From the NCBI GenBank assembly GCA_944350445.1, contig CALVOW010000008.1, forward strand, positions 1 to 53,283: a DNA stretch of 53,283 nucleotides, given 5' to 3'. Shown piece by piece: positions 1 through 53,283 of this stretch (its first letter is position 1; every line of letters begins with the position of its first letter). Under the pieces are notes generated by a model that saw only the letters and a list, made by a program, of their open reading frames with translations, had not been told where the DNA came from and made no database searches. This stretch comes from an uncultured Bacilli bacterium (GTDB taxonomy: Bacteria; Bacillota_I; Bacilli_A; RF39; UBA660). The translations under genes were made by a program, and so were the position numbers.

Positions 1-602
<602 letters not shown>

Positions 603-703
603 TTTATTTTTTAATTTTAAAATCAGTTTTATTTCCTAGCTTAAAATTGACGTTTTGCTCAGTTTTCAAAGATCATTTCTCTGCACATCCAAAGTGCATA
701 AGT

Positions 704-732
704 AATATACCAAATTATCAAATTTAAGTCAA
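704..732 (-). promoter_or_regulatory. rRNA promoter, closest of four tandem copies
   Basis: On the minus strand a TTGACT -35 box (727-732) is separated by 17 nt from a TATATT -10 box (704-709). An A-rich tract lies upstream of the -35, as expected for an UP element. Transcription would run into the 16S leader. Confidence 0.85.
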
Positions 733-805
733 CACTTTTTTCGATTTTTTTTAACTTTTTTTGATAATGGTTTTTTTAGTTGCTTTCATTTGAACAACAG
801 TTCTA

Positions 806-834
806 ATGTTATCACAAAGTTATATCTTAGTCAA
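806..834 (-). promoter_or_regulatory. rRNA promoter, second tandem copy
   Basis: Minus-strand TTGACT (829-834), 17-nt spacer, TAACAT (806-811). The upstream sequence repeats the A-rich GTGTTGAC context of the downstream copy. Confidence 0.8.
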
Positions 835-909
835 CACTTTTTTTAGTTTTTTTTAAACTTTATTTTACATTATTTTTCTATTAGTTTCTTCTTTCAAGCA
901 ACGTTTTTT

Positions 910-938
910 AATATAACAAAGTTTAAATACTTTGTCAA
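910..938 (-). promoter_or_regulatory. rRNA promoter, third tandem copy
   Basis: Minus-strand TTGACA (933-938), 17-nt spacer, TATATT (910-915). It is the best match to the sigma-A consensus in the array. Confidence 0.85.
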
Positions 939-1004
939 CAACTTTTTTGGATTTTTCTAAACTTTTAAAAAAGAATATTCCAAATACCAACAAGTTGTGA
1001 ATTA

Positions 1005-1033
1005 AATATAACAAACTACAAATTTTAAATCAA
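1005..1033 (-). promoter_or_regulatory. rRNA promoter, most distal tandem copy
   Basis: Minus-strand TTGATT (1028-1033), 17-nt spacer, TATATT (1005-1010). The -35 is weaker than in the other three. The stretch 603-1162 holds only these promoters and leader sequence; I see no gene in it. Confidence 0.7.
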
Positions 1034-1162
1034 TAAATTTTACATTTGTTTACAATTATTATTAAAAATAGAAGAAATCAAAAATACGTATATATTTTAA
1101 TATTTATACTTTCTAAAAAACAAATCTCTATATTATATTCAAAAAAAGAAAAAAATTACCAT

Positions 1163-1705
1163 TTAATTAGTAATTTTCCCTTTTATTTTATTATATATAT
1201 TATAATAGTATTCTATTGTTTTTTTATCAAAAGGAATTGCCTTTTTTCTAACTAACTCAATTAAATCACTAAGATCATTTTTTAAAATAGAATCAATTAT
1301 CTGTGGGTAATTCATTTTATTTTTATGATATTTATATTCACCCCGATCTAAAACTTTAAACGCACCATCTGGAAACACTCGTAAATCTAAATCGTAATCA
1401 ATATATTTAATAGCCCCATCTTCTAATAAAAAAGGAGAAGCCATATTACAATAGTAATAGATACCATCTTGTTTTAATTGACCTATTACATTATACCATT
1501 TATTTTTATAAAAAAACATGATTGCTGGTTCTTTGGTCCGCCAACTTCTGCCGTCAGATTCAAAAACCTTTGTCCTATCGTTACCGAATACTAAATATTC
1601 ACCACAGTCATCTAATAAAACTGCTTCATCCCATGCTCGGTGAATATTACCATTATGTTTATAACTATGTATAATAAACCTTTCTTGTTTCTCATATTCG
1701 TACAT
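1163..1705 (-). CDS. DUF402 nucleoside tri-/diphosphate phosphatase (YgaC/Ntdp type)
   Basis: The 180-residue protein has the DUF402 layout: an N-terminal beta barrel, then a segment IYYYCNMASPFLLEDG and YIDYDLDLRVFPDG, whose aspartates form the metal site in this family. Characterised relatives hydrolyse nucleoside tri- and diphosphates with divalent metal. Length equals the family norm. The start is supported by AGGAG about 8 nt upstream, and a clear sigma-A promoter precedes it. It is monocistronic and sits upstream of the rRNA promoters in the same orientation, so read-through into the rRNA operon is possible. The family call is firm; the substrate is taken from relatives. Confidence 0.88.
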   Translation of the reverse strand: MYEYEKQERFIIHSYKHNGNIHRAWDEAVLLDDCGEYLVFGNDRTKVFESDGRSWRTKEPAIMFFYKNKWYNVIGQLKQDGIYYYCNMASPFLLEDGAIKYIDYDLDLRVFPDGAFKVLDRGEYKYHKNKMNYPQIIDSILKNDLSDLIELVRKKAIPFDKKTIEYYYNIYNKIKGKITN

Positions 1706-1722
1706 AACACATCTCCTAATTC

Positions 1723-1751
1723 ATTATACAATATTTTAATCGATAAAACAA
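1723..1751 (-). promoter_or_regulatory. sigma-A promoter of the DUF402 gene
   Basis: Minus-strand TTGTTT (1746-1751), 17-nt spacer, TATAAT (1723-1728), about 20 nt upstream of the start codon at 1705. Confidence 0.7.
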
Positions 1752-1809
1752 GGAAAGGAATGCCAACTTTTTCAAGACATCGTTTTTATATATTATATAA
1801 ATTATTTTT

Positions 1810-1849
1810 CTAATAAAAAATTAGTCCAATTAAATAATTGAAACTAATT
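1810..1849 (-). terminator. Rho-independent terminator after the SASP gene
   Basis: The minus strand forms a stem from AATTAG and CAATT arms pairing with AATTG and CTAATT (1819-1849), followed by a run of T. It lies just after the SASP stop codon. Confidence 0.65.
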
Positions 1850-1866
1850 CTTATTTATGGTTTAAA

Positions 1867-2091
1867 TTAATAGTTTTGGTTGTTTGAATAACTTCCACTA
1901 ATATGGTTTAATCCATTTTGTACTAATCTCTTAGTAATTTCTCCACCTACAGATCCATTAGCACGAGATGTTGTATCTGGTCCTAAGTTAACACCAAATT
2001 CACTAGCTATTTCATATTTCATTTTATCGATAGCTTGTTTAGCTCCTGGAACTCTCATTTTTAAAGAGTCTTTATTTGAACTTGTGTTCAT
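1867..2091 (-). CDS. alpha/beta-type small acid-soluble spore protein
   Basis: The 74-residue protein has both conserved SASP segments: [15 protein letters not shown], containing the germination-protease site around SEFGV, and the DNA-binding segment [18 protein letters not shown]. Such proteins coat and protect DNA in dormant spores and are degraded by Gpr on germination. A strong GGAGGTG ribosome site precedes the ATG. A sigma-G-like promoter lies upstream, which fits forespore expression. The gene is monocistronic and ends at a hairpin terminator. It is direct evidence for spore formation or a recent spore-forming ancestor. Confidence 0.95.
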
Positions 2092-2110
2092 TGTTTCACC
2101 TCCACACTAA

Positions 2111-2140
2111 TAGAATGTGAAGTTTCCCTCTTTTTATACA
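2111..2140 (-). promoter_or_regulatory. probable sigma-G (forespore) promoter
   Basis: Minus strand: TGTATA (2135-2140), 17-nt spacer, CATTCTA (2111-2117). This matches the Bacillus sigma-G pattern (GHATR, about 18 nt, CATnnTA), and it lies just upstream of the SASP gene, a classic sigma-G target. Confidence 0.7.
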
Positions 2141-2179
2141 AAATATAGTTTGGTAATTTTTTCCTTTAAATTTAAACTT

Positions 2180-3379
2180 TTATAATATATCTTCGTATTT
2201 ATTTTCGACTTCTTCATTTATAGTTATAACTTTTAAATTAGCAAGAATTTCCTCAATTAAATTTTCATAAGCAAATTTACTTTCTAATTCTTCACAGTGT
2301 TTTAAATTAGGATTAATAATTGGATGACGTGGTACAAAAACCGTACAACAATCTTCATAAGGTAAAATACTAATATCATAAGTACCAATTTTTTTACTAA
2401 TATCAATAATTTCCAATTTATCAAAGCAAGCAACTGGTCTAATAATTGGCATATTTGTTACATTATTAATAACACGCATACTTGTTAAAGTTTGGCTCGC
2501 AACTTGGCCAATAGATTCACCATTAACAATTACTAAACTTTTAAAACGTAAGGTAAGTTTTTCCATAATACGATACATCATTCTGCGCATAATAGTAATA
2601 GAGTAATTCCCATCAACATTTTTATAAATTGCCTCTTGAAGTTTGGTAAAAGGAACAATAATAAGCCGCATCTTTCCACCATAAATAGCTAATTTTTTAG
2701 CTAAACGGATTACTTTTTCACGAGCTTCCAAAGAAGTATGAGGAATTGCTTCAAAATATACTAAATCTAACTTAATTCCTCGCTTAATTGCTAAATATCC
2801 AGCTACTGGTGAATCAATTCCCCCAGATAACATTAACATTCCTTTACCAAGCGTTCCAACTGGATAACCTCCTAAACCTTTATATTCATTTAAGTAAACG
2901 TATGAATAATCTTTTCTAATCTCTATATGAATTAAATTTTTAGGTTTATGAACGTCTACTTTTAAATTAGGAAAATTTTCTAAAATATAACCACCAAAAA
3001 CATGATTACATTTAAGAGAATCAATTGGAAAATTTTTATCACTTCGCTTTGTTTCGACTTTAAAAGTTGATAAATCTTCTAAATCTATATTAGAACTTAA
3101 CACTTCTTTAATAGTATTTTTAATACTTGAAATATCACTATTGGTTTTATAAGCTATTAAAAACGAATGAATACCAAAAATCTCGCCTATTTTTTTTAAA
3201 ATTATATCTAAATCTTCACTATTAAACTCAATGTACATTCTTGACATATCTTTAAAAATATTAACATCAAAATCTTTTAATTTTTTTAAAATGTTAAAAT
3301 ATAAAGTCTTAATAAATAATTTACGATTCCCTTTTTTAGTCGTTAATTCTCCATATTTAATTAATATAACACGATCCAT
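2180..3379 (-). CDS. thiI: tRNA 4-thiouridine synthetase / thiamine thiazole sulfurtransferase ThiI
   Basis: 399 residues with a ferredoxin-like and THUMP N-terminal half followed by an adenylating PP-loop domain (motif SGGIDSPVAGYLA around residue 185). It adenylates U8 of tRNA and inserts sulfur taken from a cysteine desulfurase. The C-terminal rhodanese domain of the E. coli enzyme (482 aa) is absent, as is usual in Bacillota. The next gene upstream in the operon, ending 5 nt before this start, is the cysteine desulfurase expected as sulfur donor. A G-rich ribosome site lies ahead of the ATG. The tRNA role is more certain than any thiamine role; no other thiamine genes are nearby. Confidence 0.95.
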   Translation of the reverse strand: MDRVILIKYGELTTKKGNRKLFIKTLYFNILKKLKDFDVNIFKDMSRMYIEFNSEDLDIILKKIGEIFGIHSFLIAYKTNSDISSIKNTIKEVLSSNIDLEDLSTFKVETKRSDKNFPIDSLKCNHVFGGYILENFPNLKVDVHKPKNLIHIEIRKDYSYVYLNEYKGLGGYPVGTLGKGMLMLSGGIDSPVAGYLAIKRGIKLDLVYFEAIPHTSLEAREKVIRLAKKLAIYGGKMRLIIVPFTKLQEAIYKNVDGNYSITIMRRMMYRIMEKLTLRFKSLVIVNGESIGQVASQTLTSMRVINNVTNMPIIRPVACFDKLEIIDISKKIGTYDISILPYEDCCTVFVPRHPIINPNLKHCEELESKFAYENLIEEILANLKVITINEEVENKYEDIL

Positions 3380-3384
3380 TATTA

Positions 3385-4518
3385 TTATTCCCCCTTTAAA
3401 AAAGATAATTCTTTAATTTTTTCTTTAAAAACTTTTAAAAAATAAGTAATTTCCTCGTCGGTTGTTAAATAAGATAAACTAATTCTTAAACTACTTTTGG
3501 CATATTCTAAATTTTTCGTTACTTCATAAACACTTAAAGAAAAATCTTTCGAATTAGAACACGCCGTTTTCGTTGAAATATAAATTTCTGATTCCGACAT
3601 TGCTCGTAACATAGTCTCGGGTTTTATTCCATCGATACTAATATTTAAAATATGGGGAATACAGTTTAAATTACTATTTATATGAATATTTTTCATTGTT
3701 TCCAATTCTTTTTTTATTCTTTCATTTAATTTTAAGACATGTTGATATTTTTCTTCTAAATCATTTAAGGCTAATTTTAAAGCTTTAGCAAAAGAGGCAT
3801 ATAGAGCAACACAAGGTGTTCCACTTCGATAAAGACTTTGACTTTTTCCCCCATGAATAAGAGGCGTTAATTCAATATGCTTCTTTTTTATTAAGCAACC
3901 AACTCCCTTTAAACCATATATTTTATGCGCTGATAAAGAATATAAATCAATGTTTTCTAAATTAACCTTAATTTTTCCAACTGCTTGTGTCCCATCAACA
4001 TGAAAAATTATAGTCGGATAGTTTTTTAAAATTTCTCCTATTTTATTTACATCTTGCAACGTACCAACTTCACTATTTACATGACTTATACTAACTAAAA
4101 TGGTTGTTTTTTTAATCTTTCTTTTTAAATCATCAAGATCAACTAAACCATTCTCTAAAATATTAAGATATTCAACTTCTATACCAAATTCTTTTAAATA
4201 TTCAACCGTTTCCAAAACACTAGAATGTTCTAATTTCGTTGTTAAAATATGCTTCCCACGATTTTTATATTTTAAAATAGTTCCAATAATTGCTAGGTTA
4301 TTAGCTTCACTTGCCCCACTTGTAAAAATAACTTCTTCTTTCTTAACATTTAACAAATTAGCAATTTGCAAAGAACTAGCTTCCATTAAATCAAAAGATT
4401 TTCTTCCTAACTCATGAAGTGAATTAGCATTACCAGGATAAGTAGTAACTACTTTATTAAAACTTTTTAAAACTTCCAAATTAACAGGAGTAGTAGCACT
4501 ATAATCTAAATAAACCAT
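3385..4518 (-). CDS. cysteine desulfurase (NifS/IscS family), partner of ThiI
   Basis: 377-residue class V aminotransferase-fold enzyme. Seen directly: the N-terminal VYLDYSATTPVN, the PLP-lysine segment SLSAHKIYGLKGVG, and the catalytic Cys region STKTACSNSK. It converts cysteine to alanine and a protein persulfide. Its position directly ahead of thiI mirrors the B. subtilis nifZ-thiI pair, so it probably feeds s4U synthesis; general Fe-S work cannot be excluded because no isc or suf genes are in view. A GAGGTG ribosome site precedes the ATG. Confidence 0.93.
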   Translation of the reverse strand: MVYLDYSATTPVNLEVLKSFNKVVTTYPGNANSLHELGRKSFDLMEASSLQIANLLNVKKEEVIFTSGASEANNLAIIGTILKYKNRGKHILTTKLEHSSVLETVEYLKEFGIEVEYLNILENGLVDLDDLKRKIKKTTILVSISHVNSEVGTLQDVNKIGEILKNYPTIIFHVDGTQAVGKIKVNLENIDLYSLSAHKIYGLKGVGCLIKKKHIELTPLIHGGKSQSLYRSGTPCVALYASFAKALKLALNDLEEKYQHVLKLNERIKKELETMKNIHINSNLNCIPHILNISIDGIKPETMLRAMSESEIYISTKTACSNSKDFSLSVYEVTKNLEYAKSSLRISLSYLTTDEEITYFLKVFKEKIKELSFLKGE

Positions 4519-4590
4519 AAAACACCTCTTTTTTTCTTTATAATATTAACAAATTATTTAAAGTTTAGCAAGATTTAAAGCATTAAAACT

Positions 4591-4619
4591 AAAAGAAAAA
4601 GATGACCTTTAAGTCACCT
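4591..4619 (-). terminator. terminator after ezrA
   Basis: On the minus strand the stem AGGTGAC/GTCATCT (4600-4619) begins inside the ezrA stop codon and is followed by TTTTTCTTTT. Confidence 0.7.
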
Positions 4620-6330
4620 ATATACATTCTTTCATAAATTTATTTTTAAAACCAGGTTCTTGTTTTTCAATAACATCTAAAGCTAAATTTAGAGCATTTT
4701 CATAATTACCTTTATAAAATAATATCTCCGCACGATTTAAATTTTTATTAATATCACTTGATACTTTTCGATACCTATTAGCATAAACAATTAAATTTTC
4801 CGCAAAATAAGCATTATGGATAATAGAATTAGTTGTATTATAAAGTTTAAAAACCAAATCTCTGGCTGTATCTACTCTTGTATTTAAAGTTTTAATAACA
4901 ATTGGTTTTTTTTCAAGTTCTTTAATAATTTCTAAAATTGCTTCATTAGCTTCACTTAATTCAACAAAATAATTATTTAAAACAACGGGAATCTTAACAC
5001 TTTGAATTTCTCTTTTACAAGTTTTCAAAAGCTCTTGAACTTCTTCTAATTGATCTCGTGCTCTTTCTTCATCATCTTGCATACTACCTAAACTTTTAAT
5101 AGTTAAATCAAGATTATCTTCCATTAATTTTAAACTAGCACCTAATTCATTTAAATCAAGATTAAATTTACCGAAAGATGATTCTTGTTTTTTTACTTTT
5201 CTAATTAAAGAACGATATTTTTTTACTAATTCTTCATATTCTGTTTGAATTAATTCTAAATCTTTTAAATCTTCTTCTTTTAAGCCATACATTACTTTAA
5301 TATCAGCTAATTGTTTATTTATATTTTGTAAAGTATCTTTTAAATTGCTAAATCTTTCATTAAAAGAAGAAGACAAGGCATCAAAATCTTTTTTATAAAC
5401 TTTTTCTCTTTCAATATCTTTAAATAAAGAATCTAAAAATTCTAAAATAGTTTTAAGTTCTAATAAACTATTATCAATATTTAAAACTTTACTACGATCA
5501 ATAATATCATTTTCAACTTTTTCAATTTCCTTCGCATTATAATCTAAGTTCATAAATTTTAAAGTAAAACCTTCTTCCAGCATACTACTTCTTAAAACTT
5601 CTAATTCTTTTAAACGTGAAGGAATTAAATCATTGAGTAAGACTAAAATATCAGGAAGTTCTAACACAACTGTTTCGATATGTTCAATCATAACATCTAA
5701 AGCTCTAACTACAAAGACAACTTCATTATATAAATTTTCTTTAATGACAATTTCAAAATCTTGAAATCTTTTTTCGATATTTTCAAATTGCATTTGAATT
5801 GTATCCATTAAATTACCATATAAATCTTTGTTATTTTCATATTCTCTTGTAATAAGTCGATATTTATTTTTTAACTTTATAACAATTCCACGATATTTAT
5901 CTTCATAAGATGTAAGTTCTTTTAATTCTTCAATAATATGATTTATTAAATATCTATCTTTAAAAAGTTCTAATTCAATAAAGGCATATCTTGATTGAAA
6001 CTCTTTTCGATTCTTACTATTTGCAACAAAATCTAATTCCACAATCATATCTTCTATTTTTTTAAAAGAACTATTTTTTAAATCTTCATACATTTTTTGA
6101 TAATTTTTAACTTTCTCTTCTAATTGCTCTCCCTTAGTTAAACTTGCTACTTTATCAATTTCACTTTGAAGTGGTAAAGATAAAATTTCATTTTTTAAAA
6201 CATCTAAGTTATGAACTTTTCTTTGCATAACTTTTTTTTGATAACGTTTAAAAAAGTAGAAAGCTAAAACAATTACAATGAGTAAAACCACACATATAGT
6301 AATAATGATTAATTTTTTAGGATCATTCAT
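4618..6330 (-). CDS. ezrA: septation ring formation regulator EzrA
   Basis: 570 residues: one N-terminal membrane helix (about residues 8-27, LIIITICVVLLIVIVLAFYF) and then an almost wholly alpha-helical, highly charged cytoplasmic region of coiled-coil repeats. This is the spectrin-like EzrA architecture at its normal length (560-570 aa). EzrA binds FtsZ and modulates Z-ring assembly at the membrane in low-GC Gram-positives. The C-terminal FYKGNYENALNLALDVIEK segment is typical of the family. AAAGGAG precedes the start. The gene is monocistronic, with a terminator overlapping its stop. Confidence 0.92.
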   Translation of the reverse strand: MNDPKKLIIITICVVLLIVIVLAFYFFKRYQKKVMQRKVHNLDVLKNEILSLPLQSEIDKVASLTKGEQLEEKVKNYQKMYEDLKNSSFKKIEDMIVELDFVANSKNRKEFQSRYAFIELELFKDRYLINHIIEELKELTSYEDKYRGIVIKLKNKYRLITREYENNKDLYGNLMDTIQMQFENIEKRFQDFEIVIKENLYNEVVFVVRALDVMIEHIETVVLELPDILVLLNDLIPSRLKELEVLRSSMLEEGFTLKFMNLDYNAKEIEKVENDIIDRSKVLNIDNSLLELKTILEFLDSLFKDIEREKVYKKDFDALSSSFNERFSNLKDTLQNINKQLADIKVMYGLKEEDLKDLELIQTEYEELVKKYRSLIRKVKKQESSFGKFNLDLNELGASLKLMEDNLDLTIKSLGSMQDDEERARDQLEEVQELLKTCKREIQSVKIPVVLNNYFVELSEANEAILEIIKELEKKPIVIKTLNTRVDTARDLVFKLYNTTNSIIHNAYFAENLIVYANRYRKVSSDINKNLNRAEILFYKGNYENALNLALDVIEKQEPGFKNKFMKECI

Positions 6331-6499
6331 ACTAACTCCTTTACTTTTTATCTTTTATTATCTATTAGTATCATACCACAAACTAGATTTTTTTTGTAGT
6401 ATTTTAACTTAGAAAAAAAATAAAACGAATTTTTTCAAGATAATTCGGCATTTTTTTTAATTTTAAAATTTTATAATAATAACTGAAAGGATATTTGAA

Positions 6500-6967
6500 A
6501 TGGAAACAAAACTTTTTAATTTTCTTAAGTTATATAATCTCTTAATTGAAAATTTTAGGGAGGAAGAAAAACAAATTGAAATAGCAATCTATTATTTAAA
6601 TGAAACTTTTAATATTGAAATAAATGATAAAAAAGAAAGAGTATTTAAATATGAATTAAAAATGACCAAAGATAAATACGATTATTTAGTTATTTATCTT
6701 CTTAAAGACTTTATTGAAAACCATGCAATTACCCTACCTTTCTTTACTAATTTAGATCACGAAGATGTTAAATTATATTATAATTCTTCAGATAGTATTA
6801 ATAAACCATTTGATTATGATAAAGCAAAAATTCATTTAATCAAAAATAATTTTATTACTTTGAAAACTTATTATTTTAATGGTTTAAACGATATTAGTTA
6901 TCAAATTCAAGATATAGCTTTAAGTAAATTAAATCAAAAAGTTTATACAAAAAAAATAAATAATTAA
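6500..6967 (+). CDS. hypothetical protein, 155 aa
   Basis: I do not recognise this protein. It has 155 residues, is soluble by inspection (no membrane helix or signal peptide) and is rich in Lys, Asn, Asp, Phe and Tyr. A GAAAGGAT ribosome site precedes the ATG. It is convergent with the DUF6512 gene and divergent from ezrA, with its own upstream region of about 170 nt, so it is probably monocistronic. Two blocks alternate short hydrophobic and charged patches (about residues 45-75 and 115-145), which fits a small alpha/beta domain. No catalytic motif is visible. Confidence 0.7.
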   Translation: METKLFNFLKLYNLLIENFREEEKQIEIAIYYLNETFNIEINDKKERVFKYELKMTKDKYDYLVIYLLKDFIENHAITLPFFTNLDHEDVKLYYNSSDSINKPFDYDKAKIHLIKNNFITLKTYYFNGLNDISYQIQDIALSKLNQKVYTKKINN

Positions 6968-6982
6968 ATAACTATTTATTTT
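6951..6982. terminator. AT-rich convergent terminator
   Basis: AAAATAAATA and TATTTATTTT pair across a loop of about 10 nt between the converging genes. With no G-C pairs the stem is weak. Confidence 0.4.
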
Positions 6983-6992
6983 TGCAAAATTA

Positions 6993-7529
6993 TTAATCTA
7001 TACCGTATTTTTCTTCAATAGGATCATAAAAGAAATCGGTTCTTAAAGGGTTAAAAGTTAAAAAGACAAGTGAGCACCAAATAAGTGGTAACAATAAAAT
7101 TCCAATGGCATTATAAATATCTTTGTTTTGTAATTTTACAGTAATTAAATAGAACATATATTCACTAATACTTAAAGTTATTAAATAAAGTCCCATTGTA
7201 AAAATTAGATTTTCTCCAAACCGATTATAAATAGGTAGATATATTATAAAAAATAATACTATATTAAAAATAGTTGTTAAAAGAAGGGCAAAGAAGTAAT
7301 TGTTTATCTTTATTTTTTTTAGTTTTAAAACAAGAAAAGTAATTAAACTTATCAAAACTTGCGTTACATACATTAATTTTAAATGTTCAAATAATGATTC
7401 ATTAACTGGAAATAAAGCCGCGGTTAAAAAATTAGGAAATTTTTCATAGATAAAACTAAATAAAAACATAGCTAAAAAAATAGCAATCGTGTTAATTATA
7501 ACAATTTTTTTGTTATTTTTATATCTCAT
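6993..7529 (-). CDS. DUF6512 family membrane protein
   Basis: 178 residues with five hydrophobic helices (about 9-27, 55-70, 79-100, 108-132, 140-160). Conserved family segments are visible: FPVNESLFEHLKLM after the first helix and the C-terminal TFNPLRTDFFYDPIEEKYG. The function is unknown. A GGTGAT site precedes the ATG. It is a single gene, convergent with the upstream hypothetical gene and co-directional with the ATPase that ends at 7576. The family assignment comes from the two motifs. Confidence 0.75.
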   Translation of the reverse strand: MRYKNNKKIVIINTIAIFLAMFLFSFIYEKFPNFLTAALFPVNESLFEHLKLMYVTQVLISLITFLVLKLKKIKINNYFFALLLTTIFNIVLFFIIYLPIYNRFGENLIFTMGLYLITLSISEYMFYLITVKLQNKDIYNAIGILLLPLIWCSLVFLTFNPLRTDFFYDPIEEKYGID

Positions 7530-7575
7530 TTAATCACCATTACTATTTTAATTAAATTTTTCTAATTTATACCAA

Positions 7576-8844
7576 TTATAAGTCTTTTAAACAAAAGGTT
7601 GCATAAAGGGGAATATATTTAATATTTTTCTTTTTAGAAAAATTATCTTCGGTTAAGCGAATTGGATTATCAACTTTAAACTTAGTCATAAACATAGATA
7701 AAGCTTTGGCTTTGGTTAAATTCATATTAACTATTTCAATTGGAATGATATTTCCAAGACGATTTTGAATCACAAAACTAATTTCGGTTTTTCCTTCTGA
7801 TTGATAATAATATAAATTATAACCTAAATTTACTAAAGTATTAGCAACATTATTTTCAATTAAAGTTTTTCTTATATCATTATCCGTTATAAATTTCATT
7901 TTATTTAAATGCATCATTGTATATAAAAGTCCAACATCATTTGGATATAATTTAAAACTTTCTGGATCTCTATAACTACTTAAAGGACTTTTAACATCAT
8001 TTAATTTAAAACTTCTATGAATTAATTGATTCATTCCTAGATAATTAATACTGGTTTCATAGTCTTTACTACGACTTCCCTTTTTAATATTTCCATATTG
8101 AAATTTTTTATTTTCTTTTAAAAGTTGATAAGGTAAACTATTTAATACTTCATTACTTCTTTGAACATCAATTAAATTATAAACTTCAATTGTTTCTTTT
8201 TTAATTGTATCTATTATTTTTTGTTTAATACTATCTAATAATATATAATCAGCTCCCTTTAAATAAGCAGAGACAACTTCAGGATAACCACCAGTTATTA
8301 AGAAATCATTGTATAAATCAAAAGCTAATTGATGAAAAGGCATTGGTGTATTATTAATGTAAGAACTTTTAATAAAATCAACTAACTGACGTTTGTCAGC
8401 ATTGACTAAAAATTCTTCAAAATCTAATGGATACATAGCTTTAAAATATAATTCTTCACCTTTAAATTTATTTAAATTTTCTTTTTTAGATGTAATCATA
8501 ATAATATGATATAAGTTATTATCCCCACCAAATAATTTAATGGCTTTAACAATATATGGATCATTTACATTATCAAAAATAATTAATGTATCTTCTTCAA
8601 AAATTGTTTCTCCTGATAAAACTGATAATTTAAAAATAATTTTTTCAGGAGACTTTTCTCTTTTTAAAATATCTAATAATTCCTTATAATTATTTGTATT
8701 AAAGTAAACAATATTTTTATAATTTTTCTTAGCAAATTCTAAAACTGAATAAGTTTTTCCAACTTGTTTAGCTCCATATAAAAGCAAAGGTTTTTTCATA
8801 TTTTTTTTCCATAATACTAAATCATTATATATCTTTCGTTCCAT
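7576..8844 (-). CDS. AAA ATPase with DUF4143 C-terminal domain
   Basis: 422 residues. A Walker A motif GAKQVGKT (about 24-31) and Walker B-type IIFDNV (around 105) form an AAA_14 ATPase domain; the C-terminal half has the DUF4143 pattern with a restriction-endonuclease-like segment (ISFVIQNRLGNIIPIEIVN). The family is common in bacteria and archaea, often in multiple copies, with no established role. In canonical members the C-terminal fold carries D-ExK residues; here the strand reads E-I-x-F-V, so nuclease activity is doubtful. GGGAGG precedes the start, and a good sigma-A promoter lies upstream. Confidence 0.88.
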   Translation of the reverse strand: MERKIYNDLVLWKKNMKKPLLLYGAKQVGKTYSVLEFAKKNYKNIVYFNTNNYKELLDILKREKSPEKIIFKLSVLSGETIFEEDTLIIFDNVNDPYIVKAIKLFGGDNNLYHIIMITSKKENLNKFKGEELYFKAMYPLDFEEFLVNADKRQLVDFIKSSYINNTPMPFHQLAFDLYNDFLITGGYPEVVSAYLKGADYILLDSIKQKIIDTIKKETIEVYNLIDVQRSNEVLNSLPYQLLKENKKFQYGNIKKGSRSKDYETSINYLGMNQLIHRSFKLNDVKSPLSSYRDPESFKLYPNDVGLLYTMMHLNKMKFITDNDIRKTLIENNVANTLVNLGYNLYYYQSEGKTEISFVIQNRLGNIIPIEIVNMNLTKAKALSMFMTKFKVDNPIRLTEDNFSKKKNIKYIPLYATFCLKDL

Positions 8845-8877
8845 TAATCGTAGCCTCCCTACATTTATTATAATTTA

Positions 8878-8906
8878 AGTATATATCGTTTTCTAGATAA
8901 AGTCAA
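8878..8906 (-). promoter_or_regulatory. sigma-A promoter of the AAA/DUF4143 gene
   Basis: Minus strand TTGACT (8901-8906), 17-nt spacer, TATACT (8878-8883). Confidence 0.75.
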
Positions 8907-8978
8907 CTAATTGAGCTAAATAGATTTTACTTTTAAAATAAAATATGCTAGTATAAAAATATAGTAGAGGATTTGTTT

Positions 8979-9683
8979 ATGAATTATTTAATAATTACTT
9001 TGTCAATATTACCAATCGTTTTAATTGCTATTTATTATTATAAAAAAGATACTTTAAAAGAGCCAAAAAAGTTGCTTCGAAAATTATTCTTTAGTGGTAT
9101 GTTATCTGGTGTTCTTGTAATTATTATATCTTATATTACTATTTTATTTTTTCCTACTTATGCTTCAATTGAAAATGCTAATATGTTTAAAATATTTATT
9201 TATTCTTTTATTTTCGTGGCTTTAATTGAAGAAGTTTGTAAATGGCTTATGATTTATAAAATTTCTTATCACCATAGAGATTTTGATCAATTATATGATA
9301 TTATTTTATATTCTGTTTTAGTTGGACTAGGATTTGCTTGTTTGGAAAATCTTTTATATACAACATCTTCTAATAATATCTGGGTAGCAGTTTTTCGAGG
9401 TATAACAGCAATTCCTGCTCATGCTTGTTTTCAAACTTTTATGGGATATTATTTAACCTTAGCAAAGTTTAAAAAAGATAAGCAAAAGAAATATAAAAAT
9501 TTAAGTTTAATAATTCCTGTTTTATTACATGGAACTTATGATTTTTTACTTTTATCTGGAAATATTGTTTTAGTTTGTTCATTTTTTATTTTCATTGTTT
9601 TCTTGTTTATTATAACAATTATTAAAGTTAAAAAAATAATTAATATTGATAAAAATAATTTAAATTTAGATAATAATAAATAA
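8979..9683 (+). CDS. PrsW-family intramembrane metalloprotease
   Basis: 234 residues with about seven membrane helices. The PrsW signature is complete: EEVCKW (E84-E85), the ENLLY segment (E123-N124), HACFQ (H148) and HGTYDF (H184, D188) supply the glutamate and histidine ligands. In B. subtilis PrsW makes the site-1 cut in the anti-sigma factor RsiW. No sigma/anti-sigma pair is adjacent here, so the substrate is unknown. The ATG at 8979 was chosen over an upstream TTG because AGAGG lies about 8 nt before it. Positively charged C-terminal tail. Confidence 0.88.
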   Translation: MNYLIITLSILPIVLIAIYYYKKDTLKEPKKLLRKLFFSGMLSGVLVIIISYITILFFPTYASIENANMFKIFIYSFIFVALIEEVCKWLMIYKISYHHRDFDQLYDIILYSVLVGLGFACLENLLYTTSSNNIWVAVFRGITAIPAHACFQTFMGYYLTLAKFKKDKQKKYKNLSLIIPVLLHGTYDFLLLSGNIVLVCSFFIFIVFLFIITIIKVKKIINIDKNNLNLDNNK

Positions 9684-9790
9684 TTTTTATTGCAAACTTA
9701 TAACAATCATATAAATTATTTAAAAGCAAAATATAAACAACTACAAAATATATAGTCTACTTTAAGCATCGAAAAAAAATTTTTCTAAAA

Positions 9791-10237
9791 TTAATTAATA
9801 TTATAACCTAACTTTTCTAATTCGAGAATAACAATCAGAGATAATTCATTTTTATTTAATTTAGATATATGATACCAATTAGCTCCAAGTGAATCATCAT
9901 TTATGTTATTAATATTCACTTCTTTTTTTATTTTGTTTTTATAATCTAAGACTTTATAAAAAATTCCTATATGATGAACTTTTAATAAAATATTTTCTTT
10001 ATATGCCCATTTAAATGTAACAGAGTTAGCATCAAACAATTCATAATTAAGAATTTCTATTCCTGTTTCCTCTTCTAACTCTCTTTTTAAAGTTTGTGCT
10101 GGCTTTTCACCAAATTCAATTGTTCCACCAGGCAAATCTAGTTTGCCATCATAAGGTCCCCCGAATTTTCTAATCAGTAAAATTTTATCATCTTTTACTA
10201 TTAAACCATAGGCACCTAATTGTTTAAATTCTTTCAT
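9791..10237 (-). CDS. Nudix hydrolase
   Basis: 148 residues containing a full Nudix box ending GEKPAQTLKRELEEETGI (about 43-60), with the REL-EE metal-binding helix. The enzyme hydrolyses a nucleoside diphosphate linked to another group; the substrate cannot be read from sequence. AAAGGT precedes the ATG. The 200 nt upstream are AT-rich and hold no other gene. It follows asnS in the same direction, but about 200 nt with a poor AT-only hairpin lie between, so it is probably expressed separately. Confidence 0.88.
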   Translation of the reverse strand: MKEFKQLGAYGLIVKDDKILLIRKFGGPYDGKLDLPGGTIEFGEKPAQTLKRELEEETGIEILNYELFDANSVTFKWAYKENILLKVHHIGIFYKVLDYKNKIKKEVNINNINDDSLGANWYHISKLNKNELSLIVILELEKLGYNIN

Positions 10238-10436
10238 AAATTCTTTACCTTTTTAAAAGATTATATCTCATTTTCTATTAATTTATAATTTTTTATTAAT
10301 AAAAAAATATATTATTATAGCAATTTAAGAAAGTATTATTTTCACTTATTACAATACATAAAATTTCTAAGAATTATAAAATTTATCTACAAAAAAAGAA
10401 AAACAAATTTTTTCCTTTTTAAATTTTTATATATTA

Positions 10437-11819
10437 TTAATAAAGACAATTACCTGGTGTTCTTGGAAATGCACTAACATCTCTAATATTGCTCATTCCA
10501 GTCATATACATTATTAATCTTTCAAAGCCCATTCCAAATCCTGAATGAACAGTTGTTCCATATTTACGTAAATTTAAATACCAAATATATTCATCTTTAT
10601 TCATTCCAAGTTCTTTTATTCTATTTTCTAATTTAGTAAAATCATCTTCTCTTTGACTCATTCCATAAGTTTCACCAATACCTGGCATTTCTAAATCAGC
10701 ATTAGCTACTGTACCATCATCCATTTGTTTCATATAAAAACACTTTTTAACTTTTTGAGGCCAATATGTAATAAATACAGGTTTATCAAAATATTCAGTT
10801 ATATATCTTTCATGTTCTTTTGCTAAATCTTCTCCATATTCAGGTTTAAATTGAAAATCTACTTTGGCCTTTTTCAAAATATTTATACATTCTTTATATG
10901 TTGCTCTAACAAAATCACTATTTATTACAGTAGTTAATTTATTTATAAGACCACTTTCTACAAATTTATCTAAAAATTTAAATTCATCAGGGCATTTATC
11001 TAACGTATATTTTATAACATATTTCATTAAATCTTCTGAAATATCCATAATTCCCTCTAAATCACAAAAAGCAACCTCTGGTTCTATTTGCCAAAATTCT
11101 GCAATATGTAATGGTGTATGCGAAGGATCGGCTCTAAACGTCGGTCCAAATGTATAAATTTTGCTAAAAGCTTGTGCAAACGCTTCACCTTCAAATTGGC
11201 CTGATACAGTTAAGCCAACTGGTTTTCCAAAATACTCATTATCATTATTTGTTTTTCCTGTTTTAGCAATATCTTCAAGGTTCTGTGTTGTAACTTGAAA
11301 CATTTCACCAGCACCTTCACAATCACTAGATGTAAAAATTGGAGTATGTGCATATATATATCCTCTATCTTGAAAAAATTGATGTATTGCCATTGAAGCT
11401 ACACTTCGAATTCGAAAAACGGCTTGAAATGTATTAGTTCTTAAACGTAAATATGATTGTTCTCTTAAAAACTCCATTGAGTGTCTTTTAGGTTGAATTG
11501 GATAATCTTCTGAGCAATCACCATGTAAAAGTATATTACTTACTTTTAATTCATAATCTTGTCCTTGCCCAGATGATTTTACAAACTCTCCTTCAACTTC
11601 AATTGAACTATAAATATGAAATTTTTGTATTTCTTCATAATTTTTTAAATTACTATCATATACTAATTGTAATTGCTTAAAAGCCGTACCATCTGAAAAA
11701 TAAATAAAACCGAAATCTTTTTGCTTCCTATGATTTCTAATCCAACCCTTCAATTTAATTTTTTTTCCAATAAATTCTTTTTCATTCTTATACAAATCAT
11801 TTAAATAAATATAATCCAT
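10437..11819 (-). CDS. asnS: asparaginyl-tRNA synthetase, T-box controlled copy
   Basis: 460 residues: an N-terminal OB-fold anticodon-binding domain (about 1-105) and a class II core. The core has GPTFRADPSHTPLHIAEFW (motif 2, about 225-245) and GFGMGFERLIMY (motif 3, near the C-terminus). It charges tRNA-Asn. The start has AAAGGAGAG upstream and follows an Asn T-box leader, the hallmark of a housekeeping synthetase gene. Against the usual AsnRS pattern (FRAENSNT-RH, VPHSGFG, IPFPRT), several active-site-proximal positions differ: FRADPSHTPLH, TVHSGFG and SAFPRT. It is roughly half identical by eye to the second copy at 12146-13540. Which copy does most of the charging is not decided by sequence. 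Confidence 0.93.
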   Translation of the reverse strand: MDYIYLNDLYKNEKEFIGKKIKLKGWIRNHRKQKDFGFIYFSDGTAFKQLQLVYDSNLKNYEEIQKFHIYSSIEVEGEFVKSSGQGQDYELKVSNILLHGDCSEDYPIQPKRHSMEFLREQSYLRLRTNTFQAVFRIRSVASMAIHQFFQDRGYIYAHTPIFTSSDCEGAGEMFQVTTQNLEDIAKTGKTNNDNEYFGKPVGLTVSGQFEGEAFAQAFSKIYTFGPTFRADPSHTPLHIAEFWQIEPEVAFCDLEGIMDISEDLMKYVIKYTLDKCPDEFKFLDKFVESGLINKLTTVINSDFVRATYKECINILKKAKVDFQFKPEYGEDLAKEHERYITEYFDKPVFITYWPQKVKKCFYMKQMDDGTVANADLEMPGIGETYGMSQREDDFTKLENRIKELGMNKDEYIWYLNLRKYGTTVHSGFGMGFERLIMYMTGMSNIRDVSAFPRTPGNCLY

Positions 11820-11842
11820 ATTCTCTCTCCTTTCCTAATCAT

Positions 11843-12099
11843 ATAATAAAAACAGTATTCAATCCCACAAAGGGACGAAATACTGTTAATTCCGCGGTAC
11901 CACCCAAATTATCTAATAATAGATCACTTAATTAGATTTAACGCATCTATACGAATATATTTACTATAAATTCAATATATTACTCCGAAGTGTTATTCAA
12001 ATTTATCTTGCTATCGAATTTTCACCTTCATCGATTCTCTATAAGCAGTATTAAATCTTACTTCTCTTCATCATCGCTCTTACAGTTAATATTATACCA
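11843..12099 (-). promoter_or_regulatory. Asn-specific T-box riboswitch with its promoter
   Basis: The minus strand carries an extended -10 (TGGTATAAT, 12091-12099), a stem I region with the GGTGAAAA distal segment (about 12019-12026), the T-box core GGGTGGTACCGCGGA (11891-11905), and a terminator made from AACAGTATT and AATACTGTT arms (11851-11859 with 11879-11887) followed by a T run. The strand closing stem I reads GAATAACACTTC; it offers AAC (11992-11994) as specifier codon, matching the asnS gene downstream. Uncharged tRNA-Asn would stabilise the antiterminator. The stretch 11820-12145 holds this element only. Confidence 0.92.
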
Positions 12100-12145
12100 T
12101 ATTATACACAAAATATAAAATATTTTTTAATTTTCAATACAAAAT

Positions 12146-13540
12146 TTATAATTTTAATTTTTTACATTTTGTTCGAGGAAACGGAATAGTATCTCTGATA
12201 TTATCGATTCCAGTAGCATACATAATTAACCTTTCAAATCCTATACCAAATCCACTATGTGGAACAGAACCATATTTTCTTAAATCTAAATACCACAAAT
12301 AATCTTCTTTATTCATATTTAATTCCTCTATTCTCTTGTTTAATAATTCAAAATTATCTTCTCTTTGACTTGCTCCAATTATCTCTCCAATACCTGGAAC
12401 AAGAAGATCAGTAGAGGCAACTGTTCTACCGTCTGGATTAGCTTTCATATAAAACGATTTCAATTCTTTTGGAAAATTAGTTATAAATACTGGTTTTTTA
12501 TAAATTACTTCTGTTATATATCTTTCATGTTCACTTTTTAAATCACAGCCCCAATAAACAGGAAACTCAAAATCTACATTTGCATTTTCTAAAATTCTTA
12601 TTGCATCTGTGTATTCTAATTTAGCAAAATCACTTTCGACAACATTTATTAATCTCTCGCTTAAACTTTTATCATAATATTTTGTAAAAAATTTTACTTC
12701 ATCCGAACACTCTACTAACATTCTCTTCAATACATATTTTATTAAATCGGTTGCTATATCAATAATATCATCTAAATCAGCAAACGCAACCTCCGGTTCT
12801 ATTTGCCAAAATTCAGCAGCATGCCGTTTCGTATTAGAATTTTCAGCTCTAAACGTTGGACCAAAAGTATATACTTTTCCTAAACTACAAGCCAATGCTT
12901 CAGCTTCTAATTGTCCTGAAACAGTTAGACCAACTTTTTTACCAAAAAAATCATCTGAATCAATATTAGGATTATACTTATCTTTTGAAATTTTATCAAT
13001 GTTTAATGTCGTAACTCGAAACATCTCACCAGCACCTTCACAATCACTTCCAGTAATTATTGGCGTATTTACATAGGTATAGTTATTTTTTTGAAAATAA
13101 TCATGAATTGATTTTGATAAAACACTTCGTACCCTAAAAATAGCATTGAAAGTATTAGTTCTTGTTCTCAAATGTGGCATTTCTCTTAAATAATCCATAC
13201 TTTGATTCTTTTTTTGTATAGGATAATCTAAAGAACAATTGCCCAATAATTTTATATCATTTACATTTAATTCTACATTTTGATTTGAATTTAAAGATTT
13301 TACAACTTTCCCTTTAACTGCAAGTGATGAACCAATCGTTAACCCTAAACAAAAAGAAAATAATTGTTCATTAGAGTTATCTACAACTAATTGTAAATTT
13401 TTTAACGATGTACCATCATTTAATTCAATGAAGCACATTCTTTTAGATTTTCTAATTGTTTTAATCCATCCACATACTACTACATTTTTTCCAACATATT
13501 CTTCGTTATTAATAACAATTTTTACGTCATCATGTTTCAT
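12146..13540 (-). CDS. second asparaginyl-tRNA synthetase, adjacent to the RiPP-like cluster
   Basis: 464 residues from the ATG at 13540, chosen because GGGAGG (13551-13556) lies just upstream; a longer reading frame to 13594 would run back into the promoter. It is full length, with an OB-fold anticodon domain and a class II core with motif 2 FRAENSNTKRHAAEFW and motif 3 GFGIGFERLIMY, both close to the canonical AsnRS pattern. It is therefore an active-looking synthetase, not an AsnA-like paralog. It has no T-box; a perfect sigma-A promoter drives it. It follows the TldE gene by 175 nt in the same direction. Inference: a target duplicate giving self-resistance to the cluster product. Alternatives: a stress copy, or the ancestral housekeeping copy. 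Confidence 0.93.
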   Translation of the reverse strand: MKHDDVKIVINNEEYVGKNVVVCGWIKTIRKSKRMCFIELNDGTSLKNLQLVVDNSNEQLFSFCLGLTIGSSLAVKGKVVKSLNSNQNVELNVNDIKLLGNCSLDYPIQKKNQSMDYLREMPHLRTRTNTFNAIFRVRSVLSKSIHDYFQKNNYTYVNTPIITGSDCEGAGEMFRVTTLNIDKISKDKYNPNIDSDDFFGKKVGLTVSGQLEAEALACSLGKVYTFGPTFRAENSNTKRHAAEFWQIEPEVAFADLDDIIDIATDLIKYVLKRMLVECSDEVKFFTKYYDKSLSERLINVVESDFAKLEYTDAIRILENANVDFEFPVYWGCDLKSEHERYITEVIYKKPVFITNFPKELKSFYMKANPDGRTVASTDLLVPGIGEIIGASQREDNFELLNKRIEELNMNKEDYLWYLDLRKYGSVPHSGFGIGFERLIMYATGIDNIRDTIPFPRTKCKKLKL

Positions 13541-13576
13541 AAATTTTCTTCCTCCCATAATTTTTTTATGATGCAT

Positions 13577-13605
13577 ATTATAATGTAAATACATACATTT
13601 GTCAA
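13577..13605 (-). promoter_or_regulatory. consensus sigma-A promoter of the second AsnRS gene
   Basis: Minus strand TTGACA (13600-13605), exactly 17 nt, TATAAT (13577-13582): a perfect consensus. It lies 37 nt upstream of the chosen start, so expression does not depend on the cluster transcript and should be strong and constitutive. Confidence 0.9.
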
Positions 13606-13714
13606 ATTTTAATGCATAAAATTTTATTTATTTACAAAAATAAATTTCATAAACAATTGGTAAAAATATCGACACAATAATTTTTTTAAATGTATTTTTC
13701 TTTTCCTTTTCTAT

Positions 13715-14728
13715 TTACATATTATCAATATTGCTTATATAGACATCAGGACAACAAAAGTCATTAGAAAACTCTTTTTTTAGTGAAACAAGTTTAATGT
13801 TATTTATCAAATCAAGAACTTTAAATTCATACAGTTTATTAGAAAATACATTTACTACTACTCCTTTTTTAATATAGTAGCCTGTACATAAAACTTTAAC
13901 TTTTTCATTATTTTCTTTTAAGTTATTTAAAAAATACAATCTAGTTATTACATATCCTGTATTCAATTCTTTATTTAAATTTTTTGTTTTATATGTACTA
14001 TCAAAATAGAAAGATTTGTTCATTGAAATATCACTATATTTTTTTACTTTAAAAAAATTTTTAGTTTTTAATAAATTTCCTTTTTGATTATAAAAATTAT
14101 TATTATATGAAAAATATCCAATAGGAACTGAAATAATTGATATAGATTTTTTTATGTTTGCTCGCTCTTTCCACACATTTTTTTTGTACATTGTAAGAAT
14201 TTGAGCAAAGGCATTAGAAGTTATTATTAATTTATGTTCACGAATACTATTTATATTATAATCAATATTTTTTTTTAAGATGTTTTCTATCAATTCAAGT
14301 TTTTTTATTAATTTAACAAATTGAAATTTTTTAAATTTATAATTAATTTCTTGTCCTATTTTCTTGTTCAAATCATAACAACATATCATAAACTCATAAT
14401 AATTGTTACTATGAGCAATAATTTTATCTACATTTTTAGATTTAAAATAATAATAATTCAATTCAATATCATAAGAATATTTTGACTTTTTAATATATTT
14501 CATTAATTTCTTTAAATATTTAATCATAATTTTTTTTCTAAAATTCATAAATATATTTTTTAAAATAAAAAAATCATCATCAACATCATTAGTTTTTTTA
14601 TAATTTTTCTTCATACAAATAATATAGTTTCGTTCTACGATGTTAAATGATTTAATATTTTTATTATAAGCTTTTATTTTATAATTATAATAATAGTTTT
14701 TAATTACAACAGATTTAAATTTTTCCAT
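13715..14728 (-). CDS. TldE/PmbA-like protease partner (divergent)
   Basis: 337 residues from the ATG at 14728, which has GGAAGG 8 nt upstream and starts 4 nt after the TldD stop. No HExxH motif is present, as expected for the TldE subunit. The C-terminal third resembles PmbA/TldE: TGYYIKKGVVVNVFSNKLYEF, followed by the closing segment CCPDVYISNID, echoes the family's end. It is shorter than typical PmbA (about 440 aa) and extremely rich in Lys, Asn, Tyr and Phe, so the call rests mainly on placement beside TldD and these weak matches. TldD/TldE heterodimers cut unfolded peptides and remove leader peptides in microcin B17 maturation. Here it probably forms that dimer with the neighbouring TldD. 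Confidence 0.65.
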   Translation of the reverse strand: MEKFKSVVIKNYYYNYKIKAYNKNIKSFNIVERNYIICMKKNYKKTNDVDDDFFILKNIFMNFRKKIMIKYLKKLMKYIKKSKYSYDIELNYYYFKSKNVDKIIAHSNNYYEFMICCYDLNKKIGQEINYKFKKFQFVKLIKKLELIENILKKNIDYNINSIREHKLIITSNAFAQILTMYKKNVWKERANIKKSISIISVPIGYFSYNNNFYNQKGNLLKTKNFFKVKKYSDISMNKSFYFDSTYKTKNLNKELNTGYVITRLYFLNNLKENNEKVKVLCTGYYIKKGVVVNVFSNKLYEFKVLDLINNIKLVSLKKEFSNDFCCPDVYISNIDNM

Positions 14729-14732
14729 TATA

Positions 14733-16100
14733 TCAACCTTCCACAAATAACTCATCTATTTTAATAGTTGGTTGGCCAACTGTTGTATATATAAAACCAC
14801 TCTCACTTCCGCAAATTCCACAACAAAATTTTAAATCATTACCAATCATAGAAATTTTTTTCAACATATCCATTGTATTTCCTATTATCGACAAATTATC
14901 TAGTGCTCTTGTATAATCAATTTTACCATCGATAATTAAATATGATTCTAAACAATTAAAACTAAAATTTCCAGAAATAGTATCTACAACTCCTCCAACA
15001 ACATTTTTTACATATATTCCATATTTAACTGATGTAATAATTTCTTCAAAATCATATTTACCTGGTAAAATATAAGTATTACTCATTCTTGAAGACATCA
15101 AATTATAATATGATTCTCTTCTTCCGTTAAAATGACCATTTTTATTAAGAAAACTACTACCATCATTATCAATTAAATAATTTTTTATTTTTCCATCTTT
15201 AATTAATTCTATTCTATGAGTTTTATTTCCTTCATCATCAAATATTGATGAACCAAACAAATTTAATATAGTTGGATCATCTACAATTGTTAATGCTGAA
15301 TTTTCAACATCTGTACATAAATTTAATATGCTTTTATTTTTTAAAATTTCACGTGATTCTAGTGAATGTCCACAGGCCTCGTGAATTAACACTCCTCCAA
15401 TTCCACTTGATAATACGACTGGAATTTTTTTTCTATAATTGTCTATAGTATTCATTTTTAACAATGAATTATATAAAATATTTAATTGATGTTCTAACTT
15501 AATATTTTTTAGTTTGTTTTTTTGTGAACAAATTCCTTCTGAATAATAATTAAATCTAATTTTTCCATTCAATATAGCACTCATTAATATATCCATTTTA
15601 TAATAATATTCTATTTTAAAAACATATTTGCCAGTAGAATTTGCAATACATGTTTCTTTTTTTTCGTAAAGTAATGGAATATTTAAATTAACAATTTTTT
15701 TATGCTTCTCACAAAATTTTTTTATAATCTCTAAATAAATATTATCATAAAAGTAATCAAATCGTGATTCTTTTTTGTCAACATTTTCAATATTTAATTT
15801 AAATTTCACTATTTTAGTTTTATATTTTTTTTTACTATTTTTTAGAAAAATATTTTTTTTAATTTTTTTGCATATTAATTTTATATTATTTGTATTATTA
15901 ATTGAAATAGTATATTTTTGATTATTATAATTAAATAAAATTGTCGTTCCTGTTTCATAAAAAATATTTGTTATATTATTTTTTAAATTCAAATCAATTA
16001 TTCTCTTTTCTTTTTTTATACTATTAATTTCAACATAATTTACACCAAATAAAAGTATGTATTTTATTATAAATTCTAAATCTTCTTTTTTATACAGCAT
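14733..16100 (-). CDS. TldD-like zinc metalloprotease
   Basis: 455 residues. The zinc site is intact: HEACGHSLE (H240, E241, H245) and the C-terminal GICG cysteine (about C430), followed by the family ending VGQPTIKIDELFVEG. In the TldD/TldE heterodimer this subunit carries the metal and trims or degrades peptides; the E. coli pair matures microcin B17 and degrades CcdA. The N-terminal 130 residues are more divergent and Lys/Asn-rich than usual. The ATG at 16100 lies 2 nt after the PqqD-like stop and has AAAGGA upstream. In this cluster the natural role is leader removal or final trimming of the modified peptide (inference). Confidence 0.9.
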   Translation of the reverse strand: MLYKKEDLEFIIKYILLFGVNYVEINSIKKEKRIIDLNLKNNITNIFYETGTTILFNYNNQKYTISINNTNNIKLICKKIKKNIFLKNSKKKYKTKIVKFKLNIENVDKKESRFDYFYDNIYLEIIKKFCEKHKKIVNLNIPLLYEKKETCIANSTGKYVFKIEYYYKMDILMSAILNGKIRFNYYSEGICSQKNKLKNIKLEHQLNILYNSLLKMNTIDNYRKKIPVVLSSGIGGVLIHEACGHSLESREILKNKSILNLCTDVENSALTIVDDPTILNLFGSSIFDDEGNKTHRIELIKDGKIKNYLIDNDGSSFLNKNGHFNGRRESYYNLMSSRMSNTYILPGKYDFEEIITSVKYGIYVKNVVGGVVDTISGNFSFNCLESYLIIDGKIDYTRALDNLSIIGNTMDMLKKISMIGNDLKFCCGICGSESGFIYTTVGQPTIKIDELFVEG

Positions 16101-16102
16101 AA

Positions 16103-16360
16103 TTATTTTTCCTTTATAATTATTATTTTATTATCTATCATTTTTTGAATAATATGTTCTAATTCTTCTAATGAATAATTTTTCTTTAATAAAGCAAACA
16201 ATTCTTTTTTTTCAATACCATCTTTGTATTGAATAATTGTTTTTACAATTTCAAAACCTTTATCATTAAATTTAAAAATTTTCATATCTCTAGCTGAAAA
16301 AATTATTTTATCACTATCTCTAATTATAATTTTTTTATTTATTTGTAAAAATTTTTTCAT
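16103..16360 (-). CDS. PqqD-like RiPP recognition protein
   Basis: 85 residues from the ATG at 16360, chosen for its GGGAGGTGA site 9 nt upstream; the frame could extend to 16405 but that start has no such site. The pattern fits PqqD/RRE: two or three N-terminal beta strands (KKFLQINKKIIIRDSDKIIF), a segment ending in FNDKGFEIVKTI, and a helical C-terminal part (LEELEHIIQKMIDNKIIIIKEK). Stand-alone PqqD proteins bind the leader of a precursor peptide and present it to a radical SAM enzyme. It overlaps the upstream HExxH gene by 26 nt. The fold call is by pattern only, but its place beside two radical SAM genes strengthens it. Confidence 0.75.
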   Translation of the reverse strand: MKKFLQINKKIIIRDSDKIIFSARDMKIFKFNDKGFEIVKTIIQYKDGIEKKELFALLKKNYSLEELEHIIQKMIDNKIIIIKEK

Positions 16361-16766
16361 AAATATAATCACCTCCCAAAATATTATTTGTTTTAAAATA
16401 TTCATATAATTTTTTTTCAGAAAATATTGTTAAAGTTAGAAGTTTAAGTTTTTGATGAAAACTAAATTGAAATGATAATTTAAAAAAAGCATATAAATTT
16501 GATAACATTTCATTAAAATAATTATATTTTTGTGGACAAGTATTTATCGTATTAAATTTAATATGTCCAAATTCATGAAATAATGTTAATGGCAATATTT
16601 TTTTTTCTATTTTTTCTGATACAAAAATAAAGTATTTTTTTCCTATTTTTACGACACAAGCATTTGCTTGTAAACTAGAAACAACTTGAATTTCACAATC
16701 ATATTTAGTAGATAATTTATTAATTTTATTAATTATTTTTTTTTTCCAAAATATATATTTGCTCAT
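16335..16766 (-). CDS. ImmA/IrrE-like HExxH metallopeptidase
   Basis: 143 residues with HEFGH (H64, E65, H68) and a downstream NEMLSNLYAFF that matches the family's third-ligand helix (E..-AN.FA). This is the minimal IrrE/ImmA peptidase fold (COG2856-like). Known members cleave repressors (ImmA of ICEBs1, IrrE/DdrO); others accompany toxin or antibiotic loci. It has no helix-turn-helix of its own. It overlaps the methyltransferase gene by 38 nt, so it is clearly part of the transcript. It could process the precursor as a second peptidase or control the cluster; no repressor gene is visible here. Confidence 0.72.
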   Translation of the reverse strand: MSKYIFWKKKIINKINKLSTKYDCEIQVVSSLQANACVVKIGKKYFIFVSEKIEKKILPLTLFHEFGHIKFNTINTCPQKYNYFNEMLSNLYAFFKLSFQFSFHQKLKLLTLTIFSEKKLYEYFKTNNILGGDYIYEKIFTNK

Positions 16767-17502
16767 TAGTTTTACCTTTAAATTCTCTTAAATCATACCA
16801 ATCATATTTGTTTTTTATTTTAAATTTAGATTTTGAAATAATGTAATCTAATTCTTGCGGAAAATATAATCTAACTTTTATATTTAAAGTCATTTTTTGT
16901 CCTTTACTATCTATGTAATAATAATTGACATTATTTATTTGTGTTGCATGGTCATACTTACTATTTTCACAAATTTTAACTTTTTCTCCTGTTTTGGACA
17001 ATATAAACTCATCTTCGTCATAATACTCATCCATATTTCGCATTAAATATTTAAATCTTGGCTTCAATGCATCAAAAATCAATACACCATTATTATTTAA
17101 TAAATTAAATGCAGAATCAAGCATCTTTTCAAAGTCTTCTGTTTTTTCAAGATGATTAACCGAATTTGAAGTTATTAATATAACATCAAATTTTTCATTT
17201 ATATCTATATTTCTCATATCCTGACAATAAATTTCTAAATTTTCTAAATTATATTTCTTTTGTTTGGCTTTTTCTTTCAAGATTTTTAACATTGATTCAG
17301 AATAATCTAAAGCAAACACCTTTTTTCCTGATTCAATAATTGGAAATGTTATTCTCCCAGTTCCACAAGCTATTTCTAAAATTTTATTTGCATTTTGACA
17401 AGAGTTTACCCAAAAAGGAATATCTTCAATATTACGACCATAATAATCATCATAAAAATCAGCCATTCTATAGTTTTCAAAAAAATAGTCTTTATTATCC
17501 AT
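16729..17502 (-). CDS. class I SAM-dependent methyltransferase
   Basis: 257 residues from the ATG at 17502, which has GAGAGGTGA upstream; that site overlaps the stop region of the preceding radical SAM gene. Motif I is ILEIACGTGRITFPI (about 42-56), followed by the acidic end of strand 2 (FALDYSESML) and motif DVILITSNSVNHL. These are features of small-molecule or protein methyltransferases of the Methyltransf_25/11 type. In this operon it probably methylates the peptide or an intermediate; the methyl acceptor cannot be read. The N-terminal FYDDYYGRNIEDIPFW is typical of this branch. Confidence 0.87.
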   Translation of the reverse strand: MDNKDYFFENYRMADFYDDYYGRNIEDIPFWVNSCQNANKILEIACGTGRITFPIIESGKKVFALDYSESMLKILKEKAKQKKYNLENLEIYCQDMRNIDINEKFDVILITSNSVNHLEKTEDFEKMLDSAFNLLNNNGVLIFDALKPRFKYLMRNMDEYYDEDEFILSKTGEKVKICENSKYDHATQINNVNYYYIDSKGQKMTLNIKVRLYFPQELDYIISKSKFKIKNKYDWYDLREFKGKTNEQIYILEKKNN

Positions 17503-17518
17503 TTTTAAATTCACCTCT

Positions 17519-18307
17519 CTATATAATATCATCAATATTACTTGTATATATATTTCCCAAAGAAACACTTAATTCATTATGTTTAACATCTCCATTTGGC
17601 ATTATTATTACTGAAGATTTATGAATTCTAGTTAAATTTGTTTCATTTTTAGCACATTGAATCCAATCAATTTTGTTATTTTTATTCATATAATCAATAC
17701 AAAATTCATTAATCTTAAAAATTTCGTTTTTATTTAGTTCTTTTAATGTAGAATCATTTACTTTTTTCCAAAACTCTACTTTTACTTTAAAAGCATTCAT
17801 TGATTTTGAGAAATTTAACATATTATTTAAATCTTTATAATTTTTTTTATCTAAACAAAATGAAAGATTAACATTTATGTTTTTTTCTTGCAAAGTATGA
17901 ATTGTTTTTTTAATTTCATCAAAAGTTCCTGCACCTCTATAATTATCATTTAATTTACTATTACTACCATTTAAACCAATTTGAACACAACGTACCCCTG
18001 AATCATATATTTGCTGAGCTATTTCACTATTTATTCCTATTCCAGAAATTCCAAGTAATGGTAACATATCCAATTTTGTTGTATATTTTAAAATCTTAAA
18101 TATATCTGGATTAATCATTGGATCTCCACCAGTATATGCTATCATACATACATTATTTTTTTTTAAAGTTTTAAGAATTTCTTTTAATTTGTTAAAGGTA
18201 ATCATATTTTGATTCAAAGATTTTTGTTGAGTTAGAAAGCAATGTTTACATTTTAAAGGACAATAGTCAGTTAAATACACTACGACACAAACTGGAAATT
18301 TAGTCAT
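17519..18307 (-). CDS. radical SAM protein without auxiliary-cluster cysteines
   Basis: 262 residues. The radical SAM triad is present as CPLKCKHC (C16, C20, C23), with the SAM-binding AYTGGDPMINPDIF at about 60-73. The C-terminus (VIIMPNGDVKHNELSVSLGNIYTSNIDDII) has the strand and loop arrangement of SPASM proteins, but the clustered cysteines are absent and the chain stops early. It therefore probably holds a single 4Fe-4S cluster. It overlaps the first radical SAM gene by 8 nt (ATGACTAA), with AAGGAGG inside that gene. Two different radical SAM enzymes imply two modifications, or one acting as a partner of the other. Confidence 0.9.
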   Translation of the reverse strand: MTKFPVCVVVYLTDYCPLKCKHCFLTQQKSLNQNMITFNKLKEILKTLKKNNVCMIAYTGGDPMINPDIFKILKYTTKLDMLPLLGISGIGINSEIAQQIYDSGVRCVQIGLNGSNSKLNDNYRGAGTFDEIKKTIHTLQEKNINVNLSFCLDKKNYKDLNNMLNFSKSMNAFKVKVEFWKKVNDSTLKELNKNEIFKINEFCIDYMNKNNKIDWIQCAKNETNLTRIHKSSVIIMPNGDVKHNELSVSLGNIYTSNIDDII

Positions 18308-19193
18308 CTTTTACCTCCTTAAATGCTAAACATTTAAATTTTTCTTTGCATGTAAAGCATTTTAATTCATTTCTCCATTTTAAAAATGCTTCATCTTCAT
18401 TCCAAAATTTCTGAAATAAATCTATATTATTAATCCTTTTTGATTTATATTTGTGTGTGAGCAAATCACAAGGAGAAATAGTTAAATCGCTATTTAAAAT
18501 ACAATTATATATACCGGCACCACAACCATATCTAATATCAAACTTAGGCAACTGAATTAATATTCTATTCTTATTGTTTGTTTCTAATTTATTATACAAT
18601 TTAATCATTTCAGTATTAGTAATAGGCTCAAAATACTCATTTTTATTAATAGGTATATAGTATTCTATCCTTAATTTATTTATACCTAATTTATTAACTA
18701 AATTTAAAGAGTTTTCTAATATATCATTATAATTAAATGAATTAACTGTCATCGCTAAAGTAATATGACAATTATATTTTTTTAATATTTTAATATTGGT
18801 AACAACTCTATCAAAAACCCCATTTCCTCTAACATAGTCATTTATAGGAGCTGAAGCACCATCTAAACTAATTTGAAAATCCTTAACTCCATGCTTTAAT
18901 AATTTATGAATAATTTCTTCTGTAAGCAATGTTCCATTAGTTGCAATTCCTATTTTTAGTCGTTTATTATTTTTTTTTAGTATATAAAATAAATGTTTAC
19001 TTTTCAGTGGTTCACCACCAGTTAAAATAATACCATTTACTTGTTTTGTAATAAATAAATCAATGAATTTATTAATTTTTTTTTTATTTAACATATCATA
19101 TTCATATTCACTACGAAAACAATGTTTACATCTTAAATTACAATTTGATGTAATATTCCATGTTATAAACAATGGAAAAGTTAAGTACTCCAT
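18300..19193 (-). CDS. radical SAM peptide maturase with SPASM-type C-terminus
   Basis: 297 residues. The cluster triad is CNLRCKHC (C18, C22, C25), the SAM loop LTGGEPLKSK (about 57-66), and the C-terminal SPASM-like cysteines CGAGIYNC, PCD, then CFTCKEKFKC (last 60 residues). SPASM proteins install thioether, C-C or other crosslinks on ribosomal peptides, or process PqqA and MftA. The gene starts 96 nt after the 25-residue peptide gene and has AAGGAGG before its ATG. It is the first enzyme gene of the operon and the best candidate for the primary modification. Confidence 0.93.
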   Translation of the reverse strand: MEYLTFPLFITWNITSNCNLRCKHCFRSEYEYDMLNKKKINKFIDLFITKQVNGIILTGGEPLKSKHLFYILKKNNKRLKIGIATNGTLLTEEIIHKLLKHGVKDFQISLDGASAPINDYVRGNGVFDRVVTNIKILKKYNCHITLAMTVNSFNYNDILENSLNLVNKLGINKLRIEYYIPINKNEYFEPITNTEMIKLYNKLETNNKNRILIQLPKFDIRYGCGAGIYNCILNSDLTISPCDLLTHKYKSKRINNIDLFQKFWNEDEAFLKWRNELKCFTCKEKFKCLAFKEVKDD

Positions 19194-19219
19194 ATTACCT
19201 CCTTATATCATTAAATTTA

Positions 19220-19260
19220 GTATAACTAATACTCTATAAATAATGGAGTATTAGTTATAC
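19220..19260 (-). other. perfect 15-bp hairpin between precursor and first radical SAM gene
   Basis: GTATAACTAATACTC (19220-19234) and its exact reverse complement (19246-19260) flank an 11-nt loop. No T run follows, so it is not a standard terminator. In RiPP operons a structure at this place often limits read-through or protects the 3' end of the abundant precursor mRNA; that role is inferred here. Confidence 0.8.
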
Positions 19261-19288
19261 ATTTTTTGCAAAAATTATAGTTGATTAC

Positions 19289-19366
19289 TTAGTCTTCATC
19301 TTCTATGCCAATTGCACTCCATGAATTCATACAACCACTAACATCAATGATTTCGAAATCTGCCAC
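19289..19366 (-). CDS. putative RiPP precursor peptide, 25 aa
   Basis: A GTG-start frame of 25 codons. It begins MADFEIIDVS, continues GCMNSWSAIG (residues 11-20) and ends with the acidic IEDED. The ribosome site is AAAGGAGGTGAT (19371-19382), a full-length match to the anti-SD sequence. It is the first gene ahead of the radical SAM gene, separated by a perfect hairpin. The hydrophobic/acidic N-terminal half resembles a short leader of the PqqA or MftA size class; Cys12, Met13, Asn14, Ser15 and Trp16 are likely modification targets. There is no signal peptide or double-Gly site. I know of no described family with this sequence. That it is translated is well supported; the precursor role is inferred from context. 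Confidence 0.8.
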   Translation of the reverse strand: MADFEIIDVSGCMNSWSAIGIEDED

Positions 19367-19584
19367 AAAAATCACCTCCTTTCATGCTTTTAATTGCTAT
19401 ATAATAAACTTAATATAAATTTTTTAAATTCTTGATTTAATAAAATACTAAAATAGTAATTATAATTCTGACGATATTTATTCATAAAAATTCATCAACT
19501 GATACATTCATAATTTACAAAATGAACATATTATTGGTCTATAATTTTTTTAATAAAACAAAAAATTGGCATTAAAAAAACAAA
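19367..19584 (-). other. 218-nt leader region upstream of the precursor gene
   Basis: Very AT-rich. It contains the precursor's ribosome site at its 3' end (minus strand) and a possible -10 TATAAT (19459-19464) preceded 18 nt away by a poor TTTATG. No convincing promoter is seen, so the precursor may be transcribed from here or from the upstream small membrane-peptide gene. Confidence 0.35.
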
Positions 19585-19743
19585 CTATTGTTTAAATAAC
19601 ACCAACATAAAAAAGTTGAAAATAAACATAAATAATACCATAATAAATGTGAAAACAAAAATATTCCTATTAATATTATATTTACTTTTTAGATTTAAAA
19701 AAATATCATAATTAACTACTATTCCTTTATTTAGGTTTTTCAT
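19585..19743 (-). CDS. small single-helix membrane peptide, 52 aa
   Basis: A 52-codon frame starting MKNLNKGIVVNYDIF, with a charged N-terminal half and one hydrophobic helix filling the C-terminal half (FVFTFIMVLFMFIFNFF and beyond), ending KQ. An AGGAGTGAT site precedes the ATG. It lies between the IS element and the precursor gene in the same direction. It resembles no family I know. It could be an immunity or export helper, or the remaining N-terminus of an HlyD-like export protein, whose members also start with a short cytoplasmic part and one helix. A TTGACT box at 19796-19801 could be its -35, but no good -10 follows. Confidence 0.6.
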   Translation of the reverse strand: MKNLNKGIVVNYDIFLNLKSKYNINRNIFVFTFIMVLFMFIFNFFMLVLFKQ

Positions 19744-19802
19744 AACATCACTCCTAAAATAAACTTTAATAATATTTTATTTATTTTTTTAGATTAGTCA
19801 AG

Positions 19803-19828
19803 ACTTTTAAAAAAATTTTTTTATTTAA
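19803..19828. repeat. left flanking direct repeat of the IS
   Basis: ACTTTT, A7, T7, ATTTAA. It matches the right copy at 21618-21643 in 22 of 26 positions; the differences lie in homopolymer runs or next to them. The long size fits IS1202-type target duplication, although the low complexity weakens this. Confidence 0.55.
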
Positions 19829-20080
19829 TGTGAATAATGAGTAAAAATGTCATGTTTTTTTCTATTGAAAAATGAGTGAAAATGTCAGTGATAAATTTGT
19901 ATGAATTTCATCAATAATTAGTGAAAATGTCATGTTGACATTTCATGATTAATTTTTATAATAATTATTGTTACTTGGGGAGATAAGGCAATGCTGGGGA
20001 GCAACCTGAACAATCAAGTAATGCTATACAAAAAAGATATATTTCTTTTTTTGGAAGTCTAGAGTGATAAACCCTAGGGT

Positions 20081-20097
20081 TTGGGGCAAAGCCCCAA
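20081..20097 (-). terminator. GC-rich hairpin after the transposase gene
   Basis: TTGGGGC-AAA-GCCCCAA, unusually GC-rich for this window, lies just after the transposase stop (minus strand). No long T run follows, so it may be a weak terminator or an mRNA end structure. Confidence 0.5.
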
Positions 20098-20099
20098 CA

Positions 20100-21467
20100 T
20101 TAATGTCTGAGCATCATATTTTTTCTCCAAGGATGATTTTTAGGGGGAATATATTTATGATGTTCTTTTTCAATTTCGGAGTCAGTAACAGCTGATTCTT
20201 TTTTCATAGTTTCATTACGATTTTCAAGTTCTATCATCTGATAATAATGTCCTTCAACTTCACCCCAATATTCGCCATCATAATTAATTATAAATGTACA
20301 TTTTGTTCCTTTTGTAAAACAGATTAATTCTCCAGTTTTTGGGTTAATTGGAACATAATATTTGCAGTTATAACTTATTGATGATGCATTATCTATTATT
20401 TTATATTTTCTTTCAGCGATAATTAGTTTCAATTCTTCTTCTGTATATGTATTTTGTTTCATTACCGATTTCTTTTTGTCTATTACATAAGAAAATCTCT
20501 TATTCATTTTTGGAATAAAAACATTATTTAAATAATCATTGGCTTTATCTATATCAGTGATACCTCTATATCTTAACTCAGCGATTAATCTATTTTTAAA
20601 TGTACCATTTTCTCTTTCCACATTCGCTTTTGCTGTAGAAACACTGGTTGTTTCTAAAAATATATTTAATGTTTCACATACTTTTCCAAACTGTGTCATA
20701 AATGCTTTTTGGTTTTTATTTTTAGCTTTATTTGCCGAAAATGCACTTCGGTTGTCTGCTTTAATTTTTGCAGGGATTCCATAATTAATAATTATATGAA
20801 ATAATACAACATAGTAACCTCTTGTTATTTCTTCATATTCAAACCACCCAAACAATACTTTCTTCGTTGCCTTATCAACTGCCAAATGAAGATATGATAC
20901 GATATTGCCAAACCAATATTTTTCACAGGCATCCATTTGTACTTCTTGACCAAAAACATATAAATTACTTGATCTTCTAGTATGTGCCTTTTCAGTTTCT
21001 ATAATTCTAGATTCAAAAAGTTTCACTTTGTCTTTAGCATTACTTTCAATATTATTTTCTTTTGATACTAATTTCATTTTATTTTTATATTCTTGTATTG
21101 TTTTTTTATGAGCAAGTGGAGAAATAATATCATCCTTAGTAAATGCTTTTAACATGGTATCATATGATATATCATATTTACCAAAAATATAATCTTCATA
21201 AAAGTGTTCAAAATTAAAATCATAATGTTTTGTTAGGTATAAGTCTTCAAGTTCTTTTATTAATCTTTCATCTTTTTTATTTGGATTTTCTTTACCACGA
21301 TTTCCATGTATAAAACCATCTTCACCTTGTTCTTTAAAAGTTTTCTTTAATCTATATATTTGTCTTTCTGTTAGATTTAATAATTGTATTGTTTCTTTTA
21401 TTGTAATTTTTTTTGATACTAAGTCTGAAATAATATTATATTTATTCTTTTCGTATTCTTTTAACAT
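20100..21467 (-). CDS. IS1202-type DDE transposase
   Basis: 455 residues from the ATG at 21467, which has GGGAGG (21475-21480) upstream. An N-terminal helix-turn-helix (KITIKETIQLLNLTERQIYRLK) is followed by an rve-type DDE domain. The acidic residues are visible in VQMDACEKYWFG, KADNRSAF and VERENGTFKNRL. The motif QMDA-E--WFG is typical of the IS1202/ISNCY group. The frame is intact with no premature stop, so the element may still be active. Confidence 0.92.
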   Translation of the reverse strand: MLKEYEKNKYNIISDLVSKKITIKETIQLLNLTERQIYRLKKTFKEQGEDGFIHGNRGKENPNKKDERLIKELEDLYLTKHYDFNFEHFYEDYIFGKYDISYDTMLKAFTKDDIISPLAHKKTIQEYKNKMKLVSKENNIESNAKDKVKLFESRIIETEKAHTRRSSNLYVFGQEVQMDACEKYWFGNIVSYLHLAVDKATKKVLFGWFEYEEITRGYYVVLFHIIINYGIPAKIKADNRSAFSANKAKNKNQKAFMTQFGKVCETLNIFLETTSVSTAKANVERENGTFKNRLIAELRYRGITDIDKANDYLNNVFIPKMNKRFSYVIDKKKSVMKQNTYTEEELKLIIAERKYKIIDNASSISYNCKYYVPINPKTGELICFTKGTKCTFIINYDGEYWGEVEGHYYQMIELENRNETMKKESAVTDSEIEKEHHKYIPPKNHPWRKNMMLRH

Positions 21468-21617
21468 TAAAATACCTCCCTTGAATACAAGGAAGTATTT
21501 TAACAAATTACTGACATTTTCACTAATTATTAGCATTTTTTTTAGTTGTTAAATTTACTGACATTTTTATTAATCATTCGTTTTTTCAAAACATGACATT
21601 TTCATTAATTTTTCACA

Positions 21618-21643
21618 ACTTTTAAAAAATTTTTTTTTATTTA
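21618..21643. repeat. right flanking direct repeat of the IS
   Basis: ACTTTT, A6, T9, ATTTA; partner of 19803-19828. Confidence 0.55.
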
Positions 21644-21670
21644 TTCAATATTATTTTCTTTAAATACAAG

Positions 21671-21699
21671 TTGCTTTTTTAAATTTTTTTGTATATAAT
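21671..21699 (+). promoter_or_regulatory. sigma-A promoter of lemA
   Basis: TTGCTT (21671-21676), 17 nt, TATAAT (21694-21699). It begins 28 nt beyond the right IS repeat, so the IS insertion left it intact. Confidence 0.75.
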
Positions 21700-21721
21700 T
21701 TTATTAAAAGGAGGTAGTGTT

Positions 21722-22279
21722 ATGGGATGGATTGGATGGATTATTGGTGGCGTAATTTTATTAATTATTATAATATTTGTCGTAAGTAATTACAACTCAT
21801 TAGTTTCTTTAAGAAATAAAGTAAAAGATGAGTGGGCACAAATTGATGTTCAATTAAAAAGACGCTTTGATTTAATTCCTAATTTAGTCGAAACTGTAAA
21901 AGGATATGCTAAACATGAAGATGAAACATTAGAAAAAGTAATTAATGCTAGAAATAACTTTACAACTGCAAAAACCCAAGAGGAAGAAATTAAAGCCAAT
22001 AATGAGCTAACAAGTGCTATGCAAAGATTATTTGCCTTAGCTGAAAGTTATCCTGATTTAAAAGCCAATACTAACTTTACTAAGCTTCAAGATGAGTTAA
22101 GTGAAACTGAAAATAAAATTTCTTATGCTAGACAATTTTATAATGACAGTGTTATGACTTATAAGAACAAATTAGAAATGTTTCCATCAAATATAATTGC
22201 AAGTATATTTGGTTTTAAAGAAGAACCTTTCTTTGAAGCAAGTGAAACTGAAAAAGAAAATGTAAAAGTAAAATTTTAG
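21722..22279 (+). CDS. lemA: LemA family protein
   Basis: 185 residues from the ATG at 21722, chosen for AAGGAGG upstream. One N-terminal membrane helix (about 3-21) is followed by the LemA helical domain: [19 protein letters not shown], then [20 protein letters not shown], and [20 protein letters not shown] near the end. The function is not established; LemA proteins are membrane-anchored, with most of the chain outside. It forms a two-gene operon with the DUF2207 protein 39 nt downstream, a pairing common in Bacillota. Confidence 0.95.
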
Positions 22280-22318
22280 GCATGGACTTACATTTGTAAG
22301 TCTTTTTTAGGAGATTGT

Positions 22319-23998
22319 ATGAAAAAATTTATTTTTTATATAGTGGTTATAGTATTATCTTTTAGTTTTTTAAATGTCAAGGCTAATACATTAAGTTCAA
22401 TTAATATTACTGCTAGTATTGATGAATTAGGAACAATGCACGTCGAAGAAATTTGGCAAATGCGAACTAATAAAGATACCGAAATTTATAAAGAAGAATA
22501 TAATTTAGGAAATATTAACATTACTAATTTTCAAGTTCGCGATGAAGACCAGGTTTATACGGAAAAAAGTAATTGGAATATTAATGATAGCTTTGAAAAT
22601 AAAAAATATAAATATGGTATTAATTATGTAAGTCAAGGTTTAGAATTATGTTGGGGAATTAGTGAATATGGAAATAAAACTTATACTATTTCTTATGATT
22701 TAGAAAATGCAGTTTTTAATACCGAAGATAGTCAAGTTTTATATTTAAGATTAATTAATGATTTAGATTTTCCCCCAGAAAACTTTAATATTACCATAAG
22801 TGGTCCTGAATACTTTCAAGATACTTTAGATGTTTGGGGTTATGGATATAAAGGCTATGCCTATGTTGATAACGGAAAAATTTATTTATCTAATGAAGAA
22901 AACACCTCTTTAAAAAACGGGGAATATGTTGTTTTGTTAGTAAAATTTCCACTTAATACTTTTAATGTCGATGAGAATAATACTTATCAAGAATATCAAA
23001 CCTTTAATGATGTATTAGAGAAAGCGGAAAATGGTAGTTTTGAATACGATTATGGTGAAACTAGTAGTACTTTTGATAAAATATTTACAGTTTTTACAAC
23101 TTTATTTACTATTTTCTGTATTCTTATTCCTTTTGTTGCTATTTTTAAAAATACTTCAAAATATAAATTTGGTCCAGCTGGAAAAAATATAAAATTAAAA
23201 GAAATCAACGCCTTTCGAGATATTCCTTGTGATAAAGATCTTTTTAGAACTTTCTTTATTTGCCAAGCTTATGGTTTAAATAATAAAAATACTGACTTTT
23301 TTGGAGCTATTTTATTAAAATGGTTAAGTGAAGATAAAATTAAAATTATAAAAAGTGAAGATAAAAAATTATTTAAAACCAAAGAAGTTATTAGTATTGA
23401 TTTAACTAATTTTAAAAGTGATAATGAAATAGAAGAAAAATTATATAATTTATTATTTAAAGCTAGTAAAGATGGTATTTTAGAAGAAAAAGAATTTACT
23501 AAGTATTCAAAAAATAACTATAAATCTGTTTTCAATTGGCTAGATTCAGCCGAAAAATATGGACGTGATTTTTATATTGAAAATGGACTAGTTAAAAAAA
23601 CCAAAGGTAAATATTTAATTGATGATAAATTAAAAGAAGAAGCTGTGCAAGTCGCTGGTTTAAAAAAATATTTAAAAGAATTTTCAAGAATCGAAACCAA
23701 ACAAGCAATTGAAGTTAAGTTATGGAAAGAATATTTAATGTATGCGCAAATTTTTGGTATAGCTGAAGAAGTTGCTAAACAATTTAAGAACTTATATCCA
23801 GAAGTCTTAACGGAAATGCAAAGTTATAATTATGATATTGGAGATATAATTATTATAACCCATTTAAGTAATACGATGATGGTAAGTGCTTCATCAGCAA
23901 GATCGGCTGCTCAAAGTTATAATTCTGGTGGAGGTGGCTTCTCATCAGGCGGAGGCGGATTCGGATCCTTCGGTGGTGGAGGAGGCGGTTCTCGCTAA
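22319..23998 (+). CDS. DUF2207 domain membrane protein with Gly-rich tail
   Basis: 559 residues. A signal sequence (about 1-23, cut near VKA-NT), an extracellular DUF2207 beta domain (to about 245), a membrane helix (about 255-277, FTVFTTLFTIFCILIPFVAIF), a long cytoplasmic part, and a C-terminal run of Ser/Gly (SSGGGGFGSFGGGGGG). The family is paired with LemA across Bacillota and has no known activity. Usually two or three membrane helices lie between the domains; here I see one clear helix and a weaker one near residue 490. Expressed with lemA. Confidence 0.9.
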   Translation: MKKFIFYIVVIVLSFSFLNVKANTLSSINITASIDELGTMHVEEIWQMRTNKDTEIYKEEYNLGNINITNFQVRDEDQVYTEKSNWNINDSFENKKYKYGINYVSQGLELCWGISEYGNKTYTISYDLENAVFNTEDSQVLYLRLINDLDFPPENFNITISGPEYFQDTLDVWGYGYKGYAYVDNGKIYLSNEENTSLKNGEYVVLLVKFPLNTFNVDENNTYQEYQTFNDVLEKAENGSFEYDYGETSSTFDKIFTVFTTLFTIFCILIPFVAIFKNTSKYKFGPAGKNIKLKEINAFRDIPCDKDLFRTFFICQAYGLNNKNTDFFGAILLKWLSEDKIKIIKSEDKKLFKTKEVISIDLTNFKSDNEIEEKLYNLLFKASKDGILEEKEFTKYSKNNYKSVFNWLDSAEKYGRDFYIENGLVKKTKGKYLIDDKLKEEAVQVAGLKKYLKEFSRIETKQAIEVKLWKEYLMYAQIFGIAEEVAKQFKNLYPEVLTEMQSYNYDIGDIIIITHLSNTMMVSASSARSAAQSYNSGGGGFSSGGGGFGSFGGGGGGSR

Positions 23999-24002
23999 AA
24001 AT

Positions 24003-24036
24003 AAAAAGTTATTAACAATTTTGTTGATAACTTTTT
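24003..24036. terminator. bidirectional terminator
   Basis: AAAAAGTTATTAACAA pairs with TTGTTGATAACTTTTT; A and T runs on both sides serve the DUF2207 gene (plus) and truA (minus). Confidence 0.8.
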
Positions 24037-24768
24037 TTAATATATTACTTTTACTAAATACAAACCTTCGGGATGAATAGTTTTATATCCCGCTCTCCGA
24101 TCTTTCTTTTCTAATATTTCCGGAATACAATTAACATCTTTTTTCAGTAACCCAATTTGTAATAATAAACCAACCATATTCCGAATTTGATATTTTATAA
24201 AACCGGTTCCCCGAAATTTGAATGTTACAATATCTCCATCTACTTTAATACTTGCTTCCTTAATTTCTCTTACATAAGAATTTCTTTTATCTTTGCTTGG
24301 AGTAAACGAACGAAAATCATGAACTCCAAGAAAATCTTTAATGGCTTCTTGCATTAAACTTACGTTTAATTTTTTATTGAATTGATAAATGTGATTCCTA
24401 GCACAAGGATTATATTCGCCCATATTTAATTTATATTCATATATTTTTTCTAAAACCATGTATCTAGCATGAAAATTATCTGGAACTATTTTCGTACTAA
24501 TTACATGAATGTCTGAAGGTAATAAACTATTCATGGCTCTTTTTAATTTATATTCAGTAATATCTACTTGAATATCAACATGACAAGTCTGACCAAGCGC
24601 ATGAACTCCTTTATCCGTTCTACCACTAGCAACTATTTTTGTATTTAAATCATTATTAATATACTTCAAGACATTTTCCATTTCTTCTTGCACAGTTCGA
24701 TAACCAACTTGTCTCTCTAATCCATGAAAATTTGTTCCATCATAAGAAAAAGTAATTAAATAACGCAT
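24037..24768 (-). CDS. truA: tRNA pseudouridine(38-40) synthase TruA
   Basis: 243 residues at the family's usual length. The catalytic aspartate lies in ASGRTDKGVHALGQ (about residue 53). Other TruA landmarks are FSYDGTNFHGLERQ at the start, RNHIYQFNKKLNV, and FIKYQIRNMVGLLLQIG near the end. It modifies uridines 38-40 of the anticodon arm. GAGG precedes the ATG. It is the last gene of a minus-strand unit with the ECF-like genes, the same order as ecfA1-ecfA2-ecfT-truA in Bacilli. Confidence 0.97.
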   Translation of the reverse strand: MRYLITFSYDGTNFHGLERQVGYRTVQEEMENVLKYINNDLNTKIVASGRTDKGVHALGQTCHVDIQVDITEYKLKRAMNSLLPSDIHVISTKIVPDNFHARYMVLEKIYEYKLNMGEYNPCARNHIYQFNKKLNVSLMQEAIKDFLGVHDFRSFTPSKDKRNSYVREIKEASIKVDGDIVTFKFRGTGFIKYQIRNMVGLLLQIGLLKKDVNCIPEILEKKDRRAGYKTIHPEGLYLVKVIY

Positions 24769-24771
24769 ATC

Positions 24772-25461
24772 TTACCTCACCAACAATACTAATAAAAGAA
24801 TTATACCATGAATACCTAAAAAAAGAAAATTCGTTTTATCTAAACTAGCTTTTTGATATTTTTTATTTTTATAAAACCTAAGATAATTTATCCAAACATA
24901 TTCTTCTAAATCTTCTTTGGTTTTATTTAAATAATTATCATTTATAACTTTATAATAATCACTATCTTTTAAAATATTATAAGTCTTTAAATATTCATTT
25001 ATTATTTCTTGATTAATTCTTTTAAAGTCATCTATTTTTCTTTCTCTTAATTCTTTAAAAGTATATTTTTTTAATCTTCTTTTTTGAAGTTTCATTATCT
25101 TATATTTTTTATCTTTAATAGTTAGTAAAATAATTAAAAAATAATCAACAAAGAAAAATATTTTAACAATAATTTCCATAATCTTTTTAATATCTAATGA
25201 TAAAAACGATAAGTTTAACAAATTAAAAAATAAAAAAGCTATTAAAAAAATTCCAATTATTCCATTAAAAGGAAGAATATATTTATTCTTTTTGATATGT
25301 CTTGTTAAATCAAAAAGGAAAATGTATATAAAAAAATAAACATAAATATTTTTTAGAAAAAATAAACTAATTAAAAATAATAATAAAGTAAAAATCAAAA
25401 GTAAATTGTTTAAATCCGTCATTAAAAAAGAATCATACTTCTTTTTTATTTTCTTTAACAT
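24772..25461 (-). CDS. membrane protein in the EcfT position (divergent)
   Basis: 229 residues from the ATG at 25461, which has AAAGG upstream; a start at 25473 is possible. Four or five hydrophobic helices (about 15-52, 62-85, 95-115, then the C-terminal FLFLGIHGIILLLVLLV), with a basic cytoplasmic stretch in between (KLQKRRLKKYTFKELRERK). Placement between the second ABC gene and truA is that of EcfT, the membrane coupling subunit of ECF vitamin transporters. I cannot see the paired Ala-Arg-Gly coupling motifs, so it is either a highly diverged EcfT or another protein at this spot. Overlaps the preceding gene by 29 nt. Confidence 0.5.
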   Translation of the reverse strand: MLKKIKKKYDSFLMTDLNNLLLIFTLLLFLISLFFLKNIYVYFFIYIFLFDLTRHIKKNKYILPFNGIIGIFLIAFLFFNLLNLSFLSLDIKKIMEIIVKIFFFVDYFLIILLTIKDKKYKIMKLQKRRLKKYTFKELRERKIDDFKRINQEIINEYLKTYNILKDSDYYKVINDNYLNKTKEDLEEYVWINYLRFYKNKKYQKASLDKTNFLFLGIHGIILLLVLLVR

Positions 25462-26248
25462 TTTTATACACATCCTTTATTAAATCATTCACACTTTTGG
25501 TATTCTGTAATTTTATACCATAAAGGAGAGCTTCTTCCTTAAATTGAATTATTTCTGGTAATTCTATGTGATTGTCTTTTAAAAATAATAAATCTTTAAA
25601 AACGGTCTTTGTCTTGTCACTTATTAAGACTTTATTATCTTTAAAAATAACTAAATTATTCGTAATTTGATATAGCATATTAATATCTTGACTATAAATA
25701 ATAATCGTTTTTTTATACTTTCTTTTTAGTTCGAAGAGAATATTAAGAAGTTTTTCAAAATTATTTTTATCTAAATAGATAAAAGGGTCTTCAAATATTA
25801 AAATATCCGGATTAACTACTAAAGCAAGAGCAATTTGTAGTAATTTTTTTTCAGATTTTGATAAAGTATAAATATCTTTTTCTAAATAATCTTCTTCTAA
25901 TCCTACTAATCTTAATGAAGCAACAATTTTTTGGATATAGCTTTTTTCATATTCGTTTAATCTTTTTTTAGCCAAGAAAAATTCGTCTTTAACTTTTTTA
26001 GTTAAAAAAGTTTTCTCATTTAAAGATAAAACATAAGAAATTAAATTATCATTGTATTCAAAAATATTTTTATTATCAATTAAAATTTCTCCATCATAAC
26101 TTAGTTTATTCAACAATAACTTTAAAATAAGTTGCCAATTATCTTGATAAATACCTGTTATTTGGGAAGAAGTAATTTTTAAATTAAAATTATTTACAAT
26201 ATATTTACTTTTTTCTTTGATAGAAAGATTCAAAAACTTTATTTCCAT
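25433..26248 (-). CDS. degenerate ABC ATPase-like protein (EcfA2 position)
   Basis: 271 residues aligned by context and length with EcfA/CbiO ATPases, but the catalytic motifs are lost. Where Walker A (GxxGxGKST) should be, the sequence reads ITGIYQDNWQLILKLLLNKL; the signature LSGGQ reads LSKSEKK; the Walker B region is ILIFEDPF; the switch histidine is replaced in YSQDINML. ATP hydrolysis looks impossible by the usual mechanism. The frame is intact and overlaps both neighbours, so it is kept as a translated protein. Either a structural pseudo-ATPase or a gene in decay. Confidence 0.8.
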   Translation of the reverse strand: MEIKFLNLSIKEKSKYIVNNFNLKITSSQITGIYQDNWQLILKLLLNKLSYDGEILIDNKNIFEYNDNLISYVLSLNEKTFLTKKVKDEFFLAKKRLNEYEKSYIQKIVASLRLVGLEEDYLEKDIYTLSKSEKKLLQIALALVVNPDILIFEDPFIYLDKNNFEKLLNILFELKRKYKKTIIIYSQDINMLYQITNNLVIFKDNKVLISDKTKTVFKDLLFLKDNHIELPEIIQFKEEALLYGIKLQNTKSVNDLIKDVYKNVKENKKEV

Positions 26249-27045
26249 AAATTATCCTCCAAAGATTTTCTATCAAAATAAATTTGATCAATTAAATTAT
26301 AAACTTTTAATTTTAAAGATAAGTCTATTATAAAAGGAATATTAAGGCCAATTTTTCTTAAATAAGAATCTTTTTCAAAAATTTCGAAAACACTGCCCTT
26401 TATTTCTATTTGATAGTTATTTAAAACATATACTATGTGACTATTATAAATGGTATCTAATTTACTTGTAATATTTAAAATTGTTAAACCGTCTTCATTC
26501 AATTCTTTTAATTTTCCTAACATAAAATTTTGATCAGAAGAATTCATATTCGAAAAAGCATCATCTAAAATTAAAAGTTTAGGATCATGAACTAGGGAAA
26601 CAATAATTAAGATTTTCTGTTGTAAAGATTTATCTAAGGAATCTATATTTTTGTTTAAAAGTGACTCTATTTCAAAAAAATTACTAATTTTATTTATTTT
26701 TTTATTAATGATATGCTCTTTATAACCTAAATTAATTAAAGGATAAGCTAATTCATCCTTGACTTTTTTAAAAAGAAAAGGTTTATTAAAATCATTAGTA
26801 ACAATTCCTAATTTTGTTAGATAATTTAAAACATTTTTTTTATTTAAAGAAATATCATCTAATATACAAATATCATTAGTTGGATAAATAGCTGATATTA
26901 TTTTAGTTAACATCGTTTTACCACTTTTATTTGGAGCAATAATACTAGTAATTTTTTTAGCTTCTACTTCCATATTAAAATCTTTAAAAAAAAATTGGTC
27001 ATTTATTGAATAGGTTAAATTATTAACTTTTAAAATTGCTGACAT
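26239..27045 (-). CDS. partly degenerate ABC ATPase (EcfA1 position)
   Basis: 268 residues. Walker A is recognisable but altered (APNKSGKTML); the signature reads LDKSLQQK; Walker B ends LLILDDAFSNM, with Asp in place of the catalytic Glu; the switch His is replaced by Ser (NITSKLDTIY). It may bind ATP but probably hydrolyses it poorly. The order (this gene, the second ATPase, a membrane protein, truA) reproduces the EcfA1-EcfA2-EcfT-truA locus of Bacilli. The start has GGGG upstream; a 10-nt overlap with the next gene keeps the two coupled. Confidence 0.82.
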   Translation of the reverse strand: MSAILKVNNLTYSINDQFFFKDFNMEVEAKKITSIIAPNKSGKTMLTKIISAIYPTNDICILDDISLNKKNVLNYLTKLGIVTNDFNKPFLFKKVKDELAYPLINLGYKEHIINKKINKISNFFEIESLLNKNIDSLDKSLQQKILIIVSLVHDPKLLILDDAFSNMNSSDQNFMLGKLKELNEDGLTILNITSKLDTIYNSHIVYVLNNYQIEIKGSVFEIFEKDSYLRKIGLNIPFIIDLSLKLKVYNLIDQIYFDRKSLEDNLWK

Positions 27046-27102
27046 ATGATCCCCTCAATTATATTATATAAGAAAATTTAAAAAAAAGTAGACTAATTGA
27101 CA

Positions 27103-27651
27103 TTAATCTACATAACTTACTAAAACACTTTTTATTCTTTCATAATCAGTATATGACTCAGTAATTTTACCATCTTTAACTTTTATTAAAGTTGGATAAC
27201 TAAATTTTAATTCTTTAATATTATTACTTAAAACAAAAGTATCAGCTATACAATTTGTATTTCTACTATTAGATAAATCTAATTTATATAAAGGAATGGC
27301 ACGAGATGCATTATTATAATTTTCTAAAATGCTATCATATAAACTAGCACTATCTTCTTTTAAGTTATAGGCTAAAACAAAATATTCGCTATCATCTCTA
27401 TTCATTACTTGCCCGCATAGTAACTTGGTTGTTTGCACCTCAGCTGAATAAACAATATCGTTTTCTCTCGTAAATAAATTCCATTCACCAGTTTTAACCA
27501 TGGTAAATGCATACATTATAAAAACAAAAGCTATTACACAAATACTTATAATAAGAACCGACTTTATATTAGTATTTTCATTATTTAAATTAAATTCGCG
27601 CATGGCTTTTTTTTCTTTTTCAATTCTTTTTTTGTATTCTTTCTTTTTCAT
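27103..27651 (-). CDS. membrane-anchored thioredoxin-fold-like protein, unknown function
   Basis: 182 residues: a strongly basic N-terminus (1-28), one membrane helix (about 31-49, VLIISICVIAFVFIMYAF) and an outside domain. The domain ends like a thioredoxin fold: a cis-Pro-type segment SYPTLIKVKDGKITESY, then a helix. No CxxC pair is present at the usual place; the three cysteines seen are isolated. It may be a redox-inactive thioredoxin-like protein. GAGG precedes the ATG. It lies between the sigma gene and the ECF-like genes, all in the same direction. Confidence 0.6.
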   Translation of the reverse strand: MKKKEYKKRIEKEKKAMREFNLNNENTNIKSVLIISICVIAFVFIMYAFTMVKTGEWNLFTRENDIVYSAEVQTTKLLCGQVMNRDDSEYFVLAYNLKEDSASLYDSILENYNNASRAIPLYKLDLSNSRNTNCIADTFVLSNNIKELKFSYPTLIKVKDGKITESYTDYERIKSVLVSYVD

Positions 27652-27711
27652 ATTAACCTCACATCAAGATTTTATCATAAAATATTCAAAAGATAAATAT
27701 CTTTACTAATT

Positions 27712-28302
27712 TTAGACAGCAATCTTTTGTCTTACTATATTTAAGTATTGATTAATACTTTTCCGATCAATTTCTAATAAAACTTCAATTTCCTTTAAGG
27801 GAAAACCACATCTTCGAAGCTCGTAAACTAATGCTACCTCAAATGGTAAAGAATTTAAAAAATGAATATTAGCAATTTCTTGTTCACTTATTAATAAAGA
27901 ATCAAATGGATTTAAAAACATTTTATCCGGTAAAGTTTCTAATAAAGAAATATCAGTCCCAGGAATATTTTTATCATAAGAAATTGCTTCATTTAAAACT
28001 TTTTTCTTATTAGTTTGTTGATTTCTAATTTCTGTATTTAATCTATTTTTTACACAAGTAAGCAAAAAAGTATAAAAAGACGTGTTTTCCTGGGTTCGAT
28101 AATTTCTTATAGCATCCACCATACCCATATTAGCAATTTGCATTAAATCTTCGATTTCATAACCTATTTTTTTAGCATTTTTTAAATATTTTTTACAGAT
28201 ACTTAAAGCAAGAGGTTTATATTTTTGAAGCATCATATCATAGTAATCCTCATCTTCTTTAATCATATAAATAATTTCATCATCACTAATATCGTTGTAC
28301 AT
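27712..28302 (-). CDS. sigH: sigma-70 family factor in the SigH position
   Basis: 196 residues. Region 2 is visible (LALSICKKYLKNAKKIGYEIEDLMQIANMG, then FYTFLLTCVKNRLNTEIR) and a C-terminal region 4 helix-turn-helix (CGFPLKEIEVLLEIDRKSIN). The gene order cysS, mrnC, rlmB and this gene matches that of B. subtilis leading to sigH, the sigma factor for early stationary-phase and sporulation genes. Sequence alone would allow only a generic sigma-70 call; order makes SigH likely. It starts 5 nt after the rlmB stop. Confidence 0.8.
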   Translation of the reverse strand: MYNDISDDEIIYMIKEDEDYYDMMLQKYKPLALSICKKYLKNAKKIGYEIEDLMQIANMGMVDAIRNYRTQENTSFYTFLLTCVKNRLNTEIRNQQTNKKKVLNEAISYDKNIPGTDISLLETLPDKMFLNPFDSLLISEQEIANIHFLNSLPFEVALVYELRRCGFPLKEIEVLLEIDRKSINQYLNIVRQKIAV

Positions 28303-28307
28303 TTTCC

Positions 28308-29006
28308 CTACTTTCTAATTAATTCGTATATCATAATTCCAGTTGCAACCGAAGCATTTAAACTATTAATTTTGCCATGCATAGGAATTTTGGCTATAAA
28401 ATCACAAGACTCCCGAACTAAACGTGACATTCCAAAACCTTCACTACCAATAATTAAAACACAGCGATTTGGATATTTAATTTTTTGATAATCTTCCCCA
28501 TTCATATCTGTTCCAACAATCCAAAAACCGAGATTTTTTAATTTTTTTATGGTTTGATTTAAATTAGTAACTTGACTAATCTTAACATTGTATAAAGCTC
28601 CAACACTAGTTTTCATAACTGTTTCTGTTACTTCAACACTTCTATTTTTAGGTAAAATTATGCCATCTAAACCAGCTGCTTCAACAGTTCTAATAATTGC
28701 TCCTAAATTATGGGGATCTTCTAAATGATCTAAAATTAAAAGTTTACAATCCCCATCTTTAATAAGGGAATCTAATTCAGTGTAGCAAAAATCCTTAACT
28801 TCTAATATTATACCTTGATGATTATTTTTTGCAAGGCTATCTAATTCCCTTTTTTCTTTATATTCTATTTCTAAATTACCTTTTTTTATTAAAGATAAAA
28901 TATCTAATTCATTAAAATTTTTACTACAAATTACCCTTTTTATCATCTTTTTATTAGAAAAATTTTTTAAAATTTCTTTTGCATTATTTCGACCACTAAC
29001 TAACAT
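28308..29006 (-). CDS. rlmB: 23S rRNA (guanosine-2'-O)-methyltransferase RlmB
   Basis: 232-residue SPOUT methyltransferase. An N-terminal L30e-like substrate domain is followed by the SPOUT knot motifs LLILDHLEDPHNLGAIIRT, LIIGSEGFGMSRLV and SLNASVATGIMIYEL. It methylates the ribose of G2251 in the 23S peptidyl-transferase loop. It lies in the cysS-mrnC-rlmB order typical of Bacillota. Its ribosome site is weak (TTTGG), so translation may be coupled to mrnC, which ends 15 nt upstream. Confidence 0.93.
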   Translation of the reverse strand: MLVSGRNNAKEILKNFSNKKMIKRVICSKNFNELDILSLIKKGNLEIEYKEKRELDSLAKNNHQGIILEVKDFCYTELDSLIKDGDCKLLILDHLEDPHNLGAIIRTVEAAGLDGIILPKNRSVEVTETVMKTSVGALYNVKISQVTNLNQTIKKLKNLGFWIVGTDMNGEDYQKIKYPNRCVLIIGSEGFGMSRLVRESCDFIAKIPMHGKINSLNASVATGIMIYELIRK

Positions 29007-29021
29007 AAACCAAAAAAAAGA

Positions 29022-29408
29022 TTAATCAGTAAATATTTTACTAATTATTTCTTCAATCCTTTCTATCTTATTTTGAAGTTTTAAATAGCCAAACAAGGCT
29101 TCTAAAGAAGTTGCCTCATGATAAGTTTGAATATCACAGTTTTTAGGATGAGAATTAATTTTTGCGTTTCTAGCTCTTTTAATAACTTCTAATTCTTCAG
29201 CATTAAAAGTATTTTCATCTTTTAATTTTTTAAGTATTTTAGCTTGACTTTTAGCACTTACATATTCTAACGATTTTTCTTGAAAGTTTTTAACATGATT
29301 ATAACCTTTTTTAATTAAATTAAAACGAATATAAGTTTCATAAACACTATCTCCAAGATATGCAAGTACTAAGTTATTTATTTCTAAAACATTCATTTTA
29401 ATTATCAT
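29022..29408 (-). CDS. mrnC: Mini-ribonuclease III
   Basis: 128 residues: an RNase III catalytic domain without a double-stranded RNA binding domain. The conserved LAYLGDSVYETYIR contains the catalytic Asp; the second acidic site is in TSLEALFGYLKL. It trims 23S rRNA precursor ends. The start codon at 29408 overlaps the end of the metallopeptidase gene; a second ATG at 29396 is equally possible, and neither has a strong ribosome site. Confidence 0.93.
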   Translation of the reverse strand: MIIKMNVLEINNLVLAYLGDSVYETYIRFNLIKKGYNHVKNFQEKSLEYVSAKSQAKILKKLKDENTFNAEELEVIKRARNAKINSHPKNCDIQTYHEATSLEALFGYLKLQNKIERIEEIISKIFTD

Positions 29409-30090
29409 CTCGACTTGAAACTATCAAAATTAATCTAAATATTTGTAAAATCGTAGCTAAGACACTAGCAACATAAGTCATAGCTGCTGCTCTTAACATT
29501 CTTTTACTACCAATTTGCTCTTTTGACTCAATTAAAGCTTCTTTCTTTAAAAATTCTGCAGCCCGTTTCGAAGCATTTAATTCAACTGGTAAAGTTATTA
29601 ATTGAAATAGTAAAATTGCAAGTTCTAAAAAGATACCAAGCCAAGCAAGCTCTAAATAACCAAAAATTAAACCTATCAAAATAGCAATATACCCAGCTTT
29701 CGAAGAAAAATTAACAACTGGAACCAAAGCAGCGCGTAAACGCAAGAAAAAGTATCCTTCCTTATCTTGGACTGCATGTCCACATTCATGGGCTGCTACA
29801 CTGCTACTAGCAACTGTTGCCCCGTGATAAATATCTGAGGATAAACGAATAACTTTTCTAGTTGGATCATAATGATCAGTTAATTCTCCCCTTGTTTCAA
29901 CAATATCAACATTTTGCAAATTATTACTATCTAATATTCTTCTAGCCACTTCATAGCCTTGTAACCCTGATTTCGTAGCTACTTTTTTATATTTTCGATA
30001 AGAAGTACTAACAAATATCTGCGCAACTAAACTAATTAAAACACCAATTATAACTAATATATACGTTGGATCATATACATAATAAAACAT
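29398..30090 (-). CDS. YugP-type zinc metallopeptidase (membrane)
   Basis: 230 residues. An N-terminal helix (about 8-28), then the peptidase segment with VAAHECGHAVQDKEGY (HExxH near residue 103-107), then two or three helices (LVPVVNFSSKAGYIAILIGL, LAILLFQLITLPVELNASKR, and one at the end). The ELNASKRA segment supplies the family's third-ligand region. YugP is an uncharacterised membrane peptidase family (peptidase_M48-like, Zn_peptidase_2). It sits between cysS and mrnC, an insertion relative to B. subtilis order. AGGAGATG precedes its ATG. Confidence 0.9.
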   Translation of the reverse strand: MFYYVYDPTYILVIIGVLISLVAQIFVSTSYRKYKKVATKSGLQGYEVARRILDSNNLQNVDIVETRGELTDHYDPTRKVIRLSSDIYHGATVASSSVAAHECGHAVQDKEGYFFLRLRAALVPVVNFSSKAGYIAILIGLIFGYLELAWLGIFLELAILLFQLITLPVELNASKRAAEFLKKEALIESKEQIGSKRMLRAAAMTYVASVLATILQIFRLILIVSSRDDN

Positions 30091-30101
30091 TAAATCATCT
30101 C

Positions 30102-31490
30102 CTATATTTTTTCTATTTTAAATCCATCTCTTGTATCTAAAATTTTATATCCTAATTCTTCTAATTTATCACGAACTTTGTCAGCTTCTTGATAATTTTT
30201 TTCTTTTTTATAATTATTACGAAGTTCTACTAATTCTAAAATATTTTCAGGAATATCTGTATCTTTATGCTCGATTAATAAATCAAGGGATAAGACTTTA
30301 TCGAAAGATTTTACCAATGCTAATTTTGTTGCATCATTAATAGAAGCTTTTAGTACATCATATAAAACTGTTAAAGCTAGTGATGTATTTAAATTCGAAG
30401 CAAGGGCTTCTTTAAATTCTTGTTCATATTTTAAGTAAGCATCTTGATCGATATTGTTTTTGGTTTTATCTAACGAGTTAATCTTATTTTTAAGTTTGAA
30501 ATAAGCATTTTGCGATCCATCTAAGGCCTCATAAGTAAATTCTAAGGGCTTTTGATAATGACTATTTAAAACCATATAACGGTAACTTAAAGGATTATAG
30601 CCTTTTTCTTTTAATAATGCGACTGTTAAAAAATCACCTTTACTTTTACTCATCTTTCCACTTTTATCATTCAAGTGTTCAACATGGAACCAATAATTAC
30701 ACCATTTATGACCTAAATAAGCTTCACTTTGCGCAATTTCATTGGTATGATGTGGAAAAATATTATCAACTCCCCCACAATGAATATCTAAATATTCTCC
30801 TAAATATTTCATGGAAATACCCGAACACTCAATATGCCAACCTGGATAACCTAATCCCCAAGGAGAGTCCCATTTTAATTCTTGATCTTCAAACTTAGAT
30901 TTCGTAAACCATAAAACAAAATCCGTTTTATTTTTTTTATTCACATCTTCTAAAACATCTTCTCTTACTCCGATAATTAAATCATCTTCTTTATGATTAG
31001 TTAATACATAATAATCTTTAAGTTTTGAAGTATCAAAATAAACATTCCCTTCGGAAAAATAAGCATAGCCAGTATTCATCAATTTGGAAATAATTTTAAT
31101 ATACTCTGAAATTAAACTAGTAGCTGGTATTACCGTATCAGGTTTTCTAATATTTAAATATTTACAATCTTCAAAAAAGGCATCAGTATAAAATTTAGCA
31201 ATATCTAAAACTGACTTTTTTTCTCTTTTTGCCCCCTTTATCATTTTGTCTTCACCAGTATCTGCATCACTCGTTAAATGTCCAACATCAGTTATATTCA
31301 TAACGCGATTAACTTGATAACCTAAATAACTTAGAGTTTTTTCTAAAACATCTTCTTCAATATAAGTTCTTAAATTACCAATATGGGCAAAATGATAGAC
31401 AGTTGGACCACAAGTATACATTGTAACTTTATTTTTTTCGTTAGGTATAAATTCTTCTACTTTTCTAGTTAAGGTATTATAAATCTTCAT
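30102..31490 (-). CDS. cysS: cysteinyl-tRNA synthetase
   Basis: 462 residues, class I. The HIGH motif reads FAHIGN in TCGPTVYHFAHIGNLRTY; KMSKS reads KMSKSKGDFL (about 265-272). The zinc-binding residues are in YTCGP, HIECSG and HHTNEIAQSE. It charges tRNA-Cys. It is the first gene of the unit cysS-yugP-mrnC-rlmB-sigH, all in the minus direction with short gaps. GGAGG precedes the ATG. No T-box is seen upstream within the 180 nt to the small peptide gene. Confidence 0.97.
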   Translation of the reverse strand: MKIYNTLTRKVEEFIPNEKNKVTMYTCGPTVYHFAHIGNLRTYIEEDVLEKTLSYLGYQVNRVMNITDVGHLTSDADTGEDKMIKGAKREKKSVLDIAKFYTDAFFEDCKYLNIRKPDTVIPATSLISEYIKIISKLMNTGYAYFSEGNVYFDTSKLKDYYVLTNHKEDDLIIGVREDVLEDVNKKNKTDFVLWFTKSKFEDQELKWDSPWGLGYPGWHIECSGISMKYLGEYLDIHCGGVDNIFPHHTNEIAQSEAYLGHKWCNYWFHVEHLNDKSGKMSKSKGDFLTVALLKEKGYNPLSYRYMVLNSHYQKPLEFTYEALDGSQNAYFKLKNKINSLDKTKNNIDQDAYLKYEQEFKEALASNLNTSLALTVLYDVLKASINDATKLALVKSFDKVLSLDLLIEHKDTDIPENILELVELRNNYKKEKNYQEADKVRDKLEELGYKILDTRDGFKIEKI

Positions 31491-31686
31491 AAAAACCTCC
31501 TAAATCTTTATAGTCATATTATATACTTTCTTAAAAAAAATGACAAGGCATTCCTTATCACTTCACAAAGATTACACATTTATATATTTAAAAAAACTAA
31601 TTATTAAATTGTTTTCTCCTTTTTAGGTATCTTTTATACTTACTTATTTAAATTTAAATTATAATATAATGAAAGGAGATATTAAT

Positions 31687-31812
31687 ATGTTTGGATATAA
31701 TTGTGGTTGTGGTGGCGGTGAATGGTTATGGATTATAATCATAATCTTCATAATATTCTTTCTTTGTAATAATAGAAATTCTTGGCAAGACCCAAGAGGA
31801 AATTGCTGCTAA
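31687..31812 (+). CDS. small Cys/Gly-rich membrane peptide, 41 aa
   Basis: A 41-codon frame: MFGYNCGCGGGEWLW, one hydrophobic helix (IIIIIFIIFFLC), then a polar tail ending GNCC. The ribosome site is GAAAGGAGAT, well placed, and TATAAT (31660-31665) lies upstream. A hairpin terminator follows. The plan (Gly/Cys head, short helix) resembles YjcZ-like sporulation peptides of Bacillus, but the match is only in style. The gene is convergent with rpoC. Confidence 0.75.
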   Translation: MFGYNCGCGGGEWLWIIIIIFIIFFLCNNRNSWQDPRGNCC

Positions 31813-31825
31813 AACTTAATATATA

Positions 31826-31855
31826 AAAAAAATGCAACCAAAATTGCATTTTTTT
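31826..31855. terminator. bidirectional terminator between the 41-aa peptide gene and rpoC
   Basis: AAAAAAATGCAA pairs with TTGCATTTTTTT across a 6-nt loop; the A/T runs serve both strands. Confidence 0.8.
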
Positions 31856-31876
31856 ATTTACATAGAATAATAAATT

Positions 31877-34800
31877 TTAGTTCTCTTCTTGAAATTCGTT
31901 TTCAAGGACTTCAAGTGGTTCAGAATCAGAAAATGCTGTTTCAAGATCAAAATCAACGTTTTGATAAGCTTTAATACCAGTTCCGGCTGGAATAAGTTTA
32001 CCAATAATAACATTTTCTTTTAAACCTTGTAAATGATCTACCTTACCACGAATAGCAGCATCAGTTAAGATTCTTGTAGTTTCTTGGAAAGAAGCAGCTG
32101 ATAGGAAGGAATCCGTTTCAAGAGAAGCTTTGGTAATACCAAATAATACTGGTACACCAGTCGCTGGTTTTTTACCTTCCAAAATTGTTTTCTTATTACC
32201 ATCTGTAAATTCAAAGAAATTAACAAGGGAACCAGGTAATAAATTTGTATCTCCTGAATCTACTATACGCATCTTAGAAATCATACGACGAGCAATTATC
32301 TCAACGTGCTTATCACTAATTTCAACACCTTGACTACGATAAGCATTTTGAACTTCTTTTAATATATATTCTTGAGTTGTTAAAGGATCGGTTACTACTA
32401 ATAATTCTTTTGGACTAATAGCCCCTTCCGTTAACTTATCTCCTGGATTTACAACATCGCCTTTTTGAACACGAAGTTTAGCACCATAATTTGTTACATG
32501 TTCTTTTGTTTCTAAATCATTTTTAACACTAATTTTAAATTTACCATGATCTTCAACAATTTTTGATACTTTTCCACTAATTTCCGCGATAGTTGCTTTT
32601 CCTTTTGGATTTCTAGCTTCAAACAATTCTTGAACACGTGGTAAACCTTGAGTAATATCTTCTCCACCAGCAACACCACCAGTATGGAAAGTACGCATTG
32701 TAAGTTGAGTTCCTGGTTCACCAATTGATTGAGCAGCCATAACTCCAATAGCTTCACCAATTTCAACAATATTACCGGTTGCTAAATTACGACCATAACA
32801 TTTACAGCAGACACCATTATGTGTATTACAAGTTAAAACAGAACGAATTTCTACTTCTTCAATACCTGCATCAATGATTTTTTCAGCAATAGATTCGGTA
32901 ATTAATTCATTACGTTCTACTAAAACAGCATTTGTCTCAGGATGCACTACTTTTTTATTAGCAAAACGACCAATAATACGATCATATAATTTTTCAATTA
33001 CGGAACCATTTTTATCATTAACAAAAGCACGAACAACAACACCAGAATCAGTTCCACAATCTTCTTCTTTAACTATAATATCTTGACTAACATCAACTAA
33101 ACGTCTTGTTAAATATCCTGAATCAGCTGTTTTTAAAGCTGTATCGGCACTACCTTTACGAGCACCATGGGTTGATAAGAAGAATTCAGATACAGATAAT
33201 CCTTCTCTAAATGATGATAAAACTGGAATTTCTACTGGTTCACCATTTGGTTTAGCCATAAGTCCACGCATACCAGCTAATTGGGTAAAGTTAGAAATAT
33301 TACCACGAGCTTTAGAATTCATCATCATGAAAATTGGATTATCAACATCAGTTTTTGCATATTCTTCAAGTTCTTTTTGAACTTCATTTTTAGCATTATT
33401 CCAAGTTTCAATTACTTTATTAAATCTTTCTTCATCCGTTATTAAACCACGAGTATATTGTTTATTAATTGTATTAACTAGTTTATTTGCATCTTCAACA
33501 ATTTTTTCTTTATTTTTACTAACTGTAACATCAGCAGCTGAAACAGTAATACCAGCAATAGTTGAATACTTAAATCCTAAGTCTTTTAATCTATCTAGCA
33601 TCATACTTGTTTCCGTTGTTTTATAGCGTTTAAACGTTTGCGCAATTATACTTTCAAGAGTTCCTTTGGCAAAAGGTTTTACAAGGGGCATTTTACTAAT
33701 TTCTTCTTTTATATTAACACCTTGTGATAAAAAGTACTTATTAGGGGTAATTTTTTGAATATTTTCATCAGTTGGTTCATTAATATAAGCAAAAGAATCT
33801 GGCAAAATTTCATTAAAAATTAATTTTCCTGGAGTAGTAACTAAATATTTACCTTTTTGACCTTCCGTAAATAATTTATATTTAAAGGAATTAACAGGTA
33901 GAGCAATTCTAGTATGTAAAGTAACTTCTCTTCTTTCATAAGCCATAATAGCTTCATTAGAATTTTTGAAAACTCTTCCTTCACCTTCAAGGCCAGCTTT
34001 TTCCATCGTTAAATAATAATTACCTAAAACCATATCTTGGCTCGGAGTTACAATTGGGCTACCATCTTTTGGATGTAAAATATTGTTAGCACCTAACATT
34101 AGAAGTCTTGCTTCAGCAATAGCTTCTTCTGATAAAGGTACATGAACAGCCATTTGATCTCCATCAAAGTCAGCATTAAAAGCCGTACAAACAAGCGGAT
34201 GCAAACGAATAGCTTTTCCACCAATTAATTTTGGTTCAAAAGCTTGGATACCAAGTCTATGTAATGTTGGAGCCCGATTTAACATAACAGGATGTTCTTT
34301 TATAACATCTTCAACAATATCCCAAACAACAGGATCTTTATTTTCAATTAAACGTTTAGCAGCTTTGATGTTAGAAGCTAAATTACGTTTAACTAAGCCA
34401 TTAATTACGTGAGGTTTAAAAAGTTCTAAGGCCATGTCTTTAGGAATACCACATTGATACATTTTCAAATCTGGTCCAACAACAATTACGGAACGACCAG
34501 AATAATCTACTCTTTTACCAAGTAAGTTTTGACGAAATCTTCCTTGTTTTCCTTTTAACATACTAGATAAAGATTTTAAAGGTCTGTTTCCTGCTCCGGT
34601 TACACTTCTGCCACGTCTGCCATTATCAAACAATGAGTCAACAGCTTCTTGTAACATACGTTTTTCATTTTGAATAATAATTTGTGGAGCATTTAAATCA
34701 ATTAATTTCTTTAAACGATTATTACGATTAATAACACGACGATATAAATCATTTAAATCACTAGTAGCAAAACGACCACCATCAAGTTGAATCATTGGAC

Positions 34801-35515
34801 GTAAATCAGGTGGAATTACCGGAATACAATCCATAATCATCCATTCAGGACGATTATCTGATTTGTAAAAAGCATCTAAAACATCTACTCTTTTTAATAA
34901 ACGAACTCTTTTTTGCCCTTGAGCTGTTTCAAGTTCTTTTTTAATTTCATTAATTTCTTTTTCTAAATCAACTTGTTTTAAAAGTTCTTTAATGGCCTCT
35001 GCGCCCATACCAACTTTAAAACCATCACCATATTTTTCATAATAAGCGCGATATTCTTTTTCCGATAAAGTTTGCTTATTTTCAAGGGGAGCAATTCCTT
35101 TATCAATTACTACATAGCTAACAAAGTATAGTACTTCCTCTAAATCACGAGGACTCATATCAAGGACAAGTCCCATGCGACTTGGTACACCTTTAAAATA
35201 CCAAATATGACTAACAGGACTTGCAAGTTCAATATGTCCCATTCGTTCACGTCTAACCTTAGAACGAGTAACTTCTACTCCACAACGATCACAAACGATG
35301 TTTTTATATCTAACACGTTTATATTTTCCACAAGCACATTCAAAGTCTTTAGTTGGACCAAAGATTTTTTCACAATAAAGTCCATCTCTTTCAGGACGAA
35401 GAGTTCGATAATTGATTGTTTCTGGTTTTTTTACTTCTCCATAACTCCAAGAACGAATCATTTCAGGGGATGCAATACCTATTTTTAAAGCTTCAAATTT
35501 ATTAACTTCTATCAT
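31877..35515 (-). CDS. rpoC: RNA polymerase beta' subunit
   Basis: 1212 residues. The N-terminal zinc finger ([20 protein letters not shown]), the catalytic Mg loop [16 protein letters not shown] (about 455) and the second zinc site ([13 protein letters not shown], near 885) are all present. Length is normal for Bacillota, with no large lineage insert. Its start overlaps the rpoB stop by one base (TAATG), and GGAGGGGA in the rpoB end serves as ribosome site. The stop is followed by the bidirectional terminator. Confidence 0.99.
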
Positions 35516-38500
35516 TAAAATTCCCCTCCTTCTTCATCAAATTCTGTATCATCAACGTTATCTAATTCATTTTCTAAAAAATCTGTCTCTTCTTCTTCCT
35601 CAAAATCATCTTCTAAATCATCAAGATTTTCTAATGATTCATCTTTAGCTGGAAGCTCTATTTCATCAATATCTAATTTAATATCTTCTTTATATTCTTC
35701 CTCTTCAATTTGTTTTAAATCTAAAATTTGGTTTTCATCATTTATAATTTTTAGATCAAGTCCAAGAGCTTGGAATTCTTTCATTAAAACTCTAAATGAT
35801 TCTGGTACTCCAGCTTGATTAATATCTTGTCCTTTAACAATCGCTTCATATACTTTTACACGTCCTAATATATCATCTGATTTAACAGTTAATATTTCTT
35901 GTAAAGTATGTGCAGCACCATAAGCATATAATGCCCAAACTTCCATTTCCCCAAATCTTTGACCACCAAATTGAGCTTTTCCTCCAAGTGGTTGTTGCGT
36001 AACTAGGGAATATGGTCCCGTTGATCTAGCATGTAATTTATCATCAACCATGTGATGTAATTTAATCATATACATAACACCAACGGCTACACGATTTTCG
36101 AAAGGTTCACCAGTACGTCCATTATAAAGAATTGTTTTACCATCTTCATCCATTCCAGCTTCTTTCATCATAGCTTTAATATCATCGTTTTTAGCTCCGT
36201 CGAAAACTGGCGTTGCAACATGCACATTTAATTTTTTAGCTGCATATCCTAAATGAAGTTCTAAAATTTGGCCAATATTCATACGACTTGGTACACCCAT
36301 TGGATTTAGCATAATATCAACTGGCGTTCCATCTGGTAAGAATGGCATATCTTCTTGTGGTAATATTAAAGAAATAACACCTTTATTACCATGACGACCA
36401 GACATTTTATCACCAACTTGAATTTTACGTTTTTGAATAATATAAATTCTAATTACTTTTGATACACCAGCTGGTAATTCATCATTTTCTTTTCTTGAAT
36501 AAATTTTTACATCATGAACAATTCCATCACCACCATGAGGAACACGAAGAGATGTATCACGAACTTCTCTTGTTTTTTCACCAAAAATAGCATGTAATAA
36601 TTTTTCTTCACTAGTTAATTCCGCCATTCCCTTAGGAGTAACTTTACCAACTAAGATATCGCCTTCTTTTACCTCGGTACCAATCATAACAATACCATTT
36701 TCATCTAAGTTCTTACGAGCTTCTTCGGATACATTTGGAATATCTCTTGTAATTTCTTCTGGTCCAAGTTTTGTATCACGGCATTGCATTTGATAATCTT
36801 CCATATGTAATGATGTATAAACGTCATCTTTTACTAAATTTTCATTTAAAATAACGGCATCTTCATAGTTATAACCATTGAATGTCATGAAAGCAACCAC
36901 AACATTTTTACCAAGCGCAAGTTCGCCTTTATCAGTACTTGGTCCATCGGCAATTACTTGACCACGTTTAACAACATCACCATGGCGAACGATAGGTCTA
37001 TGATGTTGACAAGTACCAGCATTAGAAAGTTCAAAATTAGCTAAATTATAAACATCTTGTCCTGTTGCATTTTTAATAACAATTTTTTTAGCATCAACAT
37101 AATCAACAACTCCATCAGCTTTCGAAACAATAACAGCTCCTGAATCTTTAGCTGCAATATATTCAACACCCGTTCCAATATATGGAGCTTCTGATCGTAA
37201 AAGTGGTACAGATTGACGTTGCATATTGGCACCCATCAAAGCGCGAGTTGCATCATCATGTTCCAAGAAAGGAATACAACTAGTAGTAACTGCTACTACT
37301 TGTTGTGGAGATACATCAACATAATCAACATTATCAGAATTAGCTAAAATATTTTCTCCTTTATATCTTGCTGTTACCCTAGAAGGAACAATTCGATCAT
37401 CATCATCAGTTTCAATTGTTGCTTGCGAAATAATAAATTCTTCTTCCTCATCAGCTGTTAAATAATCAACTTGATCAGTTAATTTTCGATCAATAACTTT
37501 ACGATATGGAGTCATAATAAATCCATATTCATCAATTTTAGCATAACTTGCTAAAGAAGTAATTAAACCAATATTTTGACCTTCTGGAGACTCAATTGGA
37601 CAGATTCTTCCATAGTGACTAGCATTAACATCACGAACTTCAACACCAGCTCGATCTCTTGACAAACCACCAGGTCCAAGAGCAGATAAACGTCTTTTAT
37701 TAGTAAGCTCAGCAAGAGGATTAGTTTGATCCATAAATTGCGATAATTGACTACTTCCAAAGAATTCTTTCATAGCTGCTGTTACTGGTCTTATATTAAT
37801 TAAAGTTTTAGGGGTTACTTCATCCATCTCTTGGGTTGTCATACGTTCACGGATAACTCTTTCCATTCTGGCAACACCAATTCTAAATTGATTTTGTAGT
37901 AATTCTCCTACTTGACGAACACGACGATTTCCTAAATGATCAATTTCATCATAATTTCCAACACCATGAAGTAAATTTAAATAATAACTAACAGATGCAT
38001 AAACATCAGAAATTGTTAACCTTTTTACTTCAATATGTGGATCATTTCCAATCACAATCAATTTATTTTTCTTATTATTAGGATCATATATCTTTATTGT
38101 TTGAATACGATTATACGTATCTAAATCTTCGTTAATTTTTACATCTTTTAAATTATAATCATTAGCAAAAATTTTCTTTAATTCTTCTAAAATAGGTTTA
38201 GTAATTTTTGTATCTTTAGTATATAAAGTATCACCATCAACAACAATATTTTCAGCTAAAACTTGATCAAGTAAACGATCACAAACATTTAATTTACGAT
38301 TAAATTTATAACGACCAACTCTTGCTAAATCATATCTGAATTCATCAAAAAATTTCGTGATAAGTTGATTCTTTGAACTATCCAAAGTTGCAGGTTCTCC
38401 TGGTCTTAATTTTTCATAAATTTCAATTAAAGCTTCATCAGTATTTCTTGTTGAATCTTTACTAATTGTATTTTCAATATATTCATCATGTCCAAAAACA

Positions 38501-39126
38501 TTATAAATATCTTCATCAGTTGATAAACCAAAAGCTCTCAAAAGTGTAGTAAGAGGCACTTTTCTCGTTCTATCAATTCGAACATAAACAACATCTCTTG
38601 CATCGGTTTCAAATTCTAACCAAGTCCCACGGGTTGGAATAATTTGCGAAGTAATTACACTACGCCCATTTTTATCAATTTCACGATTAAAATAAACACT
38701 AGGACTTCTTACTAATTGACTAACAATAACCCGTTCTGCTCCATTAATAATAAAAGTACCACTGTCTGTCATAATAGGCATATCGCCTAAGAATATTTCT
38801 TGTTCTTTTACTTCCCCAGTTTCGTGATTAAAAAGTCGAACTTCCACTTTTAAAGGTGCTGAAAAAGTGGTTTCGCGATTACGACATTCTCTAATTGAAT
38901 ATCTAGGTTCATCAAAATGATAATCACCAAATTCAAGTGATAAAGTACCAGAAAAATTTTCAACAGGGAATAAATCATTAAACACTTCTTTAATACCAGT
39001 ATCAATAAACCACTGATAACTCTTTTTTTGAATCTCTAATAAATCCTTTAATTCATACGTATGTTTTATTCTCGAAAAAGATCTTCTTTGACGATAATCG
39101 CCACAATTAATAAGCTTATAAGCCAT
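35515..39126 (-). CDS. rpoB: RNA polymerase beta subunit, Asn at the rifampicin-site position 526 equivalent
   Basis: 1203 residues with all beta landmarks: [19 protein letters not shown], then [30 protein letters not shown], and the C-terminal [20 protein letters not shown]. In the rifampicin cluster the usual His (E. coli 526) is Asn, codon at 37699-37701. The last 60 or so residues form an acidic tail (runs of Glu and Asp) beyond the conserved [11 protein letters not shown] end. AGGGGTGA precedes the ATG, and a good sigma-A promoter lies upstream. Expressed with rpoC. The ribosomal genes rplJ/rplL usually upstream are not in view. Confidence 0.99.
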
Positions 39127-39195
39127 TAAAATTCACCCCTATACACTAATTTTTTTTCAATAACATATTAACATTTAATACGCCGCCAATTTATA

Positions 39196-39224
39196 TTAAT
39201 AACATAATTTCTTTCAATAGTCAA
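39196..39224 (-). promoter_or_regulatory. sigma-A promoter of rpoBC
   Basis: Minus strand TTGACT (39219-39224), 17 nt, TATTAA (39196-39201). The -35 overlaps the 3' end of the methyltransferase gene. Confidence 0.75.
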
Positions 39225-39811
39225 CAACATTTTAAGGAAATTATGTAAAAACCTTTGCTTTTATTTAAAACTTCAATTTTATATAATTTCGAAAAATCTT
39301 TCATAAAAGATTTCGCCCCTTGTTCTTTTCTTATTACAAGATAAATAACCCCATTTTCTTTCAAAAAATTCTTAGCATCTCTAAAAATATTATATAATTT
39401 TACTTTACCAATTCGAATCGGGGGATTAGAAATTATGACATCATATTTTTTCTTAACCAACGAAAAACTATCACTATAAAATACATTTGTTTTTAAACAT
39501 TTATTTGCTACACTATTTAAATTAGCAAGATGCAATGCCCTTTTATTCAAATCAATCATATCAACCCAACAATTTGTTAATTTTGATATAATAATTCCAA
39601 TTGCTCCATAGCCACATCCAAAATCTAAAACCTCACCTTGAATATTCTCTTTCAATACTGTTTCAATTAAAAGTTTACTTCCAAAATCTAATTCTCTTTT
39701 TGAAAAAACCCCATTATCTGTTTTAAAACGAAAAAGACAATTTTGAATACTAACTGAAAATTCCTGAATATTGCTTACCAAATTTTCATCATTTATAAAA
39801 TAATGTCCCAT
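39221..39811 (-). CDS. RsmC-like class I methyltransferase (YbxB type)
   Basis: 196 residues. Motif I is VLDFGCGYGAIGIII (about 62-76), and the nucleic-acid N-methyltransferase motif IV is SNPPIRIG (about 131). The GVFSKRELDFGSKLLIE segment is typical of the RsmC/YbxB family, which methylates guanines in small-subunit rRNA; the exact site in this group is not established. It lies directly upstream of rpoB, where ybxB sits in B. subtilis. GTAGGTGA precedes the ATG. Confidence 0.9.
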   Translation of the reverse strand: MGHYFINDENLVSNIQEFSVSIQNCLFRFKTDNGVFSKRELDFGSKLLIETVLKENIQGEVLDFGCGYGAIGIIISKLTNCWVDMIDLNKRALHLANLNSVANKCLKTNVFYSDSFSLVKKKYDVIISNPPIRIGKVKLYNIFRDAKNFLKENGVIYLVIRKEQGAKSFMKDFSKLYKIEVLNKSKGFYIISLKCC

Positions 39812-39837
39812 TATTCACCTACTAAAAAACTAGAAAA

Positions 39838-39878
39838 ATATAAAAAGAAGCAACTACTTTACGAATAAATATAGTTAC
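39838..39878 (-). terminator. terminator after the three-gene hypothetical operon
   Basis: Minus-strand GTAACTA (39872-39878) pairs with TAGTTGC (39850-39856) and is followed by TTCTTTTTA. Confidence 0.6.
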
Positions 39879-39931
39879 TCCTTTCTTATTTCGTTATTTT
39901 ACAACATAATTTATTTAAATTCAAGCAAAAT

Positions 39932-40234
39932 TTAAATAAAATCGATCAATTCAACATTGTTAACATCATAATTTAAAGATTTTACAATCGAATCTAATTC
40001 ATATTCATCAAAAGAAACTTGAATTTCTTTTTTAGTTTTAAAAAATAAACTAACCTGATACATAAAAATTTCTTTTATAGTATCTTTTTCTATTCCAATT
40101 GAAAGTAAATAGTTAGCAATTTCTAATACATTATCTTGGTTTACAATAAGATTTTCAATAATATGTTGATAATTATTATCTAAAATATCTTTAATATCTA
40201 AATCACTAAAACCAATTTCTTTTAAATACTCCAT
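39932..40234 (-). CDS. hypothetical protein, 100 aa, third gene of an unknown operon
   Basis: 100 residues from the ATG at 40234, which has AAGGAGG upstream; a frame start at 40252 is less likely. Soluble and acidic. The N-terminal part has repeated short helices (EIGFSDLDIKDILDNN, NVLEIANYLLSIGIEKDTIK) resembling a helical-repeat or UBA-like arrangement. I know no family. It starts 1 nt after the 747-residue gene stops, so the two are translationally linked. Confidence 0.75.
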   Translation of the reverse strand: MEYLKEIGFSDLDIKDILDNNYQHIIENLIVNQDNVLEIANYLLSIGIEKDTIKEIFMYQVSLFFKTKKEIQVSFDEYELDSIVKSLNYDVNNVELIDFI

Positions 40235-40235
40235 C

Positions 40236-42479
40236 TTAATTACCTCCTTCAAGAGAATTTACTACTTCTTCTAACATTTTATATTCATCATTTTTTATGA
40301 CACTATGATATGTTAAGGCAATTAATAAAGCATTCTTTGAAGTATAACCTTTACTTCTTAAAAAATTATAAATACGAATTGTTTTAATTCTTGATATTAA
40401 AACATTATTTATTTTATAACGTAATTCACTTTCTTTATATTTCTTATCAAAATTTAATAAAGTATCATCTAAAGAAATATCTGTTGGTTCTTGATTATTA
40501 ATATCATCTAATAAAGTTTCTAATTCATTTTCATCTACCATTGAATAATCAAAATTAAAATATAAATTTTTATATTCTTCAGGTATTTGTAAAATATCAA
40601 CTTTTGGATTAGAAATTTCTCCAGCTAAAATTCCTGGTTTACTTCCATAAATTTTTTGATCATTTTCTGTTTGATAACGAAGTTTTAATAATAAATCACT
40701 TCGAGCTGTATTTAGTTTATAAGGGTATTTTTTTATATATTCAATGCCATCAAATACTTCTTCTTTACCAAGAAAACCTTTTTCACGCCCCATAGCTTCA
40801 ATAAAATAATCTAAATTTTCTAAAATATGCTTATTGTACAATAAATATTTTACATTATCATTATTTAAAACTAGTGCATATTTTTCAATTTTCATATTGT
40901 TTTCTACAACAACATCATGATCAAGTATTAATAATTCACGATAATTATCAAATAAATTAATTAAATTAATTTGATGTTCCTTAAAAAATTCAATGTTTTT
41001 TGTAAATGAATTAATTACTGATGGATCAGATAATAAAATTGGCATTGTTTCAATTGTTATTTCTAAAACATTTTGATAATTCTCTTCACTAACAACTAAA
41101 TTTTCACGAATCAAATTTAATACTTTTACTAAATCACTATTAGTATTTTTATTTAAAATTCTTTTTAAAATATTTTCTTTTTCTTTTAACTTATCTAATA
41201 AATTAAATTCTTCTAATGTTTTTAACATTGAGTCTAGTTCAAAATAATTTGTAGAATCAGCCAATTCTATTGTATCATTAAGACCATATTTAGTAAGCAA
41301 TTCTTGATAATTATTAGTTTGAGTTTCTAACTTAACTTCTGGTATTTTATAATCAGAAATAGGGGATTCAAGATCTAAATCTGTAATAGGAATATTAAAA
41401 GAACTTTCTTTTTCTTCGACATTTTTCTCTGCTGTTTCCATTTCTTTTAACTTATCATCAATTCTTTTGATAATTTCTTCTAAATCAACCGTGTTTGACT
41501 TAAAATTTTCATTTTCTACTTCTTGATTTATATTAGCAGGAGCAATATCTAAATCTTCTTCTAATGGTCGAGAATTAGAAAATCTTGTAGAATAATCTGC
41601 ATTTGCTAAAACATTTTCATTAACAACTGGTATTTGAAAAGTACCAAAATCATTAAAGTTTTTATTATCTTCTTTTTCTGTATCTTCATTGGAAACTACT
41701 TTTTCTTCTTCGTCAATTTGAATTTTTTTAGAGTCTTGCCAATCATCATCTAATTTTGGAATTTCAAAAGGCTCTAAATTTATATTAATTGGTTCATATG
41801 GAAAATCTTTTTCATCAATATCATCTAATATTTCTTCCTTTTTTTCTACATCCTTTTCTTGATTTGTATTATTATAAATATCAGCATTATACTTTAATAA
41901 AAATTCAAAAAGTTCTACTTTTTCTTCAATTAAAATGTTAGCATAATCAAAGGCTTCAACAAGAAAATCAACTTCAGTTAAATAAGCATTTTTTTCAAAT
42001 TTTGAAACAATTTTTTGATAAGTTTCTAAATCATTGGTTAAAACTGTTAAATCTGTTTCTGGTAATCTTTCTTTACTCTCTTGCAAACTTTCAATAGTAT
42101 CTTGTAAAGTGAAAGATTTATCTTTCATTCCAACTAGAAAAGCTAAAATTGCATCATGCTGAGCAGTTGTTAACTCCAAACTAATTCCTTGTCTAATGCC
42201 TTGAATTATATACATAATACCTTGATAATTACAAGTTTTATCTTTAAAAATTTCGGAAACACTTGGATCAATCATTGAAAGAATTTTTTCGAAATCTTCT
42301 TTACTAATATTATCAAAACTTAAAATATCATCTTCTTTTAAAGAACTTATCATCTTTTCTATATATTCTAAATCTTTATTATTAGTATCTAATTCACCAT
42401 TTAAATAATTCAAATTATCAATATTTCTATTAATAGCATCCATTTTAATTTTTAAAATTTTAAGTATTTTATCTTGCAT
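40236..42479 (-). CDS. large acidic hypothetical protein, 747 aa
   Basis: No recognised domain. An N-terminal helical part (1-215) with the start KILKIKMDAINRNIDNLNYL, an acidic low-complexity linker (about 220-370) rich in Glu, Asp and Asn and holding repeated short motifs (FEIPKLDDDW, FGTFQIPVVN, FNIPITDLDL, YKIPEVKLE: a hydrophobic-Ile-Pro core each time), and a C-terminal helical part (about 380-747). No signal peptide or membrane helix. GGAGG precedes the ATG, which overlaps the upstream gene by 11 nt. Linker with short peptide motifs between two folded parts suggests a scaffold; that is inference. Confidence 0.8.
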   Translation of the reverse strand: MQDKILKILKIKMDAINRNIDNLNYLNGELDTNNKDLEYIEKMISSLKEDDILSFDNISKEDFEKILSMIDPSVSEIFKDKTCNYQGIMYIIQGIRQGISLELTTAQHDAILAFLVGMKDKSFTLQDTIESLQESKERLPETDLTVLTNDLETYQKIVSKFEKNAYLTEVDFLVEAFDYANILIEEKVELFEFLLKYNADIYNNTNQEKDVEKKEEILDDIDEKDFPYEPININLEPFEIPKLDDDWQDSKKIQIDEEEKVVSNEDTEKEDNKNFNDFGTFQIPVVNENVLANADYSTRFSNSRPLEEDLDIAPANINQEVENENFKSNTVDLEEIIKRIDDKLKEMETAEKNVEEKESSFNIPITDLDLESPISDYKIPEVKLETQTNNYQELLTKYGLNDTIELADSTNYFELDSMLKTLEEFNLLDKLKEKENILKRILNKNTNSDLVKVLNLIRENLVVSEENYQNVLEITIETMPILLSDPSVINSFTKNIEFFKEHQINLINLFDNYRELLILDHDVVVENNMKIEKYALVLNNDNVKYLLYNKHILENLDYFIEAMGREKGFLGKEEVFDGIEYIKKYPYKLNTARSDLLLKLRYQTENDQKIYGSKPGILAGEISNPKVDILQIPEEYKNLYFNFDYSMVDENELETLLDDINNQEPTDISLDDTLLNFDKKYKESELRYKINNVLISRIKTIRIYNFLRSKGYTSKNALLIALTYHSVIKNDEYKMLEEVVNSLEGGN

Positions 42480-43770
42480 CTTTATCCTCCATTTTAATAT
42501 CTAAGGTATTTAAATCAATCAAAGGAATTAAATCTTCTGTTTTTATATTTTGTAGTAATAAATCTCTTTCTCTTTCATCAAATACTTTTCTATTTATATT
42601 TTTAAATGTCTTTTTTAATAACTCTTTATTCTTATCTAAAAAACTTTCTAAACTTTCGGAAACATTTAAAACTCCAAGTATTAAAATATAACCATTTTCT
42701 AAATAAGTGTAAACTGTTTTAACTACAAATTCATCTTTTATATAAAGATATGTATCAAGGTAATAAAAACATGGCATTTTAAGATCTGTTTTTTGTTCTA
42801 AATCTAATAAATTTTTTAAAATGCAACTTCGATATTTTAAATCGCATGTCTCTAAGTAGGTTCTAACTAAAGATTTCCCATCTTTCATTAGAAAAACTAA
42901 TTTTTTATCTACTTTGTCACTAAAAACTTCTTTTTGTTTTTTTAATTCTAATTCATATCCTACTAATTTTTTAAAATGTAAATAATAATCAATAATTTCT
43001 TCATATTTCTTATTATCATATAAAATTTTAATTTTATTAATTAAATAACTCTTTCGAAGATTAATAGAATTTTCATCCAAGTCTTTTAAATCAAAATTTT
43101 CTAAATTTAAATTATCTAAAAAATTTTCTTGGAAAAATTGTTGATTAGAATTTAATAAATCAGATATATCAGACAATTTTATATCATTTGTTAACATAAT
43201 ATCATTAGTGGTTATATAATTTTTAATATTACATTTATTAATAAAAATTAAAATATCTAATTTTTCTTCCAAAGAAATTTTTGTTAAATCCAAAAAAGTT
43301 AAAAATTCCAATATATCTGTAATAAAAATATTATTTTTATGAAATAAAATATAATATTTATTAAAAAGTTCTTGTTGTTCTAAATTAGCACTTTTGGTTT
43401 TATATTCTAAACTAATTTCTTGATATAAATTACATAAATATGTAAATAAGGTTTCCATAAATTGAATAGCTTCTTTGTATTGGGGAAGATCTTTTAAATT
43501 TGAATTTTGATTTTTAAGTAAATATTTAGACGTCTCATATTTAGAAATCCAATTATTTTCGACATTTGGATTTTTGATTTTAATAGCTTTAATAATAAAA
43601 TCTTGATCATAATATTCTAATATATCTAAATATGAATTTTGTCCAAGCTCTATTAGTTCTTTTATAGATTCATAAACACTTTTTAAAGCTTTCACTTCCA
43701 TCCTATTATCTTGTATATTCAATATTATTGGTTCTATATATGCTAATAATTTGGCCAAACTATCATTCAC
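42469..43770 (-). CDS. hypothetical helical protein, 433 aa, first gene of an unknown operon
   Basis: 433 residues, mostly alpha-helical by pattern, rich in Leu, Lys, Asn, Asp and Ile, with no membrane segment. The N-terminus (LAKLLAYIEPIILNIQDNRMEVKALKSVY) resembles the start of the next gene's product in style. The C-terminal domain (about 280-425) has alternating strands and helices (KLVFLMKDGKSLVRTYLETC, FYYLDTYLYIKDEFVVKTVY). I cannot assign a family. It leads a three-gene unit with overlaps, ending at a terminator before the RsmC-like gene. Confidence 0.8.
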   Translation of the reverse strand: MNDSLAKLLAYIEPIILNIQDNRMEVKALKSVYESIKELIELGQNSYLDILEYYDQDFIIKAIKIKNPNVENNWISKYETSKYLLKNQNSNLKDLPQYKEAIQFMETLFTYLCNLYQEISLEYKTKSANLEQQELFNKYYILFHKNNIFITDILEFLTFLDLTKISLEEKLDILIFINKCNIKNYITTNDIMLTNDIKLSDISDLLNSNQQFFQENFLDNLNLENFDLKDLDENSINLRKSYLINKIKILYDNKKYEEIIDYYLHFKKLVGYELELKKQKEVFSDKVDKKLVFLMKDGKSLVRTYLETCDLKYRSCILKNLLDLEQKTDLKMPCFYYLDTYLYIKDEFVVKTVYTYLENGYILILGVLNVSESLESFLDKNKELLKKTFKNINRKVFDERERDLLLQNIKTEDLIPLIDLNTLDIKMEDKDAR

Positions 43771-43878
43771 TAGACACCACTATCCCTTATTATATAATTA
43801 TAATAACATAAAGTCTTTTTTTTATCAATATTTAATTTTATTTTTTTTATAGATAACATATACTATATAGGAGGCTCT

Positions 43879-44307
43879 ATGGCAGTTATAAAATATACAG
43901 ATAAAGAATTGGATTTGCTTGCAAGACTTATGAGAGCAGAAGCAATTGGTGAAGGAACTCTTGGAATGTTAATGGTTGGTAACGTTGTTGTAAATAGAGC
44001 TATTTCTAATTGTTTAACTTTTAAAGATACCAGAACTATTTATGATGTAATTTATCAAAATCCCGGTGGTTTTGCTGGTATTAACAGCGAATTATTCATT
44101 CCAGCAGCAACTAATAATGAAAAAAGATTAGCCAAACGCGTTTTAGATGGAGAATATTACTATCCAGCTACTAACGCTTTATGGTTTTATGCTCCAGTCG
44201 ATGATAACGACTGTGCCTCTTATTGGTATGATCAAAAATTAAGTGGAAGATATAAAAATCATTGTTTTTATGAACCATATCCAGGAGTTTGTGAAGAATT
44301 ACATTAA
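43879..44307 (+). CDS. SleB/CwlJ-type cell wall hydrolase
   Basis: 142 residues, a single Hydrolase_2 domain. The catalytic region LARLMRAEAIGEGTLGMLMVGNVVVNRA contains the conserved Glu; the rest follows the family (PGGFAGINSELF, ATNALWFYAP, HCFYEPYP). SleB and CwlJ cleave cortex peptidoglycan during spore germination. There is no signal peptide or binding domain, which fits CwlJ more than SleB. AGGAGG precedes the ATG. It is a single gene ending at a strong terminator. With the SASP gene it supports spore formation. Confidence 0.9.
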   Translation: MAVIKYTDKELDLLARLMRAEAIGEGTLGMLMVGNVVVNRAISNCLTFKDTRTIYDVIYQNPGGFAGINSELFIPAATNNEKRLAKRVLDGEYYYPATNALWFYAPVDDNDCASYWYDQKLSGRYKNHCFYEPYPGVCEELH

Positions 44308-44309
44308 AA

Positions 44310-44342
44310 AAAATTAATACTTTTTTGATTAGTATTAATTTT
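44310..44342. terminator. bidirectional terminator
   Basis: AAAATTAATAC and GTATTAATTTT pair across an 11-nt loop between the hydrolase gene (plus) and the SPFH gene (minus). Confidence 0.75.
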
Positions 44343-44346
44343 TTTA

Positions 44347-45096
44347 TTATTTTTCATTTTTTTTATTAAAAGAATCAAAAGCTTTTAATACTTCAACTGG
44401 TAAAGCAAAAATAACTGTATTAGATTGATCACTACTTAAATCATTTAAAGTTTCTAAAGTTCTTAAATGAACGGCAACCGGATTTTCACTTAATTTTTGA
44501 GCTGCAAGAGCCAAATTATTACTAGCTTCTACTTCTCCTTTGGCTTTTGTAATAACTGCTTCTTTTTCTCTTTCTGCTTCAGCAACCCTAGCAATTACTC
44601 TTTTCATCTCTTCTGGTAAGGAAACATCTTTAAGTTCAACATTTTCAACTTTAATTCCCCAAGGATCAGTAGCTTTGTCAATAATATCACAAATTTTTTG
44701 AGAAATTTTTTCTCTTTCACTTAAAAGTTCATCTAAACTAACTTCTCCAACTGCATTTCGCATGGTTGTTTGGGCAAGTTGACTAACAGCATAATAAAAA
44801 TTTTCAACTTCAAGAATTGCTTTACTAGCATCAAAAATTTTATAATATATAACTGCATTAATACGGATTGATACATTGTCTTTGGTAATAGCATCTTGTT
44901 CGGGAACATCAACAGCTTTGGTTCTTATATCTATTTTTCGATACGATTGAAAAATAGGAAAAACAAAATTCCAACCAGGATTTAAAACCTTACTATATTT
45001 CCCCAAAGTAAATTTTACTCCTCGCTCATATTCATCTACTTGCTTAATAGATACTAATATAATTATGACAATAATTATCAATATTACATATATCAT
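44347..45096 (-). CDS. SPFH/Band 7 protein (slipin/stomatin-like)
   Basis: 249 residues from the ATG at 45096, which has GAAAGGAG upstream. One N-terminal helix (IYVILIIIVIIILVSI), then the SPFH domain: VDEYERGVKFTLGKYSKVL, PGWNFVFPIFQSYRKIDIRT, and the helix ERISQK.. to VIARVAEAEREKEAVITKAK. Slipins assemble on the membrane; their partner is often an NfeD-type protease, which is absent here. The function is unknown in most bacteria. Convergent with the hydrolase gene. Confidence 0.92.
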   Translation of the reverse strand: MIYVILIIIVIIILVSIKQVDEYERGVKFTLGKYSKVLNPGWNFVFPIFQSYRKIDIRTKAVDVPEQDAITKDNVSIRINAVIYYKIFDASKAILEVENFYYAVSQLAQTTMRNAVGEVSLDELLSEREKISQKICDIIDKATDPWGIKVENVELKDVSLPEEMKRVIARVAEAEREKEAVITKAKGEVEASNNLALAAQKLSENPVAVHLRTLETLNDLSSDQSNTVIFALPVEVLKAFDSFNKKNEK

Positions 45097-45177
45097 ATTT
45101 ACTCCTTTCTTTGTATTCATTATAGCATATTACAAAAAAATTGTATATATTCTAAAAATAATTACCAAAATAATAAT

Positions 45178-45519
45178 ATGATAACAAAATATAAAATAAA
45201 TAAAGATGAATTAATTATAAATATTGATTTTTTATATGATGTAAAAAATAAATTAAATTCTAAACAAAACATAATTAAATATATTAATTTAATTTTAAAA
45301 AAAGAAAAAATTAAATTTAAAGGCAAAAAAATTACAATATACCAAAATGGAATATTAATAGGTACCATCTATCTTACAACTTTTTATCTAAAAAAAATAA
45401 AATTTAAATTAAAAGAAAAAGAAATAACGGAAAAAAATTGTTATTTTTATCCTGCTACAATTTTTGAATTAAATCAAAAAAGTAAAAAAATTAATACAAA
45501 AAAAGTTTTTAGTTGTTAA
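45178..45519 (+). CDS. hypothetical basic protein, 113 aa
   Basis: 113 residues, very Lys/Ile-rich (pI clearly basic), with no membrane helix. A beta-like stretch (KFKGKKITIYQNGILIGTIYL) lies in the middle. No clear ribosome site precedes the ATG, which lowers confidence, but a strong bidirectional terminator begins a few bases after the stop. The reverse-strand frame over the same place also lacks a ribosome site. I do not recognise it. Confidence 0.5.
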   Translation: MITKYKINKDELIINIDFLYDVKNKLNSKQNIIKYINLILKKEKIKFKGKKITIYQNGILIGTIYLTTFYLKKIKFKLKEKEITEKNCYFYPATIFELNQKSKKINTKKVFSC

Positions 45520-45522
45520 AAA

Positions 45523-45548
45523 AAATTAACACCAAAAGGCATTAATTT
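45523..45548. terminator. bidirectional terminator
   Basis: AAATTAACACC and GGCATTAATTT pair (11 bp, two G-U) with an AAAA loop, between the 113-aa gene and the lipoprotein gene. Confidence 0.7.
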
Positions 45549-45554
45549 TAATTA

Positions 45555-46658
45555 TTATTTAAGTGATGATACCGATTCTACATTAATAGAACTTGCAATT
45601 TCTAATAATTCTTGACTATCCATTGTATCAGATACCATATAATATTCAATATTTCCACTTATCCAATTTAAAGAATTATCTGTAACAGCTCCAATTGTAT
45701 CATTTACTTGTAAAGGTTCTCCATAAGTTGGAATAATAGTTAATTCATCTTCGATACTAACGGTTTCTTCTACTAAGGTAAAACTTTTCTCGCCACCAAA
45801 AGTTAAAATTACTCTTTCACCATCAGTTTTACTAACTTTTTCTTGATCTTGTAAAGTTGTTCCAGTTGGTAAATATAAAGGATAAATTATGTCTTCAATA
45901 GTTGCAGTTTGTTCTGTACCTTCCTCTTGTTTAGTTTCTTCCTCGGTATTTGTATTTTTATTTTCTTCACTTGAATTATTTTCTTCTTGTTTATTAGTAT
46001 TATTATCAGTTGATTGATTATTATTATTGTTATTAGTATTTATAATACTATTTACTTCAAAATAAGATTCATCAAAGGTTGGTGCATAGTCAGTACTATT
46101 AACAGTAAAAATCATTTCGGCTTCCCCATCTGCATTTAATACTTCTACTTTTTCAATTAATAAATCACTATTAACAGTTACTCTTTGTTTTACTAAATCA
46201 GGATTATTTGGATAATTTACTTTACTAATATAAATATATTTTCCATCTTCTTCTAAAGTTTCTAAGTCTTTATCATTATTCAAATCATCAATAATAGAAC
46301 CTAATAAATAAATTTGTGAATTATTATATGGCCAATCGCTTTGAAATTTAAAGCTTTTGTTTAAACTTGGTGTTAAGACAAAAACACCATCATCATTACG
46401 TAATATTACTTGTTCATGGTTATTGGATGTATTAGTAAGTGATACTTTAAATTTATCTTTTTTCATAAAATCAACTGTTACTTTATAAGTGTAATTAGTA
46501 TTATTATTTTTTACTTCTAAATTACCATCTAATGTATAACTATCTAACTTATTAATTTTATCCGTTAAATCTTTAAAAATATCATTACTATTATCTTTAC
46601 CACATCCAGTTAATAATATAGTAACCAATATCATCAAAAAAATAAATATTTTTTTCAT
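45555..46658 (-). CDS. lipoprotein with LolA-like N-terminal domain
   Basis: 367 residues. A lipoprotein signal (MKKIFIFLMILVTILLTGCG, acylated Cys about 19), a domain of LolA/LppX-like plan (VKNNNTNYTYKVTVDFMKKD, VILRNDDGVFVLTPSLNKSF, VEVLNADGEAEMIFTVNS) to about 208, a low-complexity Asn/Glu/Thr linker (about 209-255), and a C-terminal domain resembling DUF4367 (YPLYLPTGTTLQDQEKVS, VILTFGGEKSFTLVEE). B. subtilis YdcC, a sporulation-linked protein, has a similar plan. It acts outside, anchored to the membrane. AAAGGGG precedes the ATG. Confidence 0.8.
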   Translation of the reverse strand: MKKIFIFLMILVTILLTGCGKDNSNDIFKDLTDKINKLDSYTLDGNLEVKNNNTNYTYKVTVDFMKKDKFKVSLTNTSNNHEQVILRNDDGVFVLTPSLNKSFKFQSDWPYNNSQIYLLGSIIDDLNNDKDLETLEEDGKYIYISKVNYPNNPDLVKQRVTVNSDLLIEKVEVLNADGEAEMIFTVNSTDYAPTFDESYFEVNSIINTNNNNNNQSTDNNTNKQEENNSSEENKNTNTEEETKQEEGTEQTATIEDIIYPLYLPTGTTLQDQEKVSKTDGERVILTFGGEKSFTLVEETVSIEDELTIIPTYGEPLQVNDTIGAVTDNSLNWISGNIEYYMVSDTMDSQELLEIASSINVESVSSLK

Positions 46659-46766
46659 TTAAAACCCCTTTTTCTTTCTTTCAATTAATTATATTTATCT
46701 CTTTTTAAAATATTCATGAATAAAATTAAATATTTTGTTTATGATAGTTAGTGATAGGAGGAGTTT

Positions 46767-46976
46767 ATGCAAACATTACAAAAAATAGCCTTAATATTTA
46801 CAATAATTGGAGCAATTAACTGGGGTTTTATCGGAATATTTGATTTCAACCTTGTAGATGCATTATTTGGAGAAGCATCTGCCTTAAGCCGAGTTATTTA
46901 TGCAATTGTAGGTATTACCGGTTTAATTAATATAGGTCTTTTATTTACCGATTATAAAGATATTGATCATAAATAA
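46767..46976 (+). CDS. DUF378 small membrane protein
   Basis: 69 residues with two membrane helices. The DUF378 pattern is clear: IALIFTIIGAINWGFIGIFD, LVDALFG, then SRVIYAIVGITGLINIGLLF. The function is unknown. GGAGGAG precedes the ATG. Single gene with its own terminator. Confidence 0.93.
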   Translation: MQTLQKIALIFTIIGAINWGFIGIFDFNLVDALFGEASALSRVIYAIVGITGLINIGLLFTDYKDIDHK

Positions 46977-47004
46977 AAAATTCGTGATAAACACGAAATT
47001 TTTT
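46975..47004. terminator. bidirectional terminator
   Basis: AAAAAATTCGTG pairs with CACGAAATTTTTT, between the DUF378 gene and the YfcC-like gene. Confidence 0.8.
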
Positions 47005-47018
47005 AATATAAAATAATT

Positions 47019-48434
47019 TTATAATACTACAACAATTGTAATTAATATAAAAGCAATTATAAATAATTCTAAGAAAATTTTCCAAATATTCTTAAACCAC
47101 TCTACATAAGAAATTTTTAAGTAACTAATTACACCAAGTAACACAATACTAGTTGGAGCAATCAATAAGGCTAACCCTTGCATTGCTTGACAAATAAAGC
47201 CAACAAGTGGATAAATACTTGTATCTGTAATAATACTAGTTACATAAGGTAGTAAAGCAGCTGATGTGTAATACGCATCAATATTAAAGATACTTCCAAT
47301 AAACATCGAAAGGGAAAGAGTAACACTATTGAAACCATCGGTAATTGTTAAAAGTGGTTTTAAAATTGTTAAAATTACTGGATTATTTGATACAGTAATT
47401 AATACTGTATAAGCAAGTACCATTAATAAAGCAGGTAATGCAAACTTCTTAGCACCTTCTTTATAATCTTCAAACATATCGCTTAATTTAATACGATAAA
47501 TTAATGAAAGTATTAAAGTTGCTAAAAGCATGATTGTTATAAATTCAATACCACTCCAACTACCCAAAGAAACAGTTTGCATTGTTGATCCTAATATCTT
47601 AGCAAATATTTGATAATCTTTAATAGCAAATGACATTACATTTTCATGGAAATCTTCAAAAATTGTAATATTGAAAGCTCCACTAAAATCAAGGGTTCCA
47701 ATAATCATCAACAATAGGATTAAATCAAAAATCAAAATAGCAGGCCAACTAGGTTTTACTTTACCTTTCTTTGATTTTACTTCTATTTTTTCAGCAATTA
47801 ATTCTTTATCATCTACTTTCTTAGTATCCATCTTACGAATACGGAAGAAAATGTTTAAAAGAAGAATTAAAATACCAATTACTAACATAACTATTCTAAC
47901 CCAGATTAAATCTGTATAAGAAGTAGCTAATGTTCCCATATAAGTTCCGGTAATTGCACTTGCAAATAAAGAACCTAAGAATCCAACCGCAATAGAACCA
48001 ATGAAAGTAATGGCAATTGTCATTTTATCATATCCCATTAAAAGGATAATAGATGCTAAAAGTGGAAGTAAGAAAATTAATTCATAACTAAGCCCACAAA
48101 ATGCAACTATAACTGAAAGTAAAACGACAATGGTTGAAAAAAAGATAATTTCTTTTCCTTTGAATAAGTTTACAATTCTATCACATATTTTTCTGAATAC
48201 ACCAGTCTTATTAAGTACGCCATAAAAGGCTCCAACTGTTAAAACATAAACAGCTATTTGTCCAAAATAGTATAATGTTAAAGTTGGATAATTAAAGATA
48301 TCAAAAAGCCCAGCTGGATATCTAACATCAGTATACAATCCACCATTATAATAAGAGATAGGGAATATCCAAGTTAGTAAATAAGTAAATAAAATTGTAA
48401 TCAATAGTACCTTTAATGTATTATTTTTCTTCAT
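47019..48434 (-). CDS. YfcC/C4-dicarboxylate-carrier-like membrane transporter
   Basis: 471 residues with about 12 membrane helices. The N-terminus (LLITILFTYLLTWIFPISYY, then FYGVLNKTGVFRKICDRIV) and the segment VAFCGLSYELIFLLPLLASI fit the YfcC family of the ion-transporter superfamily, whose members are predicted carriers of dicarboxylates or basic amino acids. The substrate is unknown. GGGAGG precedes the ATG. It is divergent from the lactate dehydrogenase gene. Confidence 0.75.
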   Translation of the reverse strand: MKKNNTLKVLLITILFTYLLTWIFPISYYNGGLYTDVRYPAGLFDIFNYPTLTLYYFGQIAVYVLTVGAFYGVLNKTGVFRKICDRIVNLFKGKEIIFFSTIVVLLSVIVAFCGLSYELIFLLPLLASIILLMGYDKMTIAITFIGSIAVGFLGSLFASAITGTYMGTLATSYTDLIWVRIVMLVIGILILLLNIFFRIRKMDTKKVDDKELIAEKIEVKSKKGKVKPSWPAILIFDLILLLMIIGTLDFSGAFNITIFEDFHENVMSFAIKDYQIFAKILGSTMQTVSLGSWSGIEFITIMLLATLILSLIYRIKLSDMFEDYKEGAKKFALPALLMVLAYTVLITVSNNPVILTILKPLLTITDGFNSVTLSLSMFIGSIFNIDAYYTSAALLPYVTSIITDTSIYPLVGFICQAMQGLALLIAPTSIVLLGVISYLKISYVEWFKNIWKIFLELFIIAFILITIVVVL

Positions 48435-48538
48435 ATTAACCTCCCACTTAATTATATAATATTTTTTTTAAGAAAAGCAACTTATTTCACAATAATTACA
48501 CAATAAAAATAAAAGAAAACTAGAAAGGAGTGAAAAAA

Positions 48539-49429
48539 ATGCCAAATAAAGTTATTTTAATTGGCTGTGGCAATGTTGGAACAAGCTATGCTTATGCCAT
48601 AATAAATCAAAAAACTTTTATAGAAGAATTAGTATTAATTGATATTAATAAAGAAAAAGCTGTGGGTGAAGCTCTTGATTTAAATCACTGTTTAGCCTAT
48701 TCTCCTTCCAAACTAAAAATACGTGTTGGAGATTATGAAGATGTTAAAAATGCAAAAATGGTTTGTATTTGTGCCGGTCTAAATCAAAAACCAGGCGAAA
48801 GTAGATTAGATTTAGAAGAAAAAAATAAAAAAATTATTGAAAATATTGTTAAAAATGTTATGAAATATTCTTTTCAAGGTATTTTTTTAATTGCAACCAA
48901 CCCTGTTGATATCATAACAGATACAGTTTTTAGAATTTCCAAAATAGCACCCAATAGAGTAATTGGAACTGGTACTTCCTTAGATACAGCTAGACTTCGC
49001 TTTTTAATCGGCGAGAAATTAGAAATAAACCCCAAAAATATTCATGCTTATATTATAGGAGAACATGGAGATAGTGAATTTTTTCCTCTTTCAAATGCAA
49101 CCATTGGTTTAAACTCTATAACTGAATATTTAACCGAAGAAGAATTAAAAGATATAAGTTTAAATGTTAAAAATTCCGCTTATGAAATTATAAATAAAAA
49201 AGGATTTACTAATTTTGGGATTGGTATTTGTCTAGTTAGAATAACCAATGCTATTTTCCAAAATGAAAATTCCATTTTAACTGTTTCTTGTTACAATAAA
49301 GAACATGATTTATATATTAGTCAACCAGCTATTATTAATAAAAATGGCATAAAAGAAGTTATAAAACTAAATTTAACCGAAGAAGAACAAAAACTATTTT
49401 TAACTTCTATTAATGTTCTAAAAAAATGA
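48539..49429 (+). CDS. ldh: L-lactate dehydrogenase
   Basis: 296 residues from the ATG at 48539, which has GAAAGGAG 8 nt upstream; the GTG at 48530 is too close to that site. NAD-binding VILIGCGNVGTSYAYAI, the substrate loop LNQKPGESRLDLEEKN (Gln, not Arg, at the specificity position, so lactate not malate), GTGTSLDTARLRF with the carboxylate-binding Arg, and the catalytic His in IGEHGDSEF. It reduces pyruvate to lactate and regenerates NAD+ in fermentation. Confidence 0.94.
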   Translation: MPNKVILIGCGNVGTSYAYAIINQKTFIEELVLIDINKEKAVGEALDLNHCLAYSPSKLKIRVGDYEDVKNAKMVCICAGLNQKPGESRLDLEEKNKKIIENIVKNVMKYSFQGIFLIATNPVDIITDTVFRISKIAPNRVIGTGTSLDTARLRFLIGEKLEINPKNIHAYIIGEHGDSEFFPLSNATIGLNSITEYLTEEELKDISLNVKNSAYEIINKKGFTNFGIGICLVRITNAIFQNENSILTVSCYNKEHDLYISQPAIINKNGIKEVIKLNLTEEEQKLFLTSINVLKK

Positions 49430-49457
49430 ATAGAAAAACTCCCGTTTATCTATTCAT
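49426..49457 (+). terminator. terminator after ldh
   Basis: ATGAATAGA (overlapping the stop) pairs with TCTATTCAT, followed by TTTATT. Confidence 0.65.
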
Positions 49458-49495
49458 TTTATTATATTCCATTTTTTTAAATCCATGTAAAAATT

Positions 49496-49945
49496 TTAAA
49501 TTTCTTTATTTAAAGAAACATATTTTGTAAACCATTCTCGAAATCCTTCAACACTTTCATAATAACTTTTATCATCATTACTGTCAGCTCTTAAATAAGC
49601 AATTATTTTTCCTTCTTGATAAATAGCTACACTAGGATAATATTTCAAAGTTTCATTTAGTTTAGTATCATCAATAATTGTTCCAGCTATTTGGTAAAAA
49701 CTAATTTCTTCTTCAGCTAAAAAACTTTCTACAACTTCCCGAAAACTAGCGGAAGTAAGACAATTTGGCATATAAACAAAAATAGCAAAAGAGCTTTTAG
49801 CATTTTCTAAATCTTTTAATGTATGATTATCAATTGTAATTAAAGAATCCCCTTGATAATATTTTTCACTTAAAGGATAAATTTCTTTATTTCCACAACC
49901 ACTTATAAAAAGACAAAAGAAACAAAGAAAAATTAGTTTTTTCAT
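49496..49945 (-). CDS. thioredoxin-fold lipoprotein with one active-site Cys
   Basis: 149 residues with a lipoprotein signal (LIFLCFFCLFISGCG, acylated Cys about 17). The core is thioredoxin-like: FAIFVYMPNCLTSASFREVV has Cys followed by L-T-S, a CxxS-type arrangement in place of CxxC, then the cis-Pro segment YPSVAIYQEGKIIAYL. Such a site could form mixed disulfides but not a classic dithiol exchange. It overlaps the rhodanese gene by 4 nt and probably works with it outside the membrane. Confidence 0.75.
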   Translation of the reverse strand: MKKLIFLCFFCLFISGCGNKEIYPLSEKYYQGDSLITIDNHTLKDLENAKSSFAIFVYMPNCLTSASFREVVESFLAEEEISFYQIAGTIIDDTKLNETLKYYPSVAIYQEGKIIAYLRADSNDDKSYYESVEGFREWFTKYVSLNKEI

Positions 49946-50625
49946 TCACTAACCTCATGTAAATTAGAAAAATCTATATCATGATATGTTACTTTCCAAA
50001 AATCATAGGAAACCGAACCATCAGCATTAGTTTTTTTAACATTTATATTATTTTTCCCTTCATAATACCAATAACCACCAACATTATAGATTTTATTTTC
50101 ATCCCAGCCAAGAGCAACTAACATATTTTTCATAGAACCAGCGTAACCTCCGCCACCACACATTAAGAAAATATATTTATCTTTTGGAAAAAAATATTCT
50201 AAAATTTCTAATGATTCCTCGTAATTAGCAATATATTCTCCATCAGTAGTATAAGTAAATAAAGTATTGCCCGTATAAGTATTACCAACTTCAGCTGGTA
50301 AATCTGTAACATTAACTAATAATGGATAAGGAACAGCTTCAAAACCAGCAACAAAACCAGAAAGATAAGAATCCCCGCCAATAGCTTCATAATTACCAGG
50401 ATCTTTAAGCATTCGCATATCAATATAAACTGAATCACTGCGATTTAAATAATTATCAATTGTTGCTTCATTAATATTTTTATCAATTCCAAAACTTCCT
50501 CTAAGCCCTTCCGATATTTTGGGATTTGGTAATTTAGCCAATTTTTGATTATTTTGATAATAAAATATTATTCCAGCAATTATAAAAACAAATAAAATAA
50601 GTTCAATTAACCATATTTTTTTCAT
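49942..50625 (-). CDS. membrane-anchored rhodanese-like protein
   Basis: 227 residues: an N-terminal helix (IWLIELILFVFIIAGIIFYY) and an outside rhodanese domain. Landmarks: DSVYIDMRMLKDPGNY (the start-of-domain Asp-Arg), the active loop FLMCGGGGYAGSM (Cys about 165) and KIYNVGGYWYYEGKN at the end. The CGGGGYAG loop has the shape of a sulfurtransferase loop. Family members transfer sulfane sulfur. It is followed at once by a thioredoxin-fold lipoprotein, suggesting an extracytoplasmic sulfur or thiol redox pair. GAAGGGAG precedes the ATG. Confidence 0.85.
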   Translation of the reverse strand: MKKIWLIELILFVFIIAGIIFYYQNNQKLAKLPNPKISEGLRGSFGIDKNINEATIDNYLNRSDSVYIDMRMLKDPGNYEAIGGDSYLSGFVAGFEAVPYPLLVNVTDLPAEVGNTYTGNTLFTYTTDGEYIANYEESLEILEYFFPKDKYIFLMCGGGGYAGSMKNMLVALGWDENKIYNVGGYWYYEGKNNINVKKTNADGSVSYDFWKVTYHDIDFSNLHEVSE

Positions 50626-50693
50626 AAATTTCTCCCTTCAAATACTAGTTTAAACAAAAAAAATAAAAAAACAAGCAATTTGAAGTTGAAAAA

Positions 50694-50714
50694 ATCTCAA
50701 CCAAAAGTTGAGAT
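50694..50714 (-). terminator. terminator after the XRE gene
   Basis: Minus-strand ATCTCAAC and GTTGAGAT pair across 5 nt, followed by TTTTTTC. Confidence 0.85.
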
Positions 50715-50715
50715 C

Positions 50716-51417
50716 CTATTCATCACAATTATCTTCTAATTTTAAAGGAATATAATAAGTAATTGTTTGATTTTTTTCATTAATAGCTGTAATTTCTAAT
50801 TGTAAACTATTTTCCTTATATACTTCGCAAGTTTTTTCATAATTATCTACATTAAAATGAAGTTCTTTTAAAAAGTCATCTAAAGTTATAGGTTCATCTT
50901 TTTCATATATATATTTACTAATTTCAGTTTTAACTTTACCATTTATTTCATATAAAGTACAATTTAAAGATTGATATAAATTATTATCTTCTAAACCACA
51001 ATAAGTAATATTTGATATATGAATAGCCGTTTTCGTATCGTTATAAGCAATACTTCCATACAATTTAAAATTTTCACAACTAGCCGATAAAGTTTGAAAG
51101 TTAAAATCACTATCTTTATTATTTAAAAGCATAAATAAAGCTATAAATATTAAAACTATTAGGAAAATTACTAATAAAATTATTTTTTTCTTTTTTGAAT
51201 ATTTTGATTTAAATTTTGTTTCTAAAAAAGAATTTAAATCAATGTTATAATCATTACAAATTTGTTTTAAAATAGCAAGATCAGGCATATTTTTCCCATT
51301 TTCCCATTTACTAACCGCCTGATAAGTAACTCCATATTTTAAAGCAAATTGCTGCTGACTAAGTTTTTCTTTTTGACGAATTTCTCTAATAAATTTACCA
51401 ATTTTTTCTTGATCCAT
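50716..51417 (-). CDS. XRE-family regulator with membrane anchor
   Basis: 233 residues. An N-terminal helix-turn-helix of the Cro/CI type (about 6-60, KIGKFIREIRQKEKLSQQQF, KYGVTYQAVSKWENGKNMPD), a basic linker, one membrane helix (about 77-97, KIILLVIFLIVLIFIALFML) and an outside domain of 135 residues with four cysteines. This layout (DNA-binding domain, helix, extracellular part) occurs in several Bacillota regulators that sense cell-surface signals. Target genes are unknown; the neighbouring rhodanese pair, 91 nt downstream behind a terminator, is one candidate. Confidence 0.88.
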   Translation of the reverse strand: MDQEKIGKFIREIRQKEKLSQQQFALKYGVTYQAVSKWENGKNMPDLAILKQICNDYNIDLNSFLETKFKSKYSKKKKIILLVIFLIVLIFIALFMLLNNKDSDFNFQTLSASCENFKLYGSIAYNDTKTAIHISNITYCGLEDNNLYQSLNCTLYEINGKVKTEISKYIYEKDEPITLDDFLKELHFNVDNYEKTCEVYKENSLQLEITAINEKNQTITYYIPLKLEDNCDE

Positions 51418-51597
51418 AAAAACACATCCTAAATTTATTTTTATTATTTATATTGTAACAAATTGTTAATATAAAGTCTACAAACATAAATTTCCTAGTA
51501 AACTAGTATTTTTATAAAACAAAATAAATTAATTATCGAAAATATAACAAAAACTTATTTTGATAATTAAACTCCGTTTTCTTAAATTAATTACTAT

Positions 51598-52872
51598 TTA
51601 TTCTTTATAATTTTTTATAACATAATTATTTATCATTTCTTTTTTGTTTTCAAGTTGATTATTTATAATTTTTCTTTTAATATCATCAAGGATTATTCCA
51701 ATCTCTTTATCTTTAAACCCTAACTTAATTAAATCATTGCCATTATAAGATATTTCATTATAAAAATTCCTAATTTCAATATATTTAGCTTTAATTTTTA
51801 ATAATTGATTAATTCGATTAATATATTTAGGATTTTGACCTTTAATATCTGCTATTTTTAAAGCAAATAAAAATTCAATTTTACTCATATTATATTTTTT
51901 ATAAAAATTATATATTTTATTATTTTTAATACTTAATTCACCTTCATGATACAAAATCATATCATTTACAACTTTTTTAGTTTTATTATCAATTTTATAT
52001 TTATTAGCAAATTTTTTAAAAATTTCTACACTAACTTTTGCATGGCCTAAAAAATGACCAACACCATTTGCATCTAAGACATATTTAGCTGGTTTTCCAA
52101 TATCATGAAATAGAGCTGCTAATCTTACGTATAAGTTTTTAGGTGAAGAAGATACTACTTTTATAATATGTTCATATACATCATAAATGTGATAATCATT
52201 GTACTGTTTGAAACCATCACATTTTTTTAACTCTGGAATAATAGAAAAAAATATATCTTTATATTCACGAAGATAAAATTCAATATCGTCTGCAACAAGT
52301 ATTTTTTTTAATTCTTGATATATTCTTTCTGGTGCAACTTTATTTAATAAATCTTTTTTTAATAAAATCTGCTTTTTCGTACTTTCACTAATCGAAAAAT
52401 TATTTTTAATTGCTTGTCTTAAAGCTCTTAATATTCTTAATGGATCAACTACTAAGCCTTCACCATTTTCTTTTACTAAATCTATAATTTTTTGATTGAT
52501 ATTTTCAATTCCTCTAAAGGGATCAATTAAATTGCCATTTAAATCGACAGCCATAGCATTTATTCGGAAATCTCTACTTGCTAAATCTTCAATTATATTT
52601 TTTCCCTTATACAAAGAAAACTCATAATTATATTTATTTTTTCTTATAATTGCTGTATTTCTATGGGCATTTTCTTTCATTATAGTTACATGAGGTATTT
52701 TTATTTTTAAAATTTCTAAAGGCATATTAGTTGCTAAATCATAATCTTTACTTTCAATTCCAATTATACTATCTCTAACAGCTCCACCAACTAAGTAACA
52801 TTCATATCCATTATCTAATATAATTTTCATCAACTCTTGCAAGTCCTTTGGAATATTAATTTTATTTACCAT
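51598..52872 (-). CDS. cca: CCA tRNA nucleotidyltransferase with HD domain
   Basis: 424 residues from the ATG at 52872, which has AAGGTG 6 nt upstream. Class II motifs: the nucleotidyl-transfer CYLVGGAVRDSIIG followed by DYDLATNM (catalytic Asp pair), RDFRINAMAVDLNG, and RILRALRQAIKNNFSI. A C-terminal HD domain has RLAALFHDIGKPAKY (about 235-255). It adds or repairs the 3' CCA end of tRNAs; the HD part suggests phosphohydrolase activity, as in E. coli. AT-rich upstream region of 280 nt with no promoter I would defend. Confidence 0.95.
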   Translation of the reverse strand: MVNKINIPKDLQELMKIILDNGYECYLVGGAVRDSIIGIESKDYDLATNMPLEILKIKIPHVTIMKENAHRNTAIIRKNKYNYEFSLYKGKNIIEDLASRDFRINAMAVDLNGNLIDPFRGIENINQKIIDLVKENGEGLVVDPLRILRALRQAIKNNFSISESTKKQILLKKDLLNKVAPERIYQELKKILVADDIEFYLREYKDIFFSIIPELKKCDGFKQYNDYHIYDVYEHIIKVVSSSPKNLYVRLAALFHDIGKPAKYVLDANGVGHFLGHAKVSVEIFKKFANKYKIDNKTKKVVNDMILYHEGELSIKNNKIYNFYKKYNMSKIEFLFALKIADIKGQNPKYINRINQLLKIKAKYIEIRNFYNEISYNGNDLIKLGFKDKEIGIILDDIKRKIINNQLENKKEMINNYVIKNYKE

Positions 52873-52966
52873 GTTAATCACCTTATAAATGCAATTATAA
52901 CATAAATTATTGGTATAATTTTGATTATTACAACTTTTGAATAATAAATTACAATTTAGATAAGTT

Positions 52967-53072
52967 TTAGATACGTTTTGAATTCAATTTCAAAATTATA
53001 CTTCAATATACTTTTTATTCTTATTTTATAAGGGTTTGCAATACTTTTTAAGAGTATCTAAAACGTATCTAA
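52967..53072. repeat. 13-bp inverted repeat near the window edge
   Basis: TTAGATACGTTTT (52967-52979) and its reverse complement AAAACGTATCTAA (53060-53072) are 80 nt apart; the right arm is extended by a further GTATCT copy at 53054-53059. No gene lies in 52873-53155. The layout resembles binding sites for a recombinase or regulator; nothing else supports either reading. Confidence 0.55.
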
Positions 53073-53118
53073 GACAAAAGACATGTCTAAAATTACCTAA
53101 ATATTGTAATCATAGAAA

Positions 53119-53148
53119 AAACCCGCAATCCCTTATTTTATACGGGTT
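53119..53148 (-). terminator. terminator after the SEC-C fragment
   Basis: Minus-strand AACCCG and CGGGTT pair around a 17-nt loop, followed by TTTT. The long loop makes it moderate. Confidence 0.55.
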
Positions 53149-53155
53149 CGTGGGC

Positions 53156-53215
53156 TTATTTACCACAACATTGTTTATATTTGCGTCCTGAGCCACATGA
53201 AGTAGATACTCCCAT
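53156..53215 (-). pseudogene. orphan SEC-C zinc motif, 19 aa
   Basis: The frame encodes MGVSTSCGSGRKYKQCCGK and stops. This is the metal-binding SEC-C motif (C-GSG-KYK-CCG) found at the end of SecA and in many stand-alone proteins. In frame upstream there are only 13 more sense codons (Asn/Ile-rich) before a stop, so the rest of the parent protein is missing. Read as the remnant C-terminus of a gene broken by rearrangement; a real 19-residue peptide is less likely, since no ribosome site is seen. Confidence 0.6.
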
Positions 53216-53283
53216 ATTATCAATATTATCGATATTTATAATATTATTGATATTTCAAGGTTTATCAGACTAGGTAACTTCTA

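What the first reader, a model, noticed from the sequence alone, without database searches (positions are those of the whole stretch)
19289..19366. Precursor peptide with a C-M-N-S-W centre and an acidic tail
The 25-residue product has one Cys (12), one Trp (16) and an Asn (14) inside a five-residue window, after a hydrophobic/acidic N-terminal segment and before a short EDED tail. Cys and Trp four apart are plausible partners for a radical-SAM crosslink (thioether or Trp-carbon bond). The central Asn, together with a duplicated AsnRS, invites the idea that trimming by TldD/TldE releases an Asn-containing fragment that mimics asparaginyl-adenylate, as processed microcin C does for AspRS. This last step is speculation.
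Basis: partly seen in the sequence, partly recalled or inferred. Interest (0 to 1): 0.75.

Follow-up and report, generated by a model that had tools for sequence, protein, structure and literature searches.

The report
Peptide toxin precursor beside foreign AsnRS genes
A gut bacterium carries a small gene set that very probably makes a chemically modified peptide, together with two foreign copies of the enzyme that loads asparagine onto tRNA, one of them in the exact place of the lost original; this suggests an undescribed antibiotic-like molecule aimed at that enzyme.

Summary
The 25-residue frame at 19289-19366(-) is real. A second genome of the genus (rabbit-gut MAG) has the same ten-gene order with MADFEVIDVSGCMNSWSALGIDEEE; 12 of 14 nucleotide differences fall on third codon positions and residues 7-18 are identical. 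With two radical SAM enzymes, a stand-alone RRE (predicted fold), a methyltransferase, an HEFGH protein and a zinc-competent TldD plus TldE, it is a RiPP cluster that I could not match to a named class. AsnRS1 lies in the cluster and in none of 15 cluster-free genus members. AsnRS2 occupies the slot where the genus keeps its native asnS, which is gone; AsnRS2 also occurs alone in another genus. Every AsnRS1-type gene found adjoins a radical SAM gene, in three genera with an S51 peptidase, a family known to destroy microcin-C-type toxins. Best reading: a radical-SAM RiPP aimed at AsnRS, with the foreign synthetases as self-resistance (about 0.6). That Asn14 ends up in an asparaginyl-adenylate mimic, or that Cys12 and Trp16 are cross-linked, is untested; the cluster has no nucleotidyl transferase and no exporter.

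The parts
19289..19366 (-). RiPP precursor peptide, 25 aa, GTG start: MADFEIIDVSGCMNSWSAIGIEDED
   Evidence: Frame and SD; homologue L034:1453-1530 76% identical with 12/14 nt changes at third positions
19220..19260 (.). stem-loop between precursor and rSAM1, also present in G005; terminator-like only when read on the + strand
   Evidence: (z -3.2 and -7.3)
18300..19193 (-). rSAM1, radical SAM maturase with SPASM-like C-terminal cysteines (C224, 231, 242, 279, 282, 288)
   Evidence: PF04055 3e-24; CNLRCKHC motif; 65% to G005
17519..18307 (-). rSAM2, second radical SAM protein, C-terminally truncated, without SPASM-like C-terminal cysteines
   Evidence: PF04055 4e-19; CPLKCKHC; 60% to G005
16729..17502 (-). 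SAM-dependent methyltransferase, nearest NCBIfam the daptide methyltransferase but below cut-off
   Evidence: 104 bits vs cut-off 175; 77% to G005
16335..16766 (-). small protein with HEFGH zinc-peptidase-like motif, perhaps a second peptidase
   Evidence: Motif conserved in both genomes; no family hit; structure model poor
16103..16360 (-). stand-alone RiPP recognition element (PqqD-like winged helix)
   Evidence: AlphaFold2 pLDDT 84; best matches TigE N-domain, TbiB1, NisB, TbtB, MccB RREs, Z 9-11
14733..16100 (-). TldD, zinc site HEACGH intact
   Evidence: PF19289 7e-56; motif; 52% to G005
13715..14728 (-). TldE-like partner without zinc motif
   Evidence: PF19289 2e-6
12146..13540 (-). AsnRS1, cluster-specific second asparaginyl-tRNA synthetase, proposed self-resistance enzyme
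   Evidence: 637 bits to PRK03932; only in cluster-bearing genus members; AsnRS1 clade 100/100; no T-box
11868..12083 (-). T-box leader of AsnRS2
   Evidence: RF00230 134.7 bits
10437..11819 (-). AsnRS2, foreign AsnRS in the syntenic slot of the lost native asnS; motif 2 FRADPSHTPLH instead of FRAENSNTKTH

Best explanation
The locus is a mobile radical-SAM RiPP biosynthetic island whose product acts on asparaginyl-tRNA synthetase. SHOWN BY SEQUENCE: a short conserved precursor is followed by two radical SAM enzymes, a methyltransferase, an HExxH protein, a stand-alone RRE, TldD/TldE and a second AsnRS, in the same order in two species; the island also carries a foreign T-box-controlled AsnRS2 that replaces the native gene. 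INFERRED: the RRE holds the N-terminal half (MADFEIIDVSG) and presents the C-terminal half (CMNSWSAIG) to rSAM1/rSAM2, which install one or more cross-links or oxidations in the invariant SGCMNSWSA segment; the methyltransferase decorates it; TldD/TldE chew off the leader up to the first modified residue ('pencil sharpener') and the HEFGH protein or a cell peptidase removes the acidic tail. The short modified product competes with Asn or asparaginyl-adenylate in ordinary AsnRS. The producer survives because AsnRS1, in the same operon, and AsnRS2, the replaced housekeeping enzyme with an altered motif 2, are insensitive.
For: Precursor under purifying selection and cluster conserved gene for gene. 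RRE fold. TldD zinc motif. AsnRS1 in 2/2 cluster-bearing and 0/15 other genus members, 14 of which show the native AsnRS (82-94% identical to each other) while window and G005 have none of it. The island lies exactly between truA/LemA/DUF2207 and the PrsW-type gene where relatives have asnS. AsnRS2 is 90% identical between the two producers, ~60% to genus natives, although rlmB is only 76% between them and other members are nearer to the window; its clade includes a stand-alone extra copy in another genus (G203, G870), where G203 keeps its own asnS and has no rSAM1. AsnRS1-type genes in three further genera all adjoin a radical SAM gene and an S51 peptidase; S51 peptidases (MccG) cleave the isoaspartyl-nucleotide of microcin C (PMC9239234). 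Motif-2 Glu to Asp in 6/10 secondary versus 0/56 ordinary AsnRS. TldD/E trims RiPP leaders until a modified residue stops it (PMC10885120).
Against: No exporter, no dedicated detoxifying enzyme and no nucleotidyl transferase in the cluster. AsnRS1 keeps the standard motif 2 (FRAENSNTKRH), so nothing in its active site marks it as resistant. Only two clusters are known. The motif-2 change rests on about two to three lineages, not six independent events. An AsnRS could be a biosynthetic enzyme rather than a resistance copy. AsnRS2-type can be carried without the cluster, so its link to it may be partly coincidental.
Confidence: 0.58

Rival explanations
1. The cluster makes a modified-peptide cofactor or small metabolite used inside the cell (like PQQ or mycofactocin), and AsnRS1 is a biosynthetic enzyme that activates or transfers Asn (or a modified Asn) in the pathway rather than a resistance copy.
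For: No exporter; architecture of precursor, RRE, radical SAM and peptidase resembles cofactor RiPPs; AsnRS1-type genes sit beside two different kinds of radical SAM enzyme; AsnRS1 active site is standard.
Against: AsnRS1 is a full-length AsnRS with anticodon-binding domain scoring above the curated cut-off; no PEARL-type ligase or ThiF among cluster genes; does not explain why native asnS was displaced by a second foreign AsnRS; no dehydrogenase that would use a cofactor is seen in the operon.
Confidence: 0.2
2. A RiPP antibiotic or signal whose target is not AsnRS; the AsnRS genes are passengers because the island happened to insert at the asnS locus and dragged a donor asnS with it.
For: The island does lie at the asnS locus in the window, and AsnRS2 with its T-box behaves like an ordinary housekeeping gene.
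Against: G005 has the same ten genes in a different neighbourhood, AsnRS1 is a separate deep clade inside the operon, and AsnRS1 relatives recur with radical SAM genes away from asnS.
Confidence: 0.17
3. The short frame is not a substrate but a leader peptide that regulates the operon by attenuation.
For: It precedes a hairpin conserved in both genomes.
Against: The hairpin has no U-run on the coding strand; there is a single Asn codon and no run of regulatory codons; the amino-acid sequence is under selection; an RRE-type peptide-binding protein and TldD/E lie in the operon.
Confidence: 0.03

Closest known systems
Microcin C (MccA-MccF) and McC-like peptide-nucleotides
   Same: Ribosomal peptide that, after trimming, blocks one aminoacyl-tRNA synthetase; TldD/E processing in the Yersinia McC; S51 peptidases as resistance (in the related AsnRS1 cassettes, not in this cluster)
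   Different: Target would be AsnRS, not AspRS; no MccB/ThiF nucleotidyl transferase, no 7-residue precursor ending in Asn, no exporter; radical SAM chemistry instead; resistance by foreign synthetases
Radical SAM/SPASM RiPPs with RRE (PQQ, mycofactocin, streptide, WGK, ranthipeptides)
   Same: Short precursor, RRE, SPASM-like radical SAM maturase
   Different: All NCBIfam matches far below cut-off (rSAM1 97 vs 265 bits to mycofactocin); two radical SAM enzymes plus methyltransferase, TldD/E and AsnRS; core SGCMNSWSA not described in the sources I could search
Biphenomycin-type RiPPs (TldD-type protease BipI with a radical SAM enzyme; PMC12707348)
   Same: TldD-family protease inside a cluster with a radical SAM enzyme
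   Different: Those use an MNIO and a B12 radical SAM enzyme on Phe/Arg residues; none here
Antibiotic clusters with a resistant aminoacyl-tRNA synthetase copy (mupirocin IleRS2, albomycin SerRS2, indolmycin TrpRS; from general knowledge)
   Same: Second divergent synthetase inside the biosynthetic locus
   Different: AsnRS; two foreign copies, one of which replaces the housekeeping gene in place

Membership tests
Radical-SAM-modified RiPP cluster | short precursor ORF, conserved, next to a radical SAM gene | tested here: met
Radical-SAM-modified RiPP cluster | CxxxCxxC cluster motif in maturases | tested here: met
   CNLRCKHC and CPLKCKHC
Radical-SAM-modified RiPP cluster | RRE domain | tested here: met
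   Predicted fold; RREs fill the top of the list, Z up to 11; no RRE or PqqD hit by sequence
Radical-SAM-modified RiPP cluster | modified residues in the mature peptide | not testable with these tools
   needs mass spectrometry
SPASM maturase (rSAM1) | seven-cysteine SPASM pattern | tested here: inconclusive
   C224, 231, 242, 279, 282, 288 conserved in both homologues; the last part of the canonical pattern is missing
TldD/TldE (M103) | HExxxH in TldD, partner without it | tested here: met
   HEACGH at 240; none in TldE
Microcin C-like peptide-nucleotide | MccB/ThiF nucleotidyl transferase | tested here: not met
   no such domain among cluster genes
Microcin C-like peptide-nucleotide | precursor ending in Asn (or its analogue) | tested here: not met
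   ends EDED / DEEE
Microcin C-like peptide-nucleotide | dedicated exporter | tested here: not met
   none between 9.8 and 19.4 kb
Mycofactocin | MftC above curated cut-off, precursor ending in Val-Tyr | tested here: not met
   97 vs 265 bits; tail EDED
Pearlin | PEARL amino-acid ligase | tested here: not met
   no LanB/PEARL domain in the cluster
Daptide | daptide methyltransferase above cut-off | tested here: not met
   104 vs 175 bits
Synthetase-copy self-resistance | divergent second synthetase in the locus, absent from cluster-free relatives | tested here: met
Synthetase-copy self-resistance | copy is insensitive to the product | not testable with these tools
   needs enzyme assay

The most novel reading that the evidence does not exclude
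A ribosomal peptide, modified by radical SAM chemistry alone (no nucleotide attached), is trimmed to a short Asn/Trp-containing product that mimics asparaginyl-adenylate and inhibits AsnRS. It would be the first natural AsnRS-directed RiPP that I know of, and the AsnRS1 and AsnRS2 lineages would be horizontally moving AsnRS resistance genes in gut Bacilli, also protecting against a second product linked to the HAD/217-aa/viperin-like radical SAM/AsnRS1/S51 cassette.
Probability: 0.3. Interest if true: 0.9.

Novelty: new variant of a known kind. Interest (0 to 1): 0.72.

Why it matters
I found no paper, in the open-access library searched, describing a natural product whose producer carries a second AsnRS as protection. 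If the reading holds, it gives a new antibacterial target-inhibitor pair with its resistance enzymes already in hand, a new radical SAM core motif, and a marker (AsnRS1-type genes) for finding more such products. It can be tested directly with purified enzymes.

Tried and rejected
Chance frame: rejected by codon pattern. Attenuator leader: see rivals. AsnRS2 as ordinary vertically inherited asnS: rejected, since it groups with extra copies in G203 and G113 and not with genus natives. Lack of native asnS through assembly gaps: rejected for the window, where both flanks of the slot are on the contig; not decidable for G005 (79% complete, rearranged); for G014 the contig ends near truA, so its missing AsnRS is probably a gap. 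Wider search for clusters: methyltransferase profile in 395 genomes of the class, core DNA motif in 291 of the family, genome-contig scans, viral contigs, plasmids and phages gave nothing beyond window and G005. The genome-contig scans used few short patterns, so absence elsewhere is weakly tested. The HEFGH protein did not fold with confidence. The 217-aa cassette protein resembled a HIT hydrolase by eye but had no database match, so this is not claimed. 'Viperin-like' for the cassette radical SAM enzyme means nearest family, well below its cut-off; rSAM1 itself also hits pVip weakly over its core. The nitrilobacillin paper (asparagine-synthetase-like enzyme in a RiPP cluster) was checked as a parallel and set aside: that enzyme is an AS-B homologue, not an AsnRS.

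Full report
The observation. The frame 19289-19366(-) reads (M)ADFEIIDVSGCMNSWSAIGIEDED from a GTG start shortly behind AAAGGAGGTG. A search of 98 relatives with the neighbouring radical SAM protein found one close homologue, G005 (65%). Directly upstream of it lies MADFEVIDVSGCMNSWSALGIDEEE with an ATG start. The two precursor genes differ at 14 of 72 nucleotides, 12 of them third codon positions; residues 7-18 are identical and all five amino-acid changes are conservative. The DNA motif for G-C-M-N-S-W is found nowhere else in 291 family genomes. The peptide is therefore a real, selected gene product.

The cluster. In both genomes the order is precursor, rSAM1 (65%), rSAM2 (59%), methyltransferase (75-77%), HEFGH protein (54%), RRE (52%), TldD (51%), TldE (43%), AsnRS1 (80%), AsnRS2 (90%). 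rSAM1 has the CxxxCxxC site and conserved C-terminal cysteines of SPASM type; rSAM2 has the site but lacks such C-terminal cysteines. The small protein at 16103-16360 has no RRE match by sequence, but its predicted structure (pLDDT 84) is a winged helix whose best matches in the PDB are RiPP recognition elements: TigE, TbiB1, NisB, TbtB and MccB, Z 9-11. TldD keeps the zinc motif HEACGH and TldE lacks it, as in the known heterodimer (PMC10885120). A long hairpin lies between precursor and rSAM1 in both genomes, without a U-run on the coding strand. This is a complete radical SAM RiPP cluster apart from an exporter, which is not present. No NCBIfam equivalog cut-off is reached by any maturase.

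The AsnRS genes. All 17 genomes of the genus were searched. Fourteen of the 15 without the cluster show one native AsnRS, 82-94% identical to each other; the fifteenth, G014, has a contig end near the place. The window genome and G005 lack that enzyme and have AsnRS1 (about 52% to natives) and AsnRS2 (about 60%). Shared ancestry does not explain this: rlmB of the window is 84% identical to that of G011 but 76% to that of G005. In relatives the native gene lies after truA (in G007 with LemA and DUF2207 between, as in the window) and before a PrsW-type gene; in the window precisely that slot holds an IS-type transposase, the cluster, AsnRS1, AsnRS2 and a NUDIX gene. AsnRS2 has a T-box leader, as native asnS has; AsnRS1 has none and is the last gene of the cluster. 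A maximum-likelihood tree of 66 AsnRS puts AsnRS2 with copies from G203 and G113, two genomes that also have their own native AsnRS, and puts AsnRS1 in a separate clade on a long branch outside the family's AsnRS (both 100/100). G203 has AsnRS2 but no rSAM1; a second species of its genus, G870, has AsnRS2 too. AsnRS2 is thus a mobile extra AsnRS that, in the window, has taken the place of the housekeeping gene.

Independent link between AsnRS1 and toxin-type genes. A profile search in 386 family genomes found AsnRS1-type enzymes in four, the window included (the two weakest hits are ordinary AsnRS by context and tree). The three others, from three genera, share one cassette: HAD phosphatase, a 217-aa protein of unknown fold, a radical SAM protein nearest to viperins but well below cut-off, AsnRS1 (tandem in G207) and an S51 peptidase. 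S51 peptidases named MccG destroy the isoaspartyl-nucleotide of microcin C and some are encoded in producer clusters (PMC9239234). So all AsnRS1-type genes found lie next to a radical SAM gene, and where no such RiPP precursor is present a peptidase of a known anti-synthetase-toxin class is. It does not show that the product is an adenylate mimic.

Active-site differences. AsnRS2 and its clade read FRAD-[PK]-S-H-T-P-[LY]-H at motif 2 where 56 of 56 ordinary AsnRS read FRAE; both G207 copies of the AsnRS1 clade also have FRAD. From general knowledge of class II synthetases, the motif-2 Arg and Glu contact the ATP phosphate and adenine. A change there is what resistance to an adenylate-like inhibitor could look like, but AsnRS1 of the window has the standard FRAENSNT, so AsnRS1 would need another basis for insensitivity. 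The count of six is about two to three lineages, so the Fisher value (2e-6) overstates it.

Mechanism. Shown: selected precursor, conserved gene order, predicted RRE fold, intact TldD site, displaced asnS, cluster-bound AsnRS1. Inferred: the RRE binds the N-terminal half; rSAM1/rSAM2 modify the invariant SGCMNSWSA stretch; TldD/E removes the leader until a modified residue blocks it; the product acts on AsnRS; AsnRS1 and AsnRS2 protect. Open: which bonds form, whether N14 stays in the product, what the methyl group marks, how the product leaves the cell. A cofactor-type product with AsnRS1 as a biosynthetic enzyme is the main rival, mainly because there is no exporter.

Novelty. Radical SAM RiPPs, TldD/E processing and synthetase-copy self-resistance are each known; I found no description of their combination, of this core motif, or of AsnRS as the protected target in the library searched. 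I therefore call it a new variant of a known kind. The cluster is rare: two genomes in all searches made here. G005 is a rabbit-gut MAG by its isolate name (Lapin-027).

Noticed in passing
L137:1822-6055, L127:7578-11928, L126:12947-18617: Conserved cassette HAD phosphatase - 217-aa unknown protein - viperin-like radical SAM - AsnRS1-type AsnRS (tandem in G207) - S51 peptidase in three genera of the family; possibly a second AsnRS-directed product or its immunity set.
   Followed up: partly
L124:2027-3409 (G203:C68) and L146 (G870:C109): AsnRS2-type AsnRS standing alone in another genus (with T-box in G203); G203 also keeps a native AsnRS and lacks the cluster, which looks like a mobile synthetase gene.
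   Followed up: partly
L129:7492-8856 (G113:C28): Another extra AsnRS, sister to the AsnRS2 clade, with motif 2 FRADKSHTPYH, on a contig that also carries LemA/DUF2207.
   Followed up: partly
window 20100-21536 (-): IS-type transposase (HTH plus weak rve match) between LemA and the cluster; may mark the insertion edge of the island.
   Followed up: no
window 9791-10237 (-): NUDIX hydrolase between AsnRS2 and the PrsW-type gene, absent at this place in the relatives examined; may belong to the island.
   Followed up: no
L145:510-2565 (G000:C18): A second radical SAM/SPASM-type gene behind a related methyltransferase in the same genome, next to a transposase; possible further RiPP cluster.
   Followed up: no
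window 19220-19260: Long hairpin between precursor and rSAM1, conserved in G005; terminator-like only on the opposite strand.
   Followed up: partly
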